Of a stretch of 41,064 bases of DNA, positions 1 through 41,064 are shown one piece after another; position 1 is the stretch's first letter; every line of letters starts with the position of its first letter. The notes beneath the pieces are model-generated. The model saw nothing but the letters and a program-made list of their open reading frames with translations. It was not told the origin of the DNA and made no database searches. This DNA comes from Candidatus Dormiibacterota bacterium (lineage in GTDB: Bacteria > Chloroflexota > Dormibacteria > Aeolococcales > Aeolococcaceae), in assembly GCA_036495095.1 (NCBI GenBank), contig DASXNK010000109.1, forward strand, positions 1 through 41,064, given 5' to 3'. The translations under genes were made by a program, and so were the position numbers.

Positions 1-41
1 GGCCGGAGATGAGCTGGGACCTCGGTCATGAGGATGGGGCC

Positions 42-73
42 TCGCACCTACAAAGGCAGATTTGTAGGTGCGA
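42..73. repeat. 13-bp perfect inverted repeat
   Basis: Arms 42-54 and 61-73 are exact reverse complements, separated by the 6-nt loop GGCAGA. There is no T-run on either side, so it is a poor fit to an intrinsic terminator. It lies downstream of tRNA-Ala as that gene is transcribed. It could be the end of a repeat element, a protein-binding site, or a processing or termination hairpin. No gene is recognisable between 1 and 179. Confidence 0.6.
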
Positions 74-179
74 TCATCGCACACCTATTTCCACTGTCAA
101 CCGGAGGGCGTGGTCAGCCCAGGTCGGAGGAACTCAGAGCCCTGGATTCGAATACGACTCTCGGTGTCGACCCCGGATG

Positions 180-252
180 TGGAGCGGAGGGGATTCGAAC
201 CCCTGACCTCTGCCGTGCGAGGGCAGCGCTCTCCCAGCTGAGCTACCGCCCC
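180..252 (-). tRNA. tRNA-Ala(CGC)
   Basis: The minus strand folds as a cloverleaf. The acceptor arms GGGGCGG and CCGCTCC contain a G3:U70 pair, the alanine identity element. The anticodon loop is CTCGCAC with anticodon CGC, which reads GCG. The T-loop has the usual TTCGAAT. The discriminator is A, and CCA is not encoded. Confidence 0.95.
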
Positions 253-280
253 AGGGTCGACCGGCCCGCAGGGCAGCCGC

Positions 281-286
281 AGTATA
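281..286 (-). promoter_or_regulatory. -10 element for tRNA-Ala
   Basis: TATACT on the minus strand would start transcription near 274, about 22 nt before the tRNA 5' end. No good -35 is visible at normal spacing. The same hexamer occurs upstream of valS. Confidence 0.45.
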
Positions 287-325
287 GGCCCCAGGGGCCC
301 CTCGGAGCCCCCAACCGCAGCGGTC

Positions 326-1651
326 CTACCAGGCCTCGGCGCCGTGCACGAAGTAGGTGTCGCAGGCCAGGTCGAGCGTCGCCGCGGTCAGCTCGGCGGG
401 CTCACCCCGGTAGCGGGCGGCGTGGACGACGTGGTCGAGCAGGTCGCGGGGGTGCACCCCGTGGAGGGCGCGGCCCACCTGGCGGTACTGGCGCTCGAGC
501 AGCTCGTCGACCGCCCAGGGCTCCCAGGCGACCTCGTTGCGCTCGCACTCCCGGCGCCAGATCTCCCGGTACTCCTCCTCGGTGGGGTCGGGCACCAGCA
601 CCTTGAACCGCACCCGCCGCAGGAAGGCCTCGTCCATGAGGTCGCTCGGCTTCAGGTTGGTGGAGAGGATGAGGAGGGTGGTGAAGGGCACCGCAATGCT
701 CGTCCCCGCTCGGGCGATGTTGAGGTGGTCGATTCCCCGCTCCAGGGGCACGATCAGCCGGTTCAGCAGGTCGGGCGGCTGCATGTGCTGCTGGCGGCCG
801 AAGTCGTCGACGAGGAAGAGGCCGCCGTTGGCCTTGAGCTGGAGCGACGCCTCGTAGAAGCCGAGCAGCGGATCGAAGCCGAGGTCGAGCATCCGTGGCA
901 GCAGCTCCCCGCCCGCCTTGACCACGGGGCGCTCGACCAGCTTCCAGCGCCGGTCGTGGAGGGGCAGCCCGTGGGCCACCTCGATGTGGTGGACGGGGTC
1001 GAAGAAGCGGATGACCTCGCCGTGGACGTAGAGCGCACGGGGCACGAACACCGGTTCGCCGAGCAGGCCGGCGCACGACTCCGCGATCGAGGTCTTGCCG
1101 TTTCCCGGAGGTCCGTAGAGGAAGATCGCCTGGCGGGCATTCAGGGCGGGGCCGAGGCGTCCGAGCAGGTCGTCGGAGAGCACGAGGTGGTCCAGGGCGC
1201 CCAGCAGGGCCTCGCGGTCGATGCGCAGGTCGGACGCGGCCTGGTGCTCGGCGACGGCGGTGTACGCCTCGACCGGCACCGGCGCCGGGCCGGCGTACTG
1301 GTTGAGCTGGATCAGCTCGCGAGCGCGGGCGCGGCCGGCGCTCGAGATGAGGAACTGCATGCCGGTGGCGATCGACTCCCCGGCGTTCATGGCGGCCATC
1401 CGCACCCCGGTGCTCGCGCAGTACCCCTCGTCGGCCAGGAACTTCAACGTGGTCTCGACCAGGGAGAAGGGCAGGCAGACGTGGCGGGCGATGTCCCCGC
1501 CCAGCATGCTGCCGTGGAAGTAGAGGACCTTCAGCACCAGGTCGGAGAGGAAGCTGAAGGGGAGGCCGGTCGCCTCCACGTTCCGCGGAACCGGCGGGTA
1601 GGCGACGGTGGTGGCGGCGTTGGCCGCGGATGTGACGGGGAGGATGGGCAT
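326..1651 (-). CDS. AAA+ ATPase of unknown role, 441 aa
   Basis: A P-loop ATPase. Walker A GPPGNGKT is at about residues 180-187 and Walker B LFLVDD at about 278-283. A sensor-1-like stretch (LLILSTN) follows near 330 and arginine-rich segments follow near 345. Residues 30-115 look like a small helical or winged-helix domain (including FLADEGY), possibly a DNA- or partner-binding module. The protein is soluble, with no signal peptide. It lies alone between tRNA-Ala and a divergent microprotein gene, so context says little about its job. A purine-rich AAGGAG at 1671-1676 is too far from ATG 1651 to be a good ribosome site, so the start is uncertain. The ATPase fold is clear; the substrate is unknown. 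Confidence 0.8.
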   Translation of the reverse strand: MPILPVTSAANAATTVAYPPVPRNVEATGLPFSFLSDLVLKVLYFHGSMLGGDIARHVCLPFSLVETTLKFLADEGYCASTGVRMAAMNAGESIATGMQFLISSAGRARARELIQLNQYAGPAPVPVEAYTAVAEHQAASDLRIDREALLGALDHLVLSDDLLGRLGPALNARQAIFLYGPPGNGKTSIAESCAGLLGEPVFVPRALYVHGEVIRFFDPVHHIEVAHGLPLHDRRWKLVERPVVKAGGELLPRMLDLGFDPLLGFYEASLQLKANGGLFLVDDFGRQQHMQPPDLLNRLIVPLERGIDHLNIARAGTSIAVPFTTLLILSTNLKPSDLMDEAFLRRVRFKVLVPDPTEEEYREIWRRECERNEVAWEPWAVDELLERQYRQVGRALHGVHPRDLLDHVVHAARYRGEPAELTAATLDLACDTYFVHGAEAW

Positions 1652-1813
1652 CGCTGGAGTCTCGCATCGGCTCCTTCTGCGACGAGGGTGCGCACCCGAC
1701 CGTCATCGGACCGTTCCAGCCGTGACCGCCGGATCGGACGGCGAGATCCCGGCCCCCGCTGCACGGATCCAGGGCTGGGCATCGCCCACGGGCCGGCGTG
1801 CTACCGTCACCCC

Positions 1814-1969
1814 ATGCCAGATGTCCCCCTCGACCAGGGCCATCCGGGCCGGCGTCGGGTCGGGCCGTTCTGGATCGAGGAGGGTGTGGGGCTGGTGATC
1901 GCCGGCTTCCTCCTCCTCAGCCTGGTCCTCGCGCTGTATATCGTGGCGGTCGTCAACCGGCCGCGCTGA
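1814..1969 (+). CDS. Single-helix membrane microprotein, 51 aa
   Basis: A short reading frame beginning MPDVPLDQGH. It has a charged N-terminal half with an arginine cluster (GRRRVGPFW), then one strongly hydrophobic helix at about residues 24-47, and a short NRPR tail. The arginines on the N side and the short tail fit a single-pass membrane protein. It lies 40 nt before the penicillin-binding protein gene on the same strand, so it could be co-transcribed and act at the envelope, but this is inference. I recognise no family. It is too short for coding statistics to be decisive. Confidence 0.5.
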   Translation: MPDVPLDQGHPGRRRVGPFWIEEGVGLVIAGFLLLSLVLALYIVAVVNRPR

Positions 1970-2009
1970 TCACTCCCGTACCCGGAGGCGGGCCCTGCCC
2001 GTTGGCCGG

Positions 2010-4553
2010 ATGCGCCCCAGAGGCGCCATCCACCCCATGCGACGCTTCAACGAGCCTCCCCTCCCCGCCCGTCCCGGCCCGCCGGGAGCCACCCCGCCCC
2101 CTCCGTCGCCGGCGCGACCTCGGGGCGCGGTGCTGCCGCCTGGGGTCCGCCGCCAGCGGCGGAGCGCCCGCACCGGGATGCCGCCGCGGGTGCCGGGCCA
2201 GCCACGGACCCGCCGGCAGCGGGCCAGCGCGAGCACCGGCCACGCCCTCCGGCAGCGCCGCACCCCGCAGATGCGGGCCCTGCGCATCGGGCTCATCCTC
2301 CTGGCGGTGATCTGCGGCTGCGGTCTCGCCGGTGTCGCCGCCGTGTACGCCGCCTACCAGGGCTACAAGACCGGGCTGCCCGACGCCCAGACCCTTGCAG
2401 GCATGGAGCCCCCCCTCGACTCCCGGGTGGTCGACGGCAACGGCACCCTGATCGGCCTCCTCCACGACAACGGCAACCGCCACCAGCACATCGCGATCGA
2501 CCAGGTGTCGCGGTGGGTGAAGCTGGCCACCGTCGACGTCGAGGACCGGCACTTCTACGAGAACGGCTCGTGGGACCTGCCCCGCATCGTCAAGGCGGGA
2601 TGGGACGACGTCCGCCACACCGGCGCCACCCAGGGCGCGTCGACGATCACCGAGCAGCTTGCGAAGATCAGCTTCCTCTCGCCGGAGCGGTCGCTCGACC
2701 GCAAGGTGAAGGAGCTGATCCTCGGCATCGAGATCGAGAACAACTTCTCGAAGAACCAGATCCTCGAGATGTACCTCAACCGGGTCTCGTTCGGGAACCA
2801 CTCGATCGGCATCGAGTCGGCGGCGCAGACCTACTTCCAGAAGAGGTCGCGCGACCTCGACCTCGCCGAGGCGTCGATGCTCGCCGGGCTGCCGAACTCG
2901 CCGGTCTATCTCAACCCGCTCGACCATCCCGCCGGGCAGTCGGTGAACCCCAACGCGAAGGCGCGCCAGCTCGTGGTGCTGCAGGCGATGGTGAACAACG
3001 GCGACATCACCCAGCAGCAGGCGAGCTTCGCCTACCAGCAGCCGCTGGTGTTCCACGCCGCCGGCGAGAGCGAGCCGTCGGTGACCAACTTCATGATCTA
3101 CCTGCGCCAGTACCTCGACCAGCACTTCGGCGACGCCTACATCAAGCCCGGCGGCTGGACCATCACCGCCACCCTCGACGCCAAGAAGCAGGCGATCGCG
3201 GAGAAGAGCGTCCACGACGGCATCCAGAAGATCTACGACCGCTACAACGCCCACGACGCGGCGATGGTGAGCATGGACCCGCGCAACGGGGCGGTGGTCG
3301 CAATGGTCGGCGCCTGGGATCCGAACAACGCCGGGGTCGGCCAGCTGAACATGGCCACCCGTCCGCTGCAGCCGGGATCGACGATCAAGGTGTTCACCTA
3401 CACCACCGCGATCGCGACCCGGAAGTTCACGATGACCACGCCGATCGTCGACGGGCCGATCCGGCTCGACGACGGCTCCAACAGCGGCTACTCGCCCAAG
3501 AACTACGACCACAGCTACCACGGCGTGTGCCCGCTGATGCGCTGCCTGGGGAACTCGTACAACATCCCCGCCGTCAAGGTGGAGGCGGCGGTGGGCATTC
3601 CCACCATCACCGACCTGGAGATCGCCGCCGGGCTCACCTCGCTCAAGGATCCCCGGAACCGGCCGAAACCCAACCAGTTCGCCGCCACCCTCGGCGGCCT
3701 CACCTACGGCGTCAGCCCGCTGGAGATGGCCAACGGCATCAGCACCATTGCCGCGATGGGCGTCCACCACGACCCCACCCCGGTGGTGCGGATCACCGAC
3801 GCACGCGGGAAGGTGCTCTACGCGCTCGACGCCAAGGACCAGGGCCACCGGGTGATCCCTGCCAACGCCGCGTACATCATCAGCCAGATCACCAGTAACG
3901 ACTCCAACCGCTATGCAGCCTTCGGACCGAAGGGCGACCTGACCCTCCCAGACCGCCGGGTGAGCGCCAAGACCGGAACCACGGAGTTCTTCTCGGCGAA
4001 CTGGACCCTGGGCTGGACCCCGACGCTCGTCAACGTGGTGTGGGTCGGCAACCCCTCCGGCTCCTGCCTCAAGCCCGAGGACCGCGCCAAGGCCGACGTG
4101 CGCGCCCGCCTGGGCGACCAGCTCGACGACCCGCTGAGCCCCGCCGACCTCGCCCACTTCGGCCTCTCGCCGAAGGACGACCACTGCGGCCACCTCGAGG
4201 GCTCGACCGGCATCACCGGCGCCGCGCCGATCTGGCACGCGTACATGAGCGAGGCGCTCGCCGACCAGCCCAAGGACTGGTACCCGCGCCCCAACGACGT
4301 GGTCGGCAGCGGCCCCGGCGAGGACACCACCTTCTTCCTGCCCGGCACCACCGGACCGCCGCCGGCCACCAGCACCGGCAGCGGCAACCCCGACATCGCC
4401 GGCGGCGGCTGCTACTACTACGGCGCCGCCGCCGACCCGTCGAACCCCTGCCGCTACGTCGGCACCACCGCCCCGGGCACCGGCACCGCACCGCCGCCGG
4501 CCGCTCCCGCGCCGGCGCCCACGGCCAACCCGCCGCCACCGACCCAACCCTAA
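2010..4553 (+). CDS. Class A penicillin-binding protein (glycosyltransferase-transpeptidase)
   Basis: A bifunctional peptidoglycan synthase that polymerises lipid II glycan strands and cross-links their stem peptides outside the membrane. It has a basic, proline-rich cytoplasmic N-terminus of about 88 residues and one membrane helix at about 91-116. The GT51 domain includes EDRHFYENG (catalytic Glu about 178), GASTITEQ at 209-216 and ILEMYLN near 251. The transpeptidase has STIK at about 457-460 (nucleophile Ser457), SYN at 516-518 and KTGTTEF at 654-660. All key residues are present. The last 100 or so residues are a Pro/Thr/Gly-rich tail with a cysteine-containing patch (GGGCYYYG). ATG 2010 gives the longest form; ATG 2037 is an alternative start. 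The rhomboid gene follows after 20 nt. Confidence 0.93.
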   Translation: MRPRGAIHPMRRFNEPPLPARPGPPGATPPPPSPARPRGAVLPPGVRRQRRSARTGMPPRVPGQPRTRRQRASASTGHALRQRRTPQMRALRIGLILLAVICGCGLAGVAAVYAAYQGYKTGLPDAQTLAGMEPPLDSRVVDGNGTLIGLLHDNGNRHQHIAIDQVSRWVKLATVDVEDRHFYENGSWDLPRIVKAGWDDVRHTGATQGASTITEQLAKISFLSPERSLDRKVKELILGIEIENNFSKNQILEMYLNRVSFGNHSIGIESAAQTYFQKRSRDLDLAEASMLAGLPNSPVYLNPLDHPAGQSVNPNAKARQLVVLQAMVNNGDITQQQASFAYQQPLVFHAAGESEPSVTNFMIYLRQYLDQHFGDAYIKPGGWTITATLDAKKQAIAEKSVHDGIQKIYDRYNAHDAAMVSMDPRNGAVVAMVGAWDPNNAGVGQLNMATRPLQPGSTIKVFTYTTAIATRKFTMTTPIVDGPIRLDDGSNSGYSPKNYDHSYHGVCPLMRCLGNSYNIPAVKVEAAVGIPTITDLEIAAGLTSLKDPRNRPKPNQFAATLGGLTYGVSPLEMANGISTIAAMGVHHDPTPVVRITDARGKVLYALDAKDQGHRVIPANAAYIISQITSNDSNRYAAFGPKGDLTLPDRRVSAKTGTTEFFSANWTLGWTPTLVNVVWVGNPSGSCLKPEDRAKADVRARLGDQLDDPLSPADLAHFGLSPKDDHCGHLEGSTGITGAAPIWHAYMSEALADQPKDWYPRPNDVVGSGPGEDTTFFLPGTTGPPPATSTGSGNPDIAGGGCYYYGAAADPSNPCRYVGTTAPGTGTAPPPAAPAPAPTANPPPPTQP

Positions 4554-4573
4554 GCCGCGGATACACTGCCCGG

Positions 4574-5926
4574 GTGCACGAGACCCCGGGGCCCGACCCG
4601 GCGAGCCCGGTGCCCGAGCCCCCGCCGCTGGCCCTCGCCATCGGCCTCGAGCTGGTCACCCGGTACCACCTCCGCCTCACCGATCCGCGCGACGCCCGGC
4701 TCGGCGAGCTGGGGGGCGCCTACCCCTTCGGCGCCGCCGCCTGGACGGGACGGCGAGCCGCCTACGTCGGCTTCTACCGCCCGCCGGACGACCCCGCCGC
4801 CGCCACCCGGGACCTCGAGGAGCGCCGGTCGGCGGCGCTGCGCTGGGGCGAGGCGCGGCTGAGCGCCCAGGACGCGGAGCGCTGCGACATCCTCCTCATC
4901 GCCTTCGGCACCGTGCCCGGGCCGGCGCCGGCCGGGGACGGGGGCGGGGCGGTGCGGGTGGGCGCCGTCGCCATCCAGGAGGCGGGCACGGTCGACGTGC
5001 TGCTGCCCCTCCCCCGGGGCCTGCCCAGCGCCGCCGAGCTGCGCCACCACATCCGCTCACTGCGCCAGGGCCGGCCCGCCCCCACCCTCGCCGCGGTCGA
5101 CCTCGCCGAGCGGCAGACCGTCGCCGCCGGCTACACCGCCCCCACCCGCCGGGCGATGGTGACCCGGCCGGTGGTCACCTACGGGCTGATCGCGGTCATG
5201 GTGGTGGCCTACCTGGTCGAGAAGGCCGTGCTCCACTCCGTCCACGGCGGCGCTCCGGTGACCGAGATCGACCTCGGCGCGGTCTGCTCGGGGACGGTCA
5301 CCACCGACTGCGGCCTCACCCTCGACAACTGGTGGCGTCTGGTCACCAGCGACTTCCTCCACGACCCCACCAACATCCTCCACATCCTCGGCAACGCGAT
5401 GGCCCTCTTCCTGCTCGGCGGCCTCGTCGAGCAGCTCTTCGGACGGCTGGTGCTGCTCGGCACCTTCCTGCTCACCGCCGCCCTCGGCGACCTCTTCTGG
5501 ATGGCCGCCACCGCGGCCGGGCTCACCTCCCCCGCCCCCGGCCTGGGCGCTTCCGGCGGCATCCTCGGTCTGATGGGTCTGCTGGTGATGCTCGGCAGGG
5601 TGCAGGGGAAGGACGTGCCCGTCGGCATCGCCTCGTCGATCCGCCAGTACGCGATCGGCTACAGCGTCTTCGTGGTCGTCCTCAGCCTGTTCAACTTCGT
5701 CCAGAACGTGAACAACTGGGTCCACGTGGGCGGCTTCCTGGCCGGCGTGGTCCTCGGCCTGGTGGTCCCGCCGGTGGAGGCGGTGGGCGGCCGGCGCCTG
5801 CGGCTGGTGGAGCGCGGGGTGCTGGTGGCCGTGGTGGCCGCCGCGGTCGTCGCCCTGGGCTTCGGCGTCCACCACGCCGCCGGCATCCTCATCCAGTCGG
5901 CGGGCGACCTCCCCCCGGTGAACTGA
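4574..5926 (+). CDS. Rhomboid family intramembrane serine protease
   Basis: The first 195 residues form a soluble domain I do not recognise. A polytopic membrane domain of six or more helices follows from about 198. The rhomboid active site is visible: GASGG with nucleophile Ser about 327, and the catalytic His in WVHVGGF at about 384. The upstream helix with HILGN near 270-274 also fits the family. It would cleave membrane-anchored substrates within the bilayer. The GTG start at 4574 was chosen because it falls 20 nt after the PBP stop and precedes the first family-like sequence; no ATG is nearby. Its TGA stop directly abuts the convergent rsfS stop at 5927. It may be co-transcribed with the PBP gene. 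Confidence 0.88.
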   Translation: MHETPGPDPASPVPEPPPLALAIGLELVTRYHLRLTDPRDARLGELGGAYPFGAAAWTGRRAAYVGFYRPPDDPAAATRDLEERRSAALRWGEARLSAQDAERCDILLIAFGTVPGPAPAGDGGGAVRVGAVAIQEAGTVDVLLPLPRGLPSAAELRHHIRSLRQGRPAPTLAAVDLAERQTVAAGYTAPTRRAMVTRPVVTYGLIAVMVVAYLVEKAVLHSVHGGAPVTEIDLGAVCSGTVTTDCGLTLDNWWRLVTSDFLHDPTNILHILGNAMALFLLGGLVEQLFGRLVLLGTFLLTAALGDLFWMAATAAGLTSPAPGLGASGGILGLMGLLVMLGRVQGKDVPVGIASSIRQYAIGYSVFVVVLSLFNFVQNVNNWVHVGGFLAGVVLGLVVPPVEAVGGRRLRLVERGVLVAVVAAAVVALGFGVHHAAGILIQSAGDLPPVN

Positions 5927-6267
5927 TCAGCCGACCTCGCGGGTGCTCTGCACCGCCTGCCAGAGGCCCTCGAGGTCGTAGAAGACGCGCTCGCCGGGCA
6001 GGAAGATGTGGGCCACCACGGCGTCGTAGTCGAGGCAGGCCCAGGACGCGTCCTTCAGCCCGGCGGTCGAGAGCGGCCGCACCCCGGCTCCCCGGCAGGC
6101 CTCCTCGACGCTGTCGGCGATGGCGCGAACCTGCCGGTCCGTGTCCCCCTCGCAGATCACGAAGAAATCGGCGATGGTGGTCTTGCCCCGGAGGTCGATG
6201 GTGACCACGTCGCGCGCCTTCCGGTCGGTTGCGGCCGCGGCGATCAGGGCGGCGAGCTCGGTCGGCG

Positions 6268-6271
<4 letters not shown>
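5927..6271 (-). CDS. rsfS: Ribosome silencing factor RsfS (YbeB/Iojap)
   Basis: A 114-residue protein of normal family length. It has the conserved core containing TIDLRGKTTIADFFVICEG and later WACLDYDAVVAHIF. RsfS binds ribosomal protein uL14 on the large subunit and blocks subunit joining when nutrients are limiting. It is the last gene of the rplU-rpmA-obgE-nadD-rsfS block. Its ATG overlaps the nadD stop by 4 nt (ATGA), indicating translational coupling. Its stop abuts the stop of the convergent rhomboid gene. Confidence 0.93.
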
Positions 6272-8508
<2,237 letters not shown>

Positions 8509-8512
8509 CGGG

Positions 8513-8974
8513 TCAGTCCTCCGTGTCGCCGGCCGTGCCGGTGACCTGCGGCTCCACCGCCTCCGGGGCGGCGGCCTTCGGGGCGCGGCGCCGGGCGGGG
8601 GCGGGGGCGGGGGCCTCCACACCGGCGGCGGCGGGCGCGCCCGGGCTGGGCAGCGGCTGGCCGGCGGTGAGCAGCGCCTCCACGCGCAGCTCGGTATACC
8701 GGCTGCGATGGCCCTGGGTGCGCCGGTAGCGCTTCTTCGCCTTGTACTTGTAGACGCGCAGCTTGCGTCCGAGACGGTGCCCGACGACGACCGCGGCGAC
8801 GCGGGCGCCCTGGGCGGCGTCGATCCCGGAGCCGGCGCCGTCGGCGTCGCCGAGGAGGAGCACGGGCTCCAGGGCGATCATCGACCCCACCTCGGCGGCC
8901 ACGCGGTCGACGAGGAAGCGGTCACCCGGGGCGAGCCGGTACTGGTGGCCCCCCTGCTGGACGATGGCGTACAT
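8513..8974 (-). CDS. rplU: 50S ribosomal protein L21 (bL21) with extended tail
   Basis: It starts [14 protein letters not shown], the typical L21 N-terminus. It keeps the conserved basic segment around [15 protein letters not shown] at about 82-97, which contacts 23S rRNA. The protein is 153 residues, about 50 longer than the usual 100-105. The extra C-terminal part, from about residue 105, is rich in Ala, Pro, Arg and Glu and looks disordered. First gene of the rplU-rpmA-obgE-nadD-rsfS operon. The longer upstream frame adds only 9 codons without family similarity. Confidence 0.95.
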
Positions 8975-9050
8975 GCGAGCTCCCGAGATGCTGCGGCGCA
9001 CGTCCGGGCCGACCGGACTCTGCCGGAATGCCCGGCCAGCGCGACGCGTG

Positions 9051-9059
9051 AGGATAGCA
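9051..9059 (-). promoter_or_regulatory. Extended -10 candidate for the rplU operon
   Basis: On the minus strand TGCTATCCT has the TGn extension plus a near-consensus -10. No -35 is convincing. It would start transcription near 9044 and give a leader of about 70 nt before rplU. That leader contains a 6-bp hairpin (9002-9007 with 9013-9018). Confidence 0.4.
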
Positions 9060-9068
9060 TGCCCGGGC

Positions 9069-10100
9069 TCAGTGCCCGGTCGGCGACGGGCTCGGACGGT
9101 GGAGTCCGCGCGCCGTCGGCGAGGCGCTCGGCGAGGGCGACGGCGACGGGGTGGGCGGCGGCGGGGCGTCGATGTTGATCGGCGCGGTGTCGGGCACCGA
9201 GGTCACGGTGCCGTTGGCCTCGCTGACCTGGACGGTCACGGGGTAGCGGCCCAGGTAGGCGGAGGGCACCACGTGGGCCCTGAAGACCACCGTCAGCCGC
9301 CCCGGCCCGGCGTTCCCCGCGGGCGGGATGGTCCAGCCTCCGTAGTCCAGCACCACCGCGTTGGGCGCCGGGTCGGTGGCGTTGCTCCGGGTCGCGTTCC
9401 CGCCCAGGCGCTCGGTCTTCTGGAAGGCGAGGATGTCGGGAAGGGTGATCAGCACGTCGACCCCCGACGACGGCCCGCTGCCGTCGTTGGTCACGGTGAG
9501 CAGGTAGGTGACGTCGTCCTCGCGCTTGACCCGGTTGGGCACCGCCGCGATGCTGATGTTGAGGTGGCCGGAGGGACCGACCTTGAGGTCGGCGGGCTTG
9601 CCCACCAGCTCGCCGTCGGCGCTGTCGCTGAAGACGTGGGGGGTCACCGCGAAGGTGCCCGGCTTCGACTTCACGGCGATCGTGAAGGTGATGGTGACGT
9701 GGGGGCGGCGCACCGTCCCGTCGGCCTGGCTCACCGGCGCGTTCAGGGTCCACACCCCCCAGGAGGGGTTGTTGGTGCGCACCCCGGGATCCTGGGGCAG
9801 GGTCCGCAGCACCCCGTAGGGGTCGATGTCGATGCTGTTGGTGGCGACGTACGTGGCCCCGTCGGGGAGGTCGACGCGGGCGCTCACCCCGCTCGCCGCC
9901 TGGGGACCGCCGTTGACGATGCTCAGCGTGTAGGTCGGGGTGTCCCCCGCCTTGACGGTGGCGCCGTTCTCGCCGCTGGTGAGGCTGACGATCAGGCTGC
10001 TGAGGCTTCCACTGCCGCAGCCGGGCAGCGCGGGCAGAGCCGCGAGCACCACCAGCAGGGGGAGCAGCCACGCCAGTGCGCGGCGAGAGCCCGCGCTCAG
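9069..10100 (-). CDS. DUF11-type repeat lipoprotein
   Basis: About 343 residues. The N-terminal signal peptide (ALAWLLPLLVVLAALPAL) ends in a lipobox-like LPGC, so the protein is probably lipidated and exported. The body holds two beta-rich modules typical of DUF11/CARDB-like surface domains. The first is near residues 35-130 (YTLSIVNGGPQAASGV) and the second near 175-300 (YLLTVTNDGSGPSSGV). The last 45 residues are a Pro/Ser/Thr-rich linker. No ATG or GTG lies before the signal peptide in this frame. The CTG at 10100 overlaps the maf TGA as CTGA and gives a complete signal peptide, so a coupled CTG start is the best model. It may act as a cell-surface adhesin or spacer; the ligand is unknown. 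Confidence 0.8.
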   Translation of the reverse strand: MSAGSRRALAWLLPLLVVLAALPALPGCGSGSLSSLIVSLTSGENGATVKAGDTPTYTLSIVNGGPQAASGVSARVDLPDGATYVATNSIDIDPYGVLRTLPQDPGVRTNNPSWGVWTLNAPVSQADGTVRRPHVTITFTIAVKSKPGTFAVTPHVFSDSADGELVGKPADLKVGPSGHLNISIAAVPNRVKREDDVTYLLTVTNDGSGPSSGVDVLITLPDILAFQKTERLGGNATRSNATDPAPNAVVLDYGGWTIPPAGNAGPGRLTVVFRAHVVPSAYLGRYPVTVQVSEANGTVTSVPDTAPINIDAPPPPTPSPSPSPSASPTARGLHRPSPSPTGH

Positions 10101-10759
10101 ACCCGGCTCGGGGTCCTGAGCGGCGAGAGCGGCCGCCGGACCGAGCGCGGCTGCAGCGGCACGTCGGCGGCGCTGGGCAGCGGCATCGGATAGCCGACCT
10201 CGGCGAGCAGCCGGAGCGCCAGCGTGACGTCGAGCCCGACCACGGTGTCGACCCGGCCGCCCACCGCCTCGATCCAGTCCCCGGCGCCGCCCTGGATGGC
10301 GTACCCGCCGGCCTTGTCGAGGGGCTCGCCCGAGGCCACGTAGGCGTCGAGGTCGGCGTCGTCGATCATCCGCATCCGGACCGCGGAGCGGCTCACGCCC
10401 AGCGCCTCGGCCCCGTTGGGCGCGGCGATGGCACAGATGCCGGTGAGGACGGTGTGGCGGGTGCCCTTGAGCTCGTCGAGCATCTGGCGGGCCCGCTCGG
10501 GGGTGCCGGGCTTGCCCATCAGGCCGCTCGGCCCCACCACCGCGGTGTCCGCAGCGAGGACGAAGGTGCCCACCGCCTGGGTGCGGGCCACCGACAGCGC
10601 CTTGTGACGTGCCACCAGCTGGACGGCGAGATCGCTGCACATCCCGGAGGGAGGGCTGATCTCCTCGGACGGCGGGGTCACGACGGTGAAGCGGACACCG
10701 ATGCGACTCAGCAGCTCGCGCCGGCGAGGGCTGGATGAGGCGAGAACAATGCGTGTCAT
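10097..10759 (-). CDS. maf: Maf family nucleotide pyrophosphatase
   Basis: A house-cleaning enzyme that hydrolyses non-canonical or modified nucleoside triphosphates such as dTTP, UTP or m7GTP, depending on subfamily. Family motifs are LASSSPRRRELL at residues 6-17, the AADTAVVG metal-site segment and DKAGGYAIQG near the C-terminal third. The length (220 aa) is slightly above the family norm because of a short basic tail. The start at ATG 10759 gives the standard MTRIVLASSSPRR N-terminus; the upstream in-frame Met is not supported. It overlaps the following lipoprotein gene by 4 nt. The 171 nt upstream (10760-10930) hold an AT-rich patch at about 10862-10895 that may contain the promoter. Confidence 0.92.
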   Translation of the reverse strand: MTRIVLASSSPRRRELLSRIGVRFTVVTPPSEEISPPSGMCSDLAVQLVARHKALSVARTQAVGTFVLAADTAVVGPSGLMGKPGTPERARQMLDELKGTRHTVLTGICAIAAPNGAEALGVSRSAVRMRMIDDADLDAYVASGEPLDKAGGYAIQGGAGDWIEAVGGRVDTVVGLDVTLALRLLAEVGYPMPLPSAADVPLQPRSVRRPLSPLRTPSRV

Positions 10760-10930
10760 CGGCGGCGCGTGCTCAGGCGGTCCGTGAGACTCACTTCTAA
10801 TGGCCGGCGGCGGGAGATCGGGAGAGGAGCCACCGTGCCCGCCGGGCGCGGCGACGAGAAACCGTTCATATGGTATCAAGTTTGAGGCTGTGGTTTCCGC
10901 ACAGGTGAGGGATGTGGAGGCGGTGCGCGG

Positions 10931-11656
10931 TCACGGCCGGCCGGCCATCGCGCCCAGCACCACGGCGGCGAGCCCGGCCAGGGCGGCCACCGCGGCGGCC
11001 TGCCGGACGGCGCGCCGGCCCAGCCCCGGCGCCAGCCGCCCGTGGACCGCGACGGCGGCGAGCACCACCAGCGCCGCGGCGGCGCCGGGGAGGCGGGGCA
11101 GCGCCGCCGGCGCCCACAGGGACATCCCCGCGAGCACCACCACCCCGAGCACCAGGGCGCGGGCCGGAGCCGGCGAGCTCCCCGGCTCGTCGGGCAGCAG
11201 CAGCGGGGCGGCAACCAGCACCGCGACCGCGGCGAGGTCGCGAGCCAGCGCGACCCGGGTGCCGGGGAGACCGACGATCACCGGGAGGCTGAAGGTGGCG
11301 CCGGCGGCGGCGAGGGCGAGCGCGGGCACGGTCGCGGCGGCGGCGACCAGCAGCCGGGGCGGCGACCAGCGCACCGGTCCGGTCAGCGCCACCGCGGCGG
11401 CGAGGAGCACGAGCATGCCGAGCAGGTTGGGGGCGGGGCCGGAGCGCCCCGGCAGGCTGCTCGCCGGGCTGCCCGGCAGCGGCAGCAGCGCCGCGGCCAG
11501 CCCGGCGCAGACCACCCCCGCCGCCGCCGGCGCGGTCCACCGCGCCGGCGCCACCGCCGCCCGGCCGCCGGCGAGCAGCGCCGCCCCGGCGAGGTAGGCG
11601 CCACCGGGGTAGAGCAGCACCGCGGCCGCCGCGGAGAGCAGCGCGAGGGCGTCCAT
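10931..11656 (-). CDS. Polytopic membrane protein, possibly NuoH/HyfC-like
   Basis: 241 residues, almost entirely hydrophobic, with about seven helices. A stretch RSGPAPNLLG followed by a hydrophobic helix recalls the RxGPN region of complex I subunit H, and PLLLPDEPG weakly recalls its acidic loop. The family's long acidic loops and full length (about 320 aa) are missing. I therefore call it NuoH/HyfC-like only tentatively. I find no lysine in it. The ATG shares one base with the stop of the preceding gene (TGATG). It is the last gene of the run that starts at valS. Confidence 0.65.
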   Translation of the reverse strand: MDALALLSAAAAVLLYPGGAYLAGAALLAGGRAAVAPARWTAPAAAGVVCAGLAAALLPLPGSPASSLPGRSGPAPNLLGMLVLLAAAVALTGPVRWSPPRLLVAAAATVPALALAAAGATFSLPVIVGLPGTRVALARDLAAVAVLVAAPLLLPDEPGSSPAPARALVLGVVVLAGMSLWAPAALPRLPGAAAALVVLAAVAVHGRLAPGLGRRAVRQAAAVAALAGLAAVVLGAMAGRP

Positions 11657-12915
11657 CAGCCGCTCACCCCGTTGCCGAAGACGCCGGTGGTGAGCCAGTC
11701 CGGGGCGAGCCCGAGCCCGAGCAGCCCCAGCGCCACCGACCAGGCGAGCAGCCGGGTCACCCGCGGCGCGGGCAGGGAATCGCCCGGCCGCCAGCCCCCG
11801 GCGAGGGCGCGCGCCGCCGTGCCCAGCAGCGCCGCCGAGGCGACCAGCCCGGCGAGCAGGGCGGTGCCGTTGGCCGCCGCCAGGCCGAGGAGCACCAGGT
11901 AGCGGCCCCAGAAGGCAGGGGTGGGGGGCAGCCCGGACAGGCTGAGCCAGGCCAGCCGCCGCTGCCGGTCGAGGGCGGAGCGGGCGCTGTGGAGGAGCAG
12001 CGGGCCGGCGCCCATGTGGGTGAGCACGAGCACGAAGCAGCCCAGCCGCCCGGAGGCGTGGGTGCTGCCCAGCCCCGCCGCGGCGAGGGCGAGGTCGGCG
12101 ATCAGCACCCGCCCGTAGCGGGCCGGCTCGGTCGATCGCAGCGCCATCAGGCTGCCCCAGGCCGCGCTCACCACCCCCAGGCAGAGAAGCACGTTGGCGA
12201 AGGGGTTGCGGGCCCCCGGGGGCAGCCCGGGGAGCAGCACGGTGGTGCCGAGCAGCACCGTGGGCGCCACCAGCAGCGCCCACGGGGCGACGTCGGCGCC
12301 GCGCACCACCCCGGTGGAGGCGGCCGCCCAGCCCCCCAGCGGCAGCAGTGCGAGCAGCGCCGACACCCCGGCGGCAAGGCAGCCACCGGCCAGCGCGGTG
12401 CGGGCGTCGAGGGTGGGCCCGGCGCCGGGGAGGAAGGCGGCGGCGGCGATCAGCGCGGCCGCGCCGAGGCCGGCGATGCGCCCGGCGGCGAGGGTGGCCC
12501 GGTGCGGCGCGGTGGTGATCCACCGCACCGTGATGGTCGCGACCGCGACGGCGATGGCGACGGCCCAGACGATGGCGACGGTGGCGGAGAGGGCGACCGC
12601 GCAGGCGGCGCCGGCGGCGCAGGCGGTGAGCACCTCGCCGCCGTCGAGCCGCGGCGCCAGCGCCAGGGTCAGCGCGAGGGCGAGCCCGGCGACCACCATC
12701 AGCCCGGCGGCGGGCCGGCCGAGGGCGAGGCTGGCGCCGTAGCGGGCGGAGGCGGCCGGGCCCGGCCAGGGTGCGGTCGTCGAGACCCCGAGAGCGCAGA
12801 GACCGGCGATCCCGGGCACCGTCCACGCCAGGCGGCGGCGGTGCCGCAGCGGGCCGAGGAGGAGCGCGGTGAGACCGCCCGCCACCCACACGCCGGCCAG
12901 CAGCATCGGGGTCAC
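11656..12915 (-). CDS. Antiporter-like membrane subunit, NuoN/HyfF type
   Basis: 419 residues with about 12 hydrophobic helices. The segment LSLSGLPPTPAFWGRYL near residue 315 matches the conserved loop and helix of NuoM/NuoN-type proton-translocating subunits, but the usual lysine is arginine or absent. The position where the family has a helix-5 glutamate (AIVWAVAIAVAV) lacks an acidic residue. I find no lysine anywhere. GTG 12915 overlaps the upstream stop as GTGA and was chosen; ATG 12906 is a close alternative. Likely a diverged, perhaps non-pumping, member of the antiporter-like family, in a membrane complex with its neighbours. Confidence 0.75.
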   Translation of the reverse strand: MTPMLLAGVWVAGGLTALLLGPLRHRRRLAWTVPGIAGLCALGVSTTAPWPGPAASARYGASLALGRPAAGLMVVAGLALALTLALAPRLDGGEVLTACAAGAACAVALSATVAIVWAVAIAVAVATITVRWITTAPHRATLAAGRIAGLGAAALIAAAAFLPGAGPTLDARTALAGGCLAAGVSALLALLPLGGWAAASTGVVRGADVAPWALLVAPTVLLGTTVLLPGLPPGARNPFANVLLCLGVVSAAWGSLMALRSTEPARYGRVLIADLALAAAGLGSTHASGRLGCFVLVLTHMGAGPLLLHSARSALDRQRRLAWLSLSGLPPTPAFWGRYLVLLGLAAANGTALLAGLVASAALLGTAARALAGGWRPGDSLPAPRVTRLLAWSVALGLLGLGLAPDWLTTGVFGNGVSG

Positions 12916-13547
12916 ACCCCCGCCTCGGGAGCGGCGGCGCGGTGGTGGCGGCCGCGCAGCCAGCCGGCCGTGACCGCGGCCGCGGGAGCCAGGGCGGCGG
13001 CCGCCATCGCCTCGGGCAGGGCGCTCGGCCCCGCCTCGAGGATCCAGGCCACCGCCCCGGCGAGGGCGACGGTGGCGGCGCCGACCAGCAGGTCCTCGAG
13101 GGCGCGGGCGCGGAGCAGCCGGATCGCCCCCACCAGCCAGGTGTAGGCGGCGGCGAAGACCGCCCCCTGGGCGGTTCCGGCGGCGCCGACGAGCACGTTG
13201 AGGCTGACCCACGACGCGGCCACCAGCGCCAGCGCCGCGGCCGCGGCACGGATGCTGCGGGGGCCGAAGAGCGCCTCCCGCGGCGCCACCACGGGAACCA
13301 GCGGGTCGAGCCCGGCCACCCTGCCCATCCGCCGTGCGCCCTGGCCGGCCGCCGGGTCGAGCAGCGCCGCGGTCAGCCCGGCGCCGATCACCACCGCCGC
13401 GGCGGGCAGGCCGCCGACGCTCGCCGCCGAGGGGGCGAGGGTCAGACCGACCACCAGCGCGGCGATGCCCACCGCCCGGTGCCCGTCGACGAGGGCGGCG
13501 ACGGCGCCGCCGAGGAAGCCGAGCGCGGCGATCAGGGTCTGGCTCAT
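12912..13547 (-). CDS. Membrane protein, possibly HyfE-like
   Basis: 211 residues with about six hydrophobic helices and a central loop containing APREALFGP. It lies between two antiporter-like subunits, the position that HyfE (a NuoK-like subunit of about 215 aa) takes in hydrogenase-4 operons, and the length fits. The assignment rests mainly on order and size. I find no lysine. The start ATG 13547 overlaps the upstream stop as ATGA, and the next gene overlaps its stop as GTGA, so translation is tightly coupled. Confidence 0.65.
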   Translation of the reverse strand: MSQTLIAALGFLGGAVAALVDGHRAVGIAALVVGLTLAPSAASVGGLPAAAVVIGAGLTAALLDPAAGQGARRMGRVAGLDPLVPVVAPREALFGPRSIRAAAAALALVAASWVSLNVLVGAAGTAQGAVFAAAYTWLVGAIRLLRARALEDLLVGAATVALAGAVAWILEAGPSALPEAMAAAALAPAAAVTAGWLRGRHHRAAAPEAGV

Positions 13548-15238
13548 CGGAAGATGAACAGGCAGGCGGCGACGCCGGCGAGGACCACGACCAGGCCCGG
13601 CTGGGTGACCAGCCAGCGGTCGACGGAGACGAGCACGTGGATCCCCCTCCCCGCCGCCGCCAGCCCGCGGGAGACCAGGCCCGGCAGCGCCCGCCCCAGG
13701 GACGGCCAGGCGTCGACCAGCGCTGGGGGCGGCGGCCCGGGGCGGCCCGGCTCGCGCCCGGGGGTGGCGACACCCTCGATCGCGGCGGCGGAGGCGGCGG
13801 CGACCACCGCCAGCAGGGCGGCGAGCTCGAGGTATCCGCCCGGCCAGCCACCGCCCGCGCCCAGCACCGCGCCGGCGTCGACCACGCCCGAGGTGCCGGC
13901 GTCGGCGAGCGGGTCGATGATCCCGCCGAGGGCGAGCCCGGGCAGGAGGCCGAGCACCGCGCCGCTCACCACCGCGAGCAGGGCGTCGACCCGGGGACGC
14001 CCCCAGGCCAGCCCCGACGGCGCCGAGGCGAGCGTCGAGCGCGCCGCGGCCGCCCCGGCGGCGGCGGTCAGCAGCCCGACGGCGGCCACCCCGCTGCCCG
14101 CCGCCGCCCCCAGCGGTCCCTGGGGCAGCGCCGCGCCCGCGCCCATGACGAGCGCGGTGGTGCCGATCCCCAGGGGCAGGCCGCCGGCGGCCGCAAGCGC
14201 CATGGCACGCAGCCAGACCGCGGCCCGGCCGCTCCCCTCCTCGCCGCCCGCCCCCCAGGCCGGCGCGGCGGCGAGCACGAGAAGCAGGGCGACCCCGGTG
14301 GCGGCGACCCCCAGCCGCGCCGGCTGGGTGACCACCCCGGCGAGGGCGATCACCGGGCCGGCGGCGGCCAACGCCAGCGCCCGCCCGGCGGCGGTGGGCA
14401 GGGCGTGGCGGCGCAGCGCCTCCACCGCCCCGGCGAGGCCGATCGCCAGTCCCGCCGCCACCAGGGTGCCGGCCACCAGCGGCGGCAGCCCGGCGTCGCC
14501 GGCGGCCTCGCTGAGCCGGAGCAGCACGATCAGGCCGGTGGGGACGGCGGCCACCGCCACCCAGCTCGAGCTCTCCCGCCGGCCCGGGACGGAGGGCAGG
14601 CCGGCGGCCCCGAGCAGCCGCACCGCGCCGGCGAGCGCCCAGGGCCCGGCAACCGTCCCCCAGGTGAGGGCCCGGGCCGGGAGCGCGCTCAGGTCGGTGG
14701 TGCCCACCCCGTTCTGGAGCTCGATGGCGGCGGCCAGGAGGCCGAGCGCGGCGGCGTGCTGGAGGGCGAGGCCGATCCGCGCCCGGCGCCCCAGCGGCCC
14801 CGCGCCGGCGGCGAGCAGGACGGCGCCGACGTTGCCGAGCTCGAGGCCGCCGAAGAGCAGCACCGCGTTGCCGGCGAGGGCGGCGAGGCAGCTGGCGGTG
14901 AGGCAGAGCATCAGCCCGGCCCGCTCGACCGGGTTCCGCCGCGGCTCGGCGAGCGCCATCAGCGTCACCGCGCAGGCGATCATCGCCACCGTCAGCCCGG
15001 CGGGGTCGGCGCGGAGCACCAGCGCCGCCCCGGGGACGAGGTCGCCGAGCGACCGCTCGACCCGTCCGGAGGGCAGCACCACGGGGAGGTCGGAGGCGAG
15101 CAGCGCCAGCGCCGCCACCACCGCCGCGAGCGACAGCAGCCGGGCCGTCCGGGCGGCCCGCGGCGGCAGCGGATACAGGGCCAGCGTGGCAGCGACCAGC
15201 ACCCCGCAGGTGAGCAGCGGCCGGAGGCCGGGGCTCAG
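13544..15238 (-). CDS. Antiporter-like membrane subunit, HyfB/HyfD or NuoL/M-like
   Basis: About 564 residues with 14 or so helices. LLFGGLELGNVGAVLL matches the helix carrying the conserved glutamate (LFxGLE) of complex I antiporter-like subunits. The segment GAVRLLGAAGLPSVPG sits where the family has its FKxxxxPFHxWLP motif, with Arg replacing the key Lys and the HxW part lost. I find no lysine in the protein. The C-terminus has a Pro-rich loop and a last helix at the extreme end. The first usual start is GTG 15202. CTG 15238 overlaps the upstream TGA as CTGA and completes the first membrane helix (LRPLLTCGVLVAATLALYPL), so I use it. The family call is secure only at the superfamily level. 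Confidence 0.75.
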   Translation of the reverse strand: MSPGLRPLLTCGVLVAATLALYPLPPRAARTARLLSLAAVVAALALLASDLPVVLPSGRVERSLGDLVPGAALVLRADPAGLTVAMIACAVTLMALAEPRRNPVERAGLMLCLTASCLAALAGNAVLLFGGLELGNVGAVLLAAGAGPLGRRARIGLALQHAAALGLLAAAIELQNGVGTTDLSALPARALTWGTVAGPWALAGAVRLLGAAGLPSVPGRRESSSWVAVAAVPTGLIVLLRLSEAAGDAGLPPLVAGTLVAAGLAIGLAGAVEALRRHALPTAAGRALALAAAGPVIALAGVVTQPARLGVAATGVALLLVLAAAPAWGAGGEEGSGRAAVWLRAMALAAAGGLPLGIGTTALVMGAGAALPQGPLGAAAGSGVAAVGLLTAAAGAAAARSTLASAPSGLAWGRPRVDALLAVVSGAVLGLLPGLALGGIIDPLADAGTSGVVDAGAVLGAGGGWPGGYLELAALLAVVAAASAAAIEGVATPGREPGRPGPPPPALVDAWPSLGRALPGLVSRGLAAAGRGIHVLVSVDRWLVTQPGLVVVLAGVAACLFIFR

Positions 15239-15720
15239 GAGGAGGCCGCCTGGCCGCTGCCGCCGCGCCCCGGGGTGGCCACCTCCTCGGCGCAGTACGG
15301 GCAGACCCGCCAGCCCAGCCGCAGCCAGCGCTGGCAGCCACGGCAGCGGCGGGCGAACTGGGTGCGGCAGTAGGGGCAGATGACGAAGTCGAGCTCGATC
15401 TCGCGCCCGCAGGTGGGGCAGGGCCGCGAGACCACCTCGACCGGGCCCTCGGTGAGCGCCTGCTCCTCGAGCAGGAGCGCGCGCTCCTCGTCGAGGGTGT
15501 GGGGGGGCCGCAGCACCAGGTAGAGGAGCAGGCCGAGGTAGGGCAGCACGTTGACCGCCCCGGCGAAGACGGCGAGCAGCGGCGACTCGCTGCGGCGCCG
15601 GGCGTCGCGCACCGCCCAGAAGGCGAGCGCGATCCAGAAGAACGCGAGGAAGAGGACGACGACCACCACCAGCAGGGTGCCCGCCGCGGAGTCGAGGAGG
15701 GCAGCCGGCGGGGCGGTCAT
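15235..15720 (-). CDS. Double zinc-ribbon membrane protein
   Basis: 161 residues. Two membrane helices lie at about 15-42 and 53-77. A cytoplasmic tail then carries two zinc ribbons: CPTC with CPYC, then CRGC with CPYC, at about residues 108-148. This layout is common in small bacterial membrane proteins of unknown function. It overlaps the valS stop by 4 nt (ATGA), and the next gene starts in its stop codon. It therefore joins valS to the antiporter-like genes in one transcript and may help assemble that complex. That role is inference from position. Confidence 0.85.
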   Translation of the reverse strand: MTAPPAALLDSAAGTLLVVVVVLFLAFFWIALAFWAVRDARRRSESPLLAVFAGAVNVLPYLGLLLYLVLRPPHTLDEERALLLEEQALTEGPVEVVSRPCPTCGREIELDFVICPYCRTQFARRCRGCQRWLRLGWRVCPYCAEEVATPGRGGSGQAASS

Positions 15721-18338
15721 CCCTGGTCGAGCAGCCGGCGCAGGGTGTCGCGCTGGGCGATCGCCTCGGCGAGGAGGCGGCCGGTCCTCTCCACCATCTC
15801 CGGCCCAGCGCCGTCGACGAAGCGGGGGTTGGCCAGCTGGGCGGTGTAGCGGTCGACCAGGGCCTGTGCCTGCCGCCACTGCTTCTCCAGGCGGGCCCGG
15901 TCCACCGGCGCCCCGCCGGTGCCCAGGGCGGCCTCCGTCCCCCCCGCCACCACCCGCACCGGGTCGGTGCCGGTGGGGAGCTCGTCGACCACCGTCACCG
16001 CCACCAGCGCCTCCACCAGCCGGCGCAGGTCGTCGGTCGACAGGCTCTCGTCGGCGGTGCGCAGCGTCACCGGCTGGCGCTGCTTGAAGCCGGTGGGAAG
16101 CCCGGCCTCCTGGCGGGCGTGGCGCAGCGCCCCGACCAGCTCCATCACCCGCTCCACCCCGGCGGCGGCGCCGTTGGCGCCCTCCCGCCACCAGGACGGC
16201 GGCGCCGGCCACTCCCGCTGCTGCAGCGTCGGCGCCGCCCCGGGCAGCCGCACCGCGCACTCCTCGGTGACGAAGGGCATGAACGGGTGGAGGAGGCGGA
16301 GCAGGGTGTCGAGCACGGTCACCGCGGTCCACTCCGCGGCGACCCGGGACGCGGGGTCGGCGTCGTCGCCGAGCCGGCCCTTGATCATCTCGACGTACCA
16401 GTCGCAGTAGCCGCGCCAGGTGAGGTCGTAGAGCCGCTCCATCACCTCGTGGAAGCGGTAGGCGGCGATCGCCGCGTCGCAGGCGGCGACGGTCTCGGCG
16501 ACCCGGGCGAGGATCCAGCGGTCCTCGGGGTGCAGGGTGGCGGGGTCGAGCTCCGGCGCCCGGGCGATGCGCTCGCCGTCACCGAGCCGGGTGACCAGCA
16601 GGCGGGTGGCGTTCCACAGCTTGTTGGCGAAGAGCCGGTAGCCGGCGACGCGGTTCTCGTCGAAGCGCATGTCCTGGCCGGAGGTGCCCACCGCGCCCGC
16701 CCAGGCACGCACCGCGTCGGCGCCATAGCGCTCGATCATGTCGAGGGGGTCGATCACGTTGCCCTTCGACTTGCTCATCCGCGAGCCGTCGACGGCCATG
16801 ATCGTGCTGTTGATGATCACGTCGCTGAAGGGCTTCGCGCCGGCGAAGCGGAGGCCGGTCATGATCATCCGCGCCACCCAGAGGAAGATGATCTCGCGCG
16901 CGGTCACCAGCACGTCGGTGGGATAGAAGCGGCGCAGGTCGGGGGTGTCGTCGGGCCAGCCGAAGATGGCGAACGGCCAGAGCGCGCTGCTGAACCAGGT
17001 GTCGAGCACGTCGGGGTCGTCGGTGAGCTCGGCGCCGCCGCACTCCGGGCATGCCTCGGGGTGCTCGACCCAGGCGAAGCGGTGGCCGTTGGCGCAGATC
17101 GACACCGGGATGGCGTGGCCCAGCCAGAGCTGGCGGCTGATGCACCAGTCGCGGATGTTGCGCATCCAGTCCAGGTACACGTTCTCGAAGCGCCGCGGGT
17201 GGAAGCTCACCTCGCCGGCCTCGACGGCGGCGATCGCGGGCTCGGCGAGCGGGCGCATCGTCACCCACCACTGCTCGCTGATCAGCGGCTCGAGCACGCC
17301 CTTGCAGCGGTCGCAGTGGCCGACCGAGTGGACGTACTCGTCCTCCCCCACCACCGCGCCGAGCTCGCGCAGCGCAGCGGTCACCTCGGCGCGGGCGCGG
17401 TTCACCGACAGCCCGTGGAAGCGGGGCAGGTCGGGCACGTCCATGGTGCCGTCGAGGGCGATCACCCCGATCATCGGGAGGCCATGGCGCTGGCCGATGT
17501 CGTAGTCGGTGGGGTCGTGGGCCGGGGTCACCTTGAGCGCGCCGGTGCCGAACTCGGGCTCGACCGCATCGTCCTCGAAGATGGGGATCCGCCGCCCGGT
17601 GAGCGGCAGCACCACGAGGCGCCCCACCAGCTCCGCGTAGCGGGGGTCACCCGGGGACACGGCCACGCCGGTGTCGCCGAGCATGGTCTCCGGCCGCACC
17701 GTGGCGATGGTGATGTCACCGCCGCCCTCGACGGGGTAGCGGATGCGCACCAGGCTGTCGGTGTGCTCCTGCCACTCCACCTCCTCGTCGCTGATCGCCG
17801 AGCGGCAGCGCGGGCACCAGTTGACGATCCGCGGGCCGCGGTAGATCAGCCCCTCGTCGTAGAGCTCCTTGAAGACGACACGGATGGCACGAACGTAGGC
17901 GGGGTCGAGGGTGAAGCGCGCCCGCGACCAGTCGCAGGAGAAGCCGAGGCGGCGCATCTGCTCGAAGATCCGCCCCCCGTACTCCTCGTACCAGGCGTCC
18001 ACCCGGGCCCTGAAGGCCTCGCGGCCGAGCTCCTCCTTGGTGAGGCCCTCGGAGGCGAGCTGGCGCTCGATCACGTTCTGGGTGGCGATCGCGGCGTGGT
18101 CGGTGCCCGGGCACCACTCCACCTCGTCGCCGCGCATCCGGCGGTGCCGGGCGAGAACGTCCTGCACCGAGAACGACGCGGTGTGCCCCATGTGGAGCGC
18201 CCCGGTGATGTTCGGCGGCGGCAGCGCGATGCTGAAGGAGGTGCGGTCGGTGGTGGCGTCGGCGACGCCGACCCCGAGCTCCTCCCAGCGCGCCCGCCAG
18301 CGCGGCTCGACGTCGGAGGGAGAGAAGGACTTGTCCAT
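15717..18338 (-). CDS. valS: Valyl-tRNA synthetase
   Basis: Class I aminoacyl-tRNA synthetase charging tRNA-Val. PPPNITGALHMGH holds the HIGH-type motif at residues 49-52, and SRMSKSKGNVIDP holds KMSKS near residue 522. The CP1 editing domain lies between them. The anticodon-binding domain follows, and the C-terminal coiled coil (RARLEKQWRQAQALVDRYTAQL) is typical of ValRS. At 873 residues it is full length and intact. ATG 18338 follows AGGAG by a few nucleotides and a good promoter at 18363-18390. First gene of a run through to 10931. Confidence 0.97.
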   Translation of the reverse strand: MDKSFSPSDVEPRWRARWEELGVGVADATTDRTSFSIALPPPNITGALHMGHTASFSVQDVLARHRRMRGDEVEWCPGTDHAAIATQNVIERQLASEGLTKEELGREAFRARVDAWYEEYGGRIFEQMRRLGFSCDWSRARFTLDPAYVRAIRVVFKELYDEGLIYRGPRIVNWCPRCRSAISDEEVEWQEHTDSLVRIRYPVEGGGDITIATVRPETMLGDTGVAVSPGDPRYAELVGRLVVLPLTGRRIPIFEDDAVEPEFGTGALKVTPAHDPTDYDIGQRHGLPMIGVIALDGTMDVPDLPRFHGLSVNRARAEVTAALRELGAVVGEDEYVHSVGHCDRCKGVLEPLISEQWWVTMRPLAEPAIAAVEAGEVSFHPRRFENVYLDWMRNIRDWCISRQLWLGHAIPVSICANGHRFAWVEHPEACPECGGAELTDDPDVLDTWFSSALWPFAIFGWPDDTPDLRRFYPTDVLVTAREIIFLWVARMIMTGLRFAGAKPFSDVIINSTIMAVDGSRMSKSKGNVIDPLDMIERYGADAVRAWAGAVGTSGQDMRFDENRVAGYRLFANKLWNATRLLVTRLGDGERIARAPELDPATLHPEDRWILARVAETVAACDAAIAAYRFHEVMERLYDLTWRGYCDWYVEMIKGRLGDDADPASRVAAEWTAVTVLDTLLRLLHPFMPFVTEECAVRLPGAAPTLQQREWPAPPSWWREGANGAAAGVERVMELVGALRHARQEAGLPTGFKQRQPVTLRTADESLSTDDLRRLVEALVAVTVVDELPTGTDPVRVVAGGTEAALGTGGAPVDRARLEKQWRQAQALVDRYTAQLANPRFVDGAGPEMVERTGRLLAEAIAQRDTLRRLLDQG

Positions 18339-18362
18339 GAGGGCTCCTGGGCTAGGGCTCGG

Positions 18363-18390
18363 AGTATAGAGGGGCCGCCGCGGCGGTCAG
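18363..18390 (-). promoter_or_regulatory. valS promoter
   Basis: On the minus strand the -35 is CTGACC (18385-18390), then a 16-nt spacer, then the -10 TATACT (18363-18368). Transcription would start near 18356, giving a leader of about 18 nt that contains the valS ribosome site AGGAG. The -35 lies just downstream of the stop of the preceding gene. Confidence 0.6.
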
Positions 18391-18395
18391 CGCGC

Positions 18396-18986
18396 CTACG
18401 CCGCCGGGATGGACGCGCCGGTGCGCCGGTCCCGCCAGCTCGGCTGCAGCGGGGTGGTGGAGTAGACCAGCTCCGGCTGCGCCCCCGGGCCGAGCTGGCG
18501 CACGGCGCGCTCCCGGGTCACCCCGGGGAAGGCCGCCGGCGGCGCCGCGGCGAGGTCGTCGACGGTCGAGAAGTAGGCCTGGTCGCCGCAGGAGCGGAGG
18601 AAGACGGCGAGCCCCGCGATCGTCCGCGGGGCACCGTCGGGTCCGGGGTTGGTGCCCAGCGGGAACACGATCGCGTCGTGCCGGCCGGGGTCGAGGGCGG
18701 CGATGTCGACCGGGCCGCCGAGCGAGGTCGCCGCGGCGAGGTCGGGGTGCAGCGCCGAGGCCGCCTTCAGGGCGGCGTCCTCGAGGGTGCGGGGCATGGT
18801 GACGTCGTAGGGCTGGTCGAAGTCGCCGAGGGCGCGCAGCTGGGCGGGCAGGTCGGGCACCGGCGGCGCCGCCGCACAGCCGCCCTCGGCCCGCGACCGG
18901 GCGGCGAGGACGGCGACGGTCAGCAGGCAGGCGAGAAGCACTGCGGCGAGGCCGGCGAGCCGGGGGTGGGACCGGAGGTGGTGCAC
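18396..18986 (-). CDS. Exported protein of unknown function, 196 aa
   Basis: It begins with a short basic stretch and one hydrophobic helix at about residues 9-30 (LAGLAAVLLACLLTVAVLAA), followed by a likely exported domain of about 160 residues. That domain contains two cysteines (near residues 37 and 130), which could form a disulfide. I recognise no family. The start is a GTG (18984-18986) without a clear ribosome site. It is divergent from the lipoprotein gene at 19076, and the 89 nt between must hold both promoters, though I see no strong one. Confidence 0.7.
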   Translation of the reverse strand: MHHLRSHPRLAGLAAVLLACLLTVAVLAARSRAEGGCAAAPPVPDLPAQLRALGDFDQPYDVTMPRTLEDAALKAASALHPDLAAATSLGGPVDIAALDPGRHDAIVFPLGTNPGPDGAPRTIAGLAVFLRSCGDQAYFSTVDDLAAAPPAAFPGVTRERAVRQLGPGAQPELVYSTTPLQPSWRDRRTGASIPAA

Positions 18987-19075
18987 GTTTGCGACTGGTT
19001 CCCGAGGTGCAGGTGAGGTAGCGTGGCGGAGGAGAGCGCCGAGGTCGGACCGGCGCGACAGGGAGGATGGGCTGG

Positions 19076-20188
19076 GTGATGTCGCCGGCGGGACGCATGA
19101 TCGCTGTGCTTGCCGCCTGCGTGCTCTCGGCCGGCTGCGGTCAGCCCGGCCGCGACCCCGGTCCCGCCGCCCCGGTGTCCCGGGCGGCCCAGGTCGCGCC
19201 GCTGGTGGCGGTGCTCGAGGCGCCCTTCGGATCGGTGCCGAACGCGGTTCGGCTGGTGGGGCTCGACGGCGTCGAGGCCGCCCGCCTGCCCCTCCCCGAC
19301 GACGCCGAGGCGGTCGCCGTGGGAGGCCACCGGGTCCTGGTGGCCGGGGCCGGGCGGCTGCTCGGTGCCAGCGTCGGCGGCGGCCCGGCCCCGGTCGCGC
19401 TCAGCCTGGTCGAGCCCCTCGCCGCCGGCGGCGCCGATGCGCTGGTGCGCGGGCTGGTGATCAGCCCCGACGGCCGCGGCTGGCTGTTCGCCTCGGTGGT
19501 CCAGCACGGCGACGGCACCATCACCTCCCGGATCCACCGCGGCGGCGTCGGCGAGCCCGACCGGGTGGTCCTCGAGCACACCGCCGCCGGCCGCGCCCTG
19601 CAGCCGGTGGCCTGGACCGCCGGGGGCGTGGTGGTCGGCGACGAGCCGGTGGGGATCGGCGGGTACGTCCTCTTCCGGCGAACCTTCGGGCCCACCAGCC
19701 TGCTCGACCTCGACAGCGGCAGCCTCCGCCCGCTCACCGCGGAGGCCTGCGCCTTCAGCGACCTGGCCGCCGACGGCACCGTCGCCTGCGTCGTCGACGG
19801 CCGCGAGGGTCCCAACCAGGCCGGCCCGGTGCGGCTGCGCATCCAGCCGCGCAGCGGCGCGCCGACCGAGGTGCGGATGCCTGCGGGGATCCAGCAGGCG
19901 GGCGCGGCCCTCTTCTCGCCCGACGGGCTCTGGGTGACCCTTGCCGGCTCGCCGGCGACCGCGGAGGCGAGCGAGCCGGTGACCGACGTCCTCGTCGACC
20001 GCCACGACGGCACCGTCCACCCGCTCCCCGCCTCGGGGCTCATCCCGGTGGCGTGGCTGCCCGGCGACCGCATCCTCGCCGACCGGCCCACCGGCATCGA
20101 GGGCGGCGACCCCGGCACCTGGACGATCATCCCCGGTGCCGGTGCCACCCGTCTGAGCACAGCGCCGGTGGCGCTGGGGCTGCTCTAG
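19076..20188 (+). CDS. Lipoprotein with beta-propeller-like body
   Basis: About 370 residues. The signal peptide MIAVLAACVLSAGC ends in a lipobox (LSAGC), so the protein should be lipid-anchored outside the membrane. The rest is a series of short beta-rich repeats with phrases such as LVISPDGRGWLFASVV and ALFSPDGLWVTLAGSP, resembling TolB/WD40-like propellers. A strong GGGAGG at 19061-19066 is too close to ATG 19067. It fits GTG 19076 (9 nt) or ATG 19079 (12 nt), so I start at 19076. No partner genes are evident. It ends 7 nt from the convergent clpX stop. Confidence 0.75.
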   Translation: MMSPAGRMIAVLAACVLSAGCGQPGRDPGPAAPVSRAAQVAPLVAVLEAPFGSVPNAVRLVGLDGVEAARLPLPDDAEAVAVGGHRVLVAGAGRLLGASVGGGPAPVALSLVEPLAAGGADALVRGLVISPDGRGWLFASVVQHGDGTITSRIHRGGVGEPDRVVLEHTAAGRALQPVAWTAGGVVVGDEPVGIGGYVLFRRTFGPTSLLDLDSGSLRPLTAEACAFSDLAADGTVACVVDGREGPNQAGPVRLRIQPRSGAPTEVRMPAGIQQAGAALFSPDGLWVTLAGSPATAEASEPVTDVLVDRHDGTVHPLPASGLIPVAWLPGDRILADRPTGIEGGDPGTWTIIPGAGATRLSTAPVALGLL

Positions 20189-20195
20189 AAAAGCT

Positions 20196-21455
<1,260 letters not shown>

Positions 21456-21470
21456 CGGCGCATGACCTCC

Positions 21471-22172
21471 CTAGTTCCGGGTGGCGGCGCTGCCGCCGTC
21501 GGTGGTCGGGCCCGACGAGCCGCCGTTCACGCCGCGCGCGGCGGGCTCCGCGACCCCTGCGCCGTTGGTGCCGAGGCGGCCGTGACCCTCGATGATCTCG
21601 TCGATCAGGCCGTACGCCCTGGCCTCCGCAGCGCTCATGAAGAAGTCGCGCTCGGAGTCGTGATTGATCACCTCGATCGGCTTGCCGGTGTGCTCGGCGA
21701 GGATCTCGTCGAGGCGCCGGCGCACCCGCAGGATCTCCTGCGCGTGGATCTGGATGTCGGTCGCCTGGCCGCTGAAGCCCGCGGAGGGCTGGTGGATCAG
21801 CACCCGGGTGTTGGGCAGGCTGTAGCGCATGCCCTTGTTCCCGCCGCCGAGGAGCACCGCCGCCATCGACGCCGCCAGACCCAGGCAGATGGTGCTGACC
21901 CGGGGCCGCACGTACTGCATGGTGTCGTAGATCGCCAGGCCGGCGTACACCGAGCCACCCGGCGAGTTGATGTAGATGGAGATGTCCTTCTCGGGATCCT
22001 CACCCTCGAGGTAGAGGAGCTGCGCCATCACCACGTTGGCGATCTGATCGTCGATCGGGGTCCCGATGAAGATGATGCGGTCCTTCAGCAGCCTCGAATA
22101 GATGTCGAAGGAACGCTCGCCACGGTTGGTGGTCTCCACCACCATGGGGATGAGGTTGTGGAAGGTGGTCAT
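21471..22172 (-). CDS. clpP: ATP-dependent Clp protease proteolytic subunit ClpP
   Basis: Serine protease subunit of ClpXP. With the start at ATG 22172 the protein is 233 residues. The catalytic triad is Ser102 (GLAASMAA), His127 (LIHQPSAG) and Asp176 (DSERDFFMS). It has a C-terminal Gly/Ser/Thr-rich tail of about 35 residues beyond the usual end. The N-terminus [13 protein letters not shown] matches the family; ATG 22181 would add three residues. Neither start has a ribosome site. A TATAAT box ends 7 nt before ATG 22172, suggesting a near-leaderless transcript. The tig 3' fragment lies just upstream and clpX follows. Confidence 0.96.
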
Positions 22173-22179
22173 CACCCGC

Positions 22180-22185
22180 ATTATA
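22180..22185 (-). promoter_or_regulatory. Consensus -10 directly at the clpP start
   Basis: TATAAT on the minus strand, a perfect -10 hexamer in a very GC-rich genome. Transcription would begin at about 22173, at or next to ATG 22172. No strong -35 is visible at 16-18 nt (TTCCGG lies at 19 nt). It would let clpPX be expressed independently of tig. Confidence 0.5.
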
Positions 22186-22219
22186 CGGTCGGTTTTTGGA
22201 CTTCCCGGAATCGGCCCGA

Positions 22220-22624
22220 TCACCCCTGGCCGCGGGCGATCTCGACCGCCCGTTCAGCCGCCCCGCGGAAGCGGAGGTCGCGCTCGGCCGCATGCTCCAG
22301 GCGGTGACGATCCTCGTGGCTCAGCTTGCGGTCGGCGGCGAGCCGGTCGACCTCGCGATCGACCTGGCTGCTGTCGACCTCGATGCCCTCGGCGGCGGCC
22401 AGGGCCTCGAGCACCAGCTCGAGCTTCACCCGCATCGTCGCCGGCTCGCGGGCCTCGCCCCGGATCTTCTCCAGGGTCTGCCCGGTGTACTCGAGATAGC
22501 GGTCGAAGCGCATGCCCGCCTGGTTGAGGCGCATCTCGGTGTCGCGCAGCTGGCGGTCGATCTCGCGCTCGATCATCACGTGGGGGACGTCGAACGAGAC
22601 CGAGTCGCGAAACGCGGTGAGCAC
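22220..22624 (-). CDS. tig: Trigger factor, C-terminal fragment
   Basis: In the same frame as the upstream tig part and separated from it only by the TAG at 22640-22642. The sequence ([20 protein letters not shown] onward) is the alpha-helical C-terminal chaperone arm of trigger factor. Counting the TAG as one residue, the complete frame 22220-23521 would encode 433 residues, a normal trigger factor length. A GTG at 22624 lies 15 nt after the TAG, with GAGGGGG just before it, so restart is possible and would give a separate 134-residue protein. It could equally be an untranslated remnant or reflect a base error. Confidence 0.75.
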
Positions 22625-22639
22625 CGCCCCCTCGTAGCG

Positions 22640-23521
22640 CTAGCGATCGAGGCGCTCGGCGGCCTCGGTGAGCACCTGCTGGTAGTGGGCGCGGAGCTCC
22701 TCCAGAGTCTCGCCGTGCTTGTCGAGGACGGCGAGGCTGTCGTCGAGCGGTGGCAGCTTGCGCTCCTTGATGCGATTCACGGTGATATCGAACACCACCG
22801 TGGCGCCCTGCAGCTCCTCGGCGGAATAGTCGTCGGGGAGCGTCACCTCGCTCGTGCTCGACTCGCCGACGCTCAGCCCGAGGATGCCCTCGACCAGCCC
22901 GGGGAGGACGCGCTCGCGGTCGAGCTCGACGTCGCGCTCCTCGGGCTCGGCCACCCGCACGCCGTCCCGGCTCATGCCCAGGGTGGCGGTGACCACGTCG
23001 CCCGCCTGCGCGGGCCGGTCGGTGACCTCCACGAGCTCGGCGTGGCCCTTGCGGACCTCCTCGAGGGCGGCGTCGAGCTTCTCCTCGTCGATCTCGGTGA
23101 TCTCCTCGTCGACGCGGATCGAGGCGTAGTCGCCGAGCTCGACCTCGGGCTTCACCGTGACCCGCGCCGTGAAGGTGATCGGCTTGCCGCGCTCGAAGTC
23201 GCCCACCTCGAGCTCGTCGGGGTCGCCGACCGCCTCGACCCCGGCCTGGGCGAGGGCGCGGAGGTAGAGGGTGGGGATGAGCTTGTCGGCGGCCTCGCGG
23301 CGGACCGCGTCCCAGCCGACGGCGCGCTCGACGAGCGCGGCCGGAGCCTTGCCGGGACGGAATCCGGGCAGGCGCACCTGCCCGCTCAGCCGGCGCAGCG
23401 CCTGCTGGACGGCGGTGTCGACCTCCGAGGAGGGGGCCTCGACGGCGAGCTCGACCTGGGAGCCGGGTTGGGGTTCGACCGAGACGGTGAGCTCGGCTGC
23501 GCTGCTGGGAACGGAGGCCAC
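22640..23521 (-). CDS. tig: Trigger factor, N-terminal part, ends at premature TAG
   Basis: Ribosome-bound chaperone that meets nascent chains. The ribosome-binding signature GFRPGKAP is at residues 53-60. A PPIase domain spans about 165-245 (AQAGDVVTATLGM onward), and the first helices of the C-terminal domain (ETLEELRAHYQQVL) follow. Translation stops at residue 293 on TAG inside the palindrome CGCTAGCG, where the family continues as one helix. The GTG start at 23521 has a GAGG ribosome site 8 nt upstream and gives the usual N-terminus. TAG is a normal stop here (clpP, the integrase and others end with it). The gene is thus a nonsense mutant, a split gene, or a sequence error. Confidence 0.85.
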   Translation of the reverse strand: MASVPSSAAELTVSVEPQPGSQVELAVEAPSSEVDTAVQQALRRLSGQVRLPGFRPGKAPAALVERAVGWDAVRREAADKLIPTLYLRALAQAGVEAVGDPDELEVGDFERGKPITFTARVTVKPEVELGDYASIRVDEEITEIDEEKLDAALEEVRKGHAELVEVTDRPAQAGDVVTATLGMSRDGVRVAEPEERDVELDRERVLPGLVEGILGLSVGESSTSEVTLPDDYSAEELQGATVVFDITVNRIKERKLPPLDDSLAVLDKHGETLEELRAHYQQVLTEAAERLDR

Positions 23522-23571
23522 TACAGATCCTCTGCGGGGTTGCGGGCGGGGCCGGCCGGCGAGCACCGCCG

Positions 23572-23653
23572 TGCGCGGACCGAGACTCGAACTCGGACGG
23601 GTCTCCCCACGGGATCCTAAGTCCCGCGCGTCTACCGATTCCGCCATCCGCGC
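23572..23653 (-). tRNA. tRNA-Leu(UAG)
   Basis: Class II tRNA on the minus strand. Acceptor GCGCGGA pairs with TCCGCGC and the discriminator is A. The anticodon loop CTTAGGA has anticodon TAG, which reads CUA and CUN leucine codons and is not a suppressor of UAG stops. It has a variable arm (TGGGGAGACCCG) and T-loop GTTCGAGTC. No CCA is encoded. It lies 50 nt upstream of tig on the same strand. Confidence 0.95.
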
Positions 23654-23690
23654 TGGGCCGGATCCCGTTGTCCGGTACGGGCGGACCGGG

Positions 23691-23696
23691 AGTCTA
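23691..23696 (-). promoter_or_regulatory. -10 element for tRNA-Leu
   Basis: TAGACT on the minus strand would start transcription near 23684, about 31 nt before the tRNA. No clear -35 at standard spacing. It may also serve tig downstream. Confidence 0.4.
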
Positions 23697-23760
23697 GCAC
23701 CGGTGCTCGGGGCCACCTCGGCGGGCGATGGCGGACCGGTGACGAGCTCACTCACGCCCT

Positions 23761-23789
23761 TGCCAGAAAACCCGATCACCCGTAGGATG
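23761..23789 (+). promoter_or_regulatory. Promoter for the 81-aa gene
   Basis: The -35 TTGCCA (23761-23766), a 17-nt spacer, and the -10 TAGGAT (23784-23789). The start point would be near 23796. One of the best promoter matches in the window. Confidence 0.6.
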
Positions 23790-23795
23790 ACCCGC

Positions 23796-23895
23796 ACAGG
23801 GGGTGCCTCTCCGGCGGGGGCCGGAGCACCCGGCAACATCCGCGGCGACGTGGGCCGGACACGGGTCACGCCACCGCCGACCAGGAGGTGTGTGG
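23796..23895 (+). promoter_or_regulatory. Structured 5' leader of the 81-aa gene
   Basis: About 100 nt between the predicted start point and the ATG. It contains a nested hairpin: 23802-23807 pairs with 23826-23831, and inside it 23811-23816 pairs with 23820-23825. GGCAAC follows directly. The 23789-23795 and 23862-23868 segments are also complementary (TGACCCG/CGGGTCA), but the left arm overlaps the promoter, so it may not be transcribed. The CCGGCAAC context resembles part of SAM-family riboswitch cores, but I do not claim that assignment. Confidence 0.35.
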
Positions 23896-24141
23896 ATGGA
23901 GCCGATTCACTTGGCCGCAACGGCCGAGGACCCGCAGCAGGTCGTTGCGAAGATCGAGCAGAGGGCGCTCCGGTTGTCAGCGCTGCTGCGGGAGATCGAC
24001 AACCATCCAATCGAGCTGGCCGGAAACTTCCGTAGCCAGCTCGACGACGTTTTGGAGCTCCTCGCCTGCCGCGTTGCGGCCACGCGGGCGCTCCTCGGGC
24101 ATCGTTCCCCGCTGCTCACCGCATCGGAGACGATGGCCTGA
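23896..24141 (+). CDS. Small helical protein of unknown function, 81 aa
   Basis: It begins MEPIHLAATAEDPQQVVAKI. The sequence is predominantly helical, with heptad-like hydrophobic spacing (about residues 14-65, VVAKIEQRALRLSALLREID and later LDDVLELLACRVAATRALL). It could form a helical hairpin or dimer. No membrane helix or signal peptide. ATG 23896 is preceded by a full AGGAGG at 23883-23888 with 7-nt spacing, the best ribosome site in the window. With the promoter upstream and the terminator downstream it forms a compact single-gene transcription unit, which suggests strong regulated expression. I recognise no family. Confidence 0.75.
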   Translation: MEPIHLAATAEDPQQVVAKIEQRALRLSALLREIDNHPIELAGNFRSQLDDVLELLACRVAATRALLGHRSPLLTASETMA

Positions 24142-24145
24142 CCAC

Positions 24146-24166
24146 CGCCCGACCCAGGGTCGGGCG
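24146..24166. repeat. 10-bp inverted repeat after the 81-aa gene
   Basis: CGCCCGACCC and GGGTCGGGCG, separated by one A, begin 5 nt after the stop codon. It lies just ahead of the terminator, and with such a small loop it may act as a cruciform or protein site rather than a hairpin. Confidence 0.5.
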
Positions 24167-24175
24167 AACGGTGTG

Positions 24176-24212
24176 ATGGAGACGGCCGAAGCAGCCGGCC
24201 GTCTCCATTTTT
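24176..24212 (+). terminator. Intrinsic terminator
   Basis: A 13-bp perfect stem (24176-24188 with 24196-24208) with a 7-nt loop AAGCAGC, followed by five T residues (24208-24212). It is oriented to end transcription of the 81-aa gene. It also separates that gene from the convergent HD-GYP gene. Confidence 0.85.
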
Positions 24213-24272
24213 ACAATCGAGGGGACGACGTCCCCCGGTCCAGTCGCGGGAGCCGCTTGGCGCATCCCGCGA

Positions 24273-26429
24273 CTACCCCCTGGCCGGCACTCGCCGGCCT
24301 CGCCGCTCTTCCCTCGACTGGTTCGGCGTGCGCCGTGCCACCAGGACGAGGAGCAGGAGGCCCGGGATCCCGGGGAGCCCGGCGCCAACCGTGCGACCGG
24401 TCGCCATCGGGCAGGTGGCGGCGCTGTGGACGTGGCCGATGATCAGGTCGACGGCACCGCCGCTGATGTGGACGGCGTTCACGGTGAGGCCCCGGCCGCC
24501 CGGGTCGGGGATCTGCTCGTCGAGCACCAGCAGCATCGCGTCGGGCTGACCGGCGAGGAGCACGGCCATCCGCGTGTTCGGCACCGGGCCGGAGGGACCG
24601 CTTGCCAGGTGCAGCCCGCCGAGCTGGAGGTCGCGGACGCTGGCGTGGCCGCTGGGCGCGAGGCGGCAGCCCTGGGTCACCGACTCGGCGGCGACCCCGT
24701 CGACGACCAGTCCCAGGGGCGTGGTGAGCGCGACCACCCGCAGCCCGGAGGTGCAGGCGGCGGCGGCCGGCGGGGTGAGCGGGGCGGTCTCGAAGCCCGC
24801 GGGAGGGGCGCCCTCCCCGCAGTCGATGCGGCGGCCGCTCTCGGTGGTGGCCAGGGTGCTGCTGCCGCCGAGGCTGATCTCGTCGATCCCCGGCGGGCAG
24901 GCGCCCGGGCCGCAGCCCGCTGCCGAGGACCTGGCGGTGGGCCGCCGGGACGACGCCGAGGCCGACGTCGGCGCCACCGGGCCGAGGCTGGCGAGGCCGG
25001 GCAGCCCGATCACGCCGAGCAGGGCGTAGGCGTCGGCGGCGGCCGGCCCGCGTGGTGGGGGCGCCGCGGGGGTGGCCACCGGGGCCAGGATCGCGCCGGT
25101 TCCGGGCAGGGCGCCGGGGAGGCCGGCCACGGGGCCTCCGGCGGTCGCGTGCGGGGGCGGCGGCTCCGGCACGGAGGTGGGCGGCGGGCTGACCCCGGTT
25201 CCCGGGGCCGGGGCGGGTACGAGCACCGGGGCGGGGCTCGCAGGCAGCCGGCTGAGCGTGGGGGTGCGGGCGCTGCTGAACCCGACGTTGGGGATGCTGA
25301 GCAGGCCGCCGGCGGCGAGCACCGCCCCGGCGGCCACGGTTGCGGTCATCGAGGCCGCGTGGCCACCCCAGCGCGAGAGCGTCCCGGCAAAGGGCGCGAG
25401 CAGGGGCAGCTGGCCCAGCCAGGCGGCGAAGCCGAGCCCGCGCCAGAGCCGGCCCAGCGAGATGTTGAGAAAGGCGCGGCACACCACCGGGTCGAACTGG
25501 GTGCCGGCGTTGCGCACCAGCTCCTCGCGGGCGGCGACCGCGGTCATCGTCCTCTTGTAGGGGCGCGCCGCGGTCATCGTCTCGAAGCAGTCGGCGACGC
25601 AGACGATCCGGCCGCCGAGCGAGATCTCCTCGCCCCTCAGCCTCCGGGGGTAGCCGGTGCCGTCGAAGTGCTCGTGGTGCTGCTCGGCGGCGAGCATCCA
25701 CACCCCGAGCCACTCGTGGAGCGGGCTGAGCAGCCGGGCGGCGGTCTCGGGGTGGCGGCGCAGCTGCACCCACTCCTCGTCGTCGGGGCGACCGGGCTTG
25801 TTGAGGATCGACGCCGGCACCTCGAGCTTGCCGATGTCGTGGAGGAGCGCCGCCCAGCGGAGCCGGTAGCGGGCCTCCTCGGGGATGCTCATCTCCTCGG
25901 CGATCATGTCCGCGAAGATCCGCACCCGCTCGGAGTGGCCGCGGGTGCGCCCGTCGTGGACGGCGAGCGAGGCGATCAGGGTGAGCACGGTCACCGCCCC
26001 GCGGGTGGCCGGGTCGGCGGGGTCGCGGTCGACGGCGCGATCCAGCTCGGCGGTGAGCTCCTTCACCCGGCCGCGGTTGCGGGCGACCTTGAAGCGGCCG
26101 GGGGCGCGGTCCGGGAAGAGCATCGAGAGCTGGAGCAGCGCCACCAGGGGCAGCGCCCGGCGGCAGAGCCGGTCGGCCACGAGGAAGGCGACCAGGCTGA
26201 CCACCACCACCGCCGTCCACCACAGCAGCTCGTGCCAGCGGTCGGCCGGGAACGGGAGCGCCCGTGAGACCGCGATCGAGACCGCCAGGGTGGCGACGAT
26301 CGGGACGAGGAAGACGAGAACGCGCACGCAGAAGGCGAGCCCGGGGCGGCGCCGCCAGCGCTGCGCCGCCGAGGGGTCGCGGCGGTCCGCGTCGCGCCGG
26401 ATCCGCCGCCGGCGCAGTCTCTCTCGCAT
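24273..26429 (-). CDS. HD-GYP domain membrane protein with C-terminal external domain
   Basis: 718 residues. Two membrane helices at about 33-55 and 68-86. An HD-GYP phosphodiesterase domain at about 145-330 with LLHDIGK (His197, Asp198), HHEHFDGTGYP at 251-261 and GGRIVCVADCFETM. A third helix lies at about 360-378, then a Pro/Ala-rich linker to about 520, a beta-rich domain to about 690, and a last helix before a basic tail. HD-GYP proteins degrade cyclic di-GMP; no GGDEF domain is present. The third helix would put the linker and C-terminal domain outside, suggesting signalling across the membrane. ATG 26429 has AAGGAG 5 nt upstream. A longer frame from 26465 would run through a GC hairpin. 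It follows leuS by 60 nt. Confidence 0.85.
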   Translation of the reverse strand: MRERLRRRRIRRDADRRDPSAAQRWRRRPGLAFCVRVLVFLVPIVATLAVSIAVSRALPFPADRWHELLWWTAVVVVSLVAFLVADRLCRRALPLVALLQLSMLFPDRAPGRFKVARNRGRVKELTAELDRAVDRDPADPATRGAVTVLTLIASLAVHDGRTRGHSERVRIFADMIAEEMSIPEEARYRLRWAALLHDIGKLEVPASILNKPGRPDDEEWVQLRRHPETAARLLSPLHEWLGVWMLAAEQHHEHFDGTGYPRRLRGEEISLGGRIVCVADCFETMTAARPYKRTMTAVAAREELVRNAGTQFDPVVCRAFLNISLGRLWRGLGFAAWLGQLPLLAPFAGTLSRWGGHAASMTATVAAGAVLAAGGLLSIPNVGFSSARTPTLSRLPASPAPVLVPAPAPGTGVSPPPTSVPEPPPPHATAGGPVAGLPGALPGTGAILAPVATPAAPPPRGPAAADAYALLGVIGLPGLASLGPVAPTSASASSRRPTARSSAAGCGPGACPPGIDEISLGGSSTLATTESGRRIDCGEGAPPAGFETAPLTPPAAAACTSGLRVVALTTPLGLVVDGVAAESVTQGCRLAPSGHASVRDLQLGGLHLASGPSGPVPNTRMAVLLAGQPDAMLLVLDEQIPDPGGRGLTVNAVHISGGAVDLIIGHVHSAATCPMATGRTVGAGLPGIPGLLLLVLVARRTPNQSREERRGRRVPARG

Positions 26430-26440
26430 GTCGCTCCTTC

Positions 26441-26460
26441 CCGGCCGGCTGACCGGCCGG
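26441..26460. repeat. GC-rich hairpin upstream of the HD-GYP ribosome site
   Basis: Two copies of CCGGCCGG (26441-26448 and 26453-26460) flank CTGA and can form an 8-bp hairpin just before AAGGAG. It could attenuate leuS readthrough or control translation of the HD-GYP gene. There is no T-run. Confidence 0.45.
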
Positions 26461-26489
26461 TTCATTTGACCACGGACCGGCGCCCGCGG

Positions 26490-28919
26490 TCAGGAGACGA
26501 CGAAGTTCACCAGCCGGTCGGCGACCGGGATCACCTTCCGCACCTGCTTTCCATCGAGGAGGGAGGCGATCCTCGGCAGCTCGCGGGCGAGGCGCTCCAG
26601 CTCGGCCCCGTCGAGCCCGGGGTCGACCTGCATCTGGTCGCGGACCCTGCCGTTGACCTGGACCACCACGGTCACCTGCTCGGCGGTGAGCAGGGCCGGA
26701 TCGTGCTCCGGCCAGCCCGAGTCGTGGATGGACCGGCGGTGGCCGGTGCGCTCCCACAGCTCCTCGGTGATGTGCGGCGCCAGCGGCGCCAGCAGCTGGA
26801 GCAGGGTCTCGGCGTCGATCCGCCGTGCCGTCCCCTCCGCCGCCTCGCGGGAGAGGCCGTCGGAGAACTCCATCAGGAAGGCGATCGCGGTGTTGTACCG
26901 GAGCTCGGCGTAGCGCTCGCCCACGGCGGCGATGAGCCGGTGCCGGCGGCGCTCGCGATCGGTGTCGTCCGCCTCCGACACGGCCTGCTGAGTGACCCGC
27001 CAGACCCGGTCGAGGAAGCGTGTGATGCCGCGGATGCCGTCGTCGCGGAAGTCGCCGCCCTCGGTGTACGGGCCCAGGAACATCAGGTAGATGCGCAGGG
27101 TGTCGGCACCGTGGCGCTCGAGGTACTCGTCGGGGTTGACGACGTTGCCCTTGCTCTTCGACATCTTGGCGCCGTTGCGGATGATCAGCCCGTGGGCGCG
27201 GAAACGCTTGAAGGGCTCGGGGTCGGGCACCAGGCCCTGCTCGTGGAGGGCGCGCATCACGAACCGCGAGTACATCAGGTGGAGCACGGCGTGCTCGTTG
27301 CCGCCGATGTACATGTCCACGGGCAGCCAGCGGAAGGTGCGGTCGCGATCGAAGGGGCGGTCGTCGAACTCGGTCGAGGGATAGCGCAGGAAGTACCAGG
27401 CGGAGTCGAGGAAGGTGTCGCTCACGTCGGTCTCGCGACGCGCCGGCTCCCCGCAGGTGGGGCAGGGCACGTTGACCCAGTCCTGGTTGGCCGCCAGCGG
27501 CGAGGTTCCCGTCCCCAGTGGCCTGAACTCCTCGACCTCGGGGAGCAGCACCGGCAGCTGGTCGTAGGGCACGGGCACCGGCCCGTGGGTGGGGCAGTGG
27601 ATGATCGGGATCGGCGGCCCCCAGTAGCGCTGGCGGGAGATCAGCCAGTCGCGCAGCCGGTACTGGACGGTGGCGTCGCCGCGGCCGAGCTCGCGGAGCC
27701 GCTCGACGACGCGCTGCCGCCCCTCCCGCGAGGGGGTGCCGTCGAGGTCGGCGGAGTTCAGCATCGGGCCGTCGCCCGGGTAGGCCTCGGCGGCGACGTC
27801 GCCGCCGCCGATCACCTCGACGATGGGCAGGCCGTGGGCGCGGGCGAACTGCCAGTCGCGCTGGTCGTGGGCGGGCACCGCCATGATCGCGCCGGTGCCG
27901 TAGCCGCCGAGCACGTAGGGGGCGGCCCAGACCGGCAGCCGCGCGCCGGTGAGCGGATGGATCGCCACGGTGCCGAGGTCGACGCCCACCGAGAAGTCGG
28001 GCTCGTCGCCCGCCGGGGGCAGCGACGCCCGCCAGCCCTCGACCTCGGCGGCCCGGTCCGGGGCGGTGAACTCGGCGAGCCTCGGGTGGTCGGCGCCGAT
28101 CATCAGGAAGGTGGCGCCGTAGAGGGTGTCGGGGCGGGTGGTGAAGACGGTGACGTCGGCGCGGGCGCAGCCCTCGAGGTCGAAGCGGATGTTCGCCCCC
28201 TCGCTGCGGCCGATCCAGTTGCGCTGGGCGGTGACCGTGCGCTCCGACCAGTCGAGGTGGTCGAGGGCCTCGAGAAGCTCCTTCGCGTAGCGGGTGATCT
28301 TCAGGAACCACTGGGTGAGCACGCGCTGCTCGACCACGCTGTCGCAGCGCTCGCAGCGGCCGTCGATGACCTGCTCGTCGGCGAGCACGGTGAGGCAGGA
28401 GGGGCACCAGTTCACCGGGCCCTCACGCTGCTCGGCGAGGCCGGCCTCGAAGAGGCGCAGGAAGATCCACTGGGTCCAGCGGTAGTAGCCGGGGTCGGTG
28501 GTGTCGACCTCGTGGTCCCAGTCGAACATCGCGCCGAGGCGCTTCAGCTGCCGCTCCCGGAAGTGGGCGACGTTGCGCGGCGTCATCCGCGCCGGGTGCT
28601 CGCCGATCTTGAGCGCGAAGTTCTCGGTGTGGATGCCGAAGGCGTCGAAACCCATCGGCTCGAAGACGGTGTCACCCAGCAGTCGGCGGTAGCGGCCGTA
28701 GATGTCCGCGCCGGTGAAGGCGTAGACGTTGCCGACGTGGAGCCCCTCGGCCGACGGGTAGGGGAACATCATCAGGTTGTAGAAGGGCCGGGCCGGGGCG
28801 TCGAGGTCGGTGCGGTGGGCGCCCGTCTCCTCCCAGCGGCGGCGCCACTTCGCCTCCACGACGGCGTGGTCATAGGGGTCGAGGGCGTGGGTCGAGGGAA
28901 CGGGCTCGGTGGTGCTCAT
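26490..28919 (-). CDS. leuS: Leucyl-tRNA synthetase
   Basis: Class I synthetase charging tRNA-Leu. 809 residues, normal length. FPYPSAEGLHVGNVYAFTG holds the first signature at residues 61-64. The pattern HVGN differs from the usual HxGH because the second His is Asn. KMSKSKGNVVNPDEY holds KMSKS near residue 585. A zinc-type CPSC/CERC pair lies near 185-205, and the editing domain is present (CP1 with TTRPDTLYG). The C-terminal part ends VNGRVRDQMQVDPG and a short helical region. ATG 28919 is the start. It is divergent from bioF, and the 138 nt between contains a possible -10 TACCCT for leuS. Confidence 0.96.
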   Translation of the reverse strand: MSTTEPVPSTHALDPYDHAVVEAKWRRRWEETGAHRTDLDAPARPFYNLMMFPYPSAEGLHVGNVYAFTGADIYGRYRRLLGDTVFEPMGFDAFGIHTENFALKIGEHPARMTPRNVAHFRERQLKRLGAMFDWDHEVDTTDPGYYRWTQWIFLRLFEAGLAEQREGPVNWCPSCLTVLADEQVIDGRCERCDSVVEQRVLTQWFLKITRYAKELLEALDHLDWSERTVTAQRNWIGRSEGANIRFDLEGCARADVTVFTTRPDTLYGATFLMIGADHPRLAEFTAPDRAAEVEGWRASLPPAGDEPDFSVGVDLGTVAIHPLTGARLPVWAAPYVLGGYGTGAIMAVPAHDQRDWQFARAHGLPIVEVIGGGDVAAEAYPGDGPMLNSADLDGTPSREGRQRVVERLRELGRGDATVQYRLRDWLISRQRYWGPPIPIIHCPTHGPVPVPYDQLPVLLPEVEEFRPLGTGTSPLAANQDWVNVPCPTCGEPARRETDVSDTFLDSAWYFLRYPSTEFDDRPFDRDRTFRWLPVDMYIGGNEHAVLHLMYSRFVMRALHEQGLVPDPEPFKRFRAHGLIIRNGAKMSKSKGNVVNPDEYLERHGADTLRIYLMFLGPYTEGGDFRDDGIRGITRFLDRVWRVTQQAVSEADDTDRERRRHRLIAAVGERYAELRYNTAIAFLMEFSDGLSREAAEGTARRIDAETLLQLLAPLAPHITEELWERTGHRRSIHDSGWPEHDPALLTAEQVTVVVQVNGRVRDQMQVDPGLDGAELERLARELPRIASLLDGKQVRKVIPVADRLVNFVVS

Positions 28920-29057
28920 TCGTGTTCGTGGTGAACCGGGTTTGGCGAGCGCACAGGGTACCGCCTCGCCACCGCCCCGGGGGCGGGATCGGCGAGATCG
29001 GGAACCGGCGCCGCGCGGCGGTCCGGACGTGGTCAGACCCTACACTGGCGTGCGCCG

Positions 29058-30269
29058 ATGACCGTACCCGGGGCCGCCGCCCAGCAATCCGCCGCCGCCG
29101 CCGCGCCGCTGGCCTGGGCCGAGGGCGTGCTCGAGGGCGAGGCCCGGGCGGGCAGGCTGCGCCGCCCCCGACGGCGGCTGGGCGGCAGCGGCGCGGTCGC
29201 CGAGGTCGACGGCCGCAGGGTGGTGGTGTTCTCCTCCAACGACTACCTCGGGCTCGCCGCCCACCCCCGGGTGCGCCGAGCGGCGGCGGACGCCGCCCTC
29301 GAGCACGGCGTCGGCTCCACCGGCTCGCGCCACCTCAGCGGGTGCCACGCCGCCATCGACGAGCTCGAGGCCGACCTCTGCGCCTTCGAGGGCGCGCCGG
29401 CGGCGACCCTGGCGCCGAGCGGCTACGCCGCCAACGTCGCCCTGCTCCAGGCCCTGGGCGGACCCGACGCGCTGGTGCTCAGCGACGAGCGCAACCACGC
29501 CTCGCTGATCGACGGCTGCCGGCTCAGCCGCGCGGCGGTCGAGGTCTATCGCCACCGCGACCTCGACGACCTCGCCGCCCGCCTCCGCGCCGCCGCCGGC
29601 CGCCGGGCGGTGATCGCCAGCGACAGCGTGTTCTCGATGGACGGCACGGTGGCCCCGATCGACGGCCTCCTCGCCCTCGCCGAGCGCCACGGCGCCTGGC
29701 TGGTGCTCGACGAGGCCCATGCCACCGGGGTGCTGGGTCCCGGGGGCCGGGGCGCCGCCGCCGAGGCGGGGATCGACCCCGGCCATCCTCAGGTGGTGAG
29801 GGTGGTGACCCTGTCGAAGGGGCTGGGGGCCCAGGGGGCGGGGATCTGCGGCCACCCGGCGGTGCGCGGGCTGCTGCTCCAGCGGGGGCGGGCGCTGATC
29901 TTCTCGACCGCCCTCCCCCACCCCACCGTCGCCGCCGCCCGCGCCGCCCTGGCGGTGCTCGCCGCCGAGCCGCAGCGGGTCGACCGGCTGCGCGCCAACG
30001 TCGCCCGGCTCCGCACCGCGCTCGCCGCGCTCGAGCCCGGCGGCCGCGCCGACGTGCCCGTGCTCCCGGTGCCGGCCGGCGCCGAGGACCGGGCGGTGGC
30101 CCTGGAGGCGGCGCTGCTCGACCGGGGCATGCTGGTCCAGGCGGTGCGGCCGCCGACGGTGCCGGTGGACACCTCGCGGCTGCGCATCGCGGTCTCCGCC
30201 GAGCACACCCACGAACAGCTCGACGCCCTCGCCGGGGCGCTGCTGTCGGTGCTGGGAGAAGGGCGGTGA
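29058..30269 (+). CDS. bioF: 8-amino-7-oxononanoate synthase
   Basis: PLP enzyme joining pimeloyl-ACP or pimeloyl-CoA and alanine, the first committed step of the biotin ring pathway. 403 residues. Conserved parts are SSNDYLGLAAHP near 60-70, GSTGSRHLSG near 86-95, DEAHATGVLG at 218-227, and TLSKGLGAQG with the PLP lysine at about 254. A possible -10 TACACT lies at 29041-29046, which would leave only a very short leader before ATG 29058. The next gene starts inside its stop codon (GTGA), so the two are translated together. Confidence 0.94.
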   Translation: MTVPGAAAQQSAAAAAPLAWAEGVLEGEARAGRLRRPRRRLGGSGAVAEVDGRRVVVFSSNDYLGLAAHPRVRRAAADAALEHGVGSTGSRHLSGCHAAIDELEADLCAFEGAPAATLAPSGYAANVALLQALGGPDALVLSDERNHASLIDGCRLSRAAVEVYRHRDLDDLAARLRAAAGRRAVIASDSVFSMDGTVAPIDGLLALAERHGAWLVLDEAHATGVLGPGGRGAAAEAGIDPGHPQVVRVVTLSKGLGAQGAGICGHPAVRGLLLQRGRALIFSTALPHPTVAAARAALAVLAAEPQRVDRLRANVARLRTALAALEPGGRADVPVLPVPAGAEDRAVALEAALLDRGMLVQAVRPPTVPVDTSRLRIAVSAEHTHEQLDALAGALLSVLGEGR

Positions 30270-32368
30270 CCGCCCGGCTGCTCGGCGTCGTCGGCACCGA
30301 CACCGACGCGGGGAAGACGGTGGTCGCCGCCCTGGTCGCCGCCGGCCTTCGCGGACGCGGGCTGCGGGTGGGCGCGGTGAAGGCGGTGGCCACCGGGGTG
30401 GCGCCGGGGTCGACCGGGGGCGATGCCGCCCTGCTCGGGCTCGCCACCGGGGTGCCGGCCTCCGCCTGCGCGCTCGAGGAGCTCGCCCTCCCCCGGTCGC
30501 CGCTGGCCGCCGCAGCGGCCGAGGGTCGCGGGGTCGACGTCGAGGCCCTGGAGCGGGAGATCGTGCGGCGGGCGGGGGACGCCGGCCTCGACCTGCTCGT
30601 GGTCGAGGGGGTGGGAGGGGTGCTGGTCCCGCTCACCGCGGGGTGCACGGTGCGCGACCTGATGGGGCGGCTGGGTGCGCCGGTGCTGGTGGCGGGCCGG
30701 GCCGGGCTCGGAACCATCAACCACTGCGCGCTCACCGTCGACGCCTGCCGCGCCGGCGGGCTCGAGGTGGTCGGGGTGGTGCTGAGCGACGTCGCCGGCG
30801 GGGTCGACCCCGACCTGGCGGCGGAGAACGCCGGCCAGGTCGCCGCCCAGTGCCCGGTGCGGGTGCTCGGGGTGCTCCCCCACCTCTCCGCCGCCGACCT
30901 CGGCGACGCCGCCGGGCTCGCCGCCTCCGCCGAGCGTCACCTCGACCTCGATGCCCTCCTCGCCCGCCTCGGCGAACCCGGGCGCCGGGCGGAGGAGGCC
31001 GAGACCGCGGAGGTGGTGCGCCTCGACCACGCCCACGTGTGGCATCCCTTCACCCAGACCTCGGAGTGGCTGGAGGAGGAGCCGCTGGTGATCCGCGACG
31101 GCGCCGGCTGCCGGCTGCGGGACGCCCGCGGACGCGTGTACCTCGACGGCATCTCCAGCCTCTGGGCCAACGTCCACGGCCACGCCCACCCCCGGCTCGA
31201 CGCCGCCCTCCGCGACCAGGCCGGGCGCATCGCCCACTCGACATTCCTCGGGCAGACCCACGCGCCCGGCGCCCATCTCGCCGCCGAGCTCGCCGCCGCC
31301 GCCCCGGGCCGGCTCACCCGCGTCTTCTACTCGGAGGCGGGGGCCGCCGCCGTCGAGGTCGGGCTGCGGATCGCCGTGCTCGCCCAGCGCCTCCGCGGCG
31401 AGTCGCGGCGCACCCGCTTCCTCTCCCTCGAGGACGGCTACCACGGCGACACCGCCGGCGCGGTCAGCGTGGGGCGGTCCGAGCCCTTCCACCGCGGCCT
31501 CGACCCGCTGCTCTTCGACGCGGTGCGGGTGCCCCCGCCCCAGCTGGTCCGGGCCCGCCGGGGCGGCTCGGCGGACGCGGCGGAGCGCGAGTCGCTCGCC
31601 GCGGTGCGGCGGGCCGTCGCCGAGACCGGCGACCGGCTCGCGGCGGTGGTCGTCGAGCCCCGGGTCCAGGGGGCGGCGGGGATCTGGCCGCACTCCGACG
31701 CCTGGCTGCGCGCCGTCGCGGCCGAGGCCCGCGGCTGCGGGGCGCTGCTGCTCTGCGACGAGGTGGCCACCGGCTTCGGCCGCACCGGCGACCTCTTCGC
31801 CTGCGGCGGCGCCGGGGTCGAGCCCGACATCCTCACCCTCGGCAAGGGCCTGAGCGGCGGCTACCTCCCCCTCTCCGCGACCCTGGTCGGCGACGACCTC
31901 TTCGACCTCTTCACCGGCGCCTACAGCGAGCACCGCACCCTCTACTACGGGCACACCTTCACCGCCAATCCGCTCGCCTGCGCCGTCGCCCGCGCCTCCC
32001 TCGCCCTCTTCGAGGAGGAGGGCACCCTGGCCCGCGCCCGCGACCTTGGCCGCCGGCTCGGCGAGCGGCTCGAGGAGGTCGCCGACCTCCCCGGGGTGAC
32101 CGAGGTGCGCCGCCGCGGGGTCATGGCCGGCATCGAGCTCGGCGGTGGCCGGCTCGACCGTCCCCTCGACCCGGCGCTCCGTGCCGGCCGCCAGGTGGTC
32201 CTCGCCGCCCGCCGCCGCGGGGTCATCGTCCGCCCCCTCGGCGACGTGGTGGTGCTCAACCCTCCCCTGGTGATGACCGACGCCGACGCCGACCTCATGG
32301 TCGAGGCGGTCGCGGAGTCGATCGTCGAGGTCGTGACACGCCTCCCCGCCCTGCCGGGGGTGCGTTGA
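30266..32368 (+). CDS. bioDA: Fused dethiobiotin synthetase and DAPA aminotransferase (BioD-BioA)
   Basis: One open frame of 700 residues. Residues 1-235 are BioD, with the P-loop GTDTDAGKT at 10-18 and VVEGVGGVLVPL near 112-123. Residues 250-700 are BioA, a class III PLP aminotransferase, with DGISSLWANVHGHAHP near 294-309, DEVATGFGRTG at 498-508 and the PLP lysine in TLGKGLSGGY at about 527. A short linker (GEPGRRAEEAETAE) joins them and no stop intervenes. Together they make diaminopelargonate from KAPA and SAM, then dethiobiotin. Fused proteins with this order are known in plants and some fungi. The GTG start at 30266 overlaps the bioF TGA. BioB and pimeloyl-chain genes are not in the window. 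Confidence 0.93.
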   Translation: MTARLLGVVGTDTDAGKTVVAALVAAGLRGRGLRVGAVKAVATGVAPGSTGGDAALLGLATGVPASACALEELALPRSPLAAAAAEGRGVDVEALEREIVRRAGDAGLDLLVVEGVGGVLVPLTAGCTVRDLMGRLGAPVLVAGRAGLGTINHCALTVDACRAGGLEVVGVVLSDVAGGVDPDLAAENAGQVAAQCPVRVLGVLPHLSAADLGDAAGLAASAERHLDLDALLARLGEPGRRAEEAETAEVVRLDHAHVWHPFTQTSEWLEEEPLVIRDGAGCRLRDARGRVYLDGISSLWANVHGHAHPRLDAALRDQAGRIAHSTFLGQTHAPGAHLAAELAAAAPGRLTRVFYSEAGAAAVEVGLRIAVLAQRLRGESRRTRFLSLEDGYHGDTAGAVSVGRSEPFHRGLDPLLFDAVRVPPPQLVRARRGGSADAAERESLAAVRRAVAETGDRLAAVVVEPRVQGAAGIWPHSDAWLRAVAAEARGCGALLLCDEVATGFGRTGDLFACGGAGVEPDILTLGKGLSGGYLPLSATLVGDDLFDLFTGAYSEHRTLYYGHTFTANPLACAVARASLALFEEEGTLARARDLGRRLGERLEEVADLPGVTEVRRRGVMAGIELGGGRLDRPLDPALRAGRQVVLAARRRGVIVRPLGDVVVLNPPLVMTDADADLMVEAVAESIVEVVTRLPALPGVR

Positions 32369-32374
32369 TAGGAT
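32369..32374 (+). promoter_or_regulatory. -10 element for tRNA-Thr
   Basis: TAGGAT directly follows the bioDA stop (TGA TAGGAT) and would start transcription near 32381, 15 nt before the tRNA. The same hexamer serves as -10 of the 81-aa gene. No clear -35. Confidence 0.4.
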
Positions 32375-32395
32375 GGGCGCCCCGGGAGCCTCCCC

Positions 32396-32467
32396 GCCGA
32401 CGTAGCTCAGTGGTAGAGCAGCCGCCTCGTAAGCGGCAGGCCGGGAGTTCGAACCTCCCCGTCGGCT
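32396..32467 (+). tRNA. tRNA-Thr(CGT)
   Basis: Acceptor GCCGACG pairs with CGTCGGC and the discriminator is T. The anticodon loop is CTCGTAA with anticodon CGT, which reads ACG. The T-loop is GTTCGAACC. The next bases are CCG, so CCA is not encoded. A tyrosine recombinase gene begins 176 nt downstream, so the 3' half of this tRNA is the likely attachment site. Confidence 0.95.
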
Positions 32468-32643
32468 CCGGGGGTCCAATGTTGGCGTCGTAGCAGGGAT
32501 TTTGTCCCTCCTACGATCTGTCCTCCGGAGGCCTCCAGAACCCTCGAAAAGCGCGCATGAAACACGCCATACACTCTTCGGCTTGTTTGTTACCATTTCA
32601 TTCCCATAGCCCCTCTGAGGGGGCGACCGAAGGGAGGATCGGC
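32468..32643 (+). other. Presumed attachment-side region between tRNA-Thr and integrase
   Basis: 176 nt with no gene. It holds an imperfect hairpin (32488-32499 with 32505-32516, one mismatch) whose loop is TTTTG. A palindrome CCTCCGGAGG follows near 32521-32530 and a G/C hairpin near 32609-32624. It is less GC-rich than the backbone genes. Such inverted repeats fit integrase arm or core sites, or a terminator. The second copy of the tRNA end (the other attachment site) is not seen in this window. Confidence 0.4.
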
Positions 32644-33621
32644 ATGCGCGGAGCCCAGCGGACCCGCCGGGTTCTCGGCCAGGGCGCCGTTCTCCAGCTT
32701 CCGGAGCATCGCCTCACCTGGAATGAGGCGGTCGACCTCTTCATCGGCGACAAGCGGCTCGACGGGCGTGCCCGCCAAACCATCCGGAACTACGAATGGG
32801 TGCTCAAGGGCCGGGCCAAGGAGTTCGCGGCCGAGCAGGGCTTCACCACCATCGAGCAGTGGGACGCGGAGGCCTTCCGCCGCTTCAAGGCCGCCCTCGC
32901 CGGCGTCGACCCGCCGCTGTCGCTCAGTGCGCTCTCGATCCACCACCGGACGATGAAGACCTTCCTGCGCTTCTGCCTCGAGCGGCACTACCTGAGCGAC
33001 CCGCAGGTGCTCATGGTCAAGGGGCCCAAGATCCCGGAGCAGCATCCGCGGGGCCTGAGCCAGGACGAGGAGCGCAAGCTGCTCGCCGCGGCGAAGCGAC
33101 TGGGGGAGCGTGACCGCATGCTGGTCGAGCTGCTGCTGCGTACTGGGCTGCGACCCCAGGAGGCCGCCCGGCTGACGATCGATGACCTGCAGGAGACCGT
33201 GAACGGGGTCTGGCTCATCCGCGTCTACGGCAAGGGCGACAAGGAGCGGATCATCCCGCTCGACACCCCACACCACGCCCTCAGCGAGACGCTTCGGAAC
33301 TACCTTCGCAAGGAGCGGCCCAAGGACACCCGGCGGCGGGAGATGTTCCTGACCAAGCGCCACACGGGCCCCGACGGCGATTACGCGCCGATGACCTCCA
33401 ACGGGATCGCCAAGCTCTTCGGACGGATCGCCGACCGGGCGGGCGTCCAGGCCCACGCGTACCGGTGCCGGCACACGTTCGCGATGCGCTCGCTCGCCGC
33501 CCGGCTGGACCACGAGGCGCTGCGCAAGGCGATGGGGCACACCACCTATCGCATGACGATGCGCTACCTCACCGCGACCGAGGAGGACCTGATCGCCGCC
33601 TACCAGCGTCGCACCGACTAG
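32644..33621 (+). CDS. Tyrosine recombinase (phage/ICE integrase)
   Basis: 325 residues. The N-terminal core-binding helical domain is at about 25-115 (WNEAVDLFIGDKRLD onward) and the catalytic domain at about 135-320. Catalytic residues are Arg170 (TGLRPQEAARL), a Lys in YGKGDKER (about 197-200), the HAYRCRH block near 271-277, His299 and Tyr308 (MRYL). Start at ATG 32644, with GGGAGG about 6 nt upstream; earlier in-frame Mets lack a ribosome site and family similarity. Position next to tRNA-Thr makes it the element's integrase. It shares its stop region with the convergent regulator gene: the palindrome CTAG provides both TAG codons. Confidence 0.9.
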   Translation: MRGAQRTRRVLGQGAVLQLPEHRLTWNEAVDLFIGDKRLDGRARQTIRNYEWVLKGRAKEFAAEQGFTTIEQWDAEAFRRFKAALAGVDPPLSLSALSIHHRTMKTFLRFCLERHYLSDPQVLMVKGPKIPEQHPRGLSQDEERKLLAAAKRLGERDRMLVELLLRTGLRPQEAARLTIDDLQETVNGVWLIRVYGKGDKERIIPLDTPHHALSETLRNYLRKERPKDTRRREMFLTKRHTGPDGDYAPMTSNGIAKLFGRIADRAGVQAHAYRCRHTFAMRSLAARLDHEALRKAMGHTTYRMTMRYLTATEEDLIAAYQRRTD

Positions 33622-33839
33622 ACACACGGGAGAAAGTCCGCCATCCCGTCCACGTCGGGGATGTCGACGAGCACGCGGATCACCTGGGCGGCCTTGTGTC
33701 GGCTGACGGGAATCCCACGGACAAGGTGGCTCACCGTGGTCTCGCTGACCCCCGTGCGACGAGCCAGCTCCCGCTGGCTCAGGCTCTTGCGGTTGAGTGC
33801 GGCGACGACCTTCTCGGGGTCCAGACTGACCCGGCTCAT
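33618..33839 (-). CDS. XRE-type helix-turn-helix regulator, 73 aa
   Basis: A Cro/CI-like DNA-binding domain with the helix-turn-helix SQRELARRTGVSETTVSHLVRG at about residues 20-41. It is a single-domain protein of the size of a Cro or an element excision regulator. It is convergent with the integrase and overlaps it by 4 nt. GAGGAA lies about 10 nt before ATG 33839. It is the last gene of the minus-strand island operon. It probably controls element excision or the operon, which is inference from size and place. Confidence 0.85.
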   Translation of the reverse strand: MSRVSLDPEKVVAALNRKSLSQRELARRTGVSETTVSHLVRGIPVSRHKAAQVIRVLVDIPDVDGMADFLPCV

Positions 33840-33869
33840 GTCACCGTTCCTCGCATTCTTGATGCGGCA

Positions 33870-34298
33870 TCACGTCTCCTCCCGCTTCGCCATGGCGCTG
33901 ATGCCACACGCCAGCGCAGCTGACATCTCGCGCGCCCGACGGCGGGCCTTCCGGTCCCCGAGCTCAGCGAGACGCATCTCGGCGTCGATGGCGTCGACCA
34001 GGGCAGCAAGCACCGCCTCGGGGGGCTGAGGCGGCTCGAGGGCCAGAGTGGACGCCCGCCCGATGCACACCTCCAGGGCGGCCGTCTCATTGCCGACCAT
34101 TGTGATGACGTCGGCGACCCGGTCAGGATCGTCGGGCCGCTGGAGCCATGCGAGACGCTCGGCGAGGTCCTCGCACAGCGAGCGGGTACGGGCATGAACC
34201 AGTCGGTGCCGCGCGAGGGCCCGGCGTCTGGCATCCGCCTCCACGAGGGTTGTCGTGACTAGGGAGAAGCCTCCCCCCGCCGGTGCGATGACGGACAT
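33870..34298 (-). CDS. Small helical island protein of unknown function, 142 aa
   Basis: It starts MSVIAPAGGGFSLV. It is mainly helical, with many Arg, Glu and Ala residues (residues 25-60, RARLHRLVHARTRSL-type composition, and VLAALVDAIDAEMRLAEL near 100-117) and a basic region near the end. No recognised family or membrane helix. ATG 34298 is preceded by AGGAGG (spacing about 11 nt). Gene order: after the CxxC protein gene by 68 nt and 30 nt before the regulator gene. Its helical charge pattern is compatible with a DNA-binding or accessory role, but this is not established. Confidence 0.7.
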   Translation of the reverse strand: MSVIAPAGGGFSLVTTTLVEADARRRALARHRLVHARTRSLCEDLAERLAWLQRPDDPDRVADVITMVGNETAALEVCIGRASTLALEPPQPPEAVLAALVDAIDAEMRLAELGDRKARRRAREMSAALACGISAMAKREET

Positions 34299-34366
34299 CT
34301 GCTGTTGACCTCCTGAGTGAGTCGTCGTGGTGCTGGCGGAGCGGCTTGCCGGGGTGCGCGTATGGA

Positions 34367-34789
34367 TCACGACCGCTGCTCCGCGGCCATCGACGTGCTC
34401 GCCCGCGCTGGGCTCGCTGCACTGTCGCCGTCTACAGACCGCCGGCTCCTGCCGTTACCGCGCTGCCGTCCACCGACCATGTAGGCGCATTCGATGCAGT
34501 GATCACGGTCGTCGCACACCTCCCACCGACCGCAGCGCCGGCACCACCAGTGAGTCATCGTCTCGACTTCGATGAGCTCGGACATTCCAGGTGCCTCCTC
34601 GGTCCCCCGCTGGGGCGCCACCGGCCCCGATGGCGGAACCGGCGCGGGCCCCGTCGCCGCTGTCAGGGCTGCCCGGTGGGCACGGCGAAGCCGCTTGGGC
34701 TTGACAGCACCGGGCGCCGGGGCGCGCGACCCTGCCATCGGATCGGGGATCGGTGGCGGCTCTTCGGCAGGGAGCGATCGGGCGCACAT
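34367..34789 (-). CDS. Basic Pro-rich protein with CxxC zinc-binding motif
   Basis: 140 residues from ATG 34789. The first 68 are basic and Pro/Ala-rich without obvious fold. The rest holds WWCRRCGRWEVC followed by HCIEC, which could bind one zinc. An internal in-frame ATG at 34585 has a strong AGGAGG 8 nt upstream, so the 72-residue zinc protein may also or only be made from there. ATG 34789 lies 2 nt after the SSB stop. Function unknown; nucleic-acid binding is plausible given the position next to SSB. Confidence 0.65.
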   Translation of the reverse strand: MCARSLPAEEPPPIPDPMAGSRAPAPGAVKPKRLRRAHRAALTAATGPAPVPPSGPVAPQRGTEEAPGMSELIEVETMTHWWCRRCGRWEVCDDRDHCIECAYMVGGRQRGNGRSRRSVDGDSAASPARASTSMAAEQRS

Positions 34790-34791
34790 CG

Positions 34792-35169
34792 TCACCGCTC
34801 CGCGTCGGACGTGACCGCGTCGGCGGTGTCCGCCGGAATGGGCGTGCCCTCCGGCCGGTCGAGGAACCGCACGGTGCCGGCGACGATGACGGTGCGCCGC
34901 TGCGGCACCGCATCGCGCTCCCACCGCTCCGTGTGGAGGCGGCCCTCGACGAAGATCAGCCGGCCCTTCGCGAGGTACTGCGCGCAGGTCTCGGCGAGCG
35001 TGTCCCAGGCGGTGACGTCGTGGAACTCGGTGCGCTCCTCGCGGTGCTCGCCACTGCCGACCATCTCGTTGGTGGCCAGGGCGAGATGGCAGACCGGCGT
35101 GCCCTTCGGCGTGTAGCGCAGCTCCGGGTCGCGCGTCAGGCGACCGATGACCTCGGCACGGTTCAGCAT
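34792..35169 (-). CDS. ssb: Single-stranded DNA-binding protein
   Basis: 125 residues starting MLNRAEVIGRLTRDPELRYT, the OB-fold start of bacterial SSB. The core includes EFHDVTAWDTLAE and KGRLIFVEGRL. The tail after about residue 105 is short and lacks the usual acidic DDDIPF tip, ending DAVTSDAER. It probably protects single-stranded DNA during transfer or replication of the element. ATG 35169 has GGAGG 8 nt upstream; a longer frame to 35232 is not supported. Confidence 0.9.
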   Translation of the reverse strand: MLNRAEVIGRLTRDPELRYTPKGTPVCHLALATNEMVGSGEHREERTEFHDVTAWDTLAETCAQYLAKGRLIFVEGRLHTERWERDAVPQRRTVIVAGTVRFLDRPEGTPIPADTADAVTSDAER

Positions 35170-35197
35170 GGTGCAGTCCTCCGTGATCGGTGCGGGC

Positions 35198-36454
35198 TCA
35201 ATCGAGCCCGATGTCCAGGTCGTGCTCGACACCTCGATGGATGGCCTCCCGCTCGGGAGGCGACCACTCGATGCCGGCCGATGGCGTTCGCTGTGGCTCC
35301 TCGGGCGGCACGTCCACTAGGGCGTCCGACTCCGGTGCCGTCCTCCGGTCGACTTCGCGTCCGCTGTCGTACAGACGGTCGAGGCTCTGAGCGGCGCGCT
35401 CGCGTGCCGCCCATTCGGACTCGCGCTCTGCATCGAGCGCGTCCAGCCGGTCCTCCTCTCGAGCCCGAACGAAGTCCGCATGGCGTACGTCGTCGTCCGA
35501 GACGGGACGGTCCCGCTCACGCATGGGCCCTCTCGCCGGTGAGATGGCCTGGGACGACTCATCTCGCTCGGCGAGCGTCTCGGGGCTGGACAGCGCCGCA
35601 CCCTCTCCGAGCGCGACGTACACCGCGTCGTCGAGATCGACCGGGGCTTTCGCCGAGGGCCACTCGCCGTATGCGGAGCGGACCCTCTCCTCGCTTCCCT
35701 CGAGGTCGCGCCAGCCGGGGAGGACGCTGTCGAGGGCGACCTCGGCGGTAGACCGGTCGTCGCCACGGGGGATGAACTCGACCTCGTCCTTAGCGGCGAG
35801 GGTGTTCCAGCTCCCTTTCTCGTCCTGCCACGGGATGTAGCGCCAGGGCAGTTCAGCCGGCGCGTTGTCCGGTTCGAACGCGCGCCCGACACCGTCAGCC
35901 CACCAGCCTCCCTGACGATCGAGGATGAAGTCGGGACTCGAGCCCCGGTCCCAGGAATCGCGTCCGTACGCCTCACGGTTCACGACCATGAAGTCGTGGC
36001 GCTCGGGACGCCATTGGTCGACCTCGGCCGCTGGGTCGTAGATCTCGTGGACGTACTCGTGTGTGGGCGTGAAGGGGAAGGGCCGGCGCAGACGGGGGGC
36101 CACCAGGTCGGCCATCTCCTTACCAGCGGCCTGCTCACGTTCCTCCGGTGACATCCACGGGGTGAGATCGCCGCCCTCGATGACACTCCACTGGCGAGTC
36201 CACGGTGCGGTTCGCTCACCGGCGGCACGAGGAGCATCGCCATCCCACTCCGCTGTGGGTGCCAGCTGTGCTTGCGGGTCGAGGTCGACGAAACCCGAGC
36301 GGTGGACGGCAGCCTCCTGCGGCGAGCGGAGAGCCTCCTCGTACGAGGACGCCGCCCGGGCGAGGTCGCGGATCTCCGCCATGTCCCCGGCGACGTCTCG
36401 GCGCCGCTCGCACCGGCGACGGGAACCGCCGCCCATCCACTCACGCAGACCCAT
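35198..36454 (-). CDS. Large charged island protein of unknown function, 418 aa
   Basis: It starts MGLREWMGGGSRRRCERRRD. The protein is soluble, acidic and rich in Asp, Glu and Arg, with Trp-rich stretches in the middle (near 180-260, PWRYIPWQDEKG and GWRDLEG). The last 130 residues are very charged and partly helical (RERDRPVSDDDVRHADFVRA). No family or catalytic motif recognised. The start overlaps the end of the coupling ATPase gene by 14 nt, and GGAGG precedes ATG 36454 by about 7 nt. It may be a partner of the coupling ATPase; this is inference from gene order. Confidence 0.7.
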   Translation of the reverse strand: MGLREWMGGGSRRRCERRRDVAGDMAEIRDLARAASSYEEALRSPQEAAVHRSGFVDLDPQAQLAPTAEWDGDAPRAAGERTAPWTRQWSVIEGGDLTPWMSPEEREQAAGKEMADLVAPRLRRPFPFTPTHEYVHEIYDPAAEVDQWRPERHDFMVVNREAYGRDSWDRGSSPDFILDRQGGWWADGVGRAFEPDNAPAELPWRYIPWQDEKGSWNTLAAKDEVEFIPRGDDRSTAEVALDSVLPGWRDLEGSEERVRSAYGEWPSAKAPVDLDDAVYVALGEGAALSSPETLAERDESSQAISPARGPMRERDRPVSDDDVRHADFVRAREEDRLDALDAERESEWAARERAAQSLDRLYDSGREVDRRTAPESDALVDVPPEEPQRTPSAGIEWSPPEREAIHRGVEHDLDIGLD

Positions 36455-38378
36455 GGCGGGTCCTCCCTCCCGGTCCGCCGTGCGGGCGGCCGTACCGTCG
36501 CGCGTCAGGGTGCAGCTCGACGATCCGCGCCCTGCCGGCGACCACGTCGACCACCGGCGTCAGCCTGTCCCACTGCCGGAACGGCGTCAGCTCGGTGTGG
36601 TCGGCGACCCGGATCACGCCGGGCGGGTAGTGGCCCATGACCACGACGGCGTTCCCCGGCGCCATCTGCCGGATCTCCGCAGCGGGCATCCGCGGCACCC
36701 GGACGTAGCCGTCCTGGGTGCTCTCGTAGTGGCCGACGTCGAAGACGTGGAAGGCGTGGAAGGGACCCTGGGCTCCCCGGGAGATCGACCTCGTCCGCTG
36801 CGGCACCCAGTGCTCGCCGGCGAGCTTCTCGATCCGGTCCAGCACCTCGCCGTCACCGCACCCGGGGAAGAGGACGGTGGCGACGCCACCGCCGAAGACC
36901 AGGCCCCACGCGGTGTCCTTCCCCCACCGCGTGACCGCCTGGCCCATGTTCTGGAGGGCGGCGAGCACGACGATGTTGCGGGAGCGGCCCTCGGAGACGA
37001 TCGACGGCAGCGACTCGAGCGGGCAGATGTTGGCGACCTCGTCGAGCGCGAGCAGCAAGGGAACCGGCAGTTGGCCGAACCGGTCGCTGACCCGGAGCGC
37101 CGCGGTTCGAACCTCCTCGACCAGGCCGACGACCAGCGGTGAGAGGTCGACCTGGGCGTCACTCGGGGCGACCACGAAGATGCTGTTCGCGCCGGTGAGG
37201 AACTCGTAGGGCTCGAACCCGCACGCATCCGCCGCGTCGGCGCAGCGCAGCACCGCCTCCGTGTCGAAGGCGGAGAGGATGCCCGCCACCGCGCTCCAGA
37301 AGGAGCTGCGCTCACGGTCGGGCGTCCTGGCGATACCCTTGAGCACCTGCAGACCGAAGAGGTCGTGGTGGCGCTCGAGGATCTGCATCGCCGGCTCGAT
37401 GCGGAACCCGCTCGTCCAGGAGACGACGGTCGACATCGGCAGCCCCTCGAGCGCGGCGGCATGGAGCAACTCGGTGAGCAGCTGGGTGCCGCGGGTGCGC
37501 CAGTGGGTGCGGTCGACCGATCCCTTGCCCGCGTCCTGGCACAGGTGGAAGGCGCGCTGGCGGGCGGTGTCGCGGTCGCGGCAACCGCGCAGCGGCGACC
37601 AGGTGAGCCGTCGCACGGCGGGGGGTGTCCCGCCAAGCACCCCGAGGGGGTCGAAGCACCACACCGTGCCCCGGTGCGATCGGACCGCGGCGCAGGCGTC
37701 GAGAACGTCGCGCTTGGTGGTGGTCGTGAGCACGCAGCCGGTCCAGGCGAGGACGTTGGGGATGATCACCCGGCGGGTCTTGCCGGTGCCCATGCCGCCG
37801 AGGAGGATTGCCGAGTGCTGCCACGGTGCCGTGATCCAGGTCCGGCCCGAGAAGCCGATGACCACCTCGCAAGGCGGGAGGCCGTACGGCTCAACGGCGA
37901 GCGTCGCGCGCACCGGCCGAAGGCGGGGGCGCCTGCCCGACCGACGGTCCACCGCCCTTGCCAGGCGGCCGCCGCCGGCCGCGAGGCCCGGGCTGAGCGC
38001 GACGACCCAGCCGGCCGACGGGTGTCCGGCCCGCCCGAGATGGAGGCCGTAGCGGATGGAGGCGATGACCGGGATGGCCAGGAGCAGGGGGACGGCGGCG
38101 GTGGCGATCCGGCGCATTCCCCGACCGGCCTGCGAGGCGTGGGAGAGGGCGGCGAGGCCGGGTACCAGCGGTGGCACGCCCACGCCGGCGACGACGCAGC
38201 CCATCCAGAGAGCGTGCGGACGCCAGCGACCGAGCGAGATGACCAGATCGACGAGGCGTCGCCAGGCGACAACAACCAGCCGGACGACGGCCGCACAGAG
38301 CGGGGGCACCCCGGCTGCGGCGGTCCGGAGGAGTGCGAGCAGGCGGCTGCGGCTCCGCCGGAGGGCGGTTGTCACCAT
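36441..38378 (-). CDS. TraG/VirD4-type conjugative coupling ATPase
   Basis: 645 residues. N-terminal hydrophobic helices at about 20-110 anchor it in the membrane. Walker A GGMGTGKT is at 194-201, Walker B LLLALDEVANICPLESLP at about 441-458, and AALQNMGQ follows near 473-480, typical of VirD4/TraG proteins. This family links the relaxosome to the type IV secretion channel and pumps DNA or protein substrates. The ATG at 38378 overlaps the upstream gene by 7 nt. Family membership is strong. Whether a complete transfer apparatus exists cannot be seen here. Confidence 0.85.
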   Translation of the reverse strand: MVTTALRRSRSRLLALLRTAAAGVPPLCAAVVRLVVVAWRRLVDLVISLGRWRPHALWMGCVVAGVGVPPLVPGLAALSHASQAGRGMRRIATAAVPLLLAIPVIASIRYGLHLGRAGHPSAGWVVALSPGLAAGGGRLARAVDRRSGRRPRLRPVRATLAVEPYGLPPCEVVIGFSGRTWITAPWQHSAILLGGMGTGKTRRVIIPNVLAWTGCVLTTTTKRDVLDACAAVRSHRGTVWCFDPLGVLGGTPPAVRRLTWSPLRGCRDRDTARQRAFHLCQDAGKGSVDRTHWRTRGTQLLTELLHAAALEGLPMSTVVSWTSGFRIEPAMQILERHHDLFGLQVLKGIARTPDRERSSFWSAVAGILSAFDTEAVLRCADAADACGFEPYEFLTGANSIFVVAPSDAQVDLSPLVVGLVEEVRTAALRVSDRFGQLPVPLLLALDEVANICPLESLPSIVSEGRSRNIVVLAALQNMGQAVTRWGKDTAWGLVFGGGVATVLFPGCGDGEVLDRIEKLAGEHWVPQRTRSISRGAQGPFHAFHVFDVGHYESTQDGYVRVPRMPAAEIRQMAPGNAVVVMGHYPPGVIRVADHTELTPFRQWDRLTPVVDVVAGRARIVELHPDARRYGRPHGGPGGRTRHGSA

Positions 38379-38797
38379 GGCGGATGTCCTGCGGGAGCGC
38401 GGCGTCGGCGCGCCACCGCCTCGGCGACGGCGTCCTCGAGGGCGGGCGTGGCCACCGGGTTCCCCCAGGGCTGCTCCCTCGGTGGGTGGGCCCCGTGGTG
38501 TCCACGCACCTCCTCCCAGTCGCGCTGGAGGGCGAAGAGGGCGGACCACCACTCATTGGCGGCCTTCGCCGGGGCCTCGGGGTCGAGGACCGCCTCTCGC
38601 CAGTAGCGGAGAGCGGCGAGCCGTCGGACAACCCATCCGTGGACGTACCAGCACCCGGGGACGTCGACGTCGCAGTCCCGAAGCCACCCCACGAAGCCGG
38701 AGAGGTCGAGGTAGGCGGACCGGAGCTCGTCGGGGGTCAGCGCATCGAGGTCCCAGGGAACCAGGACGGTTGCGCTGCTGTGAGCCTCGGCACTCAT
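38372..38797 (-). CDS. Island protein of unknown function, 141 aa
   Basis: It starts MSAEAHSSATVLVPWDLDAL. It is soluble, with a Trp-rich central part (WYVHGWVVRRLAALRYWREAV near 60-80) and a basic Arg-rich C-terminus (VARRRRAPAG). No family recognised. Its ATG overlaps the upstream stop as ATGA, and its 3' end overlaps the coupling ATPase gene, so the three genes are translated together. Likely an accessory of the coupling ATPase. Confidence 0.7.
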   Translation of the reverse strand: MSAEAHSSATVLVPWDLDALTPDELRSAYLDLSGFVGWLRDCDVDVPGCWYVHGWVVRRLAALRYWREAVLDPEAPAKAANEWWSALFALQRDWEEVRGHHGAHPPREQPWGNPVATPALEDAVAEAVARRRRAPAGHPPW

Positions 38798-39213
38798 CGC
38801 CACCGCCTCGCGCGCCCGCCGCGATACACGTGGAGGAAGGGCTGGTAGCTGCTGCGGCTCATGACCCGCGGCGGTGCCCAGTACACCCTCGGCCGTCGCA
38901 CCAGCCGGAGGAGCCACACGGCGAGTGCGCCGCTGGCGAGGACCAGGAGGCTGAGGACGGCGAAGTAGGCGGAGCCGCCGGGGATACCGGGGGCCACTGG
39001 GTCACCGGGGTGCTGGCTCAGCTGGATGAACTCGGCGGCCGAGTCCGCGCAAGACACGGCCGGCCACGATCCGTGCTCCAGGCCACCGAGCACCTGACCA
39101 GCTGCCCAGACGTAGAGGAGGGCCAACGCGAGAAGGACTGTTGCGATGAACGCGAAGGTCCGGAGGGGATGTGTCCTCTCCCGGTCATGCGCGTAGTACG
39201 GGTGGCGGTCCAT
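38794..39213 (-). CDS. Two-helix membrane protein, 139 aa
   Basis: It has a charged N-terminus with many His and Arg, a first membrane helix at about 19-40, a presumed outside loop with one cysteine, a second helix at about 82-104, and a basic C-terminal tail. The layout fits a small inner-membrane subunit of a secretion or conjugation complex, but no family is recognised. ATG 39213 has AGGAG about 7 nt upstream. It is the first gene of the minus-strand island operon running to 33618. Confidence 0.7.
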   Translation of the reverse strand: MDRHPYYAHDRERTHPLRTFAFIATVLLALALLYVWAAGQVLGGLEHGSWPAVSCADSAAEFIQLSQHPGDPVAPGIPGGSAYFAVLSLLVLASGALAVWLLRLVRRPRVYWAPPRVMSRSSYQPFLHVYRGGRARRWR

Positions 39214-40121
39214 CAGCGCGCTCCTGCATCCAGCTGAGCGAGCTCGCCGCCGCGCCGCCTATGGGGGCGACGGCAGCAACTCGCTGTGCGTGCAGGAGAC
39301 CGCCTCTGCGACCAGCTGACTAGGCGCACCCTGTCATCACTCTGTCTCGAATGGCAAGGTGATGACAAAGAGCTAATCCACCCCCCCTATCCGAGGCCCG
39401 AGGGCCCCGTTCCGCCCTGGCTCCGCTTGGCGCCCGTCCACCCTCGCCCGCATCCTTGCACCGCGAGAACGCTGCCACATTCCCCCGAGGTCCACGACCC
39501 AGAGTGGTCGCCGCACCCTGACGGAGGCCGCGCGGCGCGCGAGCGAGCCCAGGGGCTCCGCCCCCGGACCCCACGTCCGCGAGGGGGGCACCCCCTCACC
39601 TCCCCCATCGTCCTGTGGTGCTGTGTTGCTGACGCGTCGTACGCAGACGCCCGTAGCACCGCGGTGGGGTTCGGGTTCGGCATCAGCGATGCGGTCACCG
39701 ACAGACCAACTCCGCCCCGGGGCTCAACCGTGAGGGGAAACCTCGCGGATGAGCCTACCGTGGTCTGCCACGGCGTCAGCGCCCGGCGACGGAGCTGCGA
39801 CGGTGCCATCGCCGGAACGGGAGCGATAGGCACCGCCGGTGTCACGGTGAGAAGGCGAACCCGGGGGGGCTGCCTCTGTCGCCCCACGTCGGCGTTAGCC
39901 CCCGTGTAGCGATCGGGTCCGCAGCTCACCGACAAGGGTCGCCACGATCGGCGGAGCGCGGATCCCGTGGTGGACGTGGTGGCCACGGTAACGGGCTGGC
40001 ACGACTCGCCAGCGGCGGCTCGGGAAAGCCTGATTCCCATGTGAGGATCGCCTGACCTCGTTCCTCCGGCGGATGGGGTGCGGACCCTGCCGGTCCCATG
40101 ACCACCGAACGAGGACTCTCC
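39214..40121. other. About 0.9 kb without a recognisable gene
   Basis: The region holds the divergent control sequences of the island operon (minus) and the RHS gene (plus). Visible elements are the 9-bp inverted repeat at 39332-39367, GGGGC/GCCCC (39552-39564), a 7-bp hairpin at 39581-39597, GCTGGC/GCCAGC at 39995-40013, and GGGAA/TTCCC at 40022-40038. The open frames across it show no family similarity that I can recognise. It might hold a small RNA or an origin, but nothing in it proves that. Confidence 0.4.
39332..39367. promoter_or_regulatory. Inverted repeat, operator candidate
   Basis: TGTCATCAC (39332-39340) and GTGATGACA (39359-39367) are exact reverse complements, 18 nt apart. It lies about 120 nt upstream of the first gene of the island operon. 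It could be the site for the XRE regulator or another dimeric repressor. Confidence 0.45.
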
Positions 40122-41064
40122 ATGCTCCCGCGCCACTCCGAGCGCCTCGATGCCCGGCGCCGTGTCGTGCTCGCCCTTTTCGCGTTCTGCGTGCCCGCCG
40201 CCACCACGCTCGTCATGATCGATCGGCCGCTCATCGCGGCGGCGTCGACCACCCCAACCCTGCTTGGCGAACAGAGCTGGTACACCATGGACAAGCATCA
40301 GCTGTGGGACACGGCGAGCCTCTCGGTGAACGTCGCCAGCGGCGACCTCCTCCTCCACGAGAAGGACCTCGCGATCGCAGGCATCGCCGGCCACAACATC
40401 AACCTCGACCGCTACTACAACAGCCTGTCCAACGGGGCCGGCGGCGGAGCCGACTTCGGCTCGGACTGGGTCATGAGCGCCGGCGGCGACGTCAAGCTCA
40501 CCATCGGCGTGGGCACGATCACCTACCAGGGCCCGAGCAGCTTCCAGCAGGTGTTCAACGCGAACGGCAGCGCTTGGCAGGAGCCGAGTCCAGCGGGGCT
40601 GGATGCCAGCCTGGTCGGTGCCAGCGGCGGCCCCTACACCCTCACGTACCACAATAACGGACAGGTCTTGACCTTCAACGGCACCGGCCAGCTGACCAGC
40701 AACGCCGACCGCAACAGCGGCTTTCAGGCGCCGAACACCTTCACCTATGCGTACAACGGCGACGGAACCCTCCACCAGGTCACTGACGCCAGCGGCCGAA
40801 CCGTCAGCTTCACCTACAACGGCGGCGGCAACGTGGCGACGATGGTGGATAATGCCCTGGGCCGCACCTATACCTACACCATCAACGGCAGCCACAACCT
40901 CACAGGTTACGCCGACCCCGCGAACCCGACGAAGACGGCCGTCTTCGGCTACGACACGCTGGGCAAGCACGAGATCGTCGACATCACCGACCCCGCCGGG
41001 GCCGGCCACACGCACCTGGTCTATGACACCAACCACCGCGTCACCGAGCTGGACTTCACCAAGG
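40122..41064 (+). CDS. RHS/YD-repeat protein, N-terminal part (cut by window end)
   Basis: Starts MLPRHSERLDARRRVVLALF with one hydrophobic helix at about residues 14-40, so the protein is probably exported or membrane-anchored. SLSVNVASGDLLLHEKDLAI then matches the N-terminal module found before RHS repeats. YD-type repeats follow with phrases such as FTYAYNGDGTLHQVTD, VSFTYNGGGNVATM and YTYTINGSHNLTGY. The frame stays open to the last base, so the C-terminal part, where RHS proteins often carry a toxin, is outside. GAGGA at 40111-40115 suits ATG 40122. ATG 40098 is in frame but has a weaker site. Island-encoded, divergent from the transfer operon. Confidence 0.85.
   Translation, partial: MLPRHSERLDARRRVVLALFAFCVPAATTLVMIDRPLIAAASTTPTLLGEQSWYTMDKHQLWDTASLSVNVASGDLLLHEKDLAIAGIAGHNINLDRYYNSLSNGAGGGADFGSDWVMSAGGDVKLTIGVGTITYQGPSSFQQVFNANGSAWQEPSPAGLDASLVGASGGPYTLTYHNNGQVLTFNGTGQLTSNADRNSGFQAPNTFTYAYNGDGTLHQVTDASGRTVSFTYNGGGNVATMVDNALGRTYTYTINGSHNLTGYADPANPTKTAVFGYDTLGKHEIVDITDPAGAGHTHLVYDTNHRVTELDFTK

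Follow-up and report, generated by a model that had tools for sequence, protein, structure and literature searches.

Gene Organization of the Locus

The window, i.e., the whole 41,064-nucleotide stretch of DNA that was analyzed, came from a member of the Dormibacteria, which are soil bacteria. A four-gene membrane module (P1–P4) was located at 10931–15202 on the minus strand. The neighboring genes of the module overlapped by 1–4 bases, and their junctions were ATGA, GTGA, and TGATG. The locus was compared across four families (f1–f4), and its features are given below.

valS: 15717–18338, minus strand; head of the apparent operon, assigned by open reading frame and sequence
P5: 15235–15720, minus strand; approximately 2 TM and a double zinc ribbon (DZR) assigned by Pfam; lies between valS and P1
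P1: 13544–15202, minus strand; 552 aa, GTG start, frame open to 15238; antiporter-like subunit by profile (NuoL/M/HyfB/MrpD relative)
P2: 12912–13547, minus strand; 211 aa; small polytopic protein, approximately 7 TM in a 3+4 layout
P3: 11656–12915, minus strand; 419 aa; antiporter-like subunit with the NuoN/NuoM/MrpD fold
P4: 10931–11656, minus strand; 241 aa; subunit with a predicted NuoH/HyfC fold
maf: 10097–10759, minus strand; downstream border of the block in f1, f2, and f3

The stop codon of valS, an essential tRNA-synthetase gene, overlapped the start of P5 (ATGA), and P5 matched the Pfam DZR family above the cut-off (E 6.6e-9). The four overlapping genes described in the earlier note were confirmed, with about 1,423 residues in total. 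Neither phmmer searches with E. coli proteins nor profile searches found a further nuo or hyf gene in the window. As that note had stated, NuoB, C, D, and I, which accompany the membrane arm in complex I, were not encoded in the window, and neither was a hydrogenase. P5 adjoined the module in f1 and f3, but it was not found at the locus in f2 and f4 and hence was not obligatory.

Distribution and Selection

The full P1–P2–P3–P4 block was found behind valS in three Dormibacteria families (f1, f2, and f4), all of which conserved P2. The gene order, which the earlier note had proposed to check across relatives, was the same in the f1 and f2 loci and in 21/21 f4 loci examined. The valS gene was directly upstream of the module in all four families wherever the contig of the relative reached it. 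The f3 family carried a reduced form that consisted only of P1 and a shortened P2–P3 fusion, with P4 lost; the complete set of four is therefore not required in every family. Outside the Dormibacteria, the searches gave no full-length orthologue. The homologue sets of P2 and P4 were restricted by position, and the DNA was 78% GC. The dN/dS values of the genes were 0.21–0.36 against the nearest relative, which indicated that the genes are real. Spurious or decaying genes were ruled out by these values together with the conservation.

Lysine Content and Base Composition

The module contained 0 AAA and 0 AAG among its 1,422 codons, with a GC3 of 0.97, so the lysine-free character observed earlier was borne out. 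The membrane subunits of the complex I encoded in the same genome had 30 lysines in 2,210 aa. At this rate, 19.3 lysines were expected in the module, whereas none was observed (Poisson P(0) ~4e-9). This yardstick retains functional lysines, and therefore the test shows only that the module kept none. An orphan JKLMN set that is also encoded in this genome had 12 lysines in 1,849 aa, which corresponds to approximately 9 expected in the module. GC content as the full cause of the loss was ruled out because the complex I of this genome keeps its lysines. Among complete modules, 13/32 (from two families) had no lysine and the remaining ones had 1–8. Strict lysine-freeness is thus not conserved among relatives.

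Antiporter-Like Subunits P3 and P1

P3 is a full antiporter-like subunit, as shown by homology and fold. Its AlphaFold model had a pLDDT of 89.8. Foldseek gave TM values of up to 0.82 with ND4, NuoN, and MrpD, and VIA aligned 402 residues with the complex I chain 4he8_G (Z 38.1). In hhalign, P3 matched NuoN at 95.7–98.0% and NuoM at 96–97%. The model showed the 14-TM antiporter fold, in which both TM7 and TM12 were broken helices.

The residues of the proton relay were replaced in P3, i.e., P217 for the central TM8 Lys, D273 for the TM10 His, and R337 for the TM12 Lys/Glu. The TM5 Glu/TM7 Lys pair was missing; the residue map placed A121 at the Glu site, in agreement with the earlier reading that the conserved Glu is absent from the third gene. 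R145 and R337 occupied the positions of NuoN K158 and K395. In P3 orthologues of three families, many of which were only 25–40% identical to the window protein, Pro was present at the P217 site in 53/53 and Arg at the R337 site in 53/53, and the D273 site was Asp in 51/53 and Glu in 2/53. One orthologue (G006) was just above the PF00361 cut-off (21.8 vs 21.5 bits).

P1 was aligned with P3 by hhalign at 97.0% (E 1.2e-10), with NuoN at 87.6% (96.4% in the global run), with group-4 HyfB at 86.9%, and with NuoL at 79% over 549 columns in the global run; reversed-profile controls were below 1%. The sole PDB profile match of P1 was MrpD (7qru_D, E 3.3e-5; residues 3–425 against 9–466). The C-terminal linker of P1, which is followed by a last TM, was reminiscent of NuoL/HyfB. 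Single-sequence Pfam, NCBIfam, and PDB matches of P1, such as Colicin, were at chance level and were rejected.

E121 of P1 aligned with NuoN E133 and NuoM E144 and was the sole relay residue kept. It was retained in 16/31 f1/f2 sequences. The Glu noted earlier is thus present in the window protein, but many relatives have Gln at this site, and f4 has Ala. The key Lys sites, described earlier as Arg or lost, were indeed aliphatic in P1 and Arg, Pro, or Leu in P3. On these alignments, P1 is a second antiporter-like subunit that has lost nearly all relay residues. Because the relay residues were not kept, P1 and P3 are homologues by descent and not functional members of the complex I/Mrp antiporter-like superfamily.

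P4 and P2

The AlphaFold model of P4 had a pLDDT of 89.1. The best 8 Foldseek matches were all NuoH/HycD/MbsM (prob 0.95–1.00, best E 2.8e-3), with HycD at the top. The best 50 PDB matches in VIA were all of the NuoH type (NuoH/ND1/HycD), with a Z of 14.3 and 225/241 residues aligned. The sequence profile of P4 reached at most 0.9% against NuoH, and no PDB profile match was obtained. By its model, P4 has a NuoH fold, an assignment made by structure and below significance by sequence profile. This fold was missed in the first reading. P4 is approximately 80 residues shorter than NuoH (241 aa vs ~320). In the alignment of 40 P4 sequences, no Asp/Glu column was conserved at 90%, and the conserved acidic quinone-chamber motif and loops were thus missing; only a Pro of this motif region may remain, as judged by eye.

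P2 resembled HyfE in size, place, and 3+4 TM layout. Its comparisons with HyfE, NuoK, and NuoJ profiles, including those in which the profiles were trimmed and f4 sequences were added, gave less than 1%, except for global runs of 1.0–1.4% that covered tails only. One short register recurred at 0.1% (P2 89–119 vs HyfE 90–120). P2 had no profile match to MrpA–C and no PDB or Pfam match. Its identification as MnhB/MrpB, which was based on the spacing from R to G seen by eye, was rejected (hhalign 0.2%). The earlier identification of the second gene as HyfE was without support from any profile comparison. With the NuoH fold assigned to the fourth protein, the order is L/M-like, unassigned, N/M-like, and H-like, and the hyfB/D-hyfE-hyfF order suggested earlier does not apply.

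Partners and Comparison With Known Systems

The source genome was 96.6% complete. It contained only one PF00346 (49-kDa) gene, which was within canonical complex I on another contig (C62). The other PF01058 matches were three small subunits of soluble-type NiFe hydrogenases and one on a short contig, next to complex I sequence. No HyfG/HyfI-type catalytic gene or group-4 hydrogenase was found in the genome by the PF00346 and PF01058 searches. The best MnhB match in the genome (13.6 bits, other contig) was below the cut-off of 22.5, the MrpC and MrpA C-terminus profiles did not match P1–P4, and P4, like P2, did not match MnhB; the MrpB/MnhB and MrpC partners of Mrp were therefore not identified by these searches. 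Separate true hyf-like clusters (hyfC-E-F-G-I-B) were present in several relatives.

The earlier note had named three observations that would count against it, i.e., a nearby peripheral arm, a strong match to a described family, and relatives with Lys at the conserved sites. No arm was nearby, and the sole 49-kDa subunit of the genome belonged to complex I elsewhere. P1–P4 were all below every curated family cut-off, and none of the 53 P3 orthologues had Lys at the relay sites. The proposed relation to complex I and hydrogenase-4 antiporter subunits was shown by the fold (P3) and the profiles (P1 and P3).

Like NuoL/M/N of complex I and MrpA/MrpD (PF00361), the module has a pair of antiporter-like subunits. 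P3 shares their 14-TM fold, including the breaks in TM7 and TM12, and both P1 and P3 align with them by profile over the full length, whereas P3 has Pro, Asp, and Arg at the relay and no TM5 Glu/TM7 Lys pair. Like the arm of hydrogenase-4/group 4 (HyfB-F, HycC, and HycD), it has two antiporter-like subunits, a NuoH-fold subunit, and a HyfE-sized 7-TM subunit, but it differs in gene order and in the lack of a HyfG/HyfI-type gene in the genome. P4 is alike in predicted fold to NuoH/ND1/HyfC/MbsM but is shorter and is without the conserved acidic residue or a significant sequence profile. The module resembles the Mrp (Mnh) antiporter as an orphan membrane complex without an electron-transfer arm, and P1 matches MrpD; it differs in its NuoH-fold subunit, which Mrp is not known to have, and in the lack of MnhB above the cut-off. 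No description of such a module was found in the part of the literature that was searched.

Interpretation of the Module

Three of the four proteins (P1, P3, and P4) descend from the proton-pumping arm of complex I. The module is a class-wide orphan complex-I-like arm under purifying selection that is unable to pump by the known relay, and its function is what we infer below. Classical proton pumping was excluded because the proton-relay residues and the electron-transfer arm were lost, which upholds the earlier suggestion of an orphan complex that does not pump in the classical way.

The reading that we tentatively favor is a complex-I/group-4-hydrogenase-type membrane arm without peripheral arm or proton chemistry, with P3 as its core. 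P1–P4 would be coexpressed downstream of valS and would probably form a single complex, in which P3 would most likely be the working core and P1, P2, and P4 structural partners. The His-Lys/Glu relay would be replaced by a buried Asp-Arg pair that joins TM10 to the broken TM12, if the two residues are in contact. This pair may either keep the path shut or gate a path for a non-proton ion.

A structural or regulatory membrane platform is possible, if somewhat less so. In such a platform, nothing is conducted, the Asp-Arg pair stabilizes the fold, and the complex anchors or tethers something, perhaps P5 in f1 and f3 and another partner in the other families. The loss of almost all P1 relay residues and of all conserved P4 acids, the position of P5 in the same apparent operon, and the tolerance of f3 to P4 loss and P2–P3 shortening are consistent with it. 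However, P3 keeps the broken TM7 and TM12 and the invariant charge pair over class-level divergence, and P5 was not found in f2 and f4.

A class-wide, redox-independent transport complex derived from a complex I membrane arm, in which the conserved buried Asp-Arg pair of TM10/TM12, together with the central Pro, stands in for the Lys-His-Lys/Glu proton wire and gates a different ion and in which expression is tied to valS, is rather unlikely. Docking of the module, as an alternative or accessory part, onto the arm of the canonical complex I or onto a soluble-type hydrogenase of the same cell, which would make it redox-driven, is improbable. In addition to canonical complex I, the genome does carry three more genes for NiFe-type small subunits, and the NuoH fold is that of the normal docking subunit. 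However, P4 has neither the conserved acidic residue nor the full NuoH length, and two f1 members, both with incomplete genomes, keep the module although no NuoH gene was above the cut-off (no match in G019, 12.6 bits in G015). A classical Hyf/Mrp-kind proton or cation pump with Arg for Lys through extreme GC is very improbable: the GC3, the lack of lysine codons, and R145 and R337 fit it, but the lysines kept by complex I of the same genome, the change of the central Lys to Pro and of His to Asp, the loss of the TM5 Glu and TM7 Lys, and the missing MnhB argue against it.

The dependence of proton transfer on the Lys-His-Lys/Glu chain in antiporter-like subunits is still debated. The module is a natural mutant series, in which the relay was changed to Pro, Asp, and Arg, whereas the fold with both of its broken helices and the partner of NuoH type were kept class-wide. 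It could separate the parts of the fold needed for assembly from those needed for proton transfer. Furthermore, the family of Mrp, hydrogenase, and complex I gains an orphan branch with it.

Gene Organization and Selection

The four membrane genes (P1–P4) were located in one block headed by valS, as listed below.

18338-15717, minus strand: valS
15720-15235, minus strand: P5, double zinc ribbon plus roughly two TM segments
15202-13544, minus strand: P1
13547-12912, minus strand: P2
12915-11656, minus strand: P3
11656-10931, minus strand: P4
10759-10097, minus strand: maf

Stop and start codons overlapped at the valS/P5 (ATGA), P1/P2 (ATGA), P2/P3 (GTGA), and P3/P4 (TGATG) junctions; hence, valS–P5–P1–P2–P3–P4 looks like one translationally coupled operon. 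Purifying selection acts on P1–P4, with dN/dS values against the nearest relative of 0.36, 0.21, 0.28, and 0.35, respectively.

Identity of the Membrane Subunits

P1–P4 of the window had no match in curated families. The P3 profile, built from 32 aligned orthologues, matched NuoM and NuoN at 96% each (98% for NuoN in global mode), and the reversed-profile controls remained below 1%. The AlphaFold model of P3 (pLDDT 90) reached a TM-score of up to 0.82 and a VIA Z (structure-comparison score) of 38 over 402 residues against solved complex I and Mrp subunits. The model showed breaks in TM7 (187-193) and TM12 (325-331), like those of antiporter-like subunits. The P1 profile matched P3 (97%), NuoN (88%), and group-4 HyfB (87%), and MrpD was its sole match in the PDB search, covering most of P1.

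The profile comparison of P4 with NuoH gave no significant match. The first eight Foldseek matches of its model (pLDDT 89) were NuoH, HycD, and MbsM, and NuoH-type chains filled 50 of the top 50 VIA rows. The best VIA Z was 14.3, with 225 of 241 residues aligned; for helical bundles, Z values as high as about 13 may be background. What carries the case for a predicted NuoH fold is how uniform the match list was, together with the alignment coverage. P2 contained about seven TM segments in a 3+4 layout resembling that of HyfE, and the profile comparisons supported no family for it.

Relay Residues and Lysine Content

In Nqo13 (NuoM) of T. thermophilus, the switch pair is Glu123-Lys204 and the wire is Lys235-His292-Glu377 (PMC11496545). 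Profile alignments to NuoM and NuoN of E. coli placed the corresponding P3 sites concordantly; NuoL agreed at the TM7 and TM12 sites. The TM5 Glu, TM7 Lys, TM8 Lys, TM10 His, and TM12 Lys/Glu sites were A121, L186, P217, D273, and R337, respectively. Among 53 P3 orthologues from three families, P217 and R337 were kept in all, the D273 site held Asp in 51 and Glu in 2, and none had lysine at these three sites; the counts rest on an alignment of divergent sequences, in which these columns were clear by conservation. R145, at the NuoN K158 site, was conserved in families f1 and f2 of the class Dormibacteria and not in f4. In P1, the TM5 Glu was retained in 16 of 31 f1/f2 sequences and was Gln in 8; this site was mostly Ala in f4. 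The other P1 relay sites carried aliphatic residues or Pro, and 19 of 21 f4 sequences had Arg at the TM12 position. Judging from these replacements, the usual proton wire is absent from both antiporter-like subunits, P1 and P3.

P1–P4 of the window contained no lysine, against about 19 expected at the rate of the canonical complex I membrane subunits of the same genome (30 lysines in 2,210 residues). Lysine was absent from 13 of the 32 complete f1/f2 modules. Strict lysine absence is a trait of some members, not a family rule.

Distribution and Locus Variants

A search with the window protein found P3 orthologues in 47 of 61 relatives. Among 110 genomes of the class, the profile search found them in 94, the f3 matches included there being weak and partial. 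Outside the class, the profile gave only partial matches, like those given by genuine NuoM/N-type proteins. Contigs matching the module came from Candidatus Dormiibacterota or Chloroflexi MAGs (isolates named palsa, fen, or bog, and Antarctic bins), and the genomes compared were assemblies, all from uncultured bacteria as far as named. The P1–P2–P3–P4 order behind valS was observed in f1/f2 loci on sufficiently long contigs and in 21 of 21 loci of f4, a family from another taxonomic order. Downstream of P4 in f4, an mreB-like gene or rplU-rpmA stood in place of maf; therefore, the downstream border moved and valS stayed.

The f3 loci (L234-L236, L238-L240) had the arrangement valS–P5–P1–one ORF (~530 aa)–maf. 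The end of this ORF matched P3 at 94%, and its middle part aligned weakly with P2 at the position anticipated, pointing to a shortened P2–P3 fusion with P4 missing. P5 was present between valS and P1 in f1 and f3 (window 15235-15720; L236 3306-3782); in f2 and f4 it was not found at this position. Hence, P5 was either ancestral and then lost, or gained twice.

Peripheral Arm and Other Complex-I-Like Sets

The genome containing the window (96.6% complete) had a single PF00346 gene, in complex I on contig C62, and four PF01058 genes; no group-4 catalytic subunit was found in it. One PF01058 gene was on the short contig C102, where the adjoining DNA read as complex I sequence by eye, and three matched soluble-type hydrogenase small subunits. 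These three paralogous small-subunit genes of soluble/peripheral type (C93:14947, C21:7020, C90:20031; L243-L245) fell below NCBIfam curated cut-offs and would be compatible with trace-gas hydrogen oxidation.

A genuine hyf-like cluster was present elsewhere in several relatives; therefore, the P1–P4 module is not that cluster displaced. The cluster order in several f1/f2 genomes was hyfC-E-F-G-I-B (L158-L170), and the L164 genome carried two such clusters in opposite orientation. A second orphan antiporter set, nuoJ-K-L-M-N, was observed on C67 of the window's genome (L076, ~7727-13976), and 19 kb of sequence there revealed no gene for B, C, D, H, or I. This set was richer in lysine (12 in 1,849 aa), and the version in relatives was nuoK-L-M-N (L171-L175).

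Proposed Mechanism

In known machines, the NuoH-fold protein anchors the peripheral arm (PMC7684303). No conserved acidic residue was found in P4. With a P4-type subunit lacking acidic loops and with no arm, redox coupling would therefore have no evident route. The best-conserved charges belong to P3: D273 and R337, beside the broken TM12. These residues are proposed to form a buried pair. A module serving as a structural platform is almost as likely as this proposal. A classical pump with Arg standing in for Lys is unlikely because the central Lys is replaced by Pro. In the buried-pair proposal, D273 and R337 would either lock the old channel or gate another ion, and P1, P2, and P4 would hold the assembly together.
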